Source of the DNA: Thioclava atlantica
Lineage (GTDB): Bacteria > Pseudomonadota > Alphaproteobacteria > Rhodobacterales > Rhodobacteraceae
Length of the DNA: 64,000 nucleotides
NCBI RefSeq assembly: GCF_000737065.1
Contig: NZ_AQRC01000001.1
Coordinates: 124,001 to 188,000, forward strand
Direction: 5' to 3'
The position numbers and the translations under genes are program-made. Positions 1-64,000 of the stretch are shown piece after piece (the stretch's first letter is position 1; each line of letters opens with the position of its first letter). The notes under the pieces were generated by a model. That model made no database searches. It saw only the letters and a program-made list of their open reading frames with translations, and was not told where the DNA came from.

Positions 1-90
1 GATATCCTTGTGATTGGTCGACATGAACCAGCGGGTGAAGAACCCACGCTGGTCATGCGCGCCATCGCCGTGAACGGCTGCGTCCGCCAT
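1..90 (-). CDS. ctaD: Cytochrome c oxidase subunit I, N-terminus only (cut by window edge)
   Basis: These are the first 30 codons of the catalytic heme-copper subunit of an aa3-type cytochrome c oxidase, an inner-membrane terminal oxidase; the rest lies to the left of the window. Read on the minus strand from the ATG at 90-88, the peptide begins MADAAVHG and ends [14 protein letters not shown], which is the hallmark N-terminus of Paracoccus/Rhodobacter CtaD just before the first membrane helix. A GGGAG ribosome binding site lies 6 nt before the ATG. The next gene upstream on the same strand is cycA, the likely electron donor to this oxidase. The fragment is very short, but the match to the family is distinctive. 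Confidence 0.9.
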
Positions 91-468
91 ATTGAACTCC
101 CAATTTCTCCCTTCAGGCCCGGGTCTCCCGTCCCATTGGACCTGCATGGGGCGACGTTATGGGCATTTTCCTCACAGAGCAAGAATGCCGGACACGGGGG
201 CGTGAAAATTTGTGTGGGGTTTCACGGGAGGCGGAAGCGGGGAAGTTTCGGTCGGTTCGTGCGGGTCGGAGGGCGAGGTCACGGGAGTGGGAGAGCGGCT
301 CGAGAGGCTCTAAATGACGCCGTCTCGGGTGGGGGAGAGGGATGCGCCGCTGGGTGCTTCCCTTCTTAGGACACGACAAAACGGCCCCGCGTGTTCCGCG
401 CCACTCCGCGGCGGCAAGGGGAGCCGGACCGGCCGGTACCCGATCGGTGCCACTGGCAATCCGGAATG
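91..468. other. Intergenic region between cycA and ctaD; ctaD promoter region
   Basis: No convincing gene is seen in these roughly 380 bases. The open frames crossing the region start without a ribosome binding site and resemble no known protein. Since the cycA terminator lies at its right end and ctaD starts at its left end, it must carry the ctaD promoter. An inverted repeat, CGTGAAA at 201-207 and TTTCACG at 220-226, is the only clear structure. I could not place a convincing -35/-10 pair. Confidence 0.6.
201..226. repeat. Inverted repeat upstream of ctaD, possible operator
   Basis: CGTGAAA at 201-207 is matched perfectly by TTTCACG at 220-226, with a 12-base gap. It lies about 110 bases upstream of the ctaD start. 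The 19-base centre-to-centre spacing would suit a dimeric regulator, but I do not recognise the site as a known operator. A chance palindrome remains possible. Confidence 0.35.
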
Positions 469-497
469 AAAAAGGCGGGCCGTTTCCGGCCCGCCTT
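469..497 (-). terminator. Rho-independent terminator of cycA
   Basis: The 8-bp stem GGCGGGCC (474-481) / GGCCCGCC (488-495) has a 6-base loop and, read on the minus strand, is followed by a run of T (the A-run at 469-473). It lies 25 bases beyond the cycA stop codon. It would separate cycA transcription from the downstream ctaD gene. Confidence 0.85.
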
Positions 498-521
498 CGA
501 TCGCGCACTGAGGCGTGCGGC

Positions 522-956
522 TTACTTGTTCGCCGGGTTGTCCGGCGAAACGGCAGGCGACGCGAGATAGGCGGCGATATCCGCCTGGTCCTTCTTCTGC
601 TTGTAGCCCATGCCCGATTTCGCCTTGGGGTCGCCGGTCTTTTCCTCAAGATATTTAGAGGGATCGGTCATGTATTCGGCGAGATCTGCCTCGGTCCACA
701 CGGCACCGGTCTCGGCGAGCTCCTTGATGCCATCCTTGTAGCGATAGCCCTCTTCCGACGCGACCGGACGGCCCACGACGTTATAGAGGTTCGGGCCGAC
801 CTTGCCGCCCTTGAAGATCGCCGTTCCGTCCGGAGCGACGATCGAGTGGCAAGCCTTGCACTTCTTGAATTCTTTCTCTCCCTTGGCGGCATCCTGCGCG
901 AGCGCGGGGCCAGCCATGGCGACTGCGGTGATCACTGCGATCATGCTGAATTTCAT
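522..956 (-). CDS. cycA: Periplasmic cytochrome c550/c2
   Basis: This 144-residue soluble class I c-type cytochrome shuttles electrons in the periplasm from the bc1 complex to terminal oxidases. Residues 1-20 are a signal peptide ending ALA before QD. The heme site CKACH is at residues 33-37, and Met116 in SGMGYK is the likely sixth ligand. The sequence resembles Paracoccus cytochrome c550, including the segments KGGKVGPNLY and a terminal NPANK tail. I chose the ATG at 956 because AAGGAAG lies about 6 nt upstream and the signal peptide begins there; a longer frame has no signal. It lies between lipB and ctaD on the same strand. A cycA-ctaD neighbourhood is known in Paracoccus. Confidence 0.95.
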   Translation of the reverse strand: MKFSMIAVITAVAMAGPALAQDAAKGEKEFKKCKACHSIVAPDGTAIFKGGKVGPNLYNVVGRPVASEEGYRYKDGIKELAETGAVWTEADLAEYMTDPSKYLEEKTGDPKAKSGMGYKQKKDQADIAAYLASPAVSPDNPANK

Positions 957-1068
957 CGCGTCTTCCTTGTTTTCGTTTCGGTGTATCCGGGGTCCTCCTG
1001 CCCCAGAATTCACAGACAGTCACGCTGCCTTGAACGCGCTTGTAACATGCAAAAAGAGGAATGTGTCA

Positions 1069-1743
1069 TTAACTTTCCGTGTTCGGCGGCGGATTGCCAT
1101 CGAAGATGCGACGGAATGTCGCACGCAGCGCCACGTCCAGATCGGGCAGCGAAACCGGGAGCCCGAGATCCACTAGACTCGTGACGCCGTGTTCGCGAAT
1201 CCCGCATGGCACGATTCCCGAGAAATGCGACAGGTCGGGTTCGACATTGATCGAGATGCCGTGGAAGCTCACCCATTTGCGGAGCTTGACGCCGATCGCG
1301 GCGATCTTGTCCTCGCGCAGCGGGCCGTCCGCCGCCTTGGGCTTGTCCGGGCGCGCGACCCAGACGCCGACGCGCCCTTCGCGGATCTCGCCCTTCACGT
1401 TGAATTCGGCAAGCGCGGCAATGACCCAGTCCTCGAGCTGGCGCACGAAGCAGCGCACGTCGCGGCCGCGCTTGTTGAGATCGAGCATGACATAGGCGAC
1501 CCGTTGCCCGGGGCCGTGATAGGTATATTGCCCGCCGCGGCCCGCCTCGAAGACCGGAAAACGGTCGGGATCGACGAGATCCTCGCGCCTGGCCGAGGTG
1601 CCGGCGGTGTAGAGGGGCGGGTGTTCGAGAAGCCAGACCATCTCCTCCGCCTCGCCCGCCGAGATCTGGGCCACACGGCGTTCCATGAAGGAGAGGGCTT
1701 CCTCATAGGGAACCGGAGCGTCGCTGATGCGCCATTCGACCAT
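1069..1743 (-). CDS. lipB: Lipoyl(octanoyl) transferase
   Basis: LipB moves octanoyl groups from acyl carrier protein to lipoyl domains of pyruvate and 2-oxoglutarate dehydrogenases, the first step of cytoplasmic lipoate synthesis. The 224-residue protein has the family motif [17 protein letters not shown] near residue 73, the catalytic Cys180 in [11 protein letters not shown] and the conserved Lys153 in [15 protein letters not shown]. The ATG at 1743 follows an AAGGA ribosome binding site; upstream in-frame starts lack one and do not resemble the family. It is upstream of cycA on the same strand but separated by 112 bases that include a good cycA ribosome binding site. Confidence 0.95.
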
Positions 1744-2007
1744 CTGATCTGATCCTTCGGTGCGGCGCGCAGGCCGGCCCGTCGCCGCGCCAGCCAATCG
1801 CGCCATCGTAAACTGCATTCCTTGAATTGAAGCTTCCCGCGTCGAAAGACAAGGTTTGCCCCGCGCAAGGAGCCGCGCTTTCGGCTCGATTACGAGGTGA
1901 CCGAAGGCGGGGGGCAGGGCGCGACAAAAAACTTTCGTAATCCCGAATTACCCCCTTTTCATCCCCCCGCACTTTGGCTAATACGCGCCACACCAAGCCA
2001 AGACAGT

Positions 2008-2094
2008 GCGGTCGTGGCGGAATTGGTAGACGCGCAGCGTTGAGGTCGCTGTGGGGTAACTCCCGTGGAAGTTCGAGTCTTCTCGACCGCACCA
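2008..2094 (+). tRNA. tRNA-Leu (anticodon GAG)
   Basis: The 87-base gene folds as a class II tRNA with a long variable arm. The acceptor stem GCGGTCG (2008-2014) pairs with CGACCGC (2084-2090), the discriminator is A2091 and the CCA end is encoded at 2092-2094. The anticodon stem CAGCG/CGCTG encloses the loop TTGAGGT, giving GAG, which reads CUC/CUU leucine codons. No integrase or repeated attachment site is visible beside it. Confidence 0.97.
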
Positions 2095-2439
2095 TTTTTC
2101 CGAATAGATCAGGTAAAGTTCTTTCCCTCACTCGAGGGACCCGACGGGTTTCCCTGACGGGACTCCGGGGCTGTCATGAGCGTCCGGGCCCGCTCGTCAC
2201 TCGGCCCGAAATCGACCTTCCCGCCGTGCCGCATTCCCCTTCGTCCAGCGCTGCTTTGTTCAGCGAATGGTCGCTGTTTGCGCTTCAAGCGGCGCAAATC
2301 GACGGTTTTTCAGGCTGTTCGATGCTCCCATGGTCTTCATCACGGGAAGTTTGAATTCATGGTTGTAATCCGCAAATGCCCTTGGTTTAGTCATCTGCAC
2401 GGGAAATGACCAACGACAAGAACCAATGGGGAGCCCGCT
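2095..2439. other. Intergenic region upstream of the polyamine ABC operon
   Basis: About 345 bases separate the tRNA from the transporter ATPase gene and hold no convincing protein gene. A possible sigma-70-like promoter is TTGTAA (2363-2368) and TTTAGT (2386-2391) with 17 bases between. A 16-codon frame runs from ATG 2406 to a stop at 2454-2456, overlapping the ATPase start. No polyamine or purine riboswitch consensus was recognised. Confidence 0.4.
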
Positions 2440-3543
2440 TTGAACAACGCTGCTGACGGCGATGGATTCGTCGTATTCGACCGTGTTCAGAAGAGTTATG
2501 ACGGCGAAACGCTCGTCGTGAAGGATCTCAATCTCTCGATCGGCAAAGGTGAGTTTCTCACCATGCTGGGGCCGTCAGGGTCGGGCAAGACCACCTGCCT
2601 GATGATGCTCGCCGGTTTCGAGATGGCGACGAACGGGGAGATCCTTCTCGACGGCAAGAACATCAATATGGTGCCCCCGCACAAGCGCGGGATCGGCATG
2701 GTGTTCCAGAATTACGCCCTCTTCCCGCACATGACGGTGGGCGAGAACCTCGCCTTCCCGCTCGAAGTGCGCGGGATGGGCAAGGACGAACGCGAAACAA
2801 AGATCAAGCGCGCGCTCGACATGGTGCAGATGGGCGATTTCATCAATCGCCGTCCTGCGCAACTTTCGGGCGGCCAGCAACAGCGGATCGCGCTCGCGCG
2901 GGCGCTCGTGTTCGATCCCGAGCTGGTGCTGATGGATGAACCGCTCGGCGCGCTCGACAAGCAGCTGCGCGAGCACATGCAGTTCGAGATCAAGCATCTG
3001 CATGAAAGCCTCGGGATCACCGTCGTCTACGTGACGCATGACCAAGGCGAGGCGCTGACGATGTCGGACCGCGTCGCGGTCTTCAATGACGGGCGCATCC
3101 AGCAGCTCGCCGCCCCCGACGAGCTCTACGAGCGCCCGCAGAACAGCTTCGTCGCGCAGTTCATCGGCGAGAACAACAAGCTGCCGGGCACGGTCGAGAC
3201 GCTGACGGGCGACACCTGCACGGTGCGCCTGGAAACCGGCGAGATCATCGACGCGACGGCGGTGAACATCCGCGAGGCGGGGCAGGAGACGCTGGTCTCG
3301 ATCCGGCCCGAGCGGGTGGAGTTCAAGCCCGAGATGATGCCCGCTGGCGCCCATACGATCGGTGCCGAGGTGCTCGAGGTCATCTATATGGGGGATATCC
3401 TGCGCACCCGGATGCGGGTTGCCGGATCCGACGAATTCGTGATGAAATCACGCAACACGCTCGATCAGGTACGCCTCAAGCCGGGCGAGCGGCTGAAGAT
3501 CGGCTGGCATCCGCAAGATGCCCGCGCCCTCGATCCGATGTGA
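2440..3543 (+). CDS. Polyamine-type ABC transporter ATP-binding protein (PotA-like)
   Basis: This 367-residue ATPase energises the importer encoded by the next three genes. It has Walker A GPSGSGKT at 44-51, a Q-loop in VFQNYALFPH, the signature LSGGQQQRIALARAL, Walker B LVLMDEP and the switch His in VTHDQGEA. The C-terminal third contains the TOBE regulatory domain of the spermidine/putrescine class (VSIRPERVEF). The start is a TTG at 2440 with GGGGAG about 7 nt upstream; there is no in-frame ATG ahead of the conserved region, and a small ATG frame overlaps out of phase. Substrate preference (spermidine, putrescine or a related amine) is inferred from family resemblance. Confidence 0.9.
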   Translation: MNNAADGDGFVVFDRVQKSYDGETLVVKDLNLSIGKGEFLTMLGPSGSGKTTCLMMLAGFEMATNGEILLDGKNINMVPPHKRGIGMVFQNYALFPHMTVGENLAFPLEVRGMGKDERETKIKRALDMVQMGDFINRRPAQLSGGQQQRIALARALVFDPELVLMDEPLGALDKQLREHMQFEIKHLHESLGITVVYVTHDQGEALTMSDRVAVFNDGRIQQLAAPDELYERPQNSFVAQFIGENNKLPGTVETLTGDTCTVRLETGEIIDATAVNIREAGQETLVSIRPERVEFKPEMMPAGAHTIGAEVLEVIYMGDILRTRMRVAGSDEFVMKSRNTLDQVRLKPGERLKIGWHPQDARALDPM

Positions 3544-3642
3544 GTTTACCGGGGCGTCCGTGATGCCCCGGCCTGCCGCAATCTCGCGGCCAATCGACGC
3601 CAAGTCGCCAATAAAGAACCAACCAACTGGGAGAAACTTCGA

Positions 3643-4719
3643 ATGAAGAAACTTATGATCCTGAGCACTGCGATCGTCGGCCTGACCGCCGCGGCAGCGC
3701 AGGCCGAGGAGGTCACCGTCCTGTCCTGGGGCGGCGCCTACGAAAAGAGCCAGGTCGAAGCCTACAACAAGCCCTTCGCCGAGAAGACCGGCATCACCGT
3801 GAACATGGAAGCGGCCGACAACCCGGCAACGCCGATCAAGGCGCAGGTCGAGGCCGGCAACGTCTCGATCGACGTGGCCGATGTCGAGAAATCCGACGCG
3901 GTGCGGCTGTGTGACGAGGGCCTTCTCGAACCGATCGATCCCGCCACCGATCTCGCGGCCGGTGCGGACGGGTCGGCTGCGACCGATGACTTCATCGACG
4001 GCGCCCTGACCGATTGCGGCGTCGCGAATATCGTCTGGTCGACCGTCATGGCCTACAATACCGACAAGGTGAAAGGCTCCCCGGCCTCGATCGCCGACTT
4101 CTTCGACACCGAGAAGTTCCCCGGCAAGCGCGGCCTGCGCAAATCCGCCAAGGCGACGCTCGAGATGGCGCTGATGGCCGATGGCGTGCCTGCGGGTGAC
4201 GTCTACAAGGTGCTCTCCACGCCGGAAGGTGTCGACCGCGCCTTCAAGAAGCTCGACACGATCAAGAACGACATCGTCTGGTGGGATGCCGGCGCGCAGC
4301 CGCCGCAGCTTCTGGCCGATGGCGAAGTGGTCATGACCACCGCCTATAACGGGCGTATCTTCAACGCCGAAGTCGCGGAAGGCCAGCCCTTCAAGATCGT
4401 CTGGGACGGTCAGGTGCTCGATTTCGACTTCTTCGTGATCCCGAAGGGCGCGCCGCATATGGACGCCGCGAAGGCTTATCTGAAGTTCGCTACCGAGACC
4501 AAGCAACTCGCGGATCAGGCGAAGTGGATCTCCTACGGTCCGGCGCGCAAGTCCTCGGCCCCGATGGTGGGTGTCTATCAGGACGGCAAGACCCAGATGG
4601 GTCCGCATATGCCGACCGCGCCCGAGAACATGAAGAACGCTCTCGTCAACGACTTCGAGTTCTGGGCCGATCACGACACGGAACTGAGCGAGCGCTTCAA
4701 CGCCTGGCTCGCGAGCTGA
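3643..4719 (+). CDS. Polyamine-type ABC transporter periplasmic substrate-binding protein (PotD/PotF-like)
   Basis: This 358-residue secreted protein should capture the substrate and deliver it to the permease pair downstream. Residues 1-22 form a signal peptide ending AQA, and the mature start EEVTVLSWGGAYEKSQ is typical of the family, with later segments NTDKVKGSPASIADFFD and DAGAQPPQLLADGEVVMTTAYNGR. A clear GGGAG ribosome binding site precedes ATG 3643. It sits 99 bases after the ATPase gene. A strong stem-loop just behind its stop is the usual arrangement that lets a binding protein be made in excess of its permeases. Confidence 0.9.
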   Translation: MKKLMILSTAIVGLTAAAAQAEEVTVLSWGGAYEKSQVEAYNKPFAEKTGITVNMEAADNPATPIKAQVEAGNVSIDVADVEKSDAVRLCDEGLLEPIDPATDLAAGADGSAATDDFIDGALTDCGVANIVWSTVMAYNTDKVKGSPASIADFFDTEKFPGKRGLRKSAKATLEMALMADGVPAGDVYKVLSTPEGVDRAFKKLDTIKNDIVWWDAGAQPPQLLADGEVVMTTAYNGRIFNAEVAEGQPFKIVWDGQVLDFDFFVIPKGAPHMDAAKAYLKFATETKQLADQAKWISYGPARKSSAPMVGVYQDGKTQMGPHMPTAPENMKNALVNDFEFWADHDTELSERFNAWLAS

Positions 4720-4727
4720 TGTGACCC

Positions 4728-4756
4728 GGGATCGCGCGGCAGGCCCGCGCGATCCC
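4728..4756 (+). promoter_or_regulatory. Stem-loop behind the substrate-binding protein gene
   Basis: GGGATCGCGCG (4728-4738) pairs perfectly with CGCGCGATCCC (4746-4756) around a 7-base loop, 8 bases after the binding-protein stop codon. There is no T-run, so it is more likely an mRNA-stabilising or partial-termination element than a full terminator. In known ABC operons such hairpins protect the upstream message. That role is inferred here. Confidence 0.65.
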
Positions 4757-4922
4757 TATCCTCCGAGACATTTGGGGCACATCCGGCCGCGGGTCCTTGT
4801 CGGGGCTCGGTGCCGGGACGTCTCTGAGCGAGGAGGCCCACCACACCGCCTTGCCCCGAGACCGCGCGAGCAAGCTGCGCGCATTACCGGTCCCGGTGAT
4901 CCGAGCGGCGGAAGGAGAGACG

Positions 4923-6182
4923 ATGAGCGATACCACGATGGCTTCCCCTGAACTGACGACGGCCGATGGCGTGCCGCTCAAGAAGGCGCTCGTGCGCAGC
5001 GAGGCGCGGGCCAAGAGACGGGCCTTCCTTCTGGTCGCGCCGCTCTTTCTCTTTGTTCTCATCACCTTCGTGGTGCCGATCGGACAGATGCTGTTCCAGT
5101 CCGTCTATAACGATTCCTTCTCGGCGACCGCTCCGGCGCTCGACAAGTGGTTCTCTGAACATCCGCAAGGCGCGCCGATCGACGAGAGCGCCTATGCGGC
5201 GCTCGCATCCGATCTCAAGACGATGAAGGAGAACCGCACGCAGGGGCAGGCGGGAACCCGGATCAATTACGACGTGGCGGGCACGCGCTCGCTCTTCACC
5301 TCGACGGCGCGCAAGATCGACCGGCTCGAACCGCCGTGGAAAGAGGCCATCCTCGGGGTGAACGAGGGGTGGAACGATCCGAACCTGTGGCGGGCGATGC
5401 GCTCGGCCACCCATCCCTACACGATCGACTTCTATCTCGCCGCGCTCGACATGACCCGCGACAAGAACGACAACATCGTCGGCGTGAACCCCGACCGCGC
5501 GATCTACGGCAAGCTGTTCTGGCGCACGGCGGTCCTGTCTTTCATCATCACGGTTCTGTGCATGATCCTCGCCTTCCCGATCGCGCATCTGCTGGCCTCT
5601 CTGCCGCTGGCGAAGTCGAACCTGCTGATGATCTTCGTGCTGCTGCCGTTCTGGACATCGCTGCTGGTGCGGACGACCTCGTGGATGGTGCTCTTGCAGC
5701 AGCAGGGCGTGCTCAACGATCTGCTGGTCTGGCTCGGGATCGTCAACAACGACGGCCGGCTCGAGATGATGTACAACAAGACCGGCACGATCATCGCGAT
5801 GACGCATATCCTTCTGCCCTTCATGGTGCTGCCGCTCTATTCGGTGATGCGGACGATCCCGCCGAGCTATGTGCGTGCGGCGCGCTCCCTGGGGGCGACC
5901 TCCTGGACCGCGTTCCGGCGGATCTACCTGCCGCAGACCCTGCCGGGGATCGGGGCCGGGGCGCTTCTCGTCTTCATCCTGTCGGTCGGCTACTACATCA
6001 CCCCCGCCCTTGTCGGTGGCGCGGATGGTCAGCTGATCTCGAACATGATCGCCTTCCACATGCAGAAATCGCTCAACTGGTCGCTCGCCGCGGCGCTGGC
6101 CTCGCTGCTGCTTGCGGGCGTGCTGATCCTCTACTGGCTCTATGACCGGCTGGTGGGCATCGACAACATGAAGCTGGGCTGA
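4923..6182 (+). CDS. Polyamine-type ABC transporter permease (PotB-like), with large periplasmic insertion
   Basis: One of two inner-membrane channel subunits, 419 residues long against roughly 280-310 for typical PotB. The first helix (about residues 38-58, LVAPLFLFVLITFVVPIGQM) is followed by about 130 hydrophilic residues before the second, so the additional length is an extra domain outside the membrane. The ATPase-docking EAA-type loop is VRAARSLGATSWTAFRRIYLP. The start ATG 4923 has AAGGAGAG 5 nt upstream; a longer frame from 4797 covers the post-binding-protein stem-loop region's neighbour and lacks such a site. The next permease follows after 13 bases. Confidence 0.88.
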   Translation: MSDTTMASPELTTADGVPLKKALVRSEARAKRRAFLLVAPLFLFVLITFVVPIGQMLFQSVYNDSFSATAPALDKWFSEHPQGAPIDESAYAALASDLKTMKENRTQGQAGTRINYDVAGTRSLFTSTARKIDRLEPPWKEAILGVNEGWNDPNLWRAMRSATHPYTIDFYLAALDMTRDKNDNIVGVNPDRAIYGKLFWRTAVLSFIITVLCMILAFPIAHLLASLPLAKSNLLMIFVLLPFWTSLLVRTTSWMVLLQQQGVLNDLLVWLGIVNNDGRLEMMYNKTGTIIAMTHILLPFMVLPLYSVMRTIPPSYVRAARSLGATSWTAFRRIYLPQTLPGIGAGALLVFILSVGYYITPALVGGADGQLISNMIAFHMQKSLNWSLAAALASLLLAGVLILYWLYDRLVGIDNMKLG

Positions 6183-6195
6183 GGAGAGAACGAGA

Positions 6196-7107
6196 ATGGC
6201 ACTTCCCGCTTATGCAAGCCCGCTCGAGAAGACCTGGCACTACGCCTATCTGGTGATCTGCGCGCTGATCTTCTTCTTCCTGATCGCGCCGATCGTCGTG
6301 ATCATCCCGCTCTCGTTCAACGCGCAGCCCTATTTCACCTTCACCAAGGAGATGCTGGGCTTCGATCCGGCGGGCTATTCGATGCGCTGGTACGACCTGC
6401 TGCTGACCTTCGGGATGCAGGAGCCCAATGTCGAGCGCGGCTGGGGCTGGTGGATGGATGCCTGGCAGCACGCGACCTGGATCGGCGCGGCGAAGAACTC
6501 GATCATCATCGGCTTCTTCGCGACGGTTCTGGCGACGGTGCTGGGCACGCTGGCGGCGCTCGGCCTGTCGCGGCCCGAGATGCCGTTCCGCCGCGCGATC
6601 ATGGCGGTGCTGATCTCGCCGATGATCGTGCCGATCATCATCACCGCGACGGGGCTGTTCTTCTTCTATTCGAAGACCGGGCTCGCCCACACCTATCCGG
6701 GCATCATCATGGCCCATGCGACGCTGGGCATCCCCTTCGTCATCATCACGGTGACGGCGACGCTGGTGGGCTTCGATCATTCGTTGAGCCGCGCCTCGGC
6801 GAACCTCGGGGCCGATCCGCGCACGACCTTCTTCCGCATCATCATGCCGCTGATCCTGCCGGGCGTGATCTCGGGGGCGCTCTTCGCCTTCGTGACCTCG
6901 TTCGACGAGGTGGTGGTGGTGCTCTTCGTCGCGGGCTACGACCAGCAGACGATCCCGCGCCAGATGTGGAACGGCATCCGCGAGCAGATCAGCCCGGCGA
7001 TCCTCGCGGTGGCGACGATCCTCGTCTTCATCTCGATCGCGCTGCTGACCACGGTCGAGCTGCTGCGCCGCCGCTCCGAGCGCCTGCGCGGGGTGAGCCC
7101 CGGCTAG
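6196..7107 (+). CDS. Polyamine-type ABC transporter permease (PotC-like)
   Basis: The second channel subunit, 303 residues, follows the PotB-like gene by 13 bases with a GGAGAG ribosome binding site. The first helix is at about residues 17-40 (YLVICALIFFFLIAPIVVII), and the docking loop reads LSRASANLGADPRTTFFRIIMP, the usual EAA motif. The characteristic SFDEVVVVLFVAGYDQQTIPRQMW segment is near the end. It closes the operon: its TAG overlaps the convergent DUF1810 stop within the palindrome CTAG at 7104-7107. Confidence 0.9.
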   Translation: MALPAYASPLEKTWHYAYLVICALIFFFLIAPIVVIIPLSFNAQPYFTFTKEMLGFDPAGYSMRWYDLLLTFGMQEPNVERGWGWWMDAWQHATWIGAAKNSIIIGFFATVLATVLGTLAALGLSRPEMPFRRAIMAVLISPMIVPIIITATGLFFFYSKTGLAHTYPGIIMAHATLGIPFVIITVTATLVGFDHSLSRASANLGADPRTTFFRIIMPLILPGVISGALFAFVTSFDEVVVVLFVAGYDQQTIPRQMWNGIREQISPAILAVATILVFISIALLTTVELLRRRSERLRGVSPG

Positions 7108-7511
7108 AGACGCTCGAGCGTCAACGGGCAGCGTGCGCCCTCATAGAACGTGTCGAGGAGCCGGGCGAAGACCGGCTCCTTTCCGTTCGAGGCGGCCTCG
7201 AAGAGCGTCGCGCAGGAGCGCAGCTTCGCCGCATCGACAGGACCCATGATCTGCTCGATCGGGGTGTCGGGATGGGTGAGCACCATCTCCGAGGCCTCCA
7301 CCAGCCGCGCGCGCAGCACCGGATCGGCGAGATAGGCCCGCGCCTCGTCGAGATCGGCGATCCCGTATTCCTTGGCGCGGGAACTGCGCCCGAGCGCGGC
7401 GAGCTGCGGGAAGATCCACCACATCCAATGGGTGGTCTTGCGCCCGTGGCGCAGCTCGCGCAGCGCGGTGGGGTAGGTGGCGTCTTGCGGGGCGTGGAAG
7501 CGTTGGGTCAT
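7104..7511 (-). CDS. DUF1810 family protein
   Basis: A small cytoplasmic protein of 135 residues matching the DUF1810 family, whose landmarks are the segments LRHGRKTTHWMWWIFPQL and GRSSRAKEYGIADLDEARAYLADP, followed by LRARLVEASEMVL. The biochemical role of the family is not established. The gene converges on the permease gene and shares the CTAG stop palindrome with it. The start ATG at 7511 precedes the family's conserved FHAPQD-like opening. Confidence 0.85.
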   Translation of the reverse strand: MTQRFHAPQDATYPTALRELRHGRKTTHWMWWIFPQLAALGRSSRAKEYGIADLDEARAYLADPVLRARLVEASEMVLTHPDTPIEQIMGPVDAAKLRSCATLFEAASNGKEPVFARLLDTFYEGARCPLTLERL

Positions 7512-7649
7512 GCGGCGACTATAGCGCCGCTGGGGACGGCGTGAGAAGGGCCGCGACCGACCCGAGGGTGGGCGCGTGCTTCATTTGATCGCTGTGCAGG
7601 TGGTGAGGTGGGTGGTGTCGTGCGAGGCTCGCGGGACAGTGCAATCGCG

Positions 7650-7696
7650 CCCGCCCTGGGGGGCGGGTCGGGCGCGGCCCGGCCTAGGGGCCGGGC
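7650..7696. terminator. Two GC-rich hairpins downstream of the foreign membrane gene
   Basis: CCCGCCC (7650-7656) pairs with GGGCGGG (7661-7667), and GCCCGGCC (7677-7684) pairs with GGCCGGGC (7689-7696) around the loop TAGG. Both lie just after the stop of the 7709-8389 gene on the minus strand. Neither has a T-run, so I call them possible terminators or message-stabilising hairpins only. Confidence 0.4.
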
Positions 7697-7708
7697 GGTT
7701 AAAGACGA

Positions 7709-8389
7709 TTAGAGCGGCTTGTTTTTATTTGCACCAATTGCGTTCAGCCAGATTATAAAGTCTCGGCCGATGTGAGTTAGGCGAATACATTCGGCATCTA
7801 CGTCGACTAGACGAAAATCAGTCAAGTAACGGATGTAGCCTTCGAAGGGTAGAGAAGCGAGTTCAGTGATTTCTTTTTGGAGTTTTGCGTACTCCTCCCG
7901 CGCTTCTAAGAGAGATACCTGCCCACCGCGCTGGTTAAGCAACTCGAGCGCCCGAATCTGACTGCCAAAAATGTTGCTGTATGCGGACGCAAAATGTCTC
8001 AGCAACCGTTCTTTCGCCACGGCCGCGATCAGAATTTCTAGACGGGCGTTCTCTGGATGGTCTTCAATTTCTTTTCTGACGCTATCCCTTATTTCTCGCT
8101 GTGCAGGCGTCAGATTCTCCTCAAGGATCGGTAGATCCCTATTCGACTGTTGTTCACCGGGCAGTGAATCTTCTAGCGCACCGGAGTTCCCACGTTGCTG
8201 CGGAATAAACTCTGCGCGATTGTTCCCAACGGTTAGGTTCTTGATATTTCGTAACAAACCTTTGAGTGGGTCACGGAAAATGAACGCAATGACCACGATC
8301 GCCACCGGCCAAGCAAGCCATCTTAGCGCTTCAACTAAAAGCGCAATGTAAGGCAAGCCGGTAGATGGATCATAACTAACGTTCAGCAC
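7709..8389 (-). CDS. Hypothetical single-pass membrane protein, probably acquired
   Basis: I do not recognise this 226-residue protein. Residues about 16-40 (LVEALRWLAWPVAIVVIAFIF) form one membrane helix, followed by a basic RDPLKGLLRNIKNL stretch and a charged, probably helical region. The last 60 residues (YIRYLTDFRLVDVDAECIRLTHIGRDFI) look like a winged-helix-type fold, by pattern only. Base composition is clearly more AT-rich than the genes on both sides, with frequent AAA, TTT and ATA codons, which suggests transfer. It begins with GTG 3 bases after the thyX stop, with GGGGG about 6 nt upstream, so it may be read through from thyX. Confidence 0.75.
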   Translation of the reverse strand: MLNVSYDPSTGLPYIALLVEALRWLAWPVAIVVIAFIFRDPLKGLLRNIKNLTVGNNRAEFIPQQRGNSGALEDSLPGEQQSNRDLPILEENLTPAQREIRDSVRKEIEDHPENARLEILIAAVAKERLLRHFASAYSNIFGSQIRALELLNQRGGQVSLLEAREEYAKLQKEITELASLPFEGYIRYLTDFRLVDVDAECIRLTHIGRDFIIWLNAIGANKNKPL

Positions 8390-8392
8390 TCG

Positions 8393-9307
8393 TTACCCCC
8401 AAACATCCGTAAACTCCCGCCACTCGCCCTTGCTCATGCCGGAATTCTCCTGCGTGACGACCTCACCCGCCAGACGCCGCTTCAGTAGTTCCACCGCCTT
8501 GCCCGACAGGTTCACCCCGCCCAGACGGTAATCCTCGAAGGCCGAATAGGCCGCGGGCACCCAGTCCTTGACGATATCGCACATGGTCGCGGCATAGACG
8601 CGGATCTCGTATTGCGCGTGGTGGTCGGCGCGCAGGCGCAGGAAGTGGAAGAGGTTGTGCAGGTCGATCTTCCAGTACCATTGCGTGTAGATATTCGCGG
8701 GCAGGTTCATCCGCGCGAGTTCCCGTGCGAGGCCCTGTTTGCCCGCATCCTCGTCCGGCGTCAGCATGTCCTCGTAATGGTCGTAGCTGCGCATCGCGTC
8801 CTCGCGCAGGATGTCGAGCACGCGGGCGGCCTCGGCGCCTTCCAGCACCGCGCCGCGGCCCTGGTTGTTCACCGTCGATTGCGCGGCGAGCTTGTCGGGG
8901 GCGGGGATGTAGAATTCGCGGTCGAGGATCGAGTAGCGGGCGGAATATTCATTCACGTTCGCGGTGCGGTGGCGGATCCACTGGCGCGCGACGAAGACCG
9001 GCAGCTTGACGTGGAACTTGACCTCGCACATCTCGAAGGGCGTCGAGTGCCAGTGCCGCATCAGGTAGCGGATCAGCCCGGTATCGTTGCTCACCGCCTT
9101 GGTGCCGCGGCCATAGGAGACCCGCGCGGCCTGGCAGATCGCGGCATCGTCGCCCATGTAGTCGATGACCCGCACCAGCCCGTGATCGAGCACCTCATGG
9201 GCGGTGTAGAGCCGCTTTTCCATCCCCGGCGAGACCGCCCGCGCGGTCAGTTGCGTCTCGGCGCGCTGCGCCTCGATCTCGGCTTTCTGTTCGGGGGTGA
9301 GCGCCAT
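8393..9307 (-). CDS. thyX: FAD-dependent thymidylate synthase
   Basis: ThyX makes dTMP from dUMP using methylene-tetrahydrofolate and FAD/NADPH, and replaces ThyA in many alphaproteobacteria. The 304-residue protein carries the signature [15 protein letters not shown] (RHRxxSxNExSxRY type, with Ala for the first Ser) and the substrate-binding segment [23 protein letters not shown] 9307 is preceded by GGAGG at a 5-base distance, so I reject the longer frame. It is transcribed away from gloA; the 150 bases between them hold both promoters. Confidence 0.95.
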
Positions 9308-9457
9308 GATATCCTCCGCAGGTCTCGAATCGTGAATCACTATATCTGCGGATCGCCCGCGCGGGAACCGCCATATCCTGTGGATAACCTCTGTGCCTTG
9401 CCCCGGCGCGCGACTGCTCTATCCTCCGGTGAAACCAGAGACAGAGGAGACCTCCCG

Positions 9458-9892
9458 ATGAAGATCGAATATCTGCACACGATGGTGCGCGTGCTCGACC
9501 TCGAGAAATCGATCGCGTTCTACAAACTTCTGGGCCTGAAGGAGCGCAAGCGCTTCGAGAGCGAGCAGGGCCGCTTCACGCTGGTCTATCTCTGCCCGCC
9601 GGGCCAGGAAGACGGGCGCGCCGATGTCGAGCTGACCTGGAACTGGGACGGCGATACCGGGCTGCCCTCGGACAGCCGCCATTTCGGCCATCTCGCCTAT
9701 CGCGTGGAGAACATCTACGAGATGTGCCAGCACCTGATGGACAATGGCGTGACGATCAACCGCCCGCCGCGCGACGGGCATATGGCCTTCGTGCGCTCGC
9801 CCGACAATGTCTCGGTGGAGTTGCTGCAGATGGGCGATGCGCTGCCCGCGCAGGAGCCGTGGGCGAGCATGGAAAACACCGGCCACTGGTGA
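9458..9892 (+). CDS. gloA: Lactoylglutathione lyase (glyoxalase I)
   Basis: Glyoxalase I isomerises the hemithioacetal of methylglyoxal and glutathione into S-lactoylglutathione, detoxifying methylglyoxal in the cytoplasm. The 144-residue protein has a paired VOC fold with probable metal ligands in YLHTMVRVLDLEKSIAFY, VELTWNWD and FGHLAYRVENIY, and a late Glu in VSVELLQMG. A GGAGAC ribosome binding site lies before ATG 9458. An intergenic element follows directly after its stop. Confidence 0.9.
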   Translation: MKIEYLHTMVRVLDLEKSIAFYKLLGLKERKRFESEQGRFTLVYLCPPGQEDGRADVELTWNWDGDTGLPSDSRHFGHLAYRVENIYEMCQHLMDNGVTINRPPRDGHMAFVRSPDNVSVELLQMGDALPAQEPWASMENTGHW

Positions 9893-9898
9893 TTGGCA

Positions 9899-9971
9899 GG
9901 GGCGAGGGGCGCTGCCCCTCGGCGCTGTCGCGCCTCACCCCGGGATATTTGGGTCAAGAGGAAGAGGCCCG
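9899..9971 (+). repeat. Rhodobacterales-type intergenic element, copy 1
   Basis: The hairpin CGAGGGGC (9903-9910) / GCCCCTCG (9914-9921) is followed by CCCCGGGATATTTGGGTCAA (9938-9957) and a purine-rich tail. The same order, a G/C hairpin and then CCGGGGATATTTGG or CCGGAGTATTTATGG, recurs at 16815-16860 and 40984-41029 on the opposite strand. The element follows gloA and precedes the convergent pth gene. Confidence 0.6.
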
Positions 9972-9973
9972 GG

Positions 9974-10657
9974 TCATTTCCGGAAGTGATCCTTGAGCTT
10001 GTCGAAGGGGCTGCGGGTGTCGTCCGCGGCCTCTTTGCGTTCCGGCACGGGGGAGGGTTTGGGGGGCGCCGTCCCGGTCGAGGAGCGCGGCGGCGCTGTG
10101 CGCAGGCTCACCGCGTTGAGGAATTTCGAACCCTCGCCCGCGGCCAGCGCCGGCGCGCCGTCCGAGATCCCGCGCAGCAAGTCGTCGAGCATCTCCTGCT
10201 CGGCCTTGGCGAAATCGCTCAGCACGTAACCCGCGACCCGGTCCTTGTGCCCCGGATGGCCGATGCCGAGCCGCACCCGCGCGTAATCGGACCCCATATG
10301 CTGGTGGATCGAGCGCAGCCCGTTATGCCCGGCATGGCCGCCACCCTGCTTGAGCCGGCATTTGCCGGGGGCGAGGTCGAGCTCATCATGGAAGACGGTG
10401 ATGTCTTCCACGGGGATCTTGTAGAAATCGGCCGCTGCGCGCACCGACTGGCCGGAGAGATTCATGAAAGTCTCGGGCTTGAGGAGCACGATGCGCTCGG
10501 AGCCGACCCGCCCCTCGCTGACCTGACCCTGAAATTTCGCGCGCCACGGCGCAAAGCCGTGATCCTCGGCAATCCGGTCGAGCGCCATGAAGCCGATATT
10601 GTGGCGGTTCGCGGAATATTTGGCGCCCGGGTTGCCAAGTCCGACCCAGAGTTTCAT
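9974..10657 (-). CDS. pth: Peptidyl-tRNA hydrolase, long C-terminus
   Basis: Pth cleaves peptidyl-tRNAs that drop off ribosomes and recycles the tRNA. The protein opens [11 protein letters not shown], has the catalytic His in [11 protein letters not shown], the Asn of PETFMNLSG and the Asp of [10 protein letters not shown], and the [12 protein letters not shown] loop. At 227 residues it is about 30 longer than most Pth proteins, from a proline- and charge-rich tail ending [11 protein letters not shown] start at ATG 10657, where homology begins. It lies downstream of rplY and a small hypothetical gene on the same strand. Confidence 0.95.
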
Positions 10658-10795
10658 CTGTTCGCTCCCTGCATTGCGCGTCTGCGGCGGGTGTGGCAGG
10701 GCGCGGGATTGCCCGCGTTTGTGCCCCACGCCTTGCGGGCTTCGGGATATGGGAAGCCGGCCTTGCGGAAAAGAGGGCACGGGCGGGCGGACATG

Positions 10796-10820
10796 AAAAA
10801 AACGCCCTTGCGGGCGTTTT
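10796..10820 (-). terminator. Rho-independent terminator
   Basis: AAAACGCCC (10799-10807) pairs with GGGCGTTTT (10812-10820) around a TTGC loop. Read on the minus strand it ends in seven T (the A-run from 10796). It follows the 10840-11208 gene by about 20 bases and should separate that gene from pth. Confidence 0.85.
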
Positions 10821-10839
10821 CAGAGAAATCGGGTCGTCG

Positions 10840-11208
10840 TCAGCGCGAGGAAGAGCCCGGCTTCTTGAGCGAGGTCTGGGGGAAACCCGGATCCTGATGG
10901 AAGGCACCATCTGCGACCTTGGCCGCAAAGGCGGCGCGCAGATGCGTGGTTGCCGCCACGCGACGCTGCAATTCAAGATGAAGGACGCGACGCTCGGCCT
11001 CGTGGAACAGCCGGTCGAACGCTTCGTCGGGCTCCAGATTCTTCAAGCGCGTATTCTGAGGCTCCAGCGCTGCGTCCGCGCCCGCGGCGAACTCGGCACT
11101 GTCGGCCTCGTGATAGGCTTGGGCGGAGGGGAGCCCCACGCTGCGATCCGACGCGAGCTGCGCTGCCTTGCGCAAGGCGGCCAGACTGGTGGTCGGAAGG
11201 TATGCCAT
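10840..11208 (-). CDS. Hypothetical protein, 122 residues
   Basis: I do not recognise this small alanine- and arginine-rich protein. It has no signal peptide or membrane segment, and the middle (NLEPDEAFDRLFHEAERRVLHLELQRRV) looks helical and possibly coiled. The ATG at 11208 has GAGG about 8 nt upstream, and a good terminator follows the stop, so the gene unit looks real. It stands between rplY and pth, a pair often adjacent in related genomes, so it may be a lineage-specific insertion. Confidence 0.65.
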   Translation of the reverse strand: MAYLPTTSLAALRKAAQLASDRSVGLPSAQAYHEADSAEFAAGADAALEPQNTRLKNLEPDEAFDRLFHEAERRVLHLELQRRVAATTHLRAAFAAKVADGAFHQDPGFPQTSLKKPGSSSR

Positions 11209-11324
11209 CAATATCGCCTCATGGTTGTTTTCTTCACTCTACTGCGAAACGCAAAGATGGCTATTATTTTGCGATCACAAAAAGGTGATACTGGCAAAAT
11301 TCCCACAGTGACCACTCTGGCAAA

Positions 11325-11350
11325 GAAAAACGGGGCCCCGAAGGGCCCCG
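11325..11350 (-). terminator. Rho-independent terminator of rplY
   Basis: CGGGGCCC (11331-11338) pairs with GGGCCCCG (11343-11350); on the minus strand the loop is the very stable TTCG and the stem is followed by TTTTT (the A-run at 11326-11330). It starts 30 bases after the rplY stop. Confidence 0.88.
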
Positions 11351-11379
11351 CGAATTCAGCGTGAGAAGGGTTCTGAGGA

Positions 11380-12009
11380 TTATTCCTCGGTCGCCTCTTC
11401 CTCTGCGCCTTCCTCTTCATCCGAGGAGCCGCCACCGAAGCCTTTCGGCGGGGCGACGTTGGCGATCACGAAGTCGCGCTCGATCGTCGGCTTCGCGCCG
11501 GTCGGCAGGGTCACGTCCGAGATGTGGATCGTGTCGCCGATCTGCTTGCCGGCGAGATCGACAACGATCTGCTCGGGGATTTCACCGGCGAGAACGTTGA
11601 GTTCGACTTCCGGACGCACGACGACGAGGGTGCCGCCACGCTTGAGGCCCGGCGCCTGCTCGTGGTTGATGAACTCGACATGCACGAAGAGCGAGATGCG
11701 CGAGTTGCGGTGGGTGCGCATGAAGTCGACATGGGTCGGCAGGTCCTTGACCACGTCCTTCTGAACGCCGCGGCAGATCACGCGCACGTCTTCCTCGCCT
11801 TCAACCTTGAGGTTGAAGAGGGTCGACATGAAGCGGCCCTTGCGCAGGCGGGTCAGCAGCTTGTTGTAGTCGAGGTTGATTGCCAGCGGGTCTTTGCCGT
11901 CGCCGTAGACGATGCCGGGCACGTAACCCTCGCGACGCGCTTGCCGAGCGGCCCCCTTGCCCGTCCCCGTACGCGCCACGGCTTCGATCGTTTCGATCTC
12001 TTTGGCCAT
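11380..12009 (-). CDS. rplY: 50S ribosomal protein L25 / Ctc family
   Basis: This 209-residue protein binds 5S rRNA in the large ribosomal subunit. It is the long form: an N-terminal L25 domain (residues about 1-95, [25 protein letters not shown]) followed by a Ctc-type beta domain ([20 protein letters not shown]-like [18 protein letters not shown]), and ends in an acidic tail [15 protein letters not shown]. The start ATG 12009 precedes MAKEIE, a conserved opening. It is transcribed away from the MFS gene, so the roughly 180 bases upstream hold its promoter. Confidence 0.95.
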
Positions 12010-12190
12010 GATTGGTCTCCAAATTGGTCAATGTGATGGGCCGCCTCCAAGGGTGTCGGGCCCACGAAGACGCGCGGATACTCGGGATCGGGGGAAAAGG
12101 CAAGCGCTTTCGGGTCGCCGCGCAGGAATGGCGGAGCTTGGCGTGCCTCGAGCGGGATGATAGCGCTGCGGTCAAACGGAGCAAGCGACA

Positions 12191-13339
12191 ATGGCATTCC
12201 TTCAAGCGATCCGCGCCAGCCGCGCCACCGGGACAGGTCTCGGGGTGCTCGGAATGTTCTGGGGCGGGTTCGCGGCGCTGATGCCGGACTGGCAGGCCCG
12301 GTCGGGCGTCTCGGACGGCACGCTCGGGCTCTTGCTGCTGCTTTCGGCAGTCGGCGGGATGGGCGCGATGGGGATCGGCCCCCGGCTGCAAGGGTATCTC
12401 GGCCACCGTTCCATCCCCGTCTTCGCGGTTCAGCTCGGGCTGGTCGGGCTCGTGGGCTGGACGATCGGATCGCCGCTCGTGCTCGGGCTCGTGCTGCTTT
12501 GGTGCGGCTGGTCTCTGGCCAGTCTCGACATCGCGGTGAATGTGGAAATCTCCCATCGCGAAGCTGCGACCGGGCTGTCGCTGATGAACTGGAACCACGC
12601 GCTCTTTTCCTTCGGTCTCGCGGCGGCGGCCGCGCTGGCAGGCCTTGCGCGCCATTCGGGCGCGAGCCCGGGAGAGATCATGGCGGCGACCGGTATCGTC
12701 GTCGTCTGTGCTGCCTGGGCGATGCGCGAGCCGAGCAGCGCCGTTGTCGAAGACCTCGACCACGAAACGCGCAAGGCGACGCTGCCCTGGGCCGCGGTGA
12801 TCCCGGCAGGTGTCATCCTGTTCTGTTCCTTCGTGGCCGAGAACGCGACCGAGAGCTGGTCGGCGCTGCATCTTCAGCGCAGCTTCGACGCGCCGCCCGG
12901 GTCGGGGGCGGCGGGACCGATGATGATGGGTCTCATGATGGGGGTGGGGCGCGTCTTCGGCCAGATCCTCGCGCAGCGTCTGGGCGAGATGCGCCTTGTC
13001 GCGATCTCGGTGCTGATCGGGGCAGGAGGGGCATTGCTGACCGCCTTCGCGCCGGTTCAGGTGCTGGCGGTCGCGGGGGTCGCGATGATCGGTCTCGGCG
13101 CGGCGGTGATCGTGCCCTCCGCCAACTCGCTCCTTGGTGCGCGCACTTCGTCGCGGTCTCGCGCGATGGCGCTTTCGCGTGCCTGGCTGATCGGCTTCAC
13201 CGGTTATTTCATCGGGCCGGTGGTGATGGGGGCGATCGCGGAAGGCGCGGGGTTGCGCGCAGCCTTCGGGGCGATCGCCCTCATCCTCCTCGTCATTCTG
13301 CCGGGACTGGCCCGGCTTGCGCGCGTTCCTCAGGAATAG
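12191..13339 (+). CDS. Major facilitator superfamily transporter
   Basis: An inner-membrane MFS protein of 382 residues with about 12 predicted membrane helices and little soluble sequence. The N-terminal half holds GVLGMFWGGFAALMPDWQARSGVSDGTLGLLLL, and the second helix pair has a GPRLQGYLGHR loop in the place of the MFS motif A. Substrate cannot be inferred. The gene ends with TAG at 13337-13339, overlapping the convergent lldD by 10 bases. Confidence 0.85.
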   Translation: MAFLQAIRASRATGTGLGVLGMFWGGFAALMPDWQARSGVSDGTLGLLLLLSAVGGMGAMGIGPRLQGYLGHRSIPVFAVQLGLVGLVGWTIGSPLVLGLVLLWCGWSLASLDIAVNVEISHREAATGLSLMNWNHALFSFGLAAAAALAGLARHSGASPGEIMAATGIVVVCAAWAMREPSSAVVEDLDHETRKATLPWAAVIPAGVILFCSFVAENATESWSALHLQRSFDAPPGSGAAGPMMMGLMMGVGRVFGQILAQRLGEMRLVAISVLIGAGGALLTAFAPVQVLAVAGVAMIGLGAAVIVPSANSLLGARTSSRSRAMALSRAWLIGFTGYFIGPVVMGAIAEGAGLRAAFGAIALILLVILPGLARLARVPQE

Positions 13340-14493
13340 GTGTCGAAGAAGCCCTGCGGGACGAGCACGTCATGGCGCCCGAGCTGGTCGATCCGCCGCT
13401 CGCCGCACAGGGCCATCGAGGTGTCGAGCTCTTTCTGGATCACTTCGAGCGCCGTCGTCACGCCGGCTTCGCCCATCGCGCCGAGCCCGTTCACATAGGC
13501 CCGCCCGATCATCACGCCTTTCGCGCCGAGCGCCAGCGCCTTGAGCACGTCCTGGCCCGAGCGGATGCCCGAATCCAGCCAGACTTCGGTCTTGTCGCCC
13601 ACGGCCGAGACGATCGAGGGCAGGACCCGGATCGAGCTGAGGGCGCCGTCGAGCTGGCGCCCGCCATGGTTCGAGACGACGATCGCATCGGCCCCGGTCG
13701 CCGCTGCCATCTCGGCATCCTCGGTGGTCAGGATGCCCTTGAGGATCACCTTGCCGCCCCACATGTCCATCAGCTGCTTGATGCGGTCCCAGTTGAGGGA
13801 CTGGTCGAATTTCTCCGCCGTCCAGGAAGCAAGCGAGGAGGGGTCGCCCGCGCTGTCCACATGGCCGACGATATTGCCGAAGAAGCGCCGCTTGGTCTGC
13901 AGCATCTCGATCCCCCACCGCCACTTCGTGGCGAGATCGAGCAGAACGGGCAGGGTGAATTTCGGCGGAGCGCTGAGGCCGTTCTTGAGGTCCTTGTGGC
14001 GCTGCCCGAGCAATTGCAGATCGACCGTGATCACCAGGGCGGAACAACCCGCCGCACGCGCGCGCTCGAGCACCCGCTTGTTATAGTCGTCATCGGTGAG
14101 CGTGTAGATCTGGAACCAGAAGGGCGCGGAGGTGTTCTCGGCCACGTCCTCGATCGAGCAGATCGACATCGTCGAGAGGGTGTAGGGGACGCCGAATTTC
14201 TCGGCCGCCTTCGCCGCCTTGATCTCGCCGTCGGCGCGCTGCATCCCGGTGAGCCCCACCGGCGCGAGCGCGACCGGCATCGCGACGTCCTGCCCCAGCA
14301 TCTGCGATTTCGTCGAGCGCCCCGTCATGTCCACCGCGACCCGCTGATTGAGCCGGATCTGCGCGAAATCCTCGGTGTTCTCGCGGAAGGTCTGCTCGGT
14401 ATAGGAACCGCTCTCGGCGTAATCGTAGAACATTTTCGGCGTCCGGCATTTATGCAGGCGCTTGAGATCGGCGATGTTGGTGATGACGGGCAT
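13330..14493 (-). CDS. lldD: FMN-dependent L-lactate dehydrogenase (alpha-hydroxy-acid oxidase family)
   Basis: The enzyme oxidises L-lactate or a related 2-hydroxy acid to the keto acid using FMN, feeding electrons to the membrane quinone pool. Visible landmarks are the TIM-barrel opening YDYAESGSYTEQTFREN, the FMN loop LAPVGLTGMQ, TVDLQLLGQRHKDLKNG, and the catalytic His-Arg segment VVSNHGGRQLDG, then WLDSGIRSGQDVLKALALGAKGVMIGRAY. The ATG at 14493 follows GGGAGGGAC. At 387 residues it matches LldD length. The exact hydroxy-acid substrate is inferred from overall likeness. Confidence 0.9.
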   Translation of the reverse strand: MPVITNIADLKRLHKCRTPKMFYDYAESGSYTEQTFRENTEDFAQIRLNQRVAVDMTGRSTKSQMLGQDVAMPVALAPVGLTGMQRADGEIKAAKAAEKFGVPYTLSTMSICSIEDVAENTSAPFWFQIYTLTDDDYNKRVLERARAAGCSALVITVDLQLLGQRHKDLKNGLSAPPKFTLPVLLDLATKWRWGIEMLQTKRRFFGNIVGHVDSAGDPSSLASWTAEKFDQSLNWDRIKQLMDMWGGKVILKGILTTEDAEMAAATGADAIVVSNHGGRQLDGALSSIRVLPSIVSAVGDKTEVWLDSGIRSGQDVLKALALGAKGVMIGRAYVNGLGAMGEAGVTTALEVIQKELDTSMALCGERRIDQLGRHDVLVPQGFFDTYS

Positions 14494-14622
14494 GTGTCCC
14501 TCCCCCGGTTGTGGTAAAAAATATTTACCAATAGGGCGCGCGCAGCGCAATCGTCTTCACCCTTGCCATTCCGATCTTTCGCGTGCTTCCTTCAGGAAGG
14601 ATCGCGGAAAAGGGAGCACTTC

Positions 14623-15396
14623 GTGAACGAGATCTTGCTGGGGCTGATGGGAGGCATGGTCGCAGGCGTGGCCACGGCGTTGGGGGCGATCCCCGCGCTG
14701 CTCGGGCGCTCGATGAGCCAGCGCATGGCCGACACGATGCTGGGCTTCGCCGCCGGCGTCATGCTCTCTGCCTCCTATTTCTCGCTGATCCTGCCGGGGA
14801 TCGATGTGGCCGAGACGATGTTCGGCTCGGTCTGGATCGCCGCGGGTATCGCTGGGGCGGGGATCGCTCTCGGCTCCGGTTTCGTGGCTTGGCTGAACGC
14901 GAATTTGCCCCATGAACACTTCCAGTCCGGCCTCGAGGGGGGCGCGGATGCGGCGCGGCTCGCCCGGATCTGGCTCTTCGTGATCGCGATCACGATCCAC
15001 AATTTCCCCGAAGGCCTGTCGATCGGCGTCGCCTTCGGCGCCGGCATGGAGAACGGCCTCTCGGTAATGACCGGGATCTCCTTGCAGGACATTCCCGAAG
15101 GTCTCGCCGTCGCGGTCGCGTTGGTCGGGCAGGGCTATGGACGGCGCAAGGCGTTCTTCGTCACCGCGCTGACCGGGGCGGTCGAGCCGGTCGGGGCGCT
15201 CATCGGCGCGGCGGCCGTGTCGGTCTCGGGCGCGCTCCTGCCCTGGGGGCTCACCTTCGCCGCAGGCGCGATGCTCTATATCATCAGCCACGAGATCCTG
15301 CCCGAGACCCACCGCAACGGCCATCAGAACCGTGCGACGGCGGGGATGCTCTTCGGTCTCATCCTGATGATGTTCCTCGATGTCACGCTTGGCTGA
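14623..15396 (+). CDS. ZIP family divalent metal transporter
   Basis: An inner-membrane ZIP importer of 257 residues and about eight helices. The metal-binding helix motifs HNFPEG (helix 4) and QDIPEG (helix 5) are both present, with HEILPE later. The best start is GTG 14623, with GGGAG 7 nt upstream; the upstream ATG at 14563 has no ribosome binding site and adds a hydrophilic run. Zinc is the commonest substrate of the family, but manganese or iron cannot be excluded. Confidence 0.88.
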   Translation: MNEILLGLMGGMVAGVATALGAIPALLGRSMSQRMADTMLGFAAGVMLSASYFSLILPGIDVAETMFGSVWIAAGIAGAGIALGSGFVAWLNANLPHEHFQSGLEGGADAARLARIWLFVIAITIHNFPEGLSIGVAFGAGMENGLSVMTGISLQDIPEGLAVAVALVGQGYGRRKAFFVTALTGAVEPVGALIGAAAVSVSGALLPWGLTFAAGAMLYIISHEILPETHRNGHQNRATAGMLFGLILMMFLDVTLG

Positions 15397-15627
15397 GCCT
15401 GCCGCGAAGAGGCTTTACTTCGCGGCAAGCTCCGCTTAATGGACGCCTCATGATCGCATGGACCGCCCATATCGCCCGTCCCCGACGTCGCCGCACCCGC
15501 GCCTGACGTCCGATCGCTCGTGGCTCTCGCCACATCTTCCCTCAAATCGCTGACCGAAGGCCCCTGACCGTTGACAGCCCACCGGGACTGTTGCACGCAT
15601 TTGCCTTCTTCTTGTGGAGTTCGAACC

Positions 15628-16806
15628 ATGATCCCCTCCGTTCTGCCGACCTATAACCGTGCGCCTCTGGCTTTCGTCAAAGGCGAAGGCTCCTGGCTGG
15701 AGACCGCAGAGGGGCGCCGATATCTCGACATGGGGGCGGGGATCGCGGTGAACGCGCTCGGCCATGCCGCGCCGGAACTGGTCGAGGCGCTCACCGAGCA
15801 GGCGGGCAAGCTCTGGCATGTCTCGAACCTCTACCAGATCCCGCAGCAGCAGGCGCTCGCCGACGCGCTGGTCGAGAAGACCTTCGCCGACACGGTCTTC
15901 TTCACCAACTCGGGCACCGAGGCGGCCGAGCTCGCGATCAAGATGGCGCGCAAATACTGGTCGTCGAAAGGCGAGGACCGGATCGAGATCATCACCTTCG
16001 ACGGCGCCTTCCATGGCCGCTCCACCGGGGCGATCTCGGCGGTGCCGCATTCGGAGAAGATGGTGAAGGGCTTCGGCCCGCTCCTGCCGGGCTTCACCCA
16101 GCTTCCCTGGGCCGATCACGAGGCGCTTCGCGCCGCCGTCACCGACAAGACCGCCGCGATCCTGATCGAGCCGGTGCAGGGCGAGGGCGGCATCCGCCCG
16201 GTCCCCGACCAGTGTCTCAAGGGGCTGCGCGACCTGTGCGACGAAACCGGCGCGCTGCTGATCTTCGACGAGGTGCAATGCGGGGTCGGGCGCACGGGGC
16301 GGCTCTTCGCGCATGAATGGGCGGGCGTGACCCCCGATATCATGATGGTCGCCAAGGGCATCGGCGGGGGCTTCCCGCTGGGTGCGGTGCTCGCCACCGA
16401 AGCGGCGGCCTCGGGCATGACCGCGGGCACGCACGGTTCGACCTATGGCGGCAACCCGCTGGGCTGCGCCGTGGGCGCCAAGGTGATGGAGATCGTCTCG
16501 GACCCGGCCTTCCTCGACCAGGTGAACGCCAGGGCGGGCTTCATGCGTCAAAAGCTCGAGGCGCTGGTCGCCGCGCATCCCGACATCTTCGAGAGCGTGC
16601 GCGGTTCGGGGCTGATGCTCGGGCTCAAATGCAAGTGCGCGCCTGCCGAACTTGTCGCGGCCGCCTATGACCAGAACCTGCTGACCGTGCCGGCGGCGGA
16701 CAATGTCCTGCGCCTCCTGCCCCCGCTCAACATCTCCGAAGCCGATCTGGCCGAGGCGGTGAGCCGCCTCGATGCCGCCGCCACCCAACTCGAGAAATCG
16801 GCCTGA
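15628..16806 (+). CDS. argD: Acetylornithine/aspartate-type aminotransferase
   Basis: This 392-residue class III PLP aminotransferase converts N-acetylglutamate semialdehyde to N-acetylornithine in arginine synthesis. It has the motifs NSGTEAAELAIKMARKY, FHGRSTGA, VQGEGGIRP, LLIFDEVQCGVGRTG, the PLP lysine Lys243 in MMVAKGIGGG, and THGSTYGGNPL. I start at ATG 15628 with TGGAG upstream; homology begins at IPSVLPTYNRAP. The argF gene follows after 72 bases, which contain an intergenic element, so the two steps of one pathway are paired. It could also accept succinyl-diaminopimelate intermediates, as many ArgD proteins do. Confidence 0.93.
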   Translation: MIPSVLPTYNRAPLAFVKGEGSWLETAEGRRYLDMGAGIAVNALGHAAPELVEALTEQAGKLWHVSNLYQIPQQQALADALVEKTFADTVFFTNSGTEAAELAIKMARKYWSSKGEDRIEIITFDGAFHGRSTGAISAVPHSEKMVKGFGPLLPGFTQLPWADHEALRAAVTDKTAAILIEPVQGEGGIRPVPDQCLKGLRDLCDETGALLIFDEVQCGVGRTGRLFAHEWAGVTPDIMMVAKGIGGGFPLGAVLATEAAASGMTAGTHGSTYGGNPLGCAVGAKVMEIVSDPAFLDQVNARAGFMRQKLEALVAAHPDIFESVRGSGLMLGLKCKCAPAELVAAAYDQNLLTVPAADNVLRLLPPLNISEADLAEAVSRLDAAATQLEKSA

Positions 16807-16814
16807 TCTTCATC

Positions 16815-16860
16815 CGGCCATAAATACTCCGGGGGACCGGGGGCAGGGCCCCCGGCACCT
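16815..16860 (-). repeat. Rhodobacterales-type intergenic element, copy 2 (minus orientation)
   Basis: The hairpin CCGGGGGC (16837-16844) / GCCCCCGG (16848-16855) has a 3-base loop and lies next to CCATAAATACTCCGG (16818-16832). On the minus strand this reads as hairpin, then CCGGAGTATTTATGG. It fills most of the gap between argD and argF, and could act as an internal mRNA structure in that operon. Confidence 0.6.
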
Positions 16861-16878
16861 TCCAAGAAGGAAGAACCG

Positions 16879-17805
16879 ATGACCCATTTCCTCGATATCC
16901 ACAAGACCGACCCGGCCGCGCTCCGGGCCATGATCGACCAGTCGATCGCGATGAAACGGGCGCGCGCGGATCGTCCCAAGGGCGCGCTCGACGACGAACA
17001 GCCGCTGGCGGGCCGGATGGTCGCGCTGATCTTCGAGAAACCCTCGACCCGGACGCGCGTCTCCTTCGATGTCGGCGTGCGCCAGATGGGCGGCCAGACG
17101 ATGGTGCTTTCGGGCTCGGACATGCAGCTCGGTCACGGCGAGACCATCGCCGATACCGCGCGGGTGCTCTCGCGCTATGTCGACATGATCATGATCCGCA
17201 CCTTCGAGGAGGAAACCCTTCTCGAGATGGCCGAACATGCGTCGGTGCCGGTGATCAACGGGCTGACCGACCGCACCCATCCGTGCCAGATCATGGCCGA
17301 TGTGATGACCTATGAAGAGCATCGCGGCCCGATCGCGGAGCGCAAGGTCGTCTGGTCCGGCGACGGCAACAACGTCTTCGCCTCCTTCGCCCATGCGAGC
17401 GTTCAGTTCGGCTTCGACCTGACCTTCACCGGGCCCGAGCCGCTCGATCCCGAACGTGCCTGGCTCGATCTGGCAGAGAAGGCCGGCCGTCCGATCACCA
17501 TCGACCGCGATCCGGCCCGCGCGGTCGAAGGGGCCGATCTCGTGGTCACCGATACCTGGGTGTCGATGCATGACCCGGAATCGGCCAAGGAGCGGCGGCA
17601 CAACCAGCTGCGCGGCTATCAGGTCAACGAAGAGCTGATGCGCCACGCCAAGCCCGATGCGCTCTTCATGCATTGCCTGCCCGCGCATCGCAACGACGAG
17701 GCCACGAGCGGCGTCATGGACGGCCCGCATTCGGTGATCTTCGACGAGGCCGAGAACCGGCTGCATGCGCAAAAGGCGATCATGCGGCACTGCCTGGGCG
17801 TCTGA
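16879..17805 (+). CDS. argF: Ornithine carbamoyltransferase
   Basis: The enzyme joins carbamoyl phosphate and ornithine to give citrulline, the sixth step of arginine synthesis, in the cytoplasm. The 308-residue protein has the carbamoyl-phosphate site [11 protein letters not shown], the second site in [11 protein letters not shown] and the ornithine loop [12 protein letters not shown]. The ribosome binding site AAGGAAG lies before ATG 16879. It follows argD on the same strand and converges on engB with a 24-base gap. Confidence 0.96.
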
Positions 17806-17829
17806 GCCCCGCCAGCCGGGCAGGGCGCC

Positions 17830-18480
17830 TCAGTCCAGCCCGGCGATGATGGCGCGCAGCGTCTCGATCCCTTCACCCTTCTCCGAAGAAGTAAGGACGA
17901 TCTCGGGATAGGCGGCCGGGTGTTTGGAGAGCGCCTGGCGGACCTGTGCGAGCACCTTCTCGCGCTCCTGCGCGCTCACCTTGTCGGATTTCGTCATCAC
18001 CACCTGGAAGGTCACCGCCGAGCGGTCGAGGAGCGTCAGGATCTCCTCGTCGACCGACTTGATGCCGTGACGGGTGTCGACCAGCACGAAGGCGCGGCGC
18101 AGCGTGGCGCGGCCCGAGAGATACTCCTTCAGGAGCGCCTGCCATTTCGCGACCACCGCGACCGGGGCCTGCGCGAAGCCGTAGCCGGGAAGGTCGACGA
18201 GATAGGGGCCGTCCTGCGTGGTGAAATAGTTGATCTCCTGCGTCCGGCCCGGCGTGTTCGAGGCCCGGGCGAGGTTGCGCCGGTTCGTGAGCGCGTTGAT
18301 CAGGCTCGACTTGCCCACATTCGAGCGGCCCGCGAAACAGACCTCGATCCGGTCGGCGGGCGGCAGGCCCTTCATCGCCACCACGCCCTTGAGGAACTCC
18401 ACGGGGGCCGCGAAAAGCTTGCGCCCCGCCTCGCGGGAGAAATCGTCCGGCTCTTCGGCCAGCGGGAAATTCAGCTCCAT
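17830..18480 (-). CDS. engB: Ribosome biogenesis GTPase EngB (YihA/YsxC)
   Basis: EngB is a small essential GTPase that acts in late assembly of the 50S subunit. The 216-residue protein has G1 GRSNVGKSS, a G2-region threonine in NTPGRTQEINYF, G3 DLPGYGFA and G4 MTKSD. It begins with ATG 18480, whose A is shared with the TGA of the preceding MOSC-like gene (TGATG), so translation is probably coupled. It is the last gene of the yidC-MOSC-engB unit. Confidence 0.95.
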   Translation of the reverse strand: MELNFPLAEEPDDFSREAGRKLFAAPVEFLKGVVAMKGLPPADRIEVCFAGRSNVGKSSLINALTNRRNLARASNTPGRTQEINYFTTQDGPYLVDLPGYGFAQAPVAVVAKWQALLKEYLSGRATLRRAFVLVDTRHGIKSVDEEILTLLDRSAVTFQVVMTKSDKVSAQEREKVLAQVRQALSKHPAAYPEIVLTSSEKGEGIETLRAIIAGLD

Positions 18481-18752
18481 CAGAGCACCTCTATTCTGTC
18501 GCCACTGGCGGTCTCGCCCCCGTCGATGACGGTGCAGAAGACACCGGGATCGGGATGGCCTTGAAGCCCCTCTCGCGCGGGCACGAATGCGGTGGGGCAG
18601 GGGGCGCCAGCGTGCTCCGGACCCGCATGCGCGACCGCCCATTCCCCGTCCAAAGGCAGAGCGCGCCCCTCGGTGAGGGACGCGCTTTGGTGTGTCTCGC
18701 CCCCCGCCGACTCGAGCGGGAGGCGGAAGATCGTGGCGAGGCCCGCCGTCAT
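18480..18752 (-). pseudogene. Internally deleted MOSC-domain protein (relic or miniature)
   Basis: The 90-residue product looks like the two ends of a MOSC-domain (molybdenum cofactor sulfurase C-terminal) protein joined with the middle missing. The start (LATIFRLPLES..., SLTEGRALPLDGEWAVAH) matches the usual N-terminal part, and the end (DPGVFCTVIDGGETASGDRIEVL) matches the final strand of such proteins, which normally number about 240 residues. The central region, including the conserved cysteine segment, is absent. The open frame and both overlaps are kept: ATGA with yidC and TGATG with engB. It may persist only to preserve translational coupling. The MOSC assignment rests on my recollection of family layout in this position. 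Confidence 0.7.
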
Positions 18753-20593
18753 TTCTTATCGGCGGCGGGTTTCTTGCGTTGGAAGCCCGACTTGATGTTG
18801 CCGAAGAGGTCGGGCCGCTTCCCGTGCATCGTCATGATCGTGTACTGCTGCAGGAAGGTGATCGTGTTGTTCGTGATCCAGTAGAGCACGAGACCGGACG
18901 CGAAGCTGCCCAGCATGAACATGAAGACCCACGGCATCCAGGCGAAGATCATCGCCTGCGTCTGGTCGGTCGGTGCCGGGTTCAGCTTCTGCTGGAACCA
19001 CATCGAGACACCGAGCAGGATCGGAAGGATGCCGAGCGACACGATATGGAGCGGCGAATCGAGCCCCGGAGCCGCGAAGGGCAGCAGGCCGAACAGGTTC
19101 AGGATCGAGGACGGGTCAGGTGCCGAGAGGTCGTGGATCCAGCCGAGCCACGGCGCGTGGTAGAGCTCGATCGTGACGTAGATCACCTTGTAGAGCGAGA
19201 AGAAGATCGGGATCTGGATCAGGAGCGGCAAGCAGCCCGCGGCGGGGTTCACCTTGTGCTTCTTGTAGAGCTCCATCATGCCCTGCTGCATCTTCTGGCG
19301 GTCGTCTCCGGCCGCTTCCTTCATCTTCTCCATCTCGGGCTGCAGTTCTTTCATCCGCGCCATCGAGATGTATGATTTTCGTGCCAGCGGGAAGACGATC
19401 AGCTTGATGATGAAGGTCAGGCCGATGATCGCCCAGCCCATGTTGCCGATCGCGCCGTGCAGCCAGTGCAGCAGGCGGAACATCGGTTTCGTCAGGAAAT
19501 AGAACCAGCCCCAGTCGATCGAGTCGACGAATTTCGGGATCGGAACATTGTCCTGATAGTCGCGGATGGTTTCCCATTCCTTGGCACCGGCGAAGAGATG
19601 CGTCTTCGCGTCGCCCGTGGCGCCCGGGGCCACCTCGATCACCGGAAGACGGGTCTCGGTCTGATAGATGTTCGAGTTCTCGCCCGAATATTTCACCACC
19701 GACGTGAACGGCCCCGAGATCGGCGCGAGCACGGTCTGCCAATACTTGTCGGTGAAACCGGTCCAGCCGTTGTCCTGAGCCTGAAGCAGCTCCGCCTGCC
19801 CTTCGGCGCCCCGGTTGTCGAGCTTGGTGATGTTCTTGTACTTGATCTCTTCGAGCTTGCCGTCGGTCATCCGCACCGCGCCCTCGTGAAGGACGTAGAC
19901 CCGGCGTTCCTCGGGGATGCCGTGGCGGGCGATGATGCCGTAGGGGGCGAGCTTGATCGGCTGGCCGGTGCCGTTCTGGACCGACTGGCGGATCGTGAAG
20001 AGGTATTTCTTGTCGACCGAGATCTCGCGCTGGAAGGTCAGGCCGTGGCCGTTGTCCCATTGCAGCGTGATCGGATGATCCGGGGTGAGCGCCCCGGTGC
20101 CGACCTGGCTCCAGACAGTGTTGGGGCCCGGCACCTGATCGGCCGGAAGGCCGCCAGCGGGAAGCCAGCCATAGACGACGTAATAGGGCTGCGTGGTGTC
20201 GCCCGGCGCGCCGCCAACCGGCGCGAGAAGCCGCACCAGGGGCGAATCCTTGGCCAGCGTTTCCTTGTACTTCTTCAGCTGGAGGTCATCGAGGCGACCG
20301 CCGAGTAGCGAGATCGAGCCCTTCAGGTCGGGCGAGTCGATCTGGATGCGCGGGGTGTTCGCCACCTCGGGGCTGCTCGCCTTGGGCATGGCGCCCGGAA
20401 CGGCGGCCTGCGGGGGCGCAGTCGTCGTATTCGCTGCGGTGTCAGCGGTTTGCGGCGATGCGGTCTGTTGCGAGACGGTCCCGTCCTGCGGAGGGGTTTC
20501 GGTCTGGGAGGGCGGGAAGAAATAGGTCCATACCGCAAGCACCACTGCCGAGAGCACAACCGCGAGAATGAGGTTCTTGTTCTGATTGTCCAT
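18749..20593 (-). CDS. yidC: Membrane protein insertase YidC
   Basis: YidC inserts and folds inner-membrane proteins, alone or with Sec. The 614-residue protein has an N-terminal helix (NLILAVVLSAVVLAVWTYFF, about residues 7-26), a proline/threonine-rich linker, a large periplasmic beta domain, and the conserved core of five helices with YKKHKVNPAAGCLPLLIQIPIFFSLYKV. It ends in a basic tail that can touch the ribosome. ATG 20593 opens MDNQNKNLI, the usual start. It leads the coupled unit with the MOSC relic and engB and is part of the rpmH-rnpA-yidD region. Confidence 0.96.
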   Translation of the reverse strand: MDNQNKNLILAVVLSAVVLAVWTYFFPPSQTETPPQDGTVSQQTASPQTADTAANTTTAPPQAAVPGAMPKASSPEVANTPRIQIDSPDLKGSISLLGGRLDDLQLKKYKETLAKDSPLVRLLAPVGGAPGDTTQPYYVVYGWLPAGGLPADQVPGPNTVWSQVGTGALTPDHPITLQWDNGHGLTFQREISVDKKYLFTIRQSVQNGTGQPIKLAPYGIIARHGIPEERRVYVLHEGAVRMTDGKLEEIKYKNITKLDNRGAEGQAELLQAQDNGWTGFTDKYWQTVLAPISGPFTSVVKYSGENSNIYQTETRLPVIEVAPGATGDAKTHLFAGAKEWETIRDYQDNVPIPKFVDSIDWGWFYFLTKPMFRLLHWLHGAIGNMGWAIIGLTFIIKLIVFPLARKSYISMARMKELQPEMEKMKEAAGDDRQKMQQGMMELYKKHKVNPAAGCLPLLIQIPIFFSLYKVIYVTIELYHAPWLGWIHDLSAPDPSSILNLFGLLPFAAPGLDSPLHIVSLGILPILLGVSMWFQQKLNPAPTDQTQAMIFAWMPWVFMFMLGSFASGLVLYWITNNTITFLQQYTIMTMHGKRPDLFGNIKSGFQRKKPAADKK

Positions 20594-20799
20594 GAAAAAC
20601 GGGTCCACCAGCCTTTCGAGAGGTTGGGGAGGTTCAACAGAAGGGGCAGGCAAAGGTCAAGCCATTTTCCCGAGGAAACCGTCTTGCGGACCGGGAATGA
20701 CCCTTATCGACCGCGCGGCGTGCATTGGGCGGGGAGGATCGGGGCCGATTGCCCGGGCGCCGGGTCGCATGCCTCGCGCGGCCATGGCGCAACCGTCGC

Positions 20800-22356
20800 C
20801 TATCCCGTCCCGCCCAGATCGAGCTGCGGCGTGGCCGCGAGTTTGCGGCGGTGCTGCGCCGCCCAGTCCCGAAGCGCCGCGCTCGGCATCGGGGCGGCGA
20901 TGGCCGGTCCTTGAACCTCGGTGCAGCCGAGTTGCGCGAGCATCGCGTGTTCAGTAAGGCCCGAGACCCCTTCGGCGAGCGTGCCGAGCCCTATCGTCTC
21001 GGCCATTCCGACTATGGCGGATACGAGCCGTTGCGCTTCGGGATCGTGATCGAGCTTCGCGACGAGGGGAGCACCGATCCGCAGGCATCGCGGGGACAGT
21101 TTCCGTATCGCCTCGTCCGGGCCGGGGCCGGCGCTGAAACCGGCGAGTTCGAGCGATGCGCCCGCCGCGTGAAGCCTATGCAGATTATGCGCCACGGCAC
21201 CTTCGCCCAGGCAGTCGACCGTGTCCTGAGCGACGATGACACCCATCCGGTCCGGCGTGACATCGAAGCGGTCGCAATCCCAGGTGATGCGCTCGGCCAG
21301 TTTCGGGTCGCGAAGTTGCCGGAGCGTTAGAGACAGCGAGACGCGTCCGAATTCATCCCCGCTACGGGCGAAGTCCCGCAGCGCAACGAGGGTTTCGAAG
21401 AAGATGATCTCGCAGACGCGCTCGGCGAGGCCCGTGGCTTCGGAGGCCGCGACGATCTCGGTTTCGGTCAGGATGCCCCGGCTGCGATGGAGCCAGCGCG
21501 GGACGGCTTCGAGCCCCGCGATTTCCCCGGTATCGGTGGAAATGCGGGGGGCGAAGAAAACCTTGATCTGCCCCTCCTCGATCGCGTCGGAGAGCTCCCC
21601 TGCGAGCGGGTTCGGGGGCGTTTTCTTTTGGCGCATCGCGCCGGAAAAGGCCCGAAGAGATCCCGGGCCACTGCGCCGGGCGAAGTCGGCCGCCTGTCGT
21701 GCTTGGGAAAGAAGGGTTTCGGGGATGAGTGCCGAGGGGGAATTGAGCAGATCGCGGCCGATCAGGCGAAAACCGATATGGGCGGAGGCGGAGATCGCTC
21801 GCCCCTCGATCAGAAAGGGGTCGGCGAGCGACTCCTGCACGCGGCCGGCGAGCTGGATCACTCCTTCGAGATCAAGGCGCGGAGTGGGCTTCAGGAGCAC
21901 CAGGAAGCGCGCATCCTCCCACCGGGTGACACGGTCTCCGATTCGCAAATTCAGGGCGATCCGGTCATGCATCGCGCGCAACAGGGCGGCGTACTCGCGG
22001 TGGTAGAGCGCGCGTCGGAGTTGATCGGGTGCGTCCAGCCCGATCACGAGACAGGCCGTGGGGCGGCCACGTTCGCGTGCCTCGACCAGGAAATCGGCCC
22101 AGATATCGAGAGCCTCGTCATGCAGGGGCAGGCCGGAGACGGGATCGCAGGGCAGATCGCGCTCCTCCTCGGGGATGGAGAGCGGACGCGTCGCCCAGCC
22201 GACGAGCGTTGCCGTGAGTGCCAGGATGACGAACCCCTCTACCCCGACCCAGAGCAGGGCGAGCGCGCAGGCGGGAAGGAAGGCGATCATTTCGCGCCGG
22301 AGCAGGATCGGGCCGGGCTTGCCGTGCCCGTTCACGCGAGGGCGCGCGCTATGCAT
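20800..22356 (-). CDS. Degenerate GGDEF/EAL protein, likely catalytically inactive
   Basis: A 518-residue inner-membrane protein with two helices (about residues 23-56), a GGDEF-like domain (about 68-240) and an EAL-like domain (about 250-505). In place of GGDEF it has RWEDAR (145-150). The EAL site keeps Glu283 (LEAVPRWLH), the late LAEGV and the GCTEVQG segment. It lacks the usual metal-site Asn (SLSLTLRQL), the ILEITE glutamate (MGVIVAQD), the DDFG pair (LELAGFSAG) and the catalytic lysine. It should therefore neither make nor cleave cyclic di-GMP but might still bind it. It stands between ttcA and yidC. I prefer ATG 22356; a GTG at 22428 is the alternative. Confidence 0.85.
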   Translation of the reverse strand: MHSARPRVNGHGKPGPILLRREMIAFLPACALALLWVGVEGFVILALTATLVGWATRPLSIPEEERDLPCDPVSGLPLHDEALDIWADFLVEARERGRPTACLVIGLDAPDQLRRALYHREYAALLRAMHDRIALNLRIGDRVTRWEDARFLVLLKPTPRLDLEGVIQLAGRVQESLADPFLIEGRAISASAHIGFRLIGRDLLNSPSALIPETLLSQARQAADFARRSGPGSLRAFSGAMRQKKTPPNPLAGELSDAIEEGQIKVFFAPRISTDTGEIAGLEAVPRWLHRSRGILTETEIVAASEATGLAERVCEIIFFETLVALRDFARSGDEFGRVSLSLTLRQLRDPKLAERITWDCDRFDVTPDRMGVIVAQDTVDCLGEGAVAHNLHRLHAAGASLELAGFSAGPGPDEAIRKLSPRCLRIGAPLVAKLDHDPEAQRLVSAIVGMAETIGLGTLAEGVSGLTEHAMLAQLGCTEVQGPAIAAPMPSAALRDWAAQHRRKLAATPQLDLGGTG

Positions 22357-22456
22357 GATGTCCCTGCCGCGGATCTTCACTGTGCCCCCATCGTGGTTCA
22401 CGGACCCGAGGTGGGTCCGGCCGATCACACGCTAGGGGTAATTGGTGAGCGCTCGA

Positions 22457-23338
22457 TTAATCGCGGCTGCGAAGCTCGGGGATGTTTTCGCTAAAATCCG
22501 CTTCGTCCGCCACGCGTCGTTCGAGCCCGGCGAAATCGAAGAGCGACGGGTCGCACAGATGCGAGGGACGCGCGTTCATCAGGGCGCGGAACATCACCTG
22601 CCGGCGGCCGGGCGCGTTCCTTTCCCACTGGTCGAGGATCTGCTTGACCTGCTGGCGCTGCAGCCCGTCCTGCGAACCGCACAGATCGCAGGGGATGATC
22701 GGGTAGTTCATCGCGTTGGCGAATTTCTCGCAATCGTCCTCGGCCACGAAGGAGAGCGGGCGGTAGACGAAGAGATCGCCCTCCTCGTTGACCAGCTTCG
22801 GCGGCATCGTCGCGAGGCGCCCGCCATGGAAGAGATTCATGAAGAAGGTCTCGAGGATATCGTCGCGATGATGCCCCAGCACGACGGCCGAGCAGCCCTC
22901 TTCACGCGCGATCCGGTAAAGATTGCCGCGGCGCAGGCGTGAACAGAGCGCGCAATAGGTGCGGCCCGCAGGGACCTTCTCCTTCACCACCGAATAGGTG
23001 TCCTGGTATTCGATGCGGTGCGGCACGCCCATGCGCTCGAGGAACTCGGGCAGGACGGTGGCAGGGAAACCCGGCTGGCCCTGATCGAGATTGCACGCCA
23101 GAAGTTCCACCGGCAGCAGCCCGCGCCATTTCAACTCGTGCAGAACGGCGAGCAGGGTGTAGCTGTCCTTGCCGCCCGACAGGCAAACGAGCCATTTCGT
23201 GTCGCGCTCGATCATCCCGTATTTCTCGATCGCCTCGCGGGTTTCGCGGACGATCCGCTTGCGGAGCTTCTTGAATTCGGTGGTCGAGGGGGCACCCGCG
23301 AAGAGCGGGTGGATCGGGCTGTCTTCGTCATCCAGCAT
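22457..23338 (-). CDS. ttcA: tRNA 2-thiocytidine(32) synthetase TtcA
   Basis: TtcA thiolates cytidine 32 of certain tRNAs using an iron-sulfur cluster and ATP. The 293-residue protein has the PP-loop [12 protein letters not shown], the CALC and CDLC cysteine pairs of the cluster site, [19 protein letters not shown], and the family's ending [16 protein letters not shown] 23338 overlaps the end of yidD by 11 bases, so the two are probably cotranslated. The run rnpA, yidD, ttcA forms one transcription unit of RNA-processing and membrane-insertion functions. Confidence 0.93.
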
Positions 23339-23612
23339 CGGTAGGGTCCTTGTGCGAACAGCCGCGATGGGCCGCGTCATGTTCGGGATCGGCGCCGGGC
23401 ACCGGGTCATAGCCATGTCCGCCCCAGGGATGGCAGGACAGGAGCCGTTTCGCCGCGAGCCATCCGCCCTTGATCGCGCCGTGCCGCTCGAGTGCCTCGA
23501 GCGCATAGACCGAGCAGGTCGGCTGGTAGCGGCAGCCATGTCCCATCCAGGGGCTCAGCACGAGTCGATAGGCGCGCACGGGCAGGGCGAGGATATGGGC
23601 GAGCGGGCTCAT
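23328..23612 (-). CDS. yidD: Membrane protein insertion efficiency factor YidD
   Basis: A 94-residue membrane-associated protein that helps YidC-dependent insertion. The family core is intact: [31 protein letters not shown] followed by [17 protein letters not shown], with all three conserved cysteines. The ATG at 23612 overlaps the rnpA stop as ATGA, and its own end overlaps ttcA. The C-terminal tail after [11 protein letters not shown] is unconserved. Confidence 0.95.
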
Positions 23613-24031
23613 TTCTTCCCTCGCGGTTTGCGCGGGCGCGGCGGGGTTATCGGCAGGTCGTGGATCACGGCGAGGGCGGCTGCGAGATCGGCCTTGAGCT
23701 CCGCGAAATCCCGGGTTGCCGTCGTCTCGGGGCGCCCGACCAGCACGTAGTCCCAGCCGGGACGGCCTGCCTCGGGCAGGACGGCACGCGCGATCTCGCG
23801 AAGGCGGCGCTTGGCGCGATTGCGCGCCACGGCATTGCCGAGCTTCTTCGAGCAGGTGAAGCCGATGCGGATCAGTTCGGGGCCGACAGGTTCGTCACTG
23901 CGCCTTTCCCGGGCCTGCAGGAGAAAGCCGGGCATGCCCTTGCGCCGCGCCGACGCCGCCCGCAGGAAATCCGCCCGCTGCCTGAGAACCGCGATCGGAG
24001 GGGCGGGATCTGCAGAGCGAATGGCGGCCAT
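23609..24031 (-). CDS. rnpA: Ribonuclease P protein component
   Basis: RnpA is the protein partner of RNase P RNA that removes tRNA 5' leaders. The 140-residue product has the diagnostic basic motif [17 protein letters not shown] and the [17 protein letters not shown] strand. I start at ATG 24031, with GGAG 8 nt upstream; a TTG at 24070 would add 13 residues. It follows rpmH on the same strand, the universal arrangement, and overlaps yidD by 4 bases. Confidence 0.95.
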
Positions 24032-24158
24032 CACGGCATCTCCGCGAATTGGGTAAGCGCAAATAGACAAACCGCCGGGTGCGTCCCGTGATCATGGCGC
24101 GAGGCCCGATCCCGAAAAGCTTCCGGCGGCGTCAAAAGCCGATGCGGCGCGTCAGGCC

Positions 24159-24293
24159 TCAGGCCGACAGACGCTTGCGGCCCTTCGCGCGGCGGGCGTT
24201 GAGAACCTTGCGGCCACCCTTGGTCGCCATGCGGGAACGGAACCCATGGCGGCGGGCGCGAACGAGGTTCGACGGCTGGAACGTGCGTTTCAT
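24159..24293 (-). CDS. rpmH: 50S ribosomal protein L34
   Basis: The 44-residue protein begins [19 protein letters not shown] and ends KGRKRLSA, an exact family pattern. It is a small basic component of the large ribosomal subunit. It heads the rpmH-rnpA-yidD cluster; the roughly 280 bases upstream up to the divergent kinase gene contain its promoter and no other gene that I can support. Confidence 0.98.
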
Positions 24294-24574
24294 CGTTGTC
24301 ACTCCGGTTCGGGCCCCTGAATCGGGATTCGAGGCCTGATAGCATTTCGAAGCCCGGTCTTTAGTGGCCTCTTCCGGGCAAGTCAATTCGGCAGAAGAGG
24401 ATTTTTCGGCCTTTATTCCCTCTTCCGCGAGAAACGTGACCTCTCACGGGGTTTTGCCTTTTGTGCGAGGCCACTATCTTAGCGCTAACCGTTGCGGTTG
24501 CACAGCGCAGCCCAGCCGACATAGAAAAGCGGGGCGAAGGGCGCCAGCAGGTCGCCCGGGCAAATTGATAGGCG

Positions 24575-25999
24575 ATGGCGTTGAACACTCTTTCAGGGCG
24601 GTTTCTGATCCTGACGACGGTCTTCGTCGTTATTGCAGAAGCTTTGATCCTGCTCCCGGGGCTCGCCAATTTCCGCGAGGATTACCTGTTGACGCGTCTC
24701 GAGCGCGCGCAGATCGCCTCTCTCGCGCTCCTGACCACCGACACGACGATCGCCCCCGATCTCGAGAAGGAACTGCTCGCCAATGCGGGCGTGTTCAACG
24801 TTGTGCTGCGCCGCGACGCGGTGCGCCAGCTGGTCCTCTCCTCGCCGATTCCCTCGCAGGTCACCGAAACCTACGATCTGCGCCATTCGACCGAATGGAC
24901 GCGGATTCGCGATGCGGTTCACGCGCTCTTCGATTCGGATAACAAGGTGATCCGGGTGCTCGGTCAGCCGGTGAAGAAGGGCGGGATCGTCATCGAGGTG
25001 ACGCTCGCGACCGAGCCGATGCGGATCGCGATGGTCGAATACGGGCTGCGGCTGCTGTCGATCTCGGCGGTGTTCTCGGTGATCACGGCGGTTCTTCTCT
25101 TCCTTCTGGTCCGGCAACTGATGGTGGTGCCGATCAAGCGGCTCGTGGCGCATATGTCCGCCTATTCCGAGGCGCCCGAGGATGCGCGCCGGATCATCAC
25201 GCCGGAAGCCAGCGTCGAGGAACTGCGGGTCGCCGAGGAGGCGCTGGCCTCGATGCAGACCCAGCTCACCGCGTCCCTGCGCCAGAAGGAGCGTCTCGCG
25301 CAGCTCGGGCAGGCGGTGGCCAAGATCAGCCACGACCTGCGCAACATCCTCACCACCGCGCAGCTCTTCGCCGACCGGATGGAAAGCTCGGACGATCCCG
25401 CCGTGCAACGCGCCGCGCCCAAGCTGATGGGCTCGATCGGTCGGGCGATCAACCTGTGCGAAACGACGCTCGCCTTCGGCAAGGCGAAGGAGCCGCCCCC
25501 GGCACTGTCGCGCTTCATGCTCAACGAACTGACGCAGGAAGTGATCGAGAACGAGGAGCATCCGGGCGAGGAAACCACCGTCGATTTCGTCACCGACATG
25601 CCGCCCAACCTCGTGATCCGCGGCGATCGCGAGCAGCTTTACCGGGTCCTCAACAACCTCGTGCGCAACGCTCGTCAGGCGATCGAGGCGACGGGGCGGC
25701 CCGGCACGATCGAGATTGGTGGCGGGGAGAACCGCGAGGGCTGGTGGATCCGGGTCCAGGATACCGGGCCGGGTCTTCCCGAGCGCGCGCGCGAGCACCT
25801 CTTCCAGCCCTTCACCGGGGGGACGCGCGCGGGCGGCACGGGGCTCGGCCTCGCCATCGCGGCCGAACTGATCCGCGGACATGGCGGACGACTCGATCTG
25901 GTCCGGACCGACGAGACCGGCACCGAATTCCGGATCTTCCTGCCCTCGGAACTCTGCGTCGAGGGCGTCACGGAAAAGGGGAATGGCGGCGAGGCCTGA
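24575..25999 (+). CDS. Sensor histidine kinase
   Basis: An inner-membrane kinase of 474 residues with helices at about 9-30 and 157-183, a periplasmic domain of about 125 residues between them, a HAMP-like segment and a coiled stretch. The phosphorylated His253 lies in KISHDLRNILTTAQLF, followed by the ATPase boxes LNNLVRNARQAI (N), VQDTGPGLPE (G1), FTGGTRAGGTGLGLAIA (F/G2). The DLRN H-box resembles kinases that keep a histidine-Asp-Leu-Arg core. No response regulator gene is adjacent, so its partner is elsewhere and its signal is unknown. Confidence 0.88.
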   Translation: MALNTLSGRFLILTTVFVVIAEALILLPGLANFREDYLLTRLERAQIASLALLTTDTTIAPDLEKELLANAGVFNVVLRRDAVRQLVLSSPIPSQVTETYDLRHSTEWTRIRDAVHALFDSDNKVIRVLGQPVKKGGIVIEVTLATEPMRIAMVEYGLRLLSISAVFSVITAVLLFLLVRQLMVVPIKRLVAHMSAYSEAPEDARRIITPEASVEELRVAEEALASMQTQLTASLRQKERLAQLGQAVAKISHDLRNILTTAQLFADRMESSDDPAVQRAAPKLMGSIGRAINLCETTLAFGKAKEPPPALSRFMLNELTQEVIENEEHPGEETTVDFVTDMPPNLVIRGDREQLYRVLNNLVRNARQAIEATGRPGTIEIGGGENREGWWIRVQDTGPGLPERAREHLFQPFTGGTRAGGTGLGLAIAAELIRGHGGRLDLVRTDETGTEFRIFLPSELCVEGVTEKGNGGEA

Positions 26000-26088
26000 G
26001 CAAAAGCGGGCATGGCGGAATTTTTTGGAAAATTCCCAAAACGGCCCTTGCATTGCCCGGTCACGGGGGCTAAATCGCCCCCACAAGC

Positions 26089-26165
26089 GGACCCGTAGCT
26101 CAGCTGGATAGAGCACTTGACTACGAATCAAGGGGTCGGGCGTTCGAATCGCTCCGGGTCCGCCA
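26089..26165 (+). tRNA. tRNA-Arg (anticodon ACG)
   Basis: The 77-base gene has the acceptor stem GGACCCG (26089-26095) / CGGGTCC (26155-26161), discriminator G26162 and an encoded CCA. The anticodon stem CTTGA/TCAAG encloses CTACGAA, giving ACG (read as ICG), which decodes the abundant CGU/CGC/CGA arginine codons. The T arm has the standard GTTCGAATC. Confidence 0.97.
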
Positions 26166-26415
26166 TTTTCCCCGATACCGGAAAATCTCGACGTTAAGCC
26201 GTCGATAGTCGCGCGCAACTGCTGCGCGAAGCGATTTCCGGCGTATCCGGTCATAATCCCTCGGAATGCCGAAGATTGTTGCATTATCCGTGCAAAACGC
26301 ACGCTTTTGCCGCTCTGCGGTCGTGCACATTCCCCATAGTTGCCACTTATGCGCCTTATTTCGCGGTCAGGTTGTATTGACGGACAGCACCCCGCAGCCC
26401 CCCAAGGAGTTAGAG

Positions 26416-26571
26416 ATGTTCCGCATGTTCACCTCGTTCCTCACCCTCGTCGGCCGCCGTCGCGACACCGTTCTCGATGCCCGCTATGCGGCCCTGCGCA
26501 ACGGCAAGGAGCCGCGTCGCCGGCAGCGCCGGCACGTCTCCCCCTTCGCCGAGATGCAACGCTCCATTTGA
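26416..26571 (+). CDS. Small basic protein, 51 residues
   Basis: A short gene with a strong AAGGAG ribosome binding site 7 nt before ATG 26416 and a 14-bp terminator behind it, so I believe it is expressed. The product starts MFRMFTSFLTLVGRRRD, then an arginine-rich middle (EPRRRQRRH) and ends FAEMQRSI. I know no function for it. The hydrophobic first dozen residues followed by a basic body could mean membrane-surface or nucleic-acid contact; this is conjecture. Upstream, 250 bases after the tRNA contain only its presumed promoter. Confidence 0.7.
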   Translation: MFRMFTSFLTLVGRRRDTVLDARYAALRNGKEPRRRQRRHVSPFAEMQRSI

Positions 26572-26609
26572 CGGCTCTCGCCCCCTCACACACACCGAGA
26601 GCCTCAAGC

Positions 26610-26640
26610 AAAACGCCCGGACGATCCGTCCGGGCGTTTT
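26610..26640. terminator. Bidirectional terminator between the 51-aa gene and mipZ
   Basis: AAAACGCCCGGACG (26610-26623) pairs perfectly with CGTCCGGGCGTTTT (26627-26640) around a 3-base loop. The stem of 14 pairs ends in T-runs on both strands, so it can stop the small gene from the left and mipZ from the right. Confidence 0.92.
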
Positions 26641-26663
26641 GATGTTCGGCTTCGCGCCAGTGC

Positions 26664-27473
26664 TCAGAAGTCGATCGAGACGTTCGGCAATTGCAGCTCC
26701 TTCACCAGCTCGCGCAGCTCCTGGCGGGCGGCCACGTTCGAGATGTTGAGGTTCTCGACGCCCAGATCCTTGAGGTCGAGCAGGGTCAGCCCGCGCGGGA
26801 ACAGCTCGCGGAAGATCACCCGCTCGGAGAAGCCCGGCGCGACGCGGAACCCGATGCGCTTGGAAAGCTGCTCGAGCGCCGCGCCCACCTTGCGCTTGTT
26901 GTGCATCTGCTGGGCGCCCACGCGGTTGCGCAGCACCACCCAGTCGATCGGGTTCAGGCCCGCCTTGGCGCGCAGCTGACGCGCCGACCAGACCATCTCG
27001 GAATAGATCGAGGGGCCGATCACCTTCGAGGTGACCGGGTCGATCCGCGCCAGCAGGTCGAAATCGATGAAACTGTCATTGAGCGGCGTGACCAGCGTGT
27101 CGGCCAGCGAATGGGCGACCTGGCTGAGCCGCGTATGCGAGCCGGGGCAGTCGATCAGGATGAAGTCGCAGCTCGGCTCCATTTCGGCCACCGCGCTCGA
27201 CAGGCGATGGTCATAGGGGTTCTCTCCGGGCGCGAGCGAGGCGGCGTCGACCTCGGGCAGCTCGCGGTAATCGGGGGTCGGCAGGTCGAGCCCCTCGCGG
27301 TCCATGAAGGCCAGGCGGTTCTCGACATAGCGCCCGAAGCTGCGCTGACGCAGGTCGAGATCGAGCGCGCCGACCTTCCACCCCATCCGCGCGAGCGCCG
27401 TCGCCACATGCATCGAGGTGGTGGACTTGCCCGAGCCACCCTTTTCGTTGCCCATCACGATGATATGCGCCAC
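26664..27473 (-). CDS. mipZ: ParA-family division-plane ATPase MipZ
   Basis: MipZ forms a gradient from the chromosome-pole ParB complexes and blocks FtsZ assembly away from midcell. The 269-residue protein has the deviant Walker A GNEKGGSGKST near its start, FILIDCPGSHTRLSQVAHSLADTLVTPLNDSFIDFDLL, and NPIDWVVLRNR, which are MipZ-like rather than plasmid ParA-like. The start is GTG 27473, with AGGGAC just upstream, since the P-loop must be near the N-terminus. The upstream G-rich region at 27527-27607 carries a repeated GTCAGATGGGG. Confidence 0.9.
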   Translation of the reverse strand: MAHIIVMGNEKGGSGKSTTSMHVATALARMGWKVGALDLDLRQRSFGRYVENRLAFMDREGLDLPTPDYRELPEVDAASLAPGENPYDHRLSSAVAEMEPSCDFILIDCPGSHTRLSQVAHSLADTLVTPLNDSFIDFDLLARIDPVTSKVIGPSIYSEMVWSARQLRAKAGLNPIDWVVLRNRVGAQQMHNKRKVGAALEQLSKRIGFRVAPGFSERVIFRELFPRGLTLLDLKDLGVENLNISNVAARQELRELVKELQLPNVSIDF

Positions 27474-27526
27474 GTCCCTGTCCCCGCCTTGTCTTGTGTC
27501 TTGTCCCTTGGGAGACACTATAGATG

Positions 27527-27576
27527 GTCAGATGGGGTGGGGGAAGGCGGGGTGTGAGCGGCGATGTCAGATGGGG
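27527..27576. repeat. Direct repeat GTCAGATGGGG in a G-rich tract upstream of mipZ
   Basis: GTCAGATGGGG occurs at 27527-27537 and 27566-27576, 39 bases apart, within a tract of GGGG and GGGGG runs on the plus strand that reaches to about 27607. It lies 50-100 bases upstream of mipZ and could be a binding site for its regulator. The strand bias also marks the boundary to the AT-rich DUF3800 gene. Confidence 0.45.
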
Positions 27577-27623
27577 GAAGGGTGTGTGGTTTTGGTCGGG
27601 GGTTAGGGAGATATCCTTGCAAG

Positions 27624-28487
27624 CTAAGTCGATTGGTCGACGGCGGCTCTTTGCGCTCTGACGTCGCATATTTCCATAGGAAGCGAGCGAGTAAATAGAT
27701 GAAGCTCTCGCGGAGATTTGCATACTTCCCGCGCCGAGGGAATGAAACGGAGGCCGAGTTCCAGCATCGAACCGTCATCTTCATTGTGCCAATATTTCTC
27801 TGCGATGTGCCTTAGAAGGTCAGACTCAACGTGTTTTCGTTTGCCATCGAGAAGCGTATTGGCGACGGCATATGAGGCAACGTCAGCCAACCAAAGAAGC
27901 GGTTCTTCTTCTTTAGACTTTTGTTTCATGTTGAAGGGTGGCAGAGAGCCGAGAAAAGAAACAAATTTGTCTTTCGGATTATTTCGACAAGTGTTCAAAT
28001 ATTTATTTATACTTTCCTCGCGAATGTCAGTGTGCTGCTCGGCGAAAATTTTTATTCCACTTATGGATTTTTCTTTTTCCGGGCTGTTCCAAAACCTTTT
28101 CTCCATTAACATGCCTACGCGCTCGAACAATAATCGGTGAATTGTTGACGCGTAGGCCCAATTATTGCTCACTGCTTTTTCTTTCCAGTACCCATCATCG
28201 CTGTTCAGGATGCTTTTTTTGCAGGATATCACCGAGATGAGAGTAAAGTTGAAGTTTTCTATATCTTTTACGAGGCCAAGGAGCTTTGGGAGTTTGATTG
28301 TGTTTGAGTGTAGCGGTTTCTTTTTATGATCGCCCCCCTTATCCCGGATTTTTTCAAGCAAAGCCCGGAGCGGCGCCACTTCTTCGTCTGGAACAACCGC
28401 GGCAGTCAGAACTAAATAGTTCTGTGTGTCACGAGAGGCGGTTTCAATTTTGTAGGTGCCGCTTTCATCGAGAAATATCTGAAACAA
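27624..28487 (-). CDS. DUF3800 domain protein, horizontally acquired
   Basis: The 287-residue protein matches DUF3800: an N-terminal FQIFLDESGTY with the conserved acidic pair, an internal KPLHSNTIK, and a late PLLWLADVASYAVAN. The acidic pattern resembles an RNase-H-like metal fold, but the activity is unproven; family members occur as lone genes in variable regions and near mobile or defence genes. Base composition is far more AT-rich than the flanking genes. The best start is TTG 28487, with GGAGG 5 nt upstream. That ribosome binding site lies inside the terminator hairpin behind ettA. A TTG at 28499 is the alternative start. Confidence 0.8.
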   Translation of the reverse strand: MFQIFLDESGTYKIETASRDTQNYLVLTAAVVPDEEVAPLRALLEKIRDKGGDHKKKPLHSNTIKLPKLLGLVKDIENFNFTLISVISCKKSILNSDDGYWKEKAVSNNWAYASTIHRLLFERVGMLMEKRFWNSPEKEKSISGIKIFAEQHTDIREESINKYLNTCRNNPKDKFVSFLGSLPPFNMKQKSKEEEPLLWLADVASYAVANTLLDGKRKHVESDLLRHIAEKYWHNEDDGSMLELGLRFIPSAREVCKSPRELHLFTRSLPMEICDVRAQRAAVDQST

Positions 28488-28488
28488 A

Positions 28489-28521
28489 ATAGCCTCCAAC
28501 CCAAATAGGGTTGAAGGCTAT
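28489..28521 (-). terminator. ettA terminator hairpin that also hides the DUF3800 ribosome binding site
   Basis: On the minus strand, 28521-28508 pairs with 28502-28489 through 14 base pairs (one G-U) around a 5-base loop, and TTTTG follows. It lies about 25 bases after the ettA stop, as a terminator should. The 3' arm contains the GGAGG that precedes TTG 28487 of the DUF3800 gene, so in a readthrough transcript the site would be paired. Confidence 0.75.
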
Positions 28522-28547
28522 CAAAAGTCGTCGAGGGTGCAAGCCTC

Positions 28548-30203
28548 TTACCGCGAGAACTTCTTATACTTCACCCGCTTCGGCTCGACCGCATCCGGGC
28601 CAAGACGACGGATCTTGTCTTCCTCGTAATCCTCGAAGTTGCCCTCGAAGAATTCCACATGGGCCTCGCCCTCGAAGGCGAGGATGTGGGTGCAGAGGCG
28701 GTCGAGGAAGAAGCGGTCGTGCGAGATGATGATCGCGTTGCCGGCGAAATCCTCGATCGCGGCTTCCAGCGCCTGCAGGGTTTCCACGTCGAGATCGTTG
28801 GTCGGTTCGTCGAGCAGCAGCACGTTGCCGCCCTCTTTCAGAAGCTTGGCCATGTGGACGCGGTTGCGTTCGCCGCCCGACAGGAGGCCCACTTTCTTCT
28901 GCTGGTCGCCGCCCTTGAAGTTGAACGCGCCGCAATAGGCGCGGGAGTTGACCTGCGCGTCGCCCAGCTCGATCAGCTCGGCCCCGCCCGAGATCTCTTC
29001 CCAGACGGTCTTGTTCGGGTCGAGCGCGTCGCGCGACTGGTCGACATAGGCGAGCTTGACCGTGTCGCCCAGCGTGATCGCGCCGCTATCGGGCTGTTCC
29101 TGACCGGTGATCATCCGGAAGAGCGTGGATTTACCCGCGCCGTTCGGGCCGATGACCCCGACGATGGCGCCCGGCGGGATCGAGAAGGAGAGGTTCTCGA
29201 TCAGCTGCTTGTCGCCGTAATGTTTCGAGATGCCCTCGACCTCGATCACCTTGCCGCCCAGACGCGGGCCGTTCGGGATGATGATCTGCGCCTTGCCGAC
29301 GCGCTCGCGCTCGGACTGGTCCGCCATCTTCTCATAGGCCGAGATACGGGCTTTCGATTTCGCCTGACGCGCCTTGGCGCCGGCGCGGATCCATTCGAGT
29401 TCCTTCTCGAGCACCTTCTGCTTGGCCTTGTCCTCGCGGGCTTCCTGTTCGAGGCGCTTGGCCTTCTGCTCGAGCCAGCTCGAATAGTTGCCCTCGTAGG
29501 GGATGCCGCGGCCGCGCTCGAGCTCGAGGATCCAGGAGGTGATGTCGTCGAGGAAGTAACGGTCGTGCGTGACGCACAGGATCGTGCCCTTGTACTCGAT
29601 CAGGTGCTTTTGCAGCCAGGCGATGGTTTCCGCGTCGAGGTGGTTGGTCGGTTCGTCCAGCAGCAGCATGTCGGGCGCTTCGAGCAGAAGCTTGCACAGC
29701 GCGACCCGGCGGCGCTCACCGCCCGAGAGGGTTTCGACATCGGCCTCGTCGGGCGGGCAGCGCAGGGCTTCCATCGCGACGTCGACCTGGCTGTCGAGAT
29801 CCCAGAGGTTTTCACTGTCGATCTCGTCCTGCAGCTGGGCCATCTCCTCGGCGGTCTCGTCCGAGTAGTTCATCGCCAGTTCGTTGAAGCGCTCCAGCTT
29901 GGCCTTCTTGGCCGCGACGCCCTCCATGACGTTGCCGCGCACGTTGAGCGCGGGGTCGAGCACCGGTTCCTGCGGCAGGTAGCCGACCTTGGCGCCTTTC
30001 GCGGCCCAGGCCTCGCCGGAGAAATCCTTGTCGATGCCGGCCATGATGCGCAGCAGCGTGGACTTACCCGCGCCGTTGACGCCGACCACGCCGATCTTGA
30101 CGCCGGGCAGGAAGCTCAGGCGGATGTTCTCGAAGCATTTCTTGCCCCCCGGATAGGTCTTCGAGACACCATCCATGTGATAGACATATTGATAGGACGC
30201 CAT
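28548..30203 (-). CDS. ettA: Energy-dependent translational throttle protein EttA (ABC-F)
   Basis: This 551-residue cytoplasmic ABC-F ATPase binds the ribosomal E site and gates the first elongation step according to the ATP/ADP ratio. Both nucleotide sites are complete: GVNGAGKSTLL with LSGGERRRVALCKLLL and LLLDEPTNHLD, and GPNGAGKSTLF with LSGGERNRVHMAKLLK and LLLDEPTNDLD. The charged linker between them (QEAREDKAKQKVLEKELEWIRAGAKARQAKSKARI) is typical EttA. Start ATG 30203 precedes MASYQYVYHM. Confidence 0.95.
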   Translation of the reverse strand: MASYQYVYHMDGVSKTYPGGKKCFENIRLSFLPGVKIGVVGVNGAGKSTLLRIMAGIDKDFSGEAWAAKGAKVGYLPQEPVLDPALNVRGNVMEGVAAKKAKLERFNELAMNYSDETAEEMAQLQDEIDSENLWDLDSQVDVAMEALRCPPDEADVETLSGGERRRVALCKLLLEAPDMLLLDEPTNHLDAETIAWLQKHLIEYKGTILCVTHDRYFLDDITSWILELERGRGIPYEGNYSSWLEQKAKRLEQEAREDKAKQKVLEKELEWIRAGAKARQAKSKARISAYEKMADQSERERVGKAQIIIPNGPRLGGKVIEVEGISKHYGDKQLIENLSFSIPPGAIVGVIGPNGAGKSTLFRMITGQEQPDSGAITLGDTVKLAYVDQSRDALDPNKTVWEEISGGAELIELGDAQVNSRAYCGAFNFKGGDQQKKVGLLSGGERNRVHMAKLLKEGGNVLLLDEPTNDLDVETLQALEAAIEDFAGNAIIISHDRFFLDRLCTHILAFEGEAHVEFFEGNFEDYEEDKIRRLGPDAVEPKRVKYKKFSR

Positions 30204-30626
30204 GGGATACCTCGTGAGGAAAAAGGGGTTTCCGCGCCTTCTATTAGGAAAGAAGCGATAGTGAAAGGGGGCGCATGAGAGCGCGCGAGGTGCGGATTTT
30301 CCGCCGCGCCAGGCCGCTCACGCGCACCCTCCCGCAGCCGTGACGCCGCGCTCGCGCCGGGTGAAGACAAGTTGATGGTGCGGATTTCGAGCTGCTCGCG
30401 CGGAAGTGTTCGCGAATTCGTTATGAATGTCAGTGCGTTGCATCGGAGGGGCCCTCGTATCCAAGCGGCGACGTCGCGCCTGGTGGCCTCGGTTCCGTGA
30501 TCCTTTGTGCAGCGCCCAACAAGGGGCAGGCTAGAAACCGCCCTTTCTGCGCGCGCGGGTGCGCCCAATTCGAGAGGCAGACGGCGCGTCGCGTCGTTCG
30601 TAATTATGAGGATCAAGGAGTTCATC
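30204..30626. other. Intergenic region between ettA and the first repeat protein
   Basis: About 420 bases without a supported gene. The region must contain the ettA promoter (left) and the promoter of the 30627 gene (right). I see a 25-codon frame at 30423 without a ribosome binding site, which I do not call, and no good promoter consensus. The last 18 bases into the start codon are shared with the leader of the paralogue at 31556. Confidence 0.5.
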
Positions 30627-31265
30627 ATGACCAACAAAGCACTACTCGCTCTTCTCGCAGCGCTTGGCCTGACTGCCGGCTCCGCAACTGTGGCGGCTGC
30701 CTCGTCCCCCGGTATGGCCGGTGCCGCTCCGGGCAAGGCGCAGATCGCAGCCGAATTGCAGACCTTCCCCGAGCTGCGCGGGATCAACCCCGCCGACTAT
30801 TCGACCGCCGAGCTGACCGACATGCTTGACGCCGCCCAGAGCGGGCACATGACGACGGCGCTCTATTATGCGGATCATGCGGACCTTCACGCGGGCGGTC
30901 CCGGCATCGGCACCACCAATCAGGGCAAATCGCAACTCGCCGCGGAGCTCAGGAATTTCCCGCAGCTCCCGACGATCAATCCCGGCGATTACACGGTCGC
31001 CGAGCTCACCAACATGCTCGATGCGGCGCAGCGCGGCGACCTGGTGTCGGCAAACTACTACGCCAGGCATCAGGATATCGGCTCCGGCGGGCCGGGGATC
31101 GGAATGACGGATCAGGGCAAGACGCAACTCGCCGCGCAACTTGGGCTCAACCCGGACCTCTACACGGTGGCGCAGTTGCAGCAGATCCAGCATGACCTGC
31201 GGCGCGGGCATGTGGAGCAGGCGAAGAACGTGGTCGCGCAAGGCAATGCGGTCACCTCCGGCTAA
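30627..31265 (+). CDS. Secreted protein with 64-residue tandem repeats (paralogue A)
   Basis: I do not recognise a described family. The 212-residue product has a signal peptide (residues 1-25, ending VAAA before SSPGM), then two tandem 64-residue units (36-99 and 100-163) and a shortened third (164 to about 207). Each unit starts G-K-x-Q-[IL]-A and contains YTxAELxxMLDAAxxG, then a GGPGIGxT linker. The start ATG 30627 has AAGGAG 7 nt upstream. A second gene with the same unit lies 290 bases downstream. The protein is likely periplasmic; helical repeats of this kind could form a small binding or scaffold surface, which is conjecture. Confidence 0.8.
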   Translation: MTNKALLALLAALGLTAGSATVAAASSPGMAGAAPGKAQIAAELQTFPELRGINPADYSTAELTDMLDAAQSGHMTTALYYADHADLHAGGPGIGTTNQGKSQLAAELRNFPQLPTINPGDYTVAELTNMLDAAQRGDLVSANYYARHQDIGSGGPGIGMTDQGKTQLAAQLGLNPDLYTVAQLQQIQHDLRRGHVEQAKNVVAQGNAVTSG

Positions 31266-31434
31266 GTCGCGTCGGGCTCTGTCGTCGTGAAATGACAGTG
31301 CCCGACCGGGCGCATGAGAGACGGCCTCCCACGCGGGGGTCGTTTCTGTTTCAGCCTGTAGATTCAGCCTGTAAAGGATCCGCGCGCGATAGGGGTGTAT
31401 CGGCCAAATGGTTTCAAAAAACTATGTGCAAAAA

Positions 31435-31453
31435 TTGACAGAACCATGGTCAA
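31435..31453. repeat. Inverted repeat TTGAC-N9-GTCAA upstream of paralogue B
   Basis: TTGAC (31435-31439) and GTCAA (31449-31453) form a perfect palindrome with a 9-base centre containing CCATGG, about 100 bases before the 31556 start. The left half also reads as a TTGACA -35 box, so an operator overlapping a promoter is possible. No matching -10 box is obvious. Confidence 0.35.
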
Positions 31454-31555
31454 AATAGCAGGTTTTCCTATTTATACGAACACATAGATGCGGGTGACCG
31501 GCGCCACAGGGGCGCCACTCAAGTTCGATGTGATGAGTAAGAAAAGGAGTTCATC

Positions 31556-32062
31556 ATGACCCGCAAGATTTTCGTCTCGGCGCTTTCGGTCCTCGCGCTT
31601 TCCGTCGGCACGGCCGGTGTGGCTGCTGCCTCCAATAGCGATAGCTATGGCGTGATCATCCCGCCGATGTCGGTCAGCTCGCCGGCCTCCGGTCCGCAGG
31701 CACCCTCGGCCACCACCCCGGGCGAGACCCAGATCGCCAAGCAGTTGCAGACCTTCCCCGGTCTGAACAACGTCGACCCGACGCGCTACACCGCAACCGA
31801 GCTTCAGAACATTCTCGAAGCCGCGCGCAAGGGCGATACGACGACGCTCAACTTCTACCTGCGCCGCGAGAATGCGCAGCCGGGGGGTCCGGGTGTCGGG
31901 GCAACCAATCCGGGCAAGTCGCAAATCGCGGCACAGCTCGGCCTGAACCCGAAGGCCTATACCTCGGCGCAGCTGCAGCGCATCGCCTATGCGGTGGAAA
32001 ACGGCAACCTTGACGAAGCGGCCTTCGTCGCCTCGCAAGCCGCGCCTTCCGCGGTGAACTGA
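31556..32062 (+). CDS. Secreted protein with 64-residue repeat (paralogue B)
   Basis: The 168-residue product shares the repeat of the preceding gene: a signal peptide (1-25, ending VAAA), a serine/proline-rich spacer, one full 64-residue unit (56-119, GETQIAKQLQTFPGL to VGATNP) and the same shortened terminal unit (120 to about 165, GKSQIAAQLGLNPKAYTSAQLQ). So paralogues A and B differ by one full unit. Eighteen bases around the start, AAGGAGTTCATCATGACC, are identical in both genes, showing recent duplication or selection on translation. Function unknown; probably periplasmic. Confidence 0.8.
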   Translation: MTRKIFVSALSVLALSVGTAGVAAASNSDSYGVIIPPMSVSSPASGPQAPSATTPGETQIAKQLQTFPGLNNVDPTRYTATELQNILEAARKGDTTTLNFYLRRENAQPGGPGVGATNPGKSQIAAQLGLNPKAYTSAQLQRIAYAVENGNLDEAAFVASQAAPSAVN

Positions 32063-32114
32063 GCAATTTCCGGTGCGCTTCGTGAAGCGCATCGACCGGA
32101 ACAGAAAGACAGAC

Positions 32115-32143
32115 AAGGCGGCCCCCGTGCGGGGCCGCCTTTT
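32115..32143 (+). terminator. Rho-independent terminator after paralogue B
   Basis: AAGGCGGCCCC (32115-32125) pairs with GGGGCCGCCTT (32131-32141) around a CGTGC loop and is followed by TT. A second small hairpin, TGCGCTTC / GAAGCGCA (32074-32091), precedes it. Together they end the repeat-protein transcript before the ion channel gene. Confidence 0.9.
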
Positions 32144-32204
32144 CGCATCCTTTGACTGGCGCGCGAAAGCAGGTATCCCTTAGCGAAACCTGGGAAAAGA
32201 GCCG

Positions 32205-32966
32205 ATGATCAAGACGCTGCGCCACTACTACGAATCCGACACGGCCGAAGCCCATGCGTTCCGCTATGCGTTGCTGGCCTTCGACCTCGCCACGGTCGCT
32301 TTTGTCATCGTGTCCTCTTTCCTGTCGCGTGCGCTTTGGATCGAGGCCGTCGATGCGGTGATCGGGGTGGTGATCGTCGCGGATTTCGCGGCCCGCTATG
32401 CGCTCTCGGGCGAGAAGATCCGGTTCTGGACCCGGCCGGCGACCTGGGCCGATCTGGTGGCGATCGCCTCCTTCCTCGCGCCGATCGCCGGCGAGGGGCT
32501 GGGGTTCCTGCGGATCCTTCGCACGCTGAGGCTGCTGCGGACCTATCAGTTGCTCGCACGGCTCCGGCGGGATTTCGTCTTCTTCCGCCGTCATGAGGAT
32601 GTGGTGATCGCCGCGATCAATCTCGGGGTCTTCCTCTTCGTGATGACGGGGCTGATCTATGCGACGCAGGTCCGGATCAACCCGCAGATCAACAACTATG
32701 CCGATGCGCTCTATTTCACCGTCACGACGCTGACGACCACGGGATTCGGGGACATCACCCCCAAGGGCGAGTTCGGGCGGATGCTCTCGGTCGCGATCAT
32801 GATCTTCGGCGTCACGCTCTTCCTGCGTCTCGCCCAGGTGCTCTTCCGGCCCACCAAGGTGCGCTACGAATGCAAGACCTGCGGGTTGAGCCTGCACGAG
32901 GCCGACGCGATCCACTGCAAGCATTGCGGTGCCGTGGTGCATATCGACACCGAGGGGCTCAGCTAG
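32205..32966 (+). CDS. Voltage-gated K+ channel-type ion transporter with C-terminal zinc ribbon
   Basis: A 253-residue inner-membrane protein with six helices: S1-S3 (about 22-95), an arginine-rich S4 (RILRTLRLLRTYQLLARLRR, 103-122), S5 (133-155), the pore loop with selectivity filter TTGFGD (178-183), and S6 (192-213). The filter is GFG rather than GYG, which still allows K+ selectivity. After S6 is a short tail with CKTC (223-226) and CKHC (238-241), a four-cysteine zinc-ribbon pattern. Metal or redox control of gating is a possible inference. It ends in the palindrome CTAG shared with the convergent CAP gene. Confidence 0.88.
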   Translation: MIKTLRHYYESDTAEAHAFRYALLAFDLATVAFVIVSSFLSRALWIEAVDAVIGVVIVADFAARYALSGEKIRFWTRPATWADLVAIASFLAPIAGEGLGFLRILRTLRLLRTYQLLARLRRDFVFFRRHEDVVIAAINLGVFLFVMTGLIYATQVRINPQINNYADALYFTVTTLTTTGFGDITPKGEFGRMLSVAIMIFGVTLFLRLAQVLFRPTKVRYECKTCGLSLHEADAIHCKHCGAVVHIDTEGLS

Positions 32967-33424
32967 CAGGGCCGCCCCAGCACCATGACCCAATAGGGAC
33001 CGCGCCCGGCCCGCGCGGGGGCAATCCCGATGCCGATCTGCGCCACGCCCTTGAGCAGGATGTTGCGGCGATGCCCGGAGGATTTCATCCAGTCGGCGAA
33101 GGCGGCTTGCGCGTTGCGCTGACCCATCGCGATATTCTCGGCGATCAGGCAGGCGCGATAGCCCGCATGCCGGGCCCGGCCCTTCACGCTCGACCCGTCG
33201 CGCCCGCTATGGCTGAAATAGCCGCGCCGCGCCATGTCGCAGGCATGGGCTTGCGCAGCGGCCGCCAGGCGCGGGTCCCGGGCGAGCCCGTTGAGGCCCT
33301 GCTGCGTACGGATCGCGGAGGTTGCCTTCTCCAGATAGGCGGCTGCCTGTGGATCGCCGCCGCAGCCCTGCGCCATCGCCGTGACCGGCAACAGGGCGAA
33401 GAGTAGGGCGACGAGCCAGCGCAT
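32963..33424 (-). CDS. CAP (SCP/PR1) domain secreted protein
   Basis: A 153-residue exported protein with a signal peptide (1-18, ending AMA before QG) and a CAP domain: LNGLARDPRLAAAAQAHACDMARRGYFSHSGRDGSS, then GYRACLIAENIAMGQ, a WMKSSGHRRNIL segment and VAQIGIGIA. The two histidines and the acidic residue of the CAP cleft are present. Bacterial CAP proteins of this kind have no agreed function. ATG 33424 shares its base with the rimO stop (TGATG), so it is translated with rimO. Confidence 0.88.
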   Translation of the reverse strand: MRWLVALLFALLPVTAMAQGCGGDPQAAAYLEKATSAIRTQQGLNGLARDPRLAAAAQAHACDMARRGYFSHSGRDGSSVKGRARHAGYRACLIAENIAMGQRNAQAAFADWMKSSGHRRNILLKGVAQIGIGIAPARAGRGPYWVMVLGRPC

Positions 33425-34809
33425 CACACGATCCGTCCCCACAGGTCGTAATCGGACGCCTCGTCCACCTCGACGGTGACGATGTCGCCGGGATTGAGCG
33501 CTTCGAAACCCTCGTCGATGAAGAGATTGCCGTCGATCTCGGGCGCGTCGGCCTTGGTGCGGCAGGTCGCGCCTTCCGCATCCACCTCGTCCACGATCAC
33601 CTGCTGGATCGTCCCGACCTTCGCCGCGAGTTTCTCTTCGGAAATCGCCTGGGCCTTTTGCATGAAACGGTCCCAGCGGTCCTGCTTGACCTCGTCGGGC
33701 ACGTGATCGGGCAGGTCGTTCGAGCGCGCGCCCGCGACGTTTTCATACTGGAAGCAGCCGACACGATCGAGCCGCGCCTCGTCCATCCAGTCGAGGAGAT
33801 ACTGGAACTCCTCCTCAGTCTCGCCGGGATAGCCGACGATGAAGGTCGAGCGCAGGGTGATGTCGGGGCAGGTCGCGCGCCAGGCGGCGATCTCGTCGAG
33901 CGTCTTGGCCGAGGCCGCAGGGCGCGCCATGCGCTTGAGCGTATCCGGATGTGCGTGCTGGAAGGGAATGTCGAGATAGGGCAGCACGCCGCCGCCGTTC
34001 TCCTGCACTTCCGCCATCAGCGGGATCAGGTCGCGCACATGCGGGTAGGGATAGACGTAATGCAGCCGCACCCAGGCGCCGAGGCTGCCGAGATCCCGGG
34101 CCAGATCGGTGATATGGGCGCGATGGCCGCGCTCTTCCGCATGCCTGATATCGACGCCGTAGGCCGAGGTGTCCTGAGAGATCATCAGAAGCTCACGCAC
34201 GCCGGCCTCGACCAGTTTCTCGGCCTCGCGGATCACCGCGTGAGCCGGGCGCGAGACGAGCCGCCCCCGCATGTCCGGAATGATGCAGAACTTGCACTTG
34301 TGGTTACAGCCTTCCGAGATCTTCAGATAGCTGTAATGGCGCGGCGTGAGCTTGACGCCCGCGGCCGGGAGCAGGTCGATGAACGGGTCGGGATCGGGCG
34401 GCACCGCGCCATGCACCGCATCGAGCACCTGTTCGTATTGATGCGGGCCCGTCACCGCGAGCACGGAAGGATGCGTGCCGGTGATGTAGTCGGGCTCTGC
34501 ACCGAGGCAGCCGGTGACGATCACCTTGCCATTCTCCGAAAGCGCCTCGCCGATCGCCTCGAGGCTCTCGGCCTTGGCGCTGTCGAGGAAGCCGCAGGTG
34601 TTCACGATCACCGCATCGGCCCCTGCGTAATCGGGCGAGATCGCGTAGCCCTCCGCGCGCAGCCGGGTGAGGATCCGCTCGCTGTCCACCAGCGCTTTCG
34701 GGCAGCCGAGCGACACCATCCCGATCACCGGCTGGCCGGGGCGGGGGGCTTCGGAAATCCGGGCGCGGGGCGCGAGGTCGGGGCGAAGGTTCGGAGGGTT
34801 CTGACTCAT
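33424..34809 (-). CDS. rimO: Ribosomal protein S12 methylthiotransferase
   Basis: RimO adds a methylthio group to an aspartate of ribosomal protein S12 with two iron-sulfur clusters. The 461-residue protein has the N-terminal cluster domain ([38 protein letters not shown]), the radical-SAM motif [11 protein letters not shown] and a C-terminal TRAM domain ending DYDLWGRIV. The conserved [28 protein letters not shown] favours RimO over MiaB. It is followed without a gap by the CAP gene. Confidence 0.95.
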
Positions 34810-35004
34810 GGACGCGATATAGCTTGCCGCGCGTCGCGCGAAAAGCCCTGCTGACCAAGCGTCAGTCTGCGCCGAGAAAAAGCTTGCCAGACTTCAAATG
34901 AATCCATTTGAATACGTTTAGTCGTTCCTTGCGGCGACTGCCGGGGTGAAGTGCGGAAAGGGAGAGCTGCAGCTTCGCGGATAACCCGGCGAAAAGGGAG
35001 GATA

Positions 35005-36264
35005 ATGATGATGAGACTGCAAAAGCCCCGCGTGACGGGGGTGGCGGCGCTGTGCCTTGCGATGGCCCTGCCCGGTATGGGGCAGGCGACCGAAGGGTAT
35101 TTCGCCCTCGCTTACGGGCCTGCGCAACGCGGGGTCGGAGGCGCGGGTGTGGCCTACTCGGTCGATCCGATGTCGGCGGCGATCAACCCCGCCAGTATCG
35201 GCGAGATCGGCAACCAGATGAGCTTCGGCCTCGAGCTGTTCTCGCCGCGGCGCGGTTTCACCGCGAACGGGGCGAACCCGCTGCCGAACGGGGAGACGCG
35301 GTCGGGGCACGATTTCTTTCCGATCCCGAATTTCGGCTACAACCGGACCCTCGAGAACGGCGCGGCCTTCAATGTTCTCGTCTACGGCAATGGCGGGATG
35401 AACACGAGCTATCCGGATGTCGTCAATTCCAATTGCGGCACCGCAACGGGGATCTTCTGCGGCGGCAAGGCCGGCGTGGATCTGATGCAGCTTTTCGTCT
35501 CGGTGGGCTACGGGCGCAAGGAGGGCAATCTGAGCTGGGGCGTCGCGCCCACCTTCGCCCTGCAACGCTTTGCGGCCCGCGGACTGGCGCCCTTCGACAA
35601 TTCGACCTACTCGGTCTCGCCCGGCAACGTGACGAATAACGGCTACGATTACTCGACCGGGGTCGGTCTGCGCGCCGGCCTGAAATACGAGATCAACCCG
35701 CGGCTCAGCGTCGGTCTGGCCGGCCAGACCCGTTTCCATATGTCGAAGCTCGACAAATATGCGGGCCTTTTCGAGAATTACGGCAGTTTCGACATCCCGG
35801 CCTCGGTCAGCGCGGGCGTCGCGTTCAAGCCCCGCTCCGACCTGACCCTGATGTTCGACCTGCAGCGGATCTTCTACAGCGATATCGGAGCGGTCGGAAA
35901 TCCCACCACGGGCGGTCAGTTCGGTGCGCCCGGCGGCGTGGGTTTCGGCTGGGATGACGTGGATGTCGTGCGCCTCGGGGCGGAGTGGCAGCAAGGCCCG
36001 GACATGACCTGGCGGATGGGATACGCCTATGCGACCAACCCGGTCGGCCCCGAAGACGTGAAGCTCGGTCTGCTCGCGCCGGGCGTGGTCGAGCATCATC
36101 TGAGCTTCGGTGGCGCGAAGAAGCTCAATGACCACGACACGCTCGATTTCGCGGTGAACTACGTCCTGCCCCATAAGGTGTCCGGACCGGGGATGTTCGG
36201 CGGGACGGTGGAGCTCGACATGCATCAGCTCTCCGCCTCGATCGGCTGGACCCGCAAGTTCTGA
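35005..36264 (+). CDS. FadL/OmpP1-family outer-membrane transporter
   Basis: A 419-residue outer-membrane beta-barrel for hydrophobic compounds such as fatty acids or aromatics. A signal peptide (about 1-29, ending GQA before TEGYF) is followed by the family's internal YGPAQRGVGGAGVAYSVDPMSAAINPASIGE (the NPA-type hatch segment), a central run of strands (LRAGLKYEINPRLSVGLAGQTRFHM) and a terminal Phe in WTRKF, the signal for barrel insertion. Three ATGs occur in a row; 35005 has GGGAGG 3-4 nt ahead, so 35008 may be the true start. The substrate is not determinable here. Confidence 0.88.
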   Translation: MMMRLQKPRVTGVAALCLAMALPGMGQATEGYFALAYGPAQRGVGGAGVAYSVDPMSAAINPASIGEIGNQMSFGLELFSPRRGFTANGANPLPNGETRSGHDFFPIPNFGYNRTLENGAAFNVLVYGNGGMNTSYPDVVNSNCGTATGIFCGGKAGVDLMQLFVSVGYGRKEGNLSWGVAPTFALQRFAARGLAPFDNSTYSVSPGNVTNNGYDYSTGVGLRAGLKYEINPRLSVGLAGQTRFHMSKLDKYAGLFENYGSFDIPASVSAGVAFKPRSDLTLMFDLQRIFYSDIGAVGNPTTGGQFGAPGGVGFGWDDVDVVRLGAEWQQGPDMTWRMGYAYATNPVGPEDVKLGLLAPGVVEHHLSFGGAKKLNDHDTLDFAVNYVLPHKVSGPGMFGGTVELDMHQLSASIGWTRKF

Positions 36265-36286
36265 GGCAGGCCTCTTCAGAAAAGCG

Positions 36287-36315
36287 AAGGGCGCCCCCGA
36301 CGGGCGCCCTTTCTT
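36287..36315 (+). terminator. Rho-independent terminator after the FadL-type gene
   Basis: AGGGCGCCC (36288-36296) pairs with GGGCGCCCT (36302-36310) and TTCTT follows. It lies between the porin gene and the convergent gcrA and may serve both. Confidence 0.85.
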
Positions 36316-36336
36316 GATCGGGTCATGCTGCGCGGA

Positions 36337-36948
36337 TCAGCGGCGGCGATCGCGACGCGAGCTCATCGGCTGGAAGGCGACGCCGACATGGGCCTCGCAA
36401 TAGGGCTTGCCAGCCTGGCTCGGCAGACCGCAGAACCAGAAATCCTCGGTCGCGGGATCGCCGATCGGCCATTTGCAGGTGCGTTCGGTCAGCTCCATCA
36501 GGCTGAGCTTCTTCGCGTGCTTCTCGACCTCGCCCACCTTCGCGAGCGCGGCGGGATCGATCTCGTTCGCGGAGGGCTGAGGCGGCAGCGGCTGACCCGC
36601 GGGGATGATCGGTTTGCGCGCGGGCGTGGCCGCGACGACCGGAGCGGCGGGTTGCGCAGGCGCCGCAGCCGGTGCCGGTTTCGCGGCTGGTTTGGGCTCG
36701 ACAGGTTCGCTCGGGCTCTGGGCCGCCGGCTTCTCGGCTTTCGCCTCGGTCTTTTCCGGCTTCGCCTTGGGTTCGGGCTTGGCGGGCTCGGCCGCTCCGC
36801 CCGTGCGGTTCGACAGGCCAAGGCGATGCACCTTGCCGATCACCGCATTGCGCGTCACGCCGCCCAGCTCTTTCGCGATCTGGCTGGCCGACTGGCCTTC
36901 ACTCCACATCTTCTTGAGCAGTTCAACGCGTTCATCGGTCCAGGACAT
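36337..36948 (-). CDS. gcrA: Cell cycle regulator GcrA
   Basis: GcrA is an alphaproteobacterial transcription factor that binds sigma-70 and methylated GANTC sites to control cell-cycle genes. The 203-residue protein begins MSWTDERVELLKKMWSEGQ and continues through an ASQIAKELG HTH to a VIGKVHRLGLS end, followed by an alanine/proline/lysine linker, and ends with the conserved CKWPIGDPATEDFWFCGLP and PYCEAHVGVAFQP. ATG 36948 is favoured over 36954 because AAGGA is about 8 nt away. It diverges from the ABC-2 permease gene. Confidence 0.95.
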   Translation of the reverse strand: MSWTDERVELLKKMWSEGQSASQIAKELGGVTRNAVIGKVHRLGLSNRTGGAAEPAKPEPKAKPEKTEAKAEKPAAQSPSEPVEPKPAAKPAPAAAPAQPAAPVVAATPARKPIIPAGQPLPPQPSANEIDPAALAKVGEVEKHAKKLSLMELTERTCKWPIGDPATEDFWFCGLPSQAGKPYCEAHVGVAFQPMSSRRDRRR

Positions 36949-37162
36949 GGGCATCCTTTCCTTGTTTCCTGCCGGATCGGTCCGCAGGCATCTCTGGTCG
37001 GCCCGCATTCTAGCGGGAGAGCGCACAGATACAATCGCGTCCCCTGCATTTCAAGGCCGAAGGCGGAGCGTGCGTCAGGCGGAACCCGGTTGTGCGCCCG
37101 TGGCGTTGAGCTTGTGACCGCTCGGTGCTAGGTCAGCGGCGCATAACGGGAGAGCAAACGCG

Positions 37163-37957
37163 ATGTACGAGATGGGCGTGCGCCGCTTCGGCGCAGTGAA
37201 CTGGATGGGGCTGCGGATGCTGGGCTGGCGCGAGATCCGGCGCTTCCTCGCGGTCTGGCAGCAGACGGTGCTCGCGCCGCTGATCACGGCAGGGCTCTTC
37301 CTGACCGTCTTCGCGCTCGCTTTCGGACGCAATCGCGCCGATGTGATGGGCGTCGATTTCCTGCATTTCATCGCACCGGGCATCCTGATGATGACCGTGA
37401 TCCAGAACGCTTTCGCCAATACGTCAAGCTCGATCGTGATCGCGAAGGTGCAGGGCAATATCGTCGACACGCTGATGCCGCCCCTGGCGTCGTGGGAGAT
37501 CCTTCTGGGCTACCTTGCCGGCGCGATCGCGCGGGCGCTGATCGTGGCGGTGGTGATCTGGCTGGGGCTTTTCGTCGTGCTGGGGCAGGGGATCGCGCAC
37601 CCGCTCTGGGCTCTTGCCGCGGTCGTCCTGGGGGCGGCCTTCCTCGGCGGTCTCGGCATCCTTGCGGCGGTCTTTGCCGACAAGTTCGACCAGATGGCGG
37701 CGATCACGAATTTCGTGATCACTCCGCTCTCGTTCCTCTCGGGGACGTTCTACTCGGCGAAAGCCTTGCCGCCGACCTTCCAGATCCTGACCCATTACAA
37801 CCCGGTCTTCTACCTGATCGACATGGCACGTTACGGATTTCTGGGTGTCTCCGACGCCTCGCCCTGGCACGGGCTGACGGTGATCTGCGCCGCGCTCGTG
37901 GGCGTGCTGGGGCTCGGCTGGTACTGGCTGCGGACCGGCTATCGCATGAAACCCTGA
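37163..37957 (+). CDS. ABC-2 type permease, without a neighbouring ATPase
   Basis: A 264-residue inner-membrane permease with about six helices and the motif FVITPLSFLSGTFYSAKALPPTFQILTHYNPVFYLIDMARYG, which is the classic exporter-type ABC-2 signature (NodJ/YadH class). These act with a soluble ATPase to move lipid, polysaccharide or drug substrates. No ATPase gene is beside it, so its partner is elsewhere or it is shared. It ends in an inverted repeat that includes its stop and the convergent trpA stop. Confidence 0.85.
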   Translation: MYEMGVRRFGAVNWMGLRMLGWREIRRFLAVWQQTVLAPLITAGLFLTVFALAFGRNRADVMGVDFLHFIAPGILMMTVIQNAFANTSSSIVIAKVQGNIVDTLMPPLASWEILLGYLAGAIARALIVAVVIWLGLFVVLGQGIAHPLWALAAVVLGAAFLGGLGILAAVFADKFDQMAAITNFVITPLSFLSGTFYSAKALPPTFQILTHYNPVFYLIDMARYGFLGVSDASPWHGLTVICAALVGVLGLGWYWLRTGYRMKP

Positions 37958-37970
37958 GCGCCAGCGCTCA
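37955..37970. repeat. Palindrome joining two convergent stop codons
   Basis: TGAGCG (37955-37960) and CGCTCA (37965-37970) form a perfect 6-bp inverted repeat with a CCAG loop. The permease TGA is its left end and the trpA TGA its right end, so the palindrome supplies the stop codons of both genes. The stem is too short to be a sure terminator. Confidence 0.7.
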
Positions 37971-38759
37971 GGCCGAGTGGGCGCCGCCTGCGAGACCCGC
38001 GACGAAGTCCAGAACCTCGCCCGGCGTCTTGCCCGCGGCGATTTCCTTCACGATCGCCGAACCTACGACGCAGCCATCCGCGACGCCCGCGATGGTCTTC
38101 GCGGCTTCAGGAGTATTGATCCCGAAGCCCACGATCACCGGCAGATCGGTCTTGGCCTTGATCCGGGCCACTTCCGGGGCGACCTCGGTCTGCTGCGCGG
38201 CCTGCGCGCCGGTGATCCCGGTGACCGAGACGTAATAGACGAAACCCGAGGTGTTCTGCAGCACCTTCGGCAGGCGCTTGTCGTCGGTCGTGGGGGTCGC
38301 GAGCCGGATGAAGTTGAGCCCGGCCTTGCGCGCAGGGATGCACAGTTCCACGTCCTCCTCGGGCGGAAGATCCACCACGATCAGCCCGTCGATCCCTGCG
38401 GCCTTGGCATCTGCGAGGAAGGTGTCCACGCCGCGATTGTAGATCGGGTTGTAATAACCCATCAGCACGATCGGCGTGGTGTCGTCGGTCTTGCGGAACT
38501 CGGTCGCCATGTCGAGCGTCTTCTGCAGCGTCTGGCCACCCTCGAGCGCGCGCTGGCCCGCCAGCTGGATCGTCGGCCCGTCCGCCATCGGGTCGGTGAA
38601 GGGAATGCCAAGCTCGATGATGTCGACGCCGGCGGCCGGGAGGCCCTTCATCACCTCGAGCGAGGTTCCCAGATCCGGATCGCCCGCCATGATATAGGAG
38701 ACGAAGGCTTTCTTCCCCTCGGCCTTGAGCTGGGCGAATTTGGCGTCGATGCGAGTCAT
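37968..38759 (-). CDS. trpA: Tryptophan synthase alpha subunit
   Basis: TrpA cleaves indole-3-glycerol phosphate to indole, which passes to TrpB. The 263-residue TIM barrel has the catalytic Glu in [18 protein letters not shown], the catalytic Asp in [24 protein letters not shown] and the phosphate loop [22 protein letters not shown] 38759 opens [12 protein letters not shown]. trpB is not in this window, which is common where the two genes are unlinked. Confidence 0.95.
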
Positions 38760-38831
38760 GCTGTCCTCCGGCGGCTTCCGGAGCGGTTTGCGACATGCGG
38801 GGCGGAAAATCAATGGGCGCGCGCGGGCGCG

Positions 38832-39254
38832 TCACATCTTGACGGGCCCCATGATCATCCAGGCCGTGCCGAACCGGTCGCGGAGCATCCCGAAGCCGTC
38901 GGCGAAGAAGGTGTCGCCGAAGGGCATCATCACCTCGCGGGCGTCTTCGGAGAGCGCGTCATAGATCGCCCGGGCCTTGGCCCGCGTCGGTTCGGCATGC
39001 GAGATCGACACGGAGGCCTGCGGTCCGCCCTCCGCCCCCTCCGGCCAGTCCGAAGCCATCAGCGAGCGGTTCCCGATCACCAGCGAGGCATGCATGATCC
39101 GTTTCGCGCCTGCCTCCGACAGCGGCCCCTGGCGCTCTTCGACCGGCATCTCGCCATAGCGCATCATCGAGAGCTCTCCGCCGAACAGATCGGCATAGAA
39201 CTCCATCGCCGCCGCGCAATTGCCCTGGAAATGGATGTAGGGATCGAAACTCAT
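38832..39254 (-). CDS. VOC-fold PhnB-like protein
   Basis: A 140-residue cytoplasmic protein of the glyoxalase/bleomycin-resistance superfamily, closest to the PhnB-like group: it opens FDPYIHFQGNCAAAMEFYADLFGGEL, has IMHASLVIGNRSLMASDWP, and ends FGMLRDRFGTAWMI. The family's reaction is mostly unknown. ATG 39254 is where homology begins. It diverges from ychF. Confidence 0.85.
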   Translation of the reverse strand: MSFDPYIHFQGNCAAAMEFYADLFGGELSMMRYGEMPVEERQGPLSEAGAKRIMHASLVIGNRSLMASDWPEGAEGGPQASVSISHAEPTRAKARAIYDALSEDAREVMMPFGDTFFADGFGMLRDRFGTAWMIMGPVKM

Positions 39255-39376
39255 GGACGCCTCCCTCGGTGACTTGGCTCCAATGGTAGCACCTTTGCCG
39301 ATTCCGCCCCAGCCCCCTGCTTGCGCAAGGCAGATCCAATGAATAAGAAGCGCCAAGCCGCAACCAGGAGGGCGCA

Positions 39377-40474
39377 ATGGGTTTCAAGATGGGTATCGTG
39401 GGTCTGCCGAACGTGGGCAAATCGACCCTCTTCAACGCGCTGACCAAGACGGCGGCGGCGCAGGCGGCGAATTTCCCCTTCTGCACGATCGAGCCGAATG
39501 TCGGCGAGGTCGCCGTGCCCGACGCGCGTCTCGAGAAGCTGGCCGCGATCGCCGGCTCGAAGGAAATCATCCCGACCCGGATGACTTTCGTGGATATCGC
39601 CGGTCTCGTGAAGGGCGCGTCGAAGGGCGAAGGTCTCGGCAACCAGTTCCTCGCCAATATCCGTGAAGTCGACGCCATCGCCCATGTGCTGCGCTGCTTC
39701 GAGGATGGCGACGTGACCCATGTCGAGGGCCGTGTCGATCCGGTGGCCGATGCCGAGACCATCGAGACCGAGCTGATGATCGCCGATCTCGAAAGCCTCG
39801 AGAAGCGGATCGCGAACCTCGCGCGCAAGGTTAAATCCGGCGACAAGGAAGCGAAAGAGGCGATGCGCCTTCTCGAGCAGGCCAAGGAGGCGCTGGAGGC
39901 CGGTCGCCCCGCCCGCACCGTCGAGGTGTCCGATGACGACCGCAAGGCGTGGAACATGCTGCAGCTGCTGACCGCCAAACCGGTTCTCTATGTCTGCAAT
40001 GTCGAGGAAGGCTCCGCCTCCACCGGCAACGCGAAATCCGAGGCGGTGGCGAAGATGGCCGCCGAGCAGGGCGCGGGCACCGTCGTGATCTCGGCCAAGA
40101 TCGAAGAGGAAATCAGCCAGCTCGATGCCGAGGAAGCGGCGATGTTCCTCGAAGAGATGGGGCTCGAAGAAGCCGGTCTCGATCGCCTGATCCGCGCGGG
40201 CTACGACCTGCTCGACCTTCAGACCTATTTCACCGTCGGTCCGAAAGAGGCCCGCGCCTGGACGATCCGCAAGGGTACGCTGGCACCCGCTGCAGCGGGC
40301 GTGATCCATGGCGATTTCGAACGCGGTTTCATCCGCGCCGAGACCATCGCCTATGAGGACTATGTCGCGAACAAGGGCGAAGCGGGCGCGAAGGACGCGG
40401 GCAAGTTCCGCGTCGAGGGAAAGACCTACGAGGTCAAGGACGGCGACGTGCTGCACTTCCTGTTCAACGCGTGA
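39377..40474 (+). CDS. ychF: Redox-regulated ATPase YchF (OLA1)
   Basis: YchF is a universally conserved Obg-family ATPase that interacts with ribosomes and stress responses. The 365-residue protein has G1 GLPNVGKSTLFNAL, G3 FVDIAGLVKGASKGEG, a coiled insertion (IADLESLEKRIANLARKVKSGDKEAKEAM), the NxxE specificity site in YVCNVEE that favours ATP, and a TGS domain ending GDVLHFLFNA. It is convergent with the cupin gene at 13 bases' distance. Confidence 0.96.
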   Translation: MGFKMGIVGLPNVGKSTLFNALTKTAAAQAANFPFCTIEPNVGEVAVPDARLEKLAAIAGSKEIIPTRMTFVDIAGLVKGASKGEGLGNQFLANIREVDAIAHVLRCFEDGDVTHVEGRVDPVADAETIETELMIADLESLEKRIANLARKVKSGDKEAKEAMRLLEQAKEALEAGRPARTVEVSDDDRKAWNMLQLLTAKPVLYVCNVEEGSASTGNAKSEAVAKMAAEQGAGTVVISAKIEEEISQLDAEEAAMFLEEMGLEEAGLDRLIRAGYDLLDLQTYFTVGPKEARAWTIRKGTLAPAAAGVIHGDFERGFIRAETIAYEDYVANKGEAGAKDAGKFRVEGKTYEVKDGDVLHFLFNA

Positions 40475-40487
40475 ACGGTTCCGGGCG

Positions 40488-40976
40488 TCATTGCTTGGCG
40501 CCCGCCTGAACCTCTTCGATCGCGTCGATATCGACGAGTTGCCAGGACATCCCGGCGTTGCGGAAGATGCGCTTGCCGCGGTCGGGATAGTCCGCCACGT
40601 CATGGGGCAGACGCTGTCCGACCACGATCAGCCGCAAGACCTCCGTTCCCGTATTCTCGATCCCATGCGCCGCACCATCGGCGCGGTAGCCGATGAAATC
40701 GCCCGGCCCGATCTCCACCCGCTCTTCGCCGAGCCGCGCGGTGGCGGTGCCTGACAGCACGAAGACGGCCTCGTCCTCATGGTGATGACGGTGAAACTCC
40801 GTCGTCTCGAAACCCGGCTCCACCTCGATGATGTGAAAGCCGAGGCCCTTCAGCCCGGTCGCGTCTCCGAGGCTCTTGTTGGTCCGCCGCGCCTTGGTGT
40901 TGAGGAAATGCGTTTTCGCCAACCCCTCCATCGCGGCAATCTCGCCGGCCCGGATCAGGTATCGGTCTTCGCTCAT
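40488..40976 (-). CDS. Cupin domain protein
   Basis: A 162-residue single-cupin protein. The metal-binding motif is FHRHHHEDEAVFVLSGTATARLGEERVEIGPGD, followed by a second histidine in DGAAHGIENTG. No further domains identify a substrate; it may be a small-molecule isomerase, dioxygenase or sensor. ATG 40976 precedes MSEDRYLIRAGEIAA. An intergenic element lies between it and the aidB gene upstream, on the same strand. Confidence 0.88.
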   Translation of the reverse strand: MSEDRYLIRAGEIAAMEGLAKTHFLNTKARRTNKSLGDATGLKGLGFHIIEVEPGFETTEFHRHHHEDEAVFVLSGTATARLGEERVEIGPGDFIGYRADGAAHGIENTGTEVLRLIVVGQRLPHDVADYPDRGKRIFRNAGMSWQLVDIDAIEEVQAGAKQ

Positions 40977-40983
40977 CAGAGCC

Positions 40984-41029
40984 CCCCTTCCAAATGCTCC
41001 AAATATCCCCGCCGGAGGCATCCGCCCCC
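40984..41029 (-). repeat. Rhodobacterales-type intergenic element, copy 3 (minus orientation)
   Basis: On the minus strand it reads as a G/C hairpin region (GGGGGCGGATGCCTCCGGCG, 41028-41009) and then GGGGATATTTGGAGCA. This is the arrangement of the copies at 9899 and 16815. It fills the gap from the aidB stop to the cupin gene. Confidence 0.55.
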
Positions 41030-42652
41030 TCAGCCAGCGATCCGGTCCAAGATAGCAGAGACGTCGCTGCTCGCCATCGCCCCGGTGGTGCGCCCGGCCG
41101 CGCCGTCAAGGCGGGTCGCGACGAAGGCATCGGCGACGAGAGGGGGCGCAAAACGGATCAACAGGGACGCGGTGAGAAGCAGCGCGAGCCGCTCGGCAAA
41201 CCAGCGCGCCTCGGCTTCGGGAGGAAGCGCGGGCCAGCGCGCGACATGCTCCTGCAGCGCCGCGTCATAGCGCGCATCGGCGCCATGCGCGGCCAGCAAT
41301 TCGGCGCGCAGCGTTTCGGCGGCAAGCGGTTCCTTTGCCAGAGTGCGCAGGATGTCGAGGCAAATCACGTTGCCCGAGCCTTCCCAGATCCCGTTCAGCG
41401 GCGCTTCGCGGTAGAGCATCGGCATCGGGCTGTCCTCGACATAGCCGATGCCGCCCAGCACCTCCATCGCCTCGTAGGTCACGACCGGGCAGCGTTTGTT
41501 CGAGAGGTATTTCGCCAGCGCCACGCCGATCCGGGCAAAGGCGCGGTCTTCGGGCGCGGTGCCGTCGAAGGCTTGCGCGACCCGCATGCCAAGGATCAGC
41601 GCGCCTTCCCATTCGAGCGCAAGATCGGCCAGAACCGCCCGCATCAACGGCTGGTCGATCAACCGGCGCTGGAAGGCGGCGCGATGGGTGGCCCAGTGAT
41701 GGGCCTCGGAGATCGCGGCGCGCATCAGCCCGGCCGGTGCCAGCGCGGTATCGAGCCGGGTATGATGGACCATCTCGATGATCGTGGGCACGCCGCGGCC
41801 TTCCTCGCCCAGCAGATAGGCATGCGCGCCCTCGTATTCGATCTCGGAGGAGGCATTCGCGCGGTTGCCGAGCTTGTCCTTGAGGCGCTGGATGCGGATC
41901 GCGTTGCGTTCGCCCTCCAGCCAGCGCGGCACGAGAAAGCAGCTCAGCCCCTTGTCGGTCTGCGCCAGTGTCAGGAACCCGTCCGACATCGGGGCCGAGC
42001 AGAACCATTTATGCCCCGTGAGCCGCCAATGCCCGTCCGCGGGGGTGGCGCGGGTGGTATTGGCGCGCACATCGGACCCGCCCTGCTTTTCCGTCATCGC
42101 CATGCCCAGCGTCGCGCCTGTCTTCTCGCCGATCGGCAGCACGCGGGGGTCGTAACTGCGCGCGGTCAACCGCGGCTGCCAGATCCTTGCGATCTCGGGC
42201 GTGGCCGAAAGCGCAGGCACCGCGGCATAGGTCATCGTCATCGGACAGCAGGTCCCGGGTTCGACCTGGCTCGCGAGATAGACCATCGCGGCATGGGTGG
42301 CGTGACCGCCCGGGGTTCCCTCCCAGGGCAGGGCGGCATAGCCGGCGCCGATCCCGGCCTCCATGAAGCGGTGATAGGCGGGATGAAAGCGCACCTCGTC
42401 GAGCCTGCGCCCGCCGGTGTCGAACAGGTGCAGCTCCGGAAGATGGCGATTGGCGTCGCGCGCGGCCTCGCGCATATCCGACGTTCCGAGCGTTCGGCCA
42501 TAGGCGGCAAGCACCTGTTCCTGACCGCCGGCGCGGGCGATCGCCTCGCGCAGGGGGCGGTCGGAAGCCCAGAGGTCTAGCTCGCCGCGCGCCGGCGGCT
42601 GGTTCTCCACGAGATGGGTGGGCAGATCGGAACGCGGGTCGGGTGTGGTCAT
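41030..42652 (-). CDS. aidB: AidB-type acyl-CoA dehydrogenase
   Basis: A 540-residue flavoprotein of the AidB group, linked in E. coli to protection against alkylating agents. The chain has [15 protein letters not shown]-type FAD/substrate motifs ([21 protein letters not shown]), [10 protein letters not shown], the family's long RQRL-like helix, and [47 protein letters not shown] 42652 is the only start near the homology. It is divergent from msrB, another oxidative-damage gene. Isovaleryl-CoA activity is a possible alternative. Confidence 0.92.
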
Positions 42653-42772
42653 GGCGGGCTCCTCCTGCGAACGAGGGTAGGGCAGGGGCGCGCGCGGGGC
42701 GAGGAAAACGCCACGGCAGGCCTTTTCCGCCCGCTCTCGCCGCCTAGATCACAGCCCGAAGGGAGACCGATC

Positions 42773-43213
42773 ATGAGCAAGTGGACCAAATCCGACGAGG
42801 CGCTCGCCAAGCTGACCCCCGAGCAATACCGGGTGACGCAGGAAAACGGCACCGAGCGCCCCTGGACCGGCGAATATACCGAAAACAAGGCGAAGGGGAT
42901 CTATGTCGACGTGGTCTCGGGCGAGCCGCTCTTTGCCTCCTCGACGAAATACGAATCCGGTTGCGGCTGGCCGTCCTTCACGCGTCCCCTCTTCGATGAC
43001 CATGTCGTCGAGCTGACCGATACGAGCCACGGGATGACACGCGTCGAGGTGCGTTCGAAACATGGTGACAGCCATCTGGGCCATGTCTTTCCGGACGGGC
43101 CGCGCGATCAGGGGGGCTTGCGCTATTGCATCAACTCCGCCTCGCTGCGCTTCGTACCGCTCGAGGAGATGGAGGCCGAGGGCTATGGCGATCTGATAGG
43201 CAAGGTCGAATAG
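42773..43213 (+). CDS. msrB: Peptide methionine-R-sulfoxide reductase, zinc-less form
   Basis: MsrB reduces methionine R-sulfoxide in proteins. The 146-residue protein has [11 protein letters not shown], the active-site His pair in [18 protein letters not shown] and the catalytic Cys in [11 protein letters not shown]. The two CxxC pairs that bind structural zinc in many MsrB proteins are absent ([12 protein letters not shown] stands there). The ATG at 42773 follows AAGGGAGA. The aldo/keto reductase starts 81 bases on. Confidence 0.95.
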
Positions 43214-43294
43214 GGCAAGGGTCTTTACCTTTCGCGACCCCGGTGGCAGGGTCTCGCGCGACACGAAAACCGAACTCGAAAAGGGGGCGCGGGA

Positions 43295-44341
43295 ATGCGC
43301 AAGCTGGAACTTGGCCAGAGCGGGATCATGGTCTCGGAAATCTGCCTGGGCACGATGACCTGGGGCAGCCAGAACACGGAAGCGGAAGGGCATGCGCAGA
43401 TCGACGTGGCGCTCGATCGCGGGGTGAACTTTCTCGACACCGCCGAGATGTACCCGGTCAATCCGGTGACGCCGGAAACCGCCGGCCGGACCGAGGAGAT
43501 CGTCGGCACCTACCTCGCCAAGCGCGGCAAGCGCGATGACCTGGTGATCGCGACCAAGATCACCGGGGAAGGCTCGAACGCGATCCCGGGCGGGCCCGCG
43601 ATCAGCCCGGCACGGATCCGTCAGGCGGTCGAGGATTCGCTCAAGCGTCTGCAAAGCGATTACATCGACCTCTACCAGTTCCACTGGCCCAATCGCGGCT
43701 CCTACCATTTCCGCAAGACCTGGCGCTTCGATCCGTCGAAGCAGCCGTCGAAAGAGGCGGTGCTCGAGGACATGAGCGCCTGTCTCGAGACGCTCGAGGA
43801 GCTGAAGGCCGAGGGCAAGATCCGCGAATTCGGCCTGTCGAACGAATCTGCCTGGGGCACCGCGCAATGGCTCCAGCTCGCCGAGGCGGGCAGGGGGCCG
43901 CGCGTTCAGGCGATCCAGAACGAATATTCGCTGATGTGCCGGCTCTACGATCTCGATCTGGGCGAGCTGGGCCAGCACGAGCAGGTGACGCTGCTGGCCT
44001 ATTCGCCGCTCGCCGCGGGGATCCTGACCGGCAAGTATTCGGGCGATGTCACACCCGAGAAGACGCGCCGCTCGCTGGTGCACAATCTGGGTGGCCGTGC
44101 CAACCCACGCGCCTTCGACATCGCCGATCGCTATTGCGATCTTGCGCGGGAGGCCGGGTTCGATCCCGTCACGATGGCGGTTGCCTGGGTGATGAGCCGG
44201 CCCTTCCCGGTGATCCCGATCATCGGTGCGACCTCTGTCGAGCAACTGATGCCGAACCTCGACGCGGCGGGCGTGGAGCTCCCGAAGGAGCTCCTCGAAA
44301 AGATCGCGGTGACGCATCAGCAAAACCCGATGCCGTACTGA
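43295..44341 (+). CDS. Aldo/keto reductase (Tas-like)
   Basis: A 348-residue NADPH-dependent oxidoreductase. The catalytic tetrad is visible as Asp of NFLDTAEMYP, its Tyr, Lys of VIATKIT and His of LYQFHWP; the cofactor loop is IGATSVEQL. It resembles E. coli Tas and similar subfamilies in the extended HWPNRG segment. Its stop is shared with the ATG of the following lipoprotein gene (TGATG), so the two are coupled. Natural substrate unknown. Confidence 0.9.
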   Translation: MRKLELGQSGIMVSEICLGTMTWGSQNTEAEGHAQIDVALDRGVNFLDTAEMYPVNPVTPETAGRTEEIVGTYLAKRGKRDDLVIATKITGEGSNAIPGGPAISPARIRQAVEDSLKRLQSDYIDLYQFHWPNRGSYHFRKTWRFDPSKQPSKEAVLEDMSACLETLEELKAEGKIREFGLSNESAWGTAQWLQLAEAGRGPRVQAIQNEYSLMCRLYDLDLGELGQHEQVTLLAYSPLAAGILTGKYSGDVTPEKTRRSLVHNLGGRANPRAFDIADRYCDLAREAGFDPVTMAVAWVMSRPFPVIPIIGATSVEQLMPNLDAAGVELPKELLEKIAVTHQQNPMPY

Positions 44342-44832
44342 TGCGCGGCGCCGCGGTTCTTCTCCTCGGAGCTCTGACGCTTTCGGGATGCATGCCCGCG
44401 GCGCTCACGCCTTTGCGCAGCCCGGAGGCCCGGATCTCCTCGGCCGCGCTTTTCGAACCTGAGCGGTTCGCGGGCGATTGGCACGTCGTGCAGAGCGGCG
44501 TGGCCGGATGTTCGGGCGCGCAGCACTGGACATGGGACGGGCAGGGTGCCTACCAGGTGAGCGGCACGGATTGCGCGGGCGCGCAGAAACCGCTCGATGA
44601 CCGGGTTGTCCTGACCGGGCCGGGGGGGCGCCTCGCCGCACGCCGCGCCTATGAGGGCGAGCCGATCTTCGTGCTCTGGGTCGATCAGGATTACCGGATC
44701 GCGGCGCTCGGCACGCCCTCCGGGCGCTGGGGGGTGATCCTGTCGCGCCAATCGCCCGCGCGGCCCGATCTTCTCTCCGCCGCCCGCGAGGTGATGGATT
44801 TCAACGGCTACGATCTGGCGAGGCTCCAGTGA
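44341..44832 (+). CDS. Lipocalin-like lipoprotein
   Basis: The 163-residue product starts with a lipoprotein signal whose lipobox is LTLSGC (Cys17), then a small beta-rich domain: ERFAGDWHVVQSGV resembles the lipocalin GxW motif, followed by HWTWDGQGAYQV and FVLWVDQDYRIAALGTPSGRWGVILSR. It should sit in the outer or inner membrane facing the periplasm and bind a small hydrophobic ligand. The gene is coupled to both neighbours, with TGATG ahead and GTGA behind. Confidence 0.8.
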   Translation: MRGAAVLLLGALTLSGCMPAALTPLRSPEARISSAALFEPERFAGDWHVVQSGVAGCSGAQHWTWDGQGAYQVSGTDCAGAQKPLDDRVVLTGPGGRLAARRAYEGEPIFVLWVDQDYRIAALGTPSGRWGVILSRQSPARPDLLSAAREVMDFNGYDLARLQ

Positions 44833-45731
44833 GCGAGGCGCCGGCCCATCTCTGGGTCTGGGTAACGCTTTTCGCCGCCGCGGTTCAGACGCTGCGCTTC
44901 ATGCTGCAAAAGCTGCTGGCCGGTGCGCAACTTTCGGTGGGCGGTGCGACCTTTTCGCGCTTCCTGTTCGGGTTTCCGCTGGCCGCGGCCGCCGCTCTCG
45001 CCTTCATCGCGGGATCAGGCTCGCCCTGGCCGCATCTGAGCGGTGCCTTCTGGGGCTATGTGATCGCAGGCGGTGCGACGCAGGTCGCGGCGACCTTTCT
45101 CACAGTCGCGCTCTTCGGCTTGCGCAACTTCGCGGTCGGCGTGGCTTTCACCAAGACCGAGACCGTGCAGGTCGCCCTGTTCTCTGCCGTTATCCTAGGT
45201 GAGTGGGTCGGGCCGCTCGGATGGGTCGGGATCGTGATCGGGCTTGCCGGTGTGCTGTTTCTCACCAAGCCGCCAGAGGGCGGGTTCGCCCTGCGCGCCG
45301 CGCTCTACGGGATCGGCGCGGGGGCGCTCTTCGGGCTGTCCTCGATCTTCTATCGGGGCGCGACGCTGGAGCTGGAGCCGCTCGGCTTCTTCGCCCGCGC
45401 GATCGTGGCGCTGGCCTGCGCAACCTTCGTGCAAAGTCTCGGAATGGGGCTCTATCTGCGACTGCGCGAACCGGGCCAGTTGTGCCGTGTCTTCGCGGCT
45501 TGGCGGCGGACGGTTCTGGTCGGGATCACCGGGGTACTGGGTTCGGCGGGCTGGTTCACGGCCTTCTCGCTGCAGAACGCGGCTTTCGTGCGGGCTTTCG
45601 GGCAGGTGGAGATCGTGTTCACGCTGCTCGCCTCGGCGCTGGTCTTTCACGAAAAGCTGCATCGGCGCGAGGGGATCGGGATCGCGCTGGTGATGCTCTC
45701 GCTGATCGTGATCGTGCTGGCGGGGCGCTAG
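44829..45731 (+). CDS. DMT-superfamily (EamA) transporter
   Basis: A 300-residue inner-membrane protein with about ten helices in two EamA repeats, the second starting near AALYGIGAGALFGLSSIFYRGA. Such proteins export amino acids or metabolites; the substrate is unknown. It begins at GTG 44829, overlapping the lipoprotein stop in GTGA, and ends at CTAG 45728-45731 shared with the convergent Nudix gene. Confidence 0.85.
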   Translation: MSEAPAHLWVWVTLFAAAVQTLRFMLQKLLAGAQLSVGGATFSRFLFGFPLAAAAALAFIAGSGSPWPHLSGAFWGYVIAGGATQVAATFLTVALFGLRNFAVGVAFTKTETVQVALFSAVILGEWVGPLGWVGIVIGLAGVLFLTKPPEGGFALRAALYGIGAGALFGLSSIFYRGATLELEPLGFFARAIVALACATFVQSLGMGLYLRLREPGQLCRVFAAWRRTVLVGITGVLGSAGWFTAFSLQNAAFVRAFGQVEIVFTLLASALVFHEKLHRREGIGIALVMLSLIVIVLAGR

Positions 45732-46438
45732 AGCCCGATCCGGCGAAATTCCGAGCGCGGGCCGCGATTGTCGAAGAACGGCACCGAATGCGGCGATCCG
45801 AGCGGGTGATCGGTGGTGATCAGCGCCGCGATCTCGGCCAGCACGACCTCGGTGATGAAGGGCAGATTGAGCGCACGGGCTTCCGGCAGGGGCACCCAGT
45901 GCAGATGCGAGAGCTCGTCGCAGGCGCGCGAGAAATCATCGAGATCGCCGTGGATCGCGCCCGCGTCGATCAGGAAGAACCGGGCATCGAAGCGCCGGGG
46001 GCGGCCGGGGGGCGTGATCGCGCGGAAGACGAAGCGCAGATCGGCGGCCGACGGGGCGAAACCCAGATCCGCGAAAGCCTGCCAGTCGGGCGGCACCTCT
46101 CCGGGCCAACGGCCCGGTTGCCCCAGAACGAGGCCGGTTTCTTCCCACAATTCCCGCAGGGCCGCGGCCGCGAGCGCCGCGCCGATGCCGCTTGGCGCGT
46201 CATCCTCGAGCCGCGCCACGTCGAGCGCGGGCAGCGGGGCGGCGAGCGGGACGTTCCAGTCATCCGGATCGAGCGCGCCTCCGGGAAAGACGTATTTCGA
46301 GGGCATGAAGGCGGCCCCTTCTCCGCGCTGTCCCATCAAGACGCGCGGAGGGTCGCCGCCCTCGCGGCGCAACACGATCACGGTCGCCGCATCGCGCAGC
46401 GCGCTCTTGTCGGGAGCTCCAGTCGTCGTCTCAGTCAT
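45728..46438 (-). CDS. Nudix hydrolase
   Basis: A 236-residue NUDIX protein. The Nudix box is split by an insertion: GGALDPDDW is followed 30 residues later by AAALRELWEETGLVLG, which supplies the REUXEEXGU part. Proteins of this arrangement resemble CoA-diphosphatase or NUDT19-like enzymes. ATG 46438 overlaps the end of the DUF983 gene by 8 bases, so the pair is cotranscribed. Confidence 0.85.
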   Translation of the reverse strand: MTETTTGAPDKSALRDAATVIVLRREGGDPPRVLMGQRGEGAAFMPSKYVFPGGALDPDDWNVPLAAPLPALDVARLEDDAPSGIGAALAAAALRELWEETGLVLGQPGRWPGEVPPDWQAFADLGFAPSAADLRFVFRAITPPGRPRRFDARFFLIDAGAIHGDLDDFSRACDELSHLHWVPLPEARALNLPFITEVVLAEIAALITTDHPLGSPHSVPFFDNRGPRSEFRRIGL

Positions 46439-46832
46439 GAACAGGGTCCCCGCCGCCGAAACCATGCATCCGCCGCGACCACTGGATCGCGACGAGCATT
46501 CCTTTCATCAGCGGCAACAGGGCCGCCGAAAGCACGATCGACCCGGTGCCGAACAATGCGATCATCTGCCAGGGCTCGGGCCGGAAGGCGATGAAGAAGG
46601 CCGCCATGAGCGGGATCATCAGGTGCCCGACGATCAGGATGGTGAGATAGGCCGGTCCGTCATCGGCGCGCTGATGCGAGAGATCCTCGCCGCAGGCCGG
46701 GCAGGCGTCACGTACCTTGAGATAGCCGCGCAGCACGCGGCCCTCGCCGCAGGCCGGGCAGCGGCATCTCAACCCGCGCAGGATCGACCGGCCGAGCGGG
46801 CGATCATCATGGGGCGGATCATCATGCTGCAT
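46431..46832 (-). CDS. DUF983 family membrane protein
   Basis: A 133-residue protein with two CxxC pairs near the N-terminus (CRCPACGEG, ACPACGEDL), a zinc-ribbon pattern, followed by two membrane helices (AYLTILIVGHLMIPLMAAFFIAF, MIALFGTGSIVLSAALLPLM). This is the DUF983 layout; its function is unknown. It overlaps the Nudix gene downstream. Confidence 0.9.
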   Translation of the reverse strand: MQHDDPPHDDRPLGRSILRGLRCRCPACGEGRVLRGYLKVRDACPACGEDLSHQRADDGPAYLTILIVGHLMIPLMAAFFIAFRPEPWQMIALFGTGSIVLSAALLPLMKGMLVAIQWSRRMHGFGGGDPVHD

Positions 46833-47012
46833 CGTCTCTCCCTTCCCGCAGTCTTCTCATGCGGTCGGGGGCAGTATGGCGAGCGCGCCGGGGCTTGGAA
46901 AGAGCGTGCCGCGAGAAGATCGGGGACCCCGCGACGGAAAAGAGAATGATGCCCGTAAAAACGATATCAACGGCGCAGAAGGCGCGCCGGGAGAGACAAG
47001 GAGTAGTCAGAA

Positions 47013-47822
47013 ATGAAATTCTTGAACAGGCAGACCGTCGTTGCAGCGCTTCTCGCGGGGACCGGCCTCGCGCTCACGCTTCCCGCCGTCGCCCAAACCG
47101 CGATGCCGGGCGCCGGGCAGGGCGGTCAGGGACAGGGGCAACAGGCAGCCCCCGGCCAAACGGGAGCGCGTGACGGCACCGGCCCGATGGCGCAACGCGA
47201 TGGCACCGGACCGGTGGCCCAGAGCAATGATGCGGCGCCGATGGGAGCGGGCCCGATGGCGGGCGGCAATCGACTGCGCGGCGGGTTCGGCTTCGACATC
47301 GCGCAGTTCGACAGCAATGGCGATGGCAAGGTCACGCTCGAGGAGATCCAGGCCAAGCGTGCCGCCGATGCGAAAGCACTCGACGCGAATGGCGACGGGT
47401 CGATCTCGCAAGACGAGTTGGTGAATTTCGAGCTCGCCAAGGTGAAGGCCCGGATCGAGGCGCGGGTGAAGGCGCGTTTCGAGGCGCAGGACAGCAATGG
47501 CGATGGTCAGCTCTCGGCTGCCGAATTGTTGGCGCACCCGCTGCCGACGCGGATGTTCTCGCGGATCGATCGCAACGGCGACGGCGCGGTGGACGCTCAG
47601 GAAATGCAGAGTGCCCGCCAGTTCATGCGCGAACGGATGGGCGAAGGCAGGCATCACGACCGCGCAGGCAAGGGCGATCGCGACGGGCGCCACCGGATGG
47701 ATCGCTTCGGCGCCCGCGATGGGTATGGACGTATGATGCCCGGCGGTCAGGGGCCGATGGATGGTTCCGGGATGGGGCCGGCAACCGGTCCGCGCGGCCA
47801 ATGGGGCAACGGCGCGAATTGA
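47013..47822 (+). CDS. Secreted protein with four EF-hands
   Basis: The 269-residue product has a signal peptide (1-28, ending VAQ) and a glycine/glutamine-rich low-complexity run, then four canonical calcium loops: DSNGDGKVTLEE (100-111), DANGDGSISQDE (124-135), DSNGDGQLSAAE (160-171) and DRNGDGAVDAQE (186-197). The C-terminal tail is rich in His, Arg, Gly, Met and Asp (HHDRAGKGDRDGRHRMDRFG). The protein is probably a periplasmic calcium- or metal-responsive factor. A strong AAGGAG lies upstream. It stands 98 bases before the sigma-factor gene on the same strand. Confidence 0.88.
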   Translation: MKFLNRQTVVAALLAGTGLALTLPAVAQTAMPGAGQGGQGQGQQAAPGQTGARDGTGPMAQRDGTGPVAQSNDAAPMGAGPMAGGNRLRGGFGFDIAQFDSNGDGKVTLEEIQAKRAADAKALDANGDGSISQDELVNFELAKVKARIEARVKARFEAQDSNGDGQLSAAELLAHPLPTRMFSRIDRNGDGAVDAQEMQSARQFMRERMGEGRHHDRAGKGDRDGRHRMDRFGARDGYGRMMPGGQGPMDGSGMGPATGPRGQWGNGAN

Positions 47823-47836
47823 GGCCACTCCGATGT

Positions 47837-47869
47837 GCTGTCCGGGGCGGGCATGCTGCCCCGGACAGC
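47837..47869 (+). promoter_or_regulatory. Strong stem-loop between the EF-hand gene and the sigma-factor gene
   Basis: GCTGTCCGGGGC (47837-47848) pairs perfectly with GCCCCGGACAGC (47858-47869) around a 9-base loop. It has no T-run. It lies 15 bases beyond the EF-hand stop and 51 before the sigma start, and could end or attenuate the upstream transcript so that the sigma operon is made at a lower level. Confidence 0.6.
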
Positions 47870-47920
47870 CGCTCAATTGCGCGCCCGGAGAAAGCGCGCT
47901 AGGCCTTTGGCAGTGAGAAG

Positions 47921-48499
47921 ATGGCGCTGGATGCGATGAAGGATGCTTCCGACGAAGCCCTGCTGGAACTCTATGCGCGGGGCGATCCGACGGCTGCGCG
48001 CAGTCTGACGCTTCGTCTGGGGCCTGTGGCCTACCGGCTGGCCCATCGCTATCTCCAAGACAGGGCGGAGGCCGAGGATGTCGCGCAGGAAGCGCTCCTG
48101 CGCCTGTGGAAGATCGCGCCGGACTGGCGTCGCGGCGAGGCGCAGGTCACGACCTGGCTCTATCGTGTCGTGGCCAACCTCGCGACGGACCGGTTGCGCA
48201 AACGGCGCGGGATCGGGCTCGACGCGGCGCCCGAGATCGCGGATGAAAGCGACTCGGCGCTTGACGAGATGATGCGGCGCGACCGGATGGCGGCGCTCGA
48301 GGCGGCGCTGGCGCAGCTGCCCGAGCGACAGAGGATCGCGGTCACGTTGCGCCATATCGACGGCCTGTCCAATCCCGAGATCGCGGCCGCGATGGAAACC
48401 GGGGTCGAAGCCGTGGAAAGTCTGACGGCACGCGGGAAGCGTGCCTTGGGAAAGCTGCTTGCCGGACGGCGGGAAGAGTTGGGGTTTGGCGATGAGTGA
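47921..48499 (+). CDS. ECF-type RNA polymerase sigma factor
   Basis: A 192-residue group 4 sigma factor with region 2 (DEALLELYARGDPTAARSLT..., AEDVAQEALLRLWKIAP, WLYRVVANLATDRLRKRR) and region 4 (LEAALAQLPERQRIAVTLRHIDGLSNPEIAAAMETGVEAVESLTARGKRAL). It directs transcription of a small stress or metal regulon. The stop overlaps the next gene by 8 bases. The order sigma, short single-pass protein, periplasmic metal-sensor family protein resembles CnrH, CnrY and CnrX of Cupriavidus, though gene order and sequence identity are not close. Confidence 0.9.
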   Translation: MALDAMKDASDEALLELYARGDPTAARSLTLRLGPVAYRLAHRYLQDRAEAEDVAQEALLRLWKIAPDWRRGEAQVTTWLYRVVANLATDRLRKRRGIGLDAAPEIADESDSALDEMMRRDRMAALEAALAQLPERQRIAVTLRHIDGLSNPEIAAAMETGVEAVESLTARGKRALGKLLAGRREELGFGDE

Positions 48500-48911
48500 C
48501 AAGACCTTCGATCGCAATTCGGATCATCAGGCGGAAGAGGCGCTTCTTCAGGCGCTCTTTTCCGAAGCGCGTGCGCGCGCCCCGGAACCGGGCCCCGATT
48601 TTCTCGCGCGGGTCGTGGCCGATGCGCAGGGTGTGCAGGCGGGTTTCAACGACCGTTCCGGTGCGGGGAGCCCCGGAGAGGCGCGAGGCCCGAGCGGGTT
48701 TCTCGACGGTCTGCGTGGTCTGGTCGGAGGTTGGGCGACATTCGGCGGGCTGGTCACCGCCGCGCTCGCAGGGCTCTGGATCGGTTTCATGGGTGCCGAG
48801 CAGATGGGCGGTATGAGTGCGGTATTCGGCACGACGAGCGACAGTCTGGGCACGGTCAATCTCATGCCCGGCGGGGAAAGCCTCGCCTTTGTCGATGATG
48901 GAGGGTTCTGA
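48492..48911 (+). CDS. Probable single-pass anti-sigma factor
   Basis: The 139-residue product has a hydrophilic N-terminal half (ALLQALFSEARARAPEPGPDFLARVVADA), one membrane helix (about residues 80-105, ATFGGLVTAALAGLWIGFMG) and a short periplasmic tail. It is coded between the sigma gene, which it overlaps by 8 bases, and the periplasmic sensor gene. This position and shape fit an anti-sigma factor, but I see no standard zinc (HxxxCxxC) anti-sigma motif. ATG 48492 sits behind a GGGTTTGG region with weak ribosome binding strength, consistent with coupling. Confidence 0.65.
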   Translation: MSDKTFDRNSDHQAEEALLQALFSEARARAPEPGPDFLARVVADAQGVQAGFNDRSGAGSPGEARGPSGFLDGLRGLVGGWATFGGLVTAALAGLWIGFMGAEQMGGMSAVFGTTSDSLGTVNLMPGGESLAFVDDGGF

Positions 48912-49414
48912 TGGCGGAAACGGGGAAAACGACCTGTCGCGGGTTGCGTTGGGCGCTCATCGGGTCGGTCGCGCTGAACCTGCTGGTCGCGGGGGCGATC
49001 GTGGGTGGCATCCTGGCCCATGACCGGCGTCCGCCTCCGCCGATGGTGCGCGATGTGAGCCTCGGGGTGCTTGGCGGGGCCTTCAGCAAGGACGACCGCG
49101 CCGCGCTTCGGGCCTCTGCGCAATCCCACGGCCCGCAATTCCGCGAGATGCGCCGCCAGGCGCGCAGCGATATGGAGACGCTGATCGCGGCGCTGCGCGA
49201 GGAGCCGTGGAACCGCGCGGAGGTGGAGCATGTGCTGGCCCGGCACAAGGAGCGGACCGTGACGCGGCTCGAGATCGGCGAGGCGCTGATCTTGCAGCGT
49301 TTCGATGCGATGGGCCCGCAGGAACGCCGCGCCTTCGCCGATCGGCTCGCCCACGCGCCGCGTTTCGACAGGCCAGACGGGCCTCCGCCCCCGCCGCAAG
49401 GGGATGCGCAGTAG
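48911..49414 (+). CDS. Periplasmic metal-sensor family protein (CpxP/CnrX-like)
   Basis: A 167-residue protein with one N-terminal membrane helix (about 14-36) and a helical periplasmic domain rich in Arg and Glu: FREMRRQARSDMETLIAALREEPWNRAEVEHVLARHKERT, which matches the Metal_resist/heavy-metal sensor family that includes CnrX. Candidate metal ligands are His37, His73, His107 and His112. It shares its first base with the upstream stop (TGATG). It is the likely signal receptor that controls the putative anti-sigma factor. Confidence 0.8.
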   Translation: MAETGKTTCRGLRWALIGSVALNLLVAGAIVGGILAHDRRPPPPMVRDVSLGVLGGAFSKDDRAALRASAQSHGPQFREMRRQARSDMETLIAALREEPWNRAEVEHVLARHKERTVTRLEIGEALILQRFDAMGPQERRAFADRLAHAPRFDRPDGPPPPPQGDAQ

Positions 49415-49462
49415 GCGTGAGAGCAATGAGCGCAGGCCGGTCCCTTGCCGGCCGAGGCAAAG

Positions 49463-50854
49463 TCAGGCTGCGGCGATCTTCCGCGAGAGTGCCACCTGGT
49501 TGCGGCCGGTCGCCTTCGCGTTGAGAAGCGCGGCATCGGCTTCTTCGACGAGATGTTGCGGATCGTCATCGCGCAACCCGCCGAAGGCGAGCCCGATCGA
49601 GACGGTGATCCGGATCGCGCCCCCGTCCGGGAGGCGGATCGGTTGCGCGGCGATGGCGTCACGCAGGTGCCTGGCGAGGTGCTGTCCGCGATCCGGCGAG
49701 ATTTCGGGCATTGCTACGAGAAATTCCTCTCCGCCGATCCGCGCGATCAGTTCGACCCCGCGCAGATGGGTCTTGAGTGCCTTGCCGAACGCGGTGAGGA
49801 CATGGTCGCCAGCGCTATGCCCAAAGGTGTCGTTGATCCGCTTGAAGCGGTCGAGATCGAGAAGCATCACCATGAAGGGCCGCCCGGTCCGGCGCGCGCG
49901 CTCGGACAGGCGTGCCAATTGGGTCGTGGCGAAGCGGCGGTTGTGAAGGCCGGTCAGCGGATCGACCGTCGCGAGGCGCAGACCCTCGTTGACCGAAATA
50001 CGCAACCTGTCGTGGAGCCGCTTGCGCGCGAGCTGGGCCCGCAGGCGTTGCGCGGCCTCTTCGGCGGCGAGCGGAGCCGAGAGATCCGCAGGCAGGAGAT
50101 CATCGGCCCCCAGGTCGAGTGCGGTCGCCTGCGTCTCGTGCGCGAAGCGAGGGACCGCGATCGCGATCACCGCGTCTCGGGTGGCGGCGTGCGATCGGAG
50201 TTCGGACATCAGCCGCAACCCGTCATGGGGGCGTGCCGGATCCGCCTCTATCACGAAGGCCTCGGGGGCCGCATCGTCGGCTCTCCGGATCGGAGCGTCT
50301 TCACTCAGCACCTCGATCCGGTCGCCGGGAAGAGTGCGCGCCAGCGCCATCTTCCAGCGCAATGCGGTTTCCCGGGTGCGGGCGATGAGGCCGATCCGGA
50401 CGGGCGCGACATAATCGTCGGCCGTTTCGGCAAATCCCAATTCGCGGAAGGTCAAGGCGCGCAGGGCGAAATCCTCGGCGCTGGCATGGGCCCGCAGCAG
50501 GCTGCGCAGCCGTGCCATCAGGACAAGTTCGTCGATCGGCTTGGAGAGCACCTCGTCCGCCCCGGCCTCGAGCAGTTCGAGGCGCAGAACCGGATCGTCG
50601 CGCCTTGTGAGCGCGATGAGCGGGATATGCCGCGTCTCCGCATCCGCGCGCAGGCATGCGATCATTTCGGTGCCCGTCATATCGGGAAGATCGACATCGG
50701 CGAGGATCAGTCCGGGGCGTTCGCTCGCGGCGATCGCGATTGCCTCCGCGCCGTTTGCGGCCTGAAGCGTCGCGTAATGCGCGCCGGTCAGTTTCGCTTT
50801 TAGGACGATGCGGTTGGTCGCGACATCATCCACTATCAGGATCGATCCCGCCAT
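49463..50854 (-). CDS. pleD: PleD-like response regulator diguanylate cyclase
   Basis: A 463-residue cytoplasmic protein with an N-terminal receiver domain (phospho-acceptor Asp53 in LILADVDLPDM, Lys105 in VLSKPI), a degenerate second receiver (about 150-285) and a C-terminal GGDEF domain with the active GGEEF in RIGGEEFLVAMPE. This is the PleD layout; phosphorylation should activate cyclic di-GMP synthesis. The inhibitory I-site is RGVE, so its last residue is Glu rather than Asp. ATG 50854 begins MAGSILIVDDVATNR. It diverges from DUF3572, a conserved neighbour. Confidence 0.93.
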   Translation of the reverse strand: MAGSILIVDDVATNRIVLKAKLTGAHYATLQAANGAEAIAIAASERPGLILADVDLPDMTGTEMIACLRADAETRHIPLIALTRRDDPVLRLELLEAGADEVLSKPIDELVLMARLRSLLRAHASAEDFALRALTFRELGFAETADDYVAPVRIGLIARTRETALRWKMALARTLPGDRIEVLSEDAPIRRADDAAPEAFVIEADPARPHDGLRLMSELRSHAATRDAVIAIAVPRFAHETQATALDLGADDLLPADLSAPLAAEEAAQRLRAQLARKRLHDRLRISVNEGLRLATVDPLTGLHNRRFATTQLARLSERARRTGRPFMVMLLDLDRFKRINDTFGHSAGDHVLTAFGKALKTHLRGVELIARIGGEEFLVAMPEISPDRGQHLARHLRDAIAAQPIRLPDGGAIRITVSIGLAFGGLRDDDPQHLVEEADAALLNAKATGRNQVALSRKIAAA

Positions 50855-50959
50855 CTCTCGTCCGCTCCCCGATTGCACTCCGCTCTGTCTCGACCGGTGA
50901 CTTGAAGATACGGGACGATCAGTTAACAAAGCGTTTCCGGTAATCAGGAGGTGGCCCAG

Positions 50960-51238
50960 ATGCGGCACGAAGATGCTCATGTTCTCGCGATCCGCACCTT
51001 GGGCTGGATGGCCTCGCAAGAGGGTCTTCTCGACGGGTTCCTCTCGGTCTCGGGTGCGAGTGCGGAAGATCTTCGCACACAGGCGGATGATCCGGATTTT
51101 CTGACGGGCGTGCTCGATTACCTCTTGATGGAGGATCGCTGGGTGCTCGAATGCGCCGCGGAGCTCGGTGTGCAGCCGGAGACGATTATGGGCGCACGCA
51201 CCGTTCTCGGGCGGGGCGATCTGCGGCACTGGACGTAG
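50960..51238 (+). CDS. DUF3572 family protein
   Basis: A small protein of 92 residues in the DUF3572 family: it opens EDAHVLAIRTLGWMASQEGLLDGFLSVSGASAEDLRTQ and has VLDYLLMEDRWVLECAAELGV. The family has no known function but is often next to PleD-type genes in alphaproteobacteria. I choose ATG 50960, with AGGAGG 7 nt upstream, rather than GTG 50951. The HAD phosphatase gene follows after 47 bases. Confidence 0.88.
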   Translation: MRHEDAHVLAIRTLGWMASQEGLLDGFLSVSGASAEDLRTQADDPDFLTGVLDYLLMEDRWVLECAAELGVQPETIMGARTVLGRGDLRHWT

Positions 51239-51285
51239 GCTCCCGCTCGGGGCAGTCTAGCCCCGAGAAGGGCAGCGGAGGCATG

Positions 51286-51990
51286 ATGGCAGGAACCAGG
51301 ATTCGGGCAGTATTGTTCGACAAGGACGGTACGCTTTTCGATTTCGACGCGACCTGGGGAGCCTGGGCGAAGGCGCGCATCGAGGCGATGGCGCGCGACG
51401 ACGCACATGCGATGTCTCTCTCTGCCGCGATCGGCTTCGATCTTGAGCAAGTGGAGTTCGAGGCGGATTCGGCGGTGATCGCGGGCACGGTCGAGGAGGC
51501 CGCGGAATTGTTGCTTCCGCACCTGCCCGGACGCGAGCTCGACGAGCTTGTCGCCGAACTCGACGCCGCCGCGCGGGAGGTTCCGCTGGTCGCACCGGTT
51601 CCGCTCGCCCCATTGCTGACGGAGCTGCGCGGGGTCGGGATGCGGCTCGGGATCTGCACCAATGATGCGGAGGCCACGGCCCGCGCCCATGCCGCCCGCG
51701 CGGGCGTGACCGAGTTGTTCGACGTGATCATCGGTTATGACAGTGGCCATGGTGCGAAACCGACCCCGCGCCCGCTCCTGGCCTTCGCGGATGCGCTCGA
51801 GATCGCCCCCGAGGAAATCGTCATGGTGGGCGACAGCCTGCATGACATGAAAGCCGCGCGGGCCGCGGGAATGATCGCGATCGCGGTTTTGAGCGGGCCC
51901 GCCAGACGTGCGGAACTCGAACCGGCGGCGGATGCGGTGCTCGACAATATCGGCGGACTGCCGGATTGGCTTGCGCGGCGCGGTGGCTGA
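51286..51990 (+). CDS. HAD-superfamily phosphatase (Gph-like)
   Basis: A 234-residue haloacid-dehalogenase-type hydrolase, similar to phosphoglycolate phosphatase. Motif I is VLFDKDGTLFDFDATW with both catalytic aspartates, motif II is ICTNDAE, the lysine is in GAKPTPRPL, and motif III is IVMVGDSLHDMKAA. A helical cap lies between residues about 15 and 100. ATG 51286 has GGAGG 4 nt upstream; ATG 51283 is the alternative. Exact substrate unknown. Confidence 0.88.
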   Translation: MAGTRIRAVLFDKDGTLFDFDATWGAWAKARIEAMARDDAHAMSLSAAIGFDLEQVEFEADSAVIAGTVEEAAELLLPHLPGRELDELVAELDAAAREVPLVAPVPLAPLLTELRGVGMRLGICTNDAEATARAHAARAGVTELFDVIIGYDSGHGAKPTPRPLLAFADALEIAPEEIVMVGDSLHDMKAARAAGMIAIAVLSGPARRAELEPAADAVLDNIGGLPDWLARRGG

Positions 51991-52008
51991 GACCAGTGTG
52001 AGAGGGCG

Positions 52009-53742
52009 ATGCATACGAGGCTTCAACATAGTCTGCTCGGGGCGCTCGCCGGACTGTTCTTCTGGTGGCTGCTGAATGCGATGCCGGACGCGCTCCCCCT
52101 GGATGCGCGCGCGGTCTTCGCCCTCGGTGTGCTCGGCGCCGTCTTCTTCGGCGCCTCGCTCGCGATGCTGGGTGAGATCGGCGCGCGCAAGGCGCTCGGC
52201 GCGGCGATCGTCATCGCTCTGCCCGTCGCGGGTCTGAGCTGGTGGGAGGCGGGCACGCTCGACCCGACGAAGTCGATCGCCGAACAGATGCGTTTCGGCC
52301 TGCTGGCGCTCTTCGTGCTGGCCTCGATCCCGTTGCCCTTCGCGATGGTCATCCTGATGCGCGGCCGGTCGGCCTGGGCCGATTATGCGGATCTCTTCGC
52401 GCATAGCTGGAACATCGTCGTGCGCTACGCGGCGGCCTGCGTGTTCCTCGCGCTGGTCTGGATCGTGCTCTACCTGTCGTCGCATTTGCTCGAACTGGTC
52501 GATATCGACGTGCTGCGGGTGCTCTTCGAACATGACCAGATCGCCTGGCCGCTCGCAGGTGCGATCTTCGGCCTCGGGTTGGCGGTGGTGACCGAGCTCG
52601 AGGAGATGATCTCGCCCGCGCTGATCCTGCGGCTCTTGCGGCTGCTCCTGCCGGCCGTGCTGGTCGTGGTGGTGGTCTTCGTCGCCGGGCTGATCTTGCG
52701 GCGCGGGGTGGTGGGCGTGCCGGGGTTCCCGGATACCGATACGCTCCTCGCAATGGCGATCGCGGCGGTGACGCTTGTATCGATCGGTGTCGAGCGCGTG
52801 GATTACGAGGCGGTGCATGCGCCGATCCTGCGGCTATCCGCACAGGGCTTGTCGCTGATCCTGCCTGTACTCGTCGCGGCGGCCGGCTGGATCGAGTGGC
52901 ACCAGATCGCCGCGCTCGGCTGGACGCCCCCGCGCGTGGCCGAGGTCGCCCTGACGCTGCTACTGGCAGGCTATGCCTTGGGATATGCGGTGTCGGTGCT
53001 CTCCGGGCGGCAATGGATGGCCGGCGTGCGGCGGGTCAATATCGCGATGGCGCTCGCGCTGCTGGCGGTGGCGCTGCTCTGGCTGACGCCTCTCGTGTCG
53101 CCCAACCGGATCGCGACGCGCTCGCAGATCGCGCTCTATGAAGCGGGCAGGATCGACGCTGCGCATCTGCCGGTCGACGCCATGCAGAACGATTGGGGGC
53201 TCGCAGGACAGGAAGGCGTGGCGCGCCTGCGCGAGATGGCGCGGTCGGACCGCGCGCTGGCGGCGGTCTTCGCGCGCGATGGTTCGAAAGACGGGGCCGC
53301 GGCGGATGCGGCGGGGCGGCTTGCAGCCTTGCGGCAGGATATCGTCGTCGCGCCGGGAAGCCCCGAATTGCCGAAAGGTCTGCTTCGCGCGATCCTGACG
53401 GATGCGGGGGCGGGGAGCGCTGGGCTCTGCCTGCCTCATTCCGACGGTCGGCCGAGCTGCGCGCTCGTGCTGGGAGACTTTCTGCCCTCCCATACCGGGG
53501 AAGAGGCAATGCTGATCCGGCAGGGACCCTATTCGGACATGGTGGCGGTCTATGCCGATAGTGAGGGGCTCTGGCGCGGGACGGGGCGCGGACAGATCCG
53601 CGACGCTCAGGAGGGTGCCATCGCGCGCGGGGGGCTCGACGCGGTGATCGCGGCGGTTGCCGCGGGGAAGGCGACGCTGGTGCCGAGCGGCATTCAGGCG
53701 CTCGAGGCCGGCGGAAAGGTGCTCTTGCCGGTGGCTCCGTGA
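52009..53742 (+). CDS. DUF4153 family multi-pass membrane protein
   Basis: A 577-residue inner-membrane protein with roughly ten helices over residues 5-370, broken by short polar loops, and a soluble C-terminal domain of about 190 residues rich in Ala, Gly and Arg (from about IATRSQIALYEAGRIDAAHLP). This layout, with TLLAMAIAAVTLVSIG and the loop GVPGFPDTDT, fits DUF4153. Function unknown. Start ATG 52009 follows AGGGCG at short distance. Confidence 0.75.
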   Translation: MHTRLQHSLLGALAGLFFWWLLNAMPDALPLDARAVFALGVLGAVFFGASLAMLGEIGARKALGAAIVIALPVAGLSWWEAGTLDPTKSIAEQMRFGLLALFVLASIPLPFAMVILMRGRSAWADYADLFAHSWNIVVRYAAACVFLALVWIVLYLSSHLLELVDIDVLRVLFEHDQIAWPLAGAIFGLGLAVVTELEEMISPALILRLLRLLLPAVLVVVVVFVAGLILRRGVVGVPGFPDTDTLLAMAIAAVTLVSIGVERVDYEAVHAPILRLSAQGLSLILPVLVAAAGWIEWHQIAALGWTPPRVAEVALTLLLAGYALGYAVSVLSGRQWMAGVRRVNIAMALALLAVALLWLTPLVSPNRIATRSQIALYEAGRIDAAHLPVDAMQNDWGLAGQEGVARLREMARSDRALAAVFARDGSKDGAAADAAGRLAALRQDIVVAPGSPELPKGLLRAILTDAGAGSAGLCLPHSDGRPSCALVLGDFLPSHTGEEAMLIRQGPYSDMVAVYADSEGLWRGTGRGQIRDAQEGAIARGGLDAVIAAVAAGKATLVPSGIQALEAGGKVLLPVAP

Positions 53743-53802
53743 GCCGAAGGGGTTTCGAGCTTTCTTAACCTCTTGCCCCTAGCGTGCCGGGCAGGAGGAC
53801 CC

Positions 53803-54387
53803 ATGCTCGGCCTGATCAACCGTTCGATACAGAATTTCCTGACCGATACCTACGGGCCGGATCTGTGGCGTCAGGTCGCCCACCGGGTCGGCGCGCCGAC
53901 AGAGGGTTACGAGCCGATGCTGCGCTATCCCGACAGGGAGACGCTCGGCCTGCTGAAGGCGGCGGGCGCTGAGTTGCGGCGGTCCCGTCCCGAACTGCTC
54001 GAGGATCTGGGGGCCCACCTGACAACCTGCGAGCCGGTTCGGCGCCTGTTGCGTTACGGCGGGCAGGATTTCGCCGGGTTTCTCTATTCGCTCAATGAGT
54101 TGCACGGGCGCGCGCGGATGGCGCTTGCCGATCTCGACCTGCCCGAGCTCGACCTCGTCGAGATCGGTTTGGGCGAGTATCGCCTGACGATAGAGGCTCC
54201 TCACCCCGGATGGGGGGCGGTGATGGCGGGGCTCATGCGTGCGATGGCCGACGATTACGGTGCGCTTGCCGTGATCGAGATGCCGACGGATTGCGACATG
54301 GAGGCGGTCCATATCCGTCTGCTCGACTGCCGCCATTCCGAGGCGCGCGGCTTTCGGCTGTCACATCATGTCGGGGCACAAGGATGA
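53803..54387 (+). CDS. H-NOX (heme NO-binding) protein with altered YxSxR motif
   Basis: A 194-residue H-NOX sensor of nitric oxide or oxygen. The fold is clear: MLGLINRSIQNFLTDTYGPDLW opens it, and the proximal heme His101 is in SLNELHGRARMAL, at the standard position. The motif YxSxR, which holds the heme propionates, is replaced by Ile130, Ala132 and His134 in YRLTIEAPHPG. Heme binding may therefore differ or be lost. The stop overlaps the start of the HNOBA-GGDEF gene (ATGA at 54384-54387), so the two make a coupled sensor-cyclase pair. ATG 53803 matches the family start. Confidence 0.88.
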   Translation: MLGLINRSIQNFLTDTYGPDLWRQVAHRVGAPTEGYEPMLRYPDRETLGLLKAAGAELRRSRPELLEDLGAHLTTCEPVRRLLRYGGQDFAGFLYSLNELHGRARMALADLDLPELDLVEIGLGEYRLTIEAPHPGWGAVMAGLMRAMADDYGALAVIEMPTDCDMEAVHIRLLDCRHSEARGFRLSHHVGAQG

Positions 54388-55520
54388 GCGGGACGCAAGC
54401 CGATCGGCAGATCATCGAGGCGGCGCAGGACCCCTCGGAAATGACGGCATTCCCTTCTTGTCTGGGGCGCTTCGCGCCGCTGATGAATGCCCTGATGCCG
54501 ATGTTCCTCTGGATCGACGATGCCGGACGGATCCAGGGGCTGGGCCGGACCTTGCACAAGGCGCTCGATGAGGCGGAGGTGCTCGGCCAGCCCTTCGATC
54601 GCTTCTTCGCGATCGGCCGGCAGGGACATGGCGGATCGCTTTGCCCGAATGCGCGCGACGCGGAAGGCTATGCGCCGCGCAGCCTCCAGCCCCGGGAAAG
54701 CAGTGGTTTGCTGCGGGCGATGGCGCGGGAGCGCGCCATTCATCTGACATTGCGCGCGCGCCCGGGGCTCAGCCTGCGCGGCGAGGCCTTCGCGATGCCG
54801 GAAGCGGAGGGCGGCGGGGTCGTGATGAAGCTCAGCTTCGGTATCTACCTGCGGGAGGCGGTCGCCGCATTCAACCTGACAGAGAGGGATTTCTCGGCCG
54901 CCGATCTCGCGATGGAGATGCTCTACCTGCAGGAGGCGAAGTCGCTGGTCATGGCGGAGCTGCGGGCGCTGACCACGCGGCTCGAAACGGCCCGGAAGGA
55001 GGCCGAGACCCAGGCGCTGACCGATCCGCTGACCAAGCTTCCCAATCGCCGGGCGATGGAGCAGGCACTGACGAAGGCGATCGCCGGCGCCGCGGCAGGC
55101 GGGGCGCCGTTCGCGGTGGTTCAGATCGACCTCGATCACTTCAAGACCGTCAACGACACCCATGGCCATGCCGCGGGCGACTATGTGCTGCAATCGGTGG
55201 CCCGCATCCTTCGCGACGCCTTGCGGGCGGGCGATATCGCGGCGCGGATGGGGGGAGACGAGTTCCTGCTCATGCTGCGCGGGCGGCTCGGGCGGGATGA
55301 GGTCCGGGCACTTGCGGCGCGCCTGATAGCGCAGCTCGAGGCGCCGAAATGGTATGGGCGCAGCGAATGCCTCATTTCCGGCTCGCTCGGCGCCGCCTTC
55401 TCGCAGGACTACCTGCCGGAGGAGCTCGGGCAGGTCCTGGGCGATGTCGATCACGCCACCTATGCCTCCAAGGAAGCGGGGCGGGGATGTCTGCGCTTCG
55501 CGCGGCCGCCCTCGATGTGA
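54384..55520 (+). CDS. HNOBA-GGDEF diguanylate cyclase, partner of H-NOX
   Basis: The 378-residue protein has an N-terminal HNOBA (PAS-like) domain (residues about 15-150, with NALMPMFLWIDDAGRIQGLGRTLHKAL), a linker helix, and a GGDEF domain (about 220-378) with the active-site ARMGGDEFLLML and DPLTKLPNRRAME. The inhibitory I-site RAGD is complete, so product inhibition is expected. The coding overlap with H-NOX fits a two-part sensor in which H-NOX controls cyclic di-GMP synthesis, as is known in other bacteria. Start ATG 54384. Confidence 0.88.
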   Translation: MSGTQADRQIIEAAQDPSEMTAFPSCLGRFAPLMNALMPMFLWIDDAGRIQGLGRTLHKALDEAEVLGQPFDRFFAIGRQGHGGSLCPNARDAEGYAPRSLQPRESSGLLRAMARERAIHLTLRARPGLSLRGEAFAMPEAEGGGVVMKLSFGIYLREAVAAFNLTERDFSAADLAMEMLYLQEAKSLVMAELRALTTRLETARKEAETQALTDPLTKLPNRRAMEQALTKAIAGAAAGGAPFAVVQIDLDHFKTVNDTHGHAAGDYVLQSVARILRDALRAGDIAARMGGDEFLLMLRGRLGRDEVRALAARLIAQLEAPKWYGRSECLISGSLGAAFSQDYLPEELGQVLGDVDHATYASKEAGRGCLRFARPPSM

Positions 55521-55582
55521 GGGAGGGCTGAAGACGCCACTTCCCGACGCTTTGCCCTTTTCCTCGCCCCTCGCGATCGGAT

Positions 55583-56203
55583 ATGGGGCAGCGCATGAAA
55601 CAGGGCTATCCCATTGCCCGGGCAGGGCAGCGCATCGGATTGCTGGGCGGATCCTTCGATCCCGCCCATGACGGTCATGTGCTGATCACGCGCGAGGCGC
55701 TGCGCAGGTTCGGGCTCGATCGGATCTGGTGGGTCGTGAGCCCCGGCAATCCGCTCAAGGCGCATGGGCCGGCGCCGCTCGCGCAACGGATGGCGCAGGC
55801 GCGGCGCCTTCTCGGAGGCGATCCGCGCGTCGAGGTGACCGATATCGAGGCCCGTCTCGGGACCCGGTTCACGGCCGATACGCTGCGGTCCCTGCGCGCA
55901 CTGTATCCGGGCGTGAAATTCGTCTGGCTTATGGGCGCGGACAACCTCGTGCAGTTCGACAAATGGGAGCAGTGGCGCGAGATCATGGAGACCGTGCCGG
56001 TCGGCGTGCTGGCCCGTCCCGGATGGCGCACCGAGGGCCGCTATGCGCGTGCCGCGCGGATCTACCGCGCCGCCGAGATGCCTTTCTGGGCCTCCCAACG
56101 CCTTGCCGAGGGGCCGACACCGCGCTGGTGTTTCGTCAATATCCCGATGTCGCGTCTCTCCTCGACGGAAATCCGCCAAAGCGGCGGTTGGGTGCGCGAC
56201 TGA
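55583..56203 (+). CDS. nadD: Nicotinate-nucleotide adenylyltransferase
   Basis: NadD makes deamido-NAD from nicotinate mononucleotide and ATP in NAD synthesis. The 206-residue protein has [15 protein letters not shown] (the HxGH nucleotidyl-transfer site), [25 protein letters not shown] and the ending [15 protein letters not shown] (SSTxIR). The ATG at 55583 has no strong ribosome binding site, and ATG 55595 with GGGG upstream is a plausible alternative start. Confidence 0.93.
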
Positions 56204-56273
56204 GCTCGCCCCCTCCTTGAACCCGGACCGAACGCCACGCTAGGCTCGACCGGTCATCAGGGAGAATCGACAC

Positions 56274-57716
56274 ATGAAGGCGCTTTCACGGCGGCGGATT
56301 CTGGGCGGCATGGCAGGCGGCGCCAGCCTCGTTGCGATGCCCCGGGTGTTGCGTGCACAGGGAAGCGTCGCGTCGAGCGAGGCTCTGGTGCGCGCGGCCG
56401 GACTGAGCGGCGATGTGAGCTTCGTCGTGGCCGATCTGCGCAGCGGGCAGATCCTCGAACATCGCAACGGCGCGAAGGCGTTGCCGCCGGCCTCGGCGCT
56501 CAAATCCATCACCTCGCTCTATGCGCTCGAAATGCTGGGTTCGGAGTTCCGGTTCGGAACCCGGCTGATCGCGACGGGGCCGGTTTCCAGGGGGCTCATC
56601 CAGGGCGATCTGGTGCTCGCCGGAGGCGGTGACCCGACACTTTCGACCGACGATCTGGCCGCGATGGCCGCGAAGCTCGCCGCGCAGGGCGTGCGCGGGG
56701 TGACGGGACGGTTCCTGACCTGGTCCGGGGCCTTGCCCTATGCCCGCGAGATCGCCGAGGATCAGCCCATCTACGCGGGCTACAACCCGTCGATCTCGGG
56801 CCTGATGCTGAATTTCAACCGCGTGCATTTCGAGTGGAAGCGCGAAGGGAATGGCTGGGCCGTCAGCATGGATGCGCGGGGGCGTGACGCACGGCCCCCC
56901 GCCTACACGACGAAGGTCTCGGTCGCGGCACGCGCGAAACCCGTTTTCAGCTATTCGGATCGCGGCGGTATCGAGGAATGGACGGTCGCGTCGGCGGCAC
57001 TGGGACGGGCCGGGAGCCGCTGGCTGCCGGTGCGCCACCCGGCGAGTTATGCGGGCGATGTGTTCCAGACGCTGGCGCGCGCGCAGGGTGTGCCGCTGCC
57101 CGTGCCGCGGGAGGCGGTGGCGCTGCCCGCAGGGCGCGACCTAGTGGGCGATGCCAGCGACCCCCTGTCGCCCCTGCTGCATGCGATGATGAAATACTCG
57201 ACCAATCTGACTGCGGAAGCGGTGGGCATGACCGCCAGCGCCCGGTTCGGCCCGGTCGGGTCGCTGCCGGCATCCGGCAAGGCGATGACCGACTGGCTCG
57301 CCGCGCGCACGGGCGTGCAGTCGGCGCATTTCACCGATCATTCCGGGCTGCGCGCGGATGCGCGGATCTCGGCGCGTGACATGGTGACGGCGTTGCGGAT
57401 GCTTGGGCCGCAACGCGGTCTGAGAGGGCTGATGAAGCCCTTCAAGCTCCGCGACGAGACGGGGCGCGCGGTCAAGGATCAGCCCTTCGCCGTCGATGCG
57501 AAGACCGGGACGCTCAATTTCGTCTCCACGCTTGCAGGCTACATGACTGCGCCCGACGGGACAGAGCTGGTTTTCGCGATCTTCACCGGCGACTTGCCGC
57601 GACGGGAGCGCGCCGGGACCGAGCTTCGGCCGCCCGGGGCACGGTCCTGGCTCAACTCCTCGAAGATCCTCCAAAGTCAGCTGCTCGCGCGGTGGGCTGC
57701 GGTCTACGGCAGTTGA
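56274..57716 (+). CDS. dacB: D-alanyl-D-alanine carboxypeptidase/endopeptidase (PBP4 type)
   Basis: A 480-residue periplasmic class C penicillin-binding protein that trims peptidoglycan cross-links. The N-terminus (LSRRRILGGMAGGASLV) is a twin-arginine-like signal. The active site is Ser74-Ala-Leu-Lys77 in PASALKSIT, with the second motif in KYSTNLTAE (SxN) and the third KTG in VDAKTGTLNFVSTLAGY. The long insert between the first two motifs is typical of PBP4. It stands behind nadD and ahead of the convergent TerB-like gene. Confidence 0.92.
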   Translation: MKALSRRRILGGMAGGASLVAMPRVLRAQGSVASSEALVRAAGLSGDVSFVVADLRSGQILEHRNGAKALPPASALKSITSLYALEMLGSEFRFGTRLIATGPVSRGLIQGDLVLAGGGDPTLSTDDLAAMAAKLAAQGVRGVTGRFLTWSGALPYAREIAEDQPIYAGYNPSISGLMLNFNRVHFEWKREGNGWAVSMDARGRDARPPAYTTKVSVAARAKPVFSYSDRGGIEEWTVASAALGRAGSRWLPVRHPASYAGDVFQTLARAQGVPLPVPREAVALPAGRDLVGDASDPLSPLLHAMMKYSTNLTAEAVGMTASARFGPVGSLPASGKAMTDWLAARTGVQSAHFTDHSGLRADARISARDMVTALRMLGPQRGLRGLMKPFKLRDETGRAVKDQPFAVDAKTGTLNFVSTLAGYMTAPDGTELVFAIFTGDLPRRERAGTELRPPGARSWLNSSKILQSQLLARWAAVYGS

Positions 57717-57812
57717 TCGCTTTGCCTGCGGCGGGGCGGCAGGCTGTGGCGCAAGGCGAGCAAGTCGGACGAGGCGCGAACGCGTCGGGACGAAGTGATG
57801 TCTGACGCGTGC

Positions 57813-58235
57813 TCAGAGCGTCAGGTGGCGGACGCGGGCACCCCACTCGATCGCCACCGCATGGAGCCGGTCGATCGCCAGTTCGCCACGGATCTCTTCG
57901 AGCAGCCGCAGCTCGGTCTGCCGGATCGTGCCATCCGCCGCGGCCACGTCGCAGGCCAGCGCATAAGCGGTCTCGAAGAGGCGCTCGGGCAGGGCGTCGC
58001 GGATCAGGCCGAACAGGGCCTCGAGCCCGTCCTCCTCCTCGAAGAGCGAGAAGACCGAGCGCGAGACGCGCGCGAGCCGGTCGATATCGTAATCCGCGAA
58101 GAGGGGCATGTGATCGACGATGCGGTTGATCGCGACCAGTTCGGAGGTGGGCACGTCTTCGTCCGCCGCGGAGACGGCGACCATGACGGCGACAAGCGCA
58201 TCCTGAGGCGAGAGCGAGGCGAGAATATCGGGCAA
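57813..58235 (-). CDS. TerB-like tellurite-resistance family protein
   Basis: A 140-residue helical protein of the TerB/TerB-like fold. It opens LSPQDALVAVMVAVSAADEDVPTSELVAINRIVDHMP, and has the mirrored DVAAADGTIRQTELRLLEEI, the two metal-binding-type halves of TerB. No other ter gene is here, so tellurite resistance itself is not implied. It has no signal peptide. Confidence 0.85.
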   Translation of the reverse strand: MPDILASLSPQDALVAVMVAVSAADEDVPTSELVAINRIVDHMPLFADYDIDRLARVSRSVFSLFEEEDGLEALFGLIRDALPERLFETAYALACDVAAADGTIRQTELRLLEEIRGELAIDRLHAVAIEWGARVRHLTL

Positions 58236-58343
58236 TGGATCGGCTCCTGAGCAGGGTTCGGGTGCTAATTATTGACTGTCCCGTTCCGCTTCAATAGGTG
58301 GATCGCGATCGGGCGCGACGGGCGCGCCCCAGTGAGGTATGCC

Positions 58344-59990
58344 ATGACGAGCTTGCGTGACGCCGCGATGAAATCCAAGGCCTGGCCCTTCGAAGAGGCG
58401 CGCCGGGTTCTCAAGCGTTACGAGAAGCGCGACCCGGAGAAGGGCTATGTGCTGTTCGAGACGGGCTACGGGCCCTCGGGGCTGCCGCATATCGGCACTT
58501 TCGGCGAGGTGGCGCGCACCACGATGATCCGCCGCGCCTTCGAGGTGATCTCGGATATCCCCACGAAACTGCTGTGCTTCTCGGACGACATGGACGGGAT
58601 GCGCAAGGTGCCGACCAACGTGCCCAACCAGGACATGCTGCGCGAGCACGAGCAGAAACCGCTGACCTCGGTCCCCGATCCGTTCGGCGAGTTCGACAGC
58701 TTCGGCAACCACAACAACGCCATGCTGCGCCGCTTCCTCGATACGTTCGGCTTCGAATACGAATTCGCGAGCGCCACCGACTATTACAAGTCGGGCAAGT
58801 TCGACGACATGCTGATCCGTGCGGCGCATGAGTACGATCAGATCATGGCGATCATGCTGAAATCGCTCCGCGAAGAGCGGCAGCAGACCTATTCCTGCTT
58901 CCTGCCGATCCATCCTGAAACCGGCCGCGTGCTTTACGTTCCGATGAAGGAAGTGGATGCGAAGAACGGCACCGTTACCTTCGATGACGAGGACGGGCGC
59001 GAATGGACGCTGCCGGTCACCGGCGGCAATGTGAAGCTGCAATGGAAGCCCGATTTCGGGATGCGTTGGGCCGCGCTCGACGTCGATTTCGAGATGTATG
59101 GCAAGGACCACTCGACCAACACGCCGATCTATGACGGGATTTGCCGCGTGCTGGGCGGGCGCGCGCCGGAGCATTTCACCTACGAGCTGTTCCTCGACGC
59201 CAATGGCGAGAAGATCTCGAAGTCGAAGGGCAACGGGCTGTCGATCGATGAATGGCTGACCTATGCCGCGACCGAGAGCCTGAGCTATTTCATGTATCAA
59301 AAGCCGAAGACCGCGAAGCGGCTCTGGTGGGACGTGATCCCGAAGGCGGTGGACGAATATCACCAGCAGCTGCGCGCCTATCCCGACCAAAGCGTCGATC
59401 AGCAGGTCAACAACCCGGTCTGGCACATCCATGGCGGCACCCCGCCGGAAAGCAAGATGGTCGTGCCGTTCTCGATGCTGCTCAATCTCGCGAGCGTGGC
59501 GGGGGCGTCGGACAAGGACGGGCTATGGGGCTTCATCAAGCGGTACGCACCCGAGGCGAGCCCCGAGGGCAATCCCGACCTCGATCAGGCGGCCGGCTTC
59601 GCGCTGCGCTATTTCGAGGATTTCGTGAAGCCGACCCTCGAATTCCGCCTGCCGACCGATCAGGAGCGCGCGGCGCTCGAAGATCTCGTGGCGGCGCTGA
59701 AATCGGAACAGACGGCGCTCGACCAGATCGCGCGCAAGAACGCGGCCGCGGGCAGCGACGAGGCTCTGCCGGAGGTCGACTATCACAGCGACGAGTTCCT
59801 GCAATCGGTCGTCTTCGCGATCGGCAAGAACCATGAATTCGGCAATCTGCGGGACTGGTTCAAGGCGCTCTACGAGGTGCTTCTGGGCCAGTCGCAAGGG
59901 CCGCGCTTCGGTGGGTTCATCGCGCTTTACGGTGTCGACGAAACGGTGGCGCTGATCGAGCGGGCGCTGGCGGGCGAACTGGTCGCCTAA
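58344..59990 (+). CDS. lysS: Lysyl-tRNA synthetase, class I
   Basis: This enzyme charges tRNA-Lys and is the archaeal-type class I form found in many alphaproteobacteria instead of class II LysRS. The 548-residue protein has the HIGH-type motif PHIGT (49-52 for HIGT), the KMSKS-type KISKSKG and [29 protein letters not shown] 58344 opens [20 protein letters not shown] is 8 nt upstream. Its TAA overlaps the convergent CHAD gene's stop within CTAA at 59987-59990. Confidence 0.95.
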
Positions 59991-60844
59991 GCCTTCCAGA
60001 GACGGTACCAGCCGCCCCAGCGAGCGCCGAGGGCGGCGGGTTTTTCCGCGAAGAGACGCGCGCCGAGAGCGAAGGCCTCGCTCTCGAGCCGCGTCATTTC
60101 CGTCTCGATCAGGCGGGTGAGGGCCGAACGCGGCTCGGGAGCGAGGTGTTCGGGCGCGGCGAGTGCCAGAACATGGAGGTCGTGGTGGTCTCCGACCAGC
60201 TCGCCCAGAATGTCGAGCGCATCTTCGCGCGGGTGCAGCATCTCCGGCCAGATCGGGGCGAGCAGGCGCGTATGATACCAATGCTGCTTCACCCGCGTGC
60301 GCCAGGCGTGGAGGTCTTCATTCTTGCCCGAGGCGCGCGCTTTCTTCATCCGTTTCCGGCAGTCCTCGAGTGTCGCCAAAAGTCCGTCCTCGTAGGCGGG
60401 CCAGCCCTTGCCACGGACTTTCCAGTGCTTGGCGCGCTTCCGGATCTCCGAGATCCGTTCGGCGAAAAGGGAGAAGGCGGCAGCGTCGATCTCGGTGTGA
60501 AGAGGGCGCAACGCCTCGAGCATCGCCCGCGCCGCAGCCGCGCCATCGAGATCCGGACCTTCACGCCCCAGTCGTAACAGCGTCGCGCGCATCACCTCGG
60601 CATCGCGCATTCCGGAAACCCCGAAAGCGGCTTCGGAAAGAGCTTTGTTCTCGCGGGGGAAATCGTCGAAGCGGGGCGCGAAGAGGCGCAGCAAGCCCCG
60701 GGTTTTCTTGATGTTCTTGCGCAGGGGATGGACCGAGCGCGACTCGCTCTCGACCTGTCTGAGCGCGGCTTTCAGTTCACCGCGAGCGACCCGGCGCAGC
60801 ATCGTGGACGGGCTCTTTTCGTCGCGCGAAATCGCATAGGCCAT
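59987..60844 (-). CDS. CHAD domain protein
   Basis: A 285-residue helical CHAD domain, a fold rich in conserved histidines that can bind polyphosphate. The visible pattern is [49 protein letters not shown] and [15 protein letters not shown] begin at ATG 60844, with GGAGAG 4-5 nt upstream; an ATG at 60883 gives 13 more residues. No polyphosphate kinase is adjacent. Confidence 0.88.
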
Positions 60845-61037
60845 GAGGCTCTCCGCTCGGCTACGCTCCGTTTCTCGCGCCATGATATGACAGGGGCGTG
60901 ACGCTGTCAGCGTCCGCTGATCTCAGGTCTTCTTTAACCTTTCTCTCTAGCTCTTGTCCCGCCGAGGCACCCCCCGGTGGCGATCGCCACAAGGCTGATG
61001 GCCGGGGCGGGCGGGAAACTGGACAAGAGGTTGGCTG

Positions 61038-63329
61038 ATGAACGTCGCGATTACCGAAGGGCTGGTATTGACCCCGCCCGCATTCGCCGAAGGGCTGGAT
61101 CAATGGTCGAGCGAGGACGGGATGCCCGGCTCGACGACTTACGAGGGCGCGGCCAATGCGGTGCTCGTCCCGGCGGATGCGGATTTCGACGGCTGTCTGG
61201 AAATGCTCAAGACGCAGACGCTGCAAAAGCTACGTTATATGGGTGACACGCCGATCCTGCCCGGCACCTATCTGCGGATTCGCACCCGGGTGAAGGCGGT
61301 GAGCGGCAATCTGCCCGAGATCCGCATCGCCGGGCATGCGGTGAGCGGCAGCGGCGCCCATGTCGGCGGGTTGATCGAGGTCGGGCCGACCACGCTTCTG
61401 CAGAGCTATGGAAAGGTGGTCGAGATCTCCGCGATCGTCGGGACGGGCAACCGGGTCGGCGTGGATATGCCCTGGGGGCTCTCCGCGGTCCATGGGCATT
61501 TCGGGCTCGATCTGACGGGGCCCAATGGCGGGGTCCTCCGGATCGACGATTTCGAGATCGAGGACGTGACCGAGGCCTTCCTGCGCGACCTCATGGGCTG
61601 GGTGGATGTGCGGGATTTCGGTGCGGTGGGGGACGGGGCGACGGATGACAGCGCCGCCTTCGTCGCCGCAGATCAGGCCGCGGATGGGCGCAAGCTCCTT
61701 GTCTCGGCTGGGAGTTACTTTCTCGCCAATTCGATCTCGCTTTCTTCGCCGGTGGAGTTCGTGGGCACGCTGGTGATGCCGGCCTCGGCGAAGCTCGCCC
61801 TGTTGTCGTCTTTCGATTTTCCGACCTATGCGGAAGCCTTCGGGGATGAGCTCGAAGGGTTCAAGAAGGCGTTGCAGGCGCTCTTCGGTTATACCGATCA
61901 CAACGTGCTCGACCTGAAGGGGCGGCGCGTCGAAGTGAGCGAACCGATCCGGATCGAGGAGTTGGCGCCGGATCTTGCGAGCTTCTCGAACCGCAGGGTA
62001 CTGCAAAACGGCCAGTTCAACGTGATCGCGGGCGCGGCATGGGACGATGAGGTGGTGAGTTCGCAGGCGACCTACTCGACCGCGCTCTCGATGCAGCTGA
62101 CCAATGTGGCCAATATCGCCAATATCCCCGTGGGCGCGCGGGTCAGCGGAACTGGGGTCGGCCGCGAGGTCTATGTGAAATCGAAGAATGTGGGGGCGGG
62201 GACGCTCTATCTTTCGCAGCCCCTTTACGGCGGCTCGGGCACCCGGACCTATACCTTCACCCGCAACCAGTACATCCTCGACTTTTCAGGGATGGAAAAG
62301 CTCGACCGGTTCAATGTCGCCAATGTGGAGTTCCTCTGCAACGGCGCCGCGAGTTGCATCCTGCTCGCGCCCGAGGGCCAGATGTTCCAGATCCGCGACA
62401 GCTATGTCGTACGCCCCAAGGACCGGGTGATCACCTCGATCGGGCGCGGCTGTCAGGATCTGCTGATCGACGGTTGCCAGTTCCTGTCGAACGAGATGCT
62501 GGTGCCGGCGCAGGATCGCACGACGATGGTGCTCAACGTGAATGCCAATGACACGAAGATCCGCGACTCGCGTTTCGTGCGCTTCGGGACGACCTTCGTG
62601 CTCAACGGTTCGGGGCACCTGATCGTCGGCAACCACTGGTTCCAGGGCGACGAGGAGATCAACGGGGTTCGGGTGGCGGGCCTCGTCTTCACCCAGACGA
62701 ATGTGCAATCGGCGGTGACGGGCAACTACATCGACAATTCGGTGATCGAGTGGACGAACGAGCACGATGCCCATCCCGACTTCTCGAACGAATACAGCTT
62801 TGGCGGGCTGACGATCACCGGCAATACCTGCGTGTGCATCAACGTCGCGCCGTGGTTCTCATGGCTGTCGATCAAACCCTACGGGGCGGGGCATTTCGTG
62901 CAGGGCCTGAGCGTGGCGAACAATGTCTTCAAGTCATTGAACGGCAGCATCGACCGCATCGAGAAGGTCGATACGAGTTTCGCCGATCTCGACCGCGGGC
63001 GGATGCGCAATGTCGTCTTCGAGGGCAACATGTTCAACGCGGTGACCCAGATCACCCAGAACCCGGTGATGCTCGAGGTCAATCAGGGCACGGCGCAGAC
63101 GGTCTGGACGGTCGATCCGGCCGGGTATCTTCCGTTCGGCGGCTGGGCGCGCAATGTCCAGAGCCTGGTGGCCGAGGGGATGGTTCGGGATGCCGCCGGG
63201 GCGCAGGTCACCGCGATGCCCTATGTCGCCGTCGAGCAGGGGGCCGACAAGACGCTCGCGACGATCAACTGGCCCGAGGCCGCGAAGGGGCGCCTGCAGG
63301 TCACCTTGCGGATGGACAACCCCATCTGA
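61038..63329 (+). CDS. Large right-handed beta-helix (pectate-lyase-superfamily) protein
   Basis: The 763-residue product begins with a lectin- or carbohydrate-binding-like module (about 15-180). Next comes the glycoside-hydrolase-28-related landmark VDVRDFGAVGDGATDDSAAF (189-208), then a long run of short repeated strands with Asn/Asp-rich turns (IRDSYVV, LLIDGCQFLSN, TKIRDSRFVRFG, LIVGNHWFQGD, LTITGNTCVC, LSVANNVFKS, VVFEGNMF). No secretion signal is evident, so export, if any, uses another route. Such proteins can be polysaccharide lyases or hydrolases or tailspike-like adhesins. GAGG lies 7 nt before ATG 61038. Confidence 0.8.
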   Translation: MNVAITEGLVLTPPAFAEGLDQWSSEDGMPGSTTYEGAANAVLVPADADFDGCLEMLKTQTLQKLRYMGDTPILPGTYLRIRTRVKAVSGNLPEIRIAGHAVSGSGAHVGGLIEVGPTTLLQSYGKVVEISAIVGTGNRVGVDMPWGLSAVHGHFGLDLTGPNGGVLRIDDFEIEDVTEAFLRDLMGWVDVRDFGAVGDGATDDSAAFVAADQAADGRKLLVSAGSYFLANSISLSSPVEFVGTLVMPASAKLALLSSFDFPTYAEAFGDELEGFKKALQALFGYTDHNVLDLKGRRVEVSEPIRIEELAPDLASFSNRRVLQNGQFNVIAGAAWDDEVVSSQATYSTALSMQLTNVANIANIPVGARVSGTGVGREVYVKSKNVGAGTLYLSQPLYGGSGTRTYTFTRNQYILDFSGMEKLDRFNVANVEFLCNGAASCILLAPEGQMFQIRDSYVVRPKDRVITSIGRGCQDLLIDGCQFLSNEMLVPAQDRTTMVLNVNANDTKIRDSRFVRFGTTFVLNGSGHLIVGNHWFQGDEEINGVRVAGLVFTQTNVQSAVTGNYIDNSVIEWTNEHDAHPDFSNEYSFGGLTITGNTCVCINVAPWFSWLSIKPYGAGHFVQGLSVANNVFKSLNGSIDRIEKVDTSFADLDRGRMRNVVFEGNMFNAVTQITQNPVMLEVNQGTAQTVWTVDPAGYLPFGGWARNVQSLVAEGMVRDAAGAQVTAMPYVAVEQGADKTLATINWPEAAKGRLQVTLRMDNPI

Positions 63330-63350
63330 TCGGCTCGCATCGCGAGAAGC

Positions 63351-63387
63351 AAAAAACGGCGCGCGAAGGAGGTTTCGCGCGCCGTTT
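63351..63387. terminator. Bidirectional terminator between the beta-helix gene and the HugZ-like gene
   Basis: AAACGGCGCGCGAA (63354-63367) pairs perfectly with TTCGCGCGCCGTTT (63374-63387) around a 6-base loop; an A-run (63351-63356) and the TTT at the other end give a terminator on either strand. Confidence 0.92.
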
Positions 63388-63404
63388 CCGCATGAGGCCG
63401 GCGG

Positions 63405-63902
63405 TTATGTGAGGTCCTCGGGACCGAGACGCCAGGCGCGCCCGAAGCCGCCGTTGAGCGCGCCCGACAGCGGGCGCAGCTCGAAGAAGAGGAAATCCGG
63501 CAGGTCGATATAGAGAGCCGATTTCGGATGGTCCGCCAGCCAGCGATCGCGCATCGAAGGGAAGCGGAGCTCGTCGCGATGGACGGGCCGGGCCTCGATC
63601 TGCAGCGACAGGCGCGGGTGCGTGAGAGGATCGCCCCTGGGGCCCGGTTCACCGATCAGGAGCCCCGCGCGCGGGTCGGTCCTGAGTGCCGTCGTATGGG
63701 CCGCCAGTCCGGAGACGAGAGTGAGCAGTTCCCCCTGCGGGCCGGGGCCGAGGGCGATGCGGGTCACCGAAGGGTGCCCCGTCTCCGGATCGAGCACGCC
63801 GAGGCTTGCGAAGCGCGCCGCCGCGATGAGATCGCGGGCGAGCTTGCGCGCCTCCCGGTCAGCAGGGCGGAACGGGCTCGTTTTGGGGACGTCTTGCGGC
63901 AT
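63405..63902 (-). CDS. HugZ-like / pyridoxamine-phosphate-oxidase-fold protein
   Basis: A 165-residue protein of the flavin-binding split-barrel type related to heme utilisation protein HugZ: AREARKLARDLIAAARFASLGVLDPETGHPSVTRIALGP is a typical opening, followed by LTLVSGLAAHTTALRTDPRAGLLIGEPG and DRWLADHPKSALYIDLPDFLFFELRP. It may bind heme or FMN; substrate is not set. ATG 63902 is the start nearest the homology; an in-frame ATG at 63989 would add 29 residues of unmatched sequence. Confidence 0.85.
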   Translation of the reverse strand: MPQDVPKTSPFRPADREARKLARDLIAAARFASLGVLDPETGHPSVTRIALGPGPQGELLTLVSGLAAHTTALRTDPRAGLLIGEPGPRGDPLTHPRLSLQIEARPVHRDELRFPSMRDRWLADHPKSALYIDLPDFLFFELRPLSGALNGGFGRAWRLGPEDLT

Positions 63903-64000
63903 CTCTATGATCCTGCGAACCGCGCGTCGGGACAAACGGCGCGGGGGCCTTTGTGCTTCTGACAGTAGCTTGTCCCGCGGCTCCTGCAAGCCATCCGCGC

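Follow-up and report, generated by a model that had tools for sequence, protein, structure and literature searches.

Near the end of the window, the whole 64-kb stretch of DNA analysed here, a gene for an H-NOX protein overlaps a gene for a diguanylate cyclase. The H-NOX has a histidine at the heme-ligand position and has lost the tyrosine, serine and arginine of the YxSxR motif that holds the heme propionates. How does such a protein control its cyclase, and does heme have any part in it? Gene pairs of this kind are already known, as widespread gas-sensor look-alikes in which the heme-holding parts are mostly lost and the signalling enzyme is intact. Because the clade as a whole has dropped the heme ligand, one has to ask first if the window protein binds heme at all.

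The H-NOX and cyclase genes of the window

The H-NOX gene (53803-54387, + strand) encodes a 194-residue protein of the class B, or Group 5, type described below, matched by Pfam HNOB with E=2.2e-20, and a profile search found it to be the one HNOB protein of the window genome. Its closest solved relatives are Nostoc H-NOX and then the beta-1 subunit of soluble guanylate cyclase (sGC). In an alignment with Nostoc Alr2278, His101 (codon CAC, 54103-54105, +) coincides with the proximal histidine, while the sequence I130-E-A132-P-H134 (54190-54204, +) occupies the YxSxR site, placing Ile130 (ATA, 54190-54192), Ala132 (GCT, 54196-54198) and His134 (CAC, 54202-54204) opposite Tyr, Ser and Arg. When 30 canonical H-NOX proteins of the same family were aligned with it, their His, Tyr and Ser fell on the same window residues. 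These two alignments exclude a shift of the motif, and a pattern search of the whole protein, in which no Y-x-S-x-R turned up, excludes a second copy elsewhere. The histidine and the three replacements named in the original prediction, and the register on which they depend, are thus borne out.

The predicted structure has a mean pLDDT of 85.8, with residues 177-194 below 50. When the model was compared with the PDB, H-NOX structures ranked best (Z 20.7 with 2o09), and the match to Nostoc H-NOX (Z 20.7-20.9 over 174 residues, rmsd 2.2) confirms the H-NOX fold. Weaker matches were to TRAPP Bet3 proteins (Z 8.9, one of them with palmitate) and to the cellulose-synthase subunit BcsD (Z 8.8). TRAPP and H-NOX are evolutionarily linked. 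The Bet3 match allows a lipid-binding reading but says little for it, since BcsD ties.

The cyclase gene (54384-55520, +; 378 residues) begins with an ATG at 54384 that lies inside the H-NOX stop, so that the two genes share an ATGA overlap. Its product consists of an N-terminal HNOBA/PAS-like region, a long helix and a GGDEF domain (Pfam E=5e-40; Z 24.6 to 3ign for the GGDEF part of the model). As had been claimed, the GGDEF active-site motif (55251-55265, +) is intact, and so is the inhibitory I-site RxxD (RAGD, 55224-55235, +) five residues ahead of it. The HNOBA label given to the cyclase is weaker than claimed: Pfam HNOBA does not match the window cyclase at E up to 10, and what stands in its favour is that, at the same threshold, 13 of the 18 partner cyclases aligned have weak matches, the best at 2.1e-5. 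The gene immediately before that for the H-NOX, likewise on the + strand, encodes a DUF4153 protein (52009-53742, +). The genome has five GGDEF-domain matches, three of them within the window; these include a response-regulator GGDEF protein (49463-51229, -) and a 542-residue protein with a weak GGDEF match and no GGDEF motif (20800-22428, -).

Loss of the heme site in class B and the origin of His101

We compared the window protein with H-NOX proteins from 394 genomes of its family, which we call Rhodobacteraceae by inference from the members and which NCBI splits. HNOB matches were found in 296 of the 394 genomes, and matches to the window protein itself in 288, or about three quarters, a figure in which some of the weaker hits are canonical H-NOX proteins (G004, G294). 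These proteins split into two classes, a canonical class A and a class B that contains the window protein; the tree separates the two with an SH-aLRT value of 98 and a long-branch warning. Within class B the tree leaves 82 of its 152 inner branches open, and support is poor for the deep ones.

Class B was sampled among the matches listed, at places ranked by similarity to the window or Dinoroseobacter shibae (D. shibae) protein, in the window genus and by a window-seeded pattern search, so that weaker relatives are left out and the window genus is over-represented; the 252 rows became 233 sequences after merging identical first 150 residues. In this sample the ligand position holds Pro in 146 sequences, Gln in 22, His in 20 and Glu in 13. 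Tyr130 occurs in none of the 233, and a second, anchor-based count agrees for the 227 that have the anchor. Counting all four canonical residues (H, Y, S, R), 156 of the sequences keep none, 75 keep one and two keep two. Y-x-S-x-R appears in seven, at residues 17, 72 or 175-179, so distant from the motif site that these occurrences are due to chance; in class A it appears in 30 of 31 rows. Class A, represented by the best 30 distinct places and so biased to the most canonical, has His, Tyr and Ser in all 30 and Arg134 in 29 of 30. The last count comes from the fast alignment that gave the 233 class B counts, the position being gapped in 27 of the 30 rows of the alignment used for His, Tyr and Ser; the fast alignment mis-gaps class A at 101 and a few rows, including D. 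shibae, at 132-134, and for this reason the other class A counts and the D. shibae letters were taken from separate alignments.

The comparison that had been proposed as a check on the motif loss therefore shows that the loss is a property of the clade and that His101 is the exception. The earlier interpretation, half right as a whole, was made from the one sequence, in which it could not be seen that the exceptional feature is the histidine and not the lost YxSxR.

Is His101 an inherited heme ligand? Across 16 species of the window genus the position holds Gln in seven (CAG), His in four (CAC or CAT), Asn in four (AAT or AAC) and Pro in one (CCG). In a concatenated tree, the window falls in an eight-row clade of four His and four Asn (support 100/99), the sister rows of which are all Gln; the rows outside these have Gln, Pro or Glu, and the outgroup of this genus tree does not form one side of a branch. 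Over the class B tree, the label His versus other changes at least 10 times at site 101. We read His101 as regained because the position varies within the genus and because the tree sets the His rows beside Gln relatives. On this one tree, the residue was probably regained and then changed to Asn in sister species, and is probably not an inherited heme ligand. For asking if other heme residues come back along with His, the well-supported part of the tree offers three independent pairs, a number too small for a test. Orthologues of the window genus with His, Asn, Gln and Pro form a natural series for asking if heme matters.

Four of the 16 congeners (L092-L095) have a class B H-NOX that stands apart from the other 12 and groups with Rhodobacter rows in a single-gene tree, a pattern that points to gene transfer, to old paralogy or to a genus that is itself mixed. 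Elsewhere in class B, His at the ligand position recurs together with Trp at 132, in a variant (L122, L124, L127, L169, L178, L247, L266) that has D. shibae among its members and may be a heme-competent subset.

Gene pairing, selection and modes of action

Of 145 class B locus records, 142 have a GGDEF gene downstream of the H-NOX gene, or 138 of 141 distinct proteins; the window accounts for three of the records, and two other loci are each present twice. This count sought a GGDEF-like motif, so that a cyclase without it would score as missing, and two of the three remaining records extend only 594 and 715 bases downstream. The I-site RxxD is present in 139 of the 142 partner cyclases. Among 31 class A records, in which one locus appears twice, the neighbourhood contains a kinase box in 25, GGDEF in two and neither in four. 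Class A H-NOX often occurs in genomes with a second, class-B-like match, mostly with histidine kinase pairing (L004-L031). At one locus (L002) a canonical H-NOX is followed by a GGDEF protein with a start similar to the N-terminal part of class B partners, and a 120-kb Phaeobacter plasmid carries a class B H-NOX and GGDEF pair (L291:2501-4107).

Ten chosen close class B pairs gave dN/dS values of 0.06-0.27, two His/Asn pairs among them at 0.17-0.18, which argues that class B H-NOX is under selection. Among class B sites, 101 has a middling evolutionary rate (53rd percentile), and 132 and 134 change faster (69th and 90th). P114, E67, R84 and D150 are invariant in all 143 class B rows and D68, R80, R81, R103 and D151 are nearly so; in the 12 class A rows set against them, conservation extends to P114 alone. 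Together, the conserved pairing and the purifying selection in close pairs support the earlier statement that the unit responds to something. That the H-NOX is a decaying relic beside a cyclase that works alone, as might be supposed from the loss of every known heme anchor except His, is accordingly very improbable: the selection, the near-constant gene pair and the invariant residues specific to class B all speak against it, as does the biofilm phenotype of a Paracoccus denitrificans (P. denitrificans) hnoX mutant (PMC5588039), from which it appears that an H-NOX without the axial His acts in vivo.

Our favoured reading, held with a confidence a little better than even, is that the window protein is a class B (Group 5) pseudo-H-NOX and holds its cyclase in check independently of heme. 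The observations beneath it are the sequence, the clade-wide loss in the sample, the gene pairing, the purifying selection and the predicted fold. From these we infer a protein that has kept the H-NOX fold and its dedicated partner, has lost most of the heme-anchoring site and, in spite of a probably regained histidine, would lack functional heme. It would bind the overlapping cyclase at the HNOBA-like N-terminal region and restrain c-di-GMP synthesis, docking through a putative surface of the conserved charged residues E67, D68, R80, R81, R84, R103, D150 and D151, and its trigger would be a signal other than the breaking of an Fe-His bond. H-NOX helices have been proposed to dock on partners. 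A fuller version, which we offer tentatively, is that class B H-NOX proteins are heme-free regulators and respond to something other than a gas, be it a small molecule, a partner protein or a lipid (the case of TRAPP Bet3), sensed at the former heme cleft or the conserved charged surface. In that version drift would have brought the heme ligand back in the window lineage, from Gln to His, with a later change to Asn in sister species.

Against a heme-independent regulator stands, above all, the histidine placed exactly at the ligand position. It is also the starting point of the alternative of a working heme-based NO sensor like that of D. shibae, in which His101 would bind iron, the pocket would hold heme without YxSxR (with His134 or other residues in place of Arg) and the NO-bound H-NOX would inhibit the cyclase. 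The D. shibae protein is reported to detect NO and to inhibit Dgc1 (PMC7232146, PMC8846402); of the papers that cite Bedrunka et al. 2018, three give the inhibition of Dgc1 and two of these tie it to NO binding. We take one genome in our set (G035) to be D. shibae, since a stretch of pDSHI01 matches its contig C2 at 100% in the plasmid's own coordinates (two other genomes, G229 and G165, match it at 100% at other places). The sole HNOB protein of this presumed D. shibae genome belongs to class B and resembles the window protein in its ligand-position His, in the absence of Tyr and Ser from the motif (C-I-W-H-R in D. shibae) and in the cyclase encoded directly downstream. If the reported NO binding is taken with these letters, heme binding need not end when most of YxSxR is lost, and it may persist in a class B protein that has His and Arg and lacks Tyr and Ser. 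The window protein, however, is 37% identical to that of D. shibae and has His134 where D. shibae keeps Arg, and its histidine lies in another part of the tree, beside Gln relatives and with Asn in sister species of the same His clade. The window genome encodes NnrS, which makes NO plausible as a signal; NosP (FIST) gave no match in it. In P. denitrificans, the authors of PMC5588039 model an H-NOX that lacks the histidine as NO-responsive, yet see effects of NO without H-NOX too. The D. shibae report, NnrS and the P. denitrificans model all weigh against our favoured reading, and it is because of them that we keep NO sensing through heme in consideration, as an unlikely explanation of the window pair.

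The remaining proposal is the one made originally, that heme is bound in a shifted environment and senses redox state or another gas. A histidine combined with a changed propionate site could shift the redox potential, and oxidation sensing has been described for Caulobacter H-NOX (PMC12329717) and for heme-free Vibrio cholerae (V. cholerae) H-NOX (PMC8738867, section 10). Those cases use a Cys-zinc site, however, and no conserved Cys column was found in 143 class B rows, the best being position 130 (74 of 143), which is Ile in the window protein; Cys 76, 164 and 176 of the window protein are not among the frequent class B positions. A Cys-zinc redox switch was rejected on these grounds as lacking support. 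With the ligand position itself varying among congeners, and with the ligand lost from the clade at large (20 of the 233 sequences sampled have His), the comparison disfavours an altered heme that senses redox state or another gas, and we regard it as improbable.

Comparison with known H-NOX systems

The published Group 5 of H-NOX proteins, with P. denitrificans as its seed, has the proximal His in less than 10% of members, mostly Pro in its place and no conserved Cys, and section 10 of the review PMC8738867 leaves its sensing mode as a question. Class B has the same traits (Pro in 146 and His in 20 of 233, no conserved Cys, an adjacent diguanylate cyclase), and its His share of 8.6% in the sample agrees with the figure given in that section. 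To stand for the published seed we took its presumed orthologue in P. denitrificans HAMBI_2443, a strain other than the one in which the mutants below were studied. This H-NOX reaches 189 bits against the class B profile and 71 against that of class A, so that class B matches Group 5 by profile rather than by the published network. The window protein shares with this type its clade, again by profile, the kind of cyclase downstream and the loss of heme anchors; unlike it, it has His rather than Pro at the ligand position. The proximal His is missing from the H-NOX proteins of both P. denitrificans and Rhodobacter sphaeroides (PMC5588039). In section 9 of that paper the P. denitrificans hnoX mutant is partly biofilm-deficient and a double cyclase mutant (dgcAB) overproduces biofilm, and the authors suggest that H-NOX inhibits DgcA. 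A subunit of H-NOX fold that would dock on the HNOBA-like region and hold the cyclase back, with a trigger other than Fe-His cleavage, is the simplest model to cover both cases.

The literature discusses the H-NOX proteins of bacteria with class B as NO sensors (PMC7232146, PMC5588039). As the direct NO evidence cited comes from D. shibae, which we place among the fewer than 10% with His, it may not stand for Group 5. The role of heme in Group 5 is likewise left as a question in PMC8738867, and the series found in the window genus bears on it. To the parts of this literature considered here the present comparison adds that YxSxR was lost in parallel, that the ligand position varies inside one genus and that D. 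shibae falls in class B, any of which may already have been published; in the open-licence literature, we found no newer work on the Group 5 signal.

A class B H-NOX of Rhodobacter capsulatus is 49% identical to the window protein and likewise has a GGDEF gene downstream, but carries Gln at the ligand position. We take its locus (L036) to be rcc02630/rcc02629.

A structural precedent for a heme-free reading is provided by the alpha subunit of sGC, the H-NOX domain of which is a heme-free pseudo-H-NOX within a cyclase, the moth form being without YxSxR (PMC8196705, section 13). The precedent is imperfect, and counts to that extent against our favoured reading, since the same section gives the function of the alpha H-NOX as unknown and the domain as unnecessary for the regulation of activity. 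The two also differ in that an N-terminal extension enters the pocket in sGC alpha; a pocket blocked in this way is ruled out for the window protein, which has no extension and starts at the first residue of the fold. Set beside the canonical H-NOX proteins, Nostoc Alr2278 and class A, the window protein has the same fold (Z 20.7 to 2o09), whereas the canonical proteins have both His and YxSxR and, in class A, mostly lie beside a histidine kinase.
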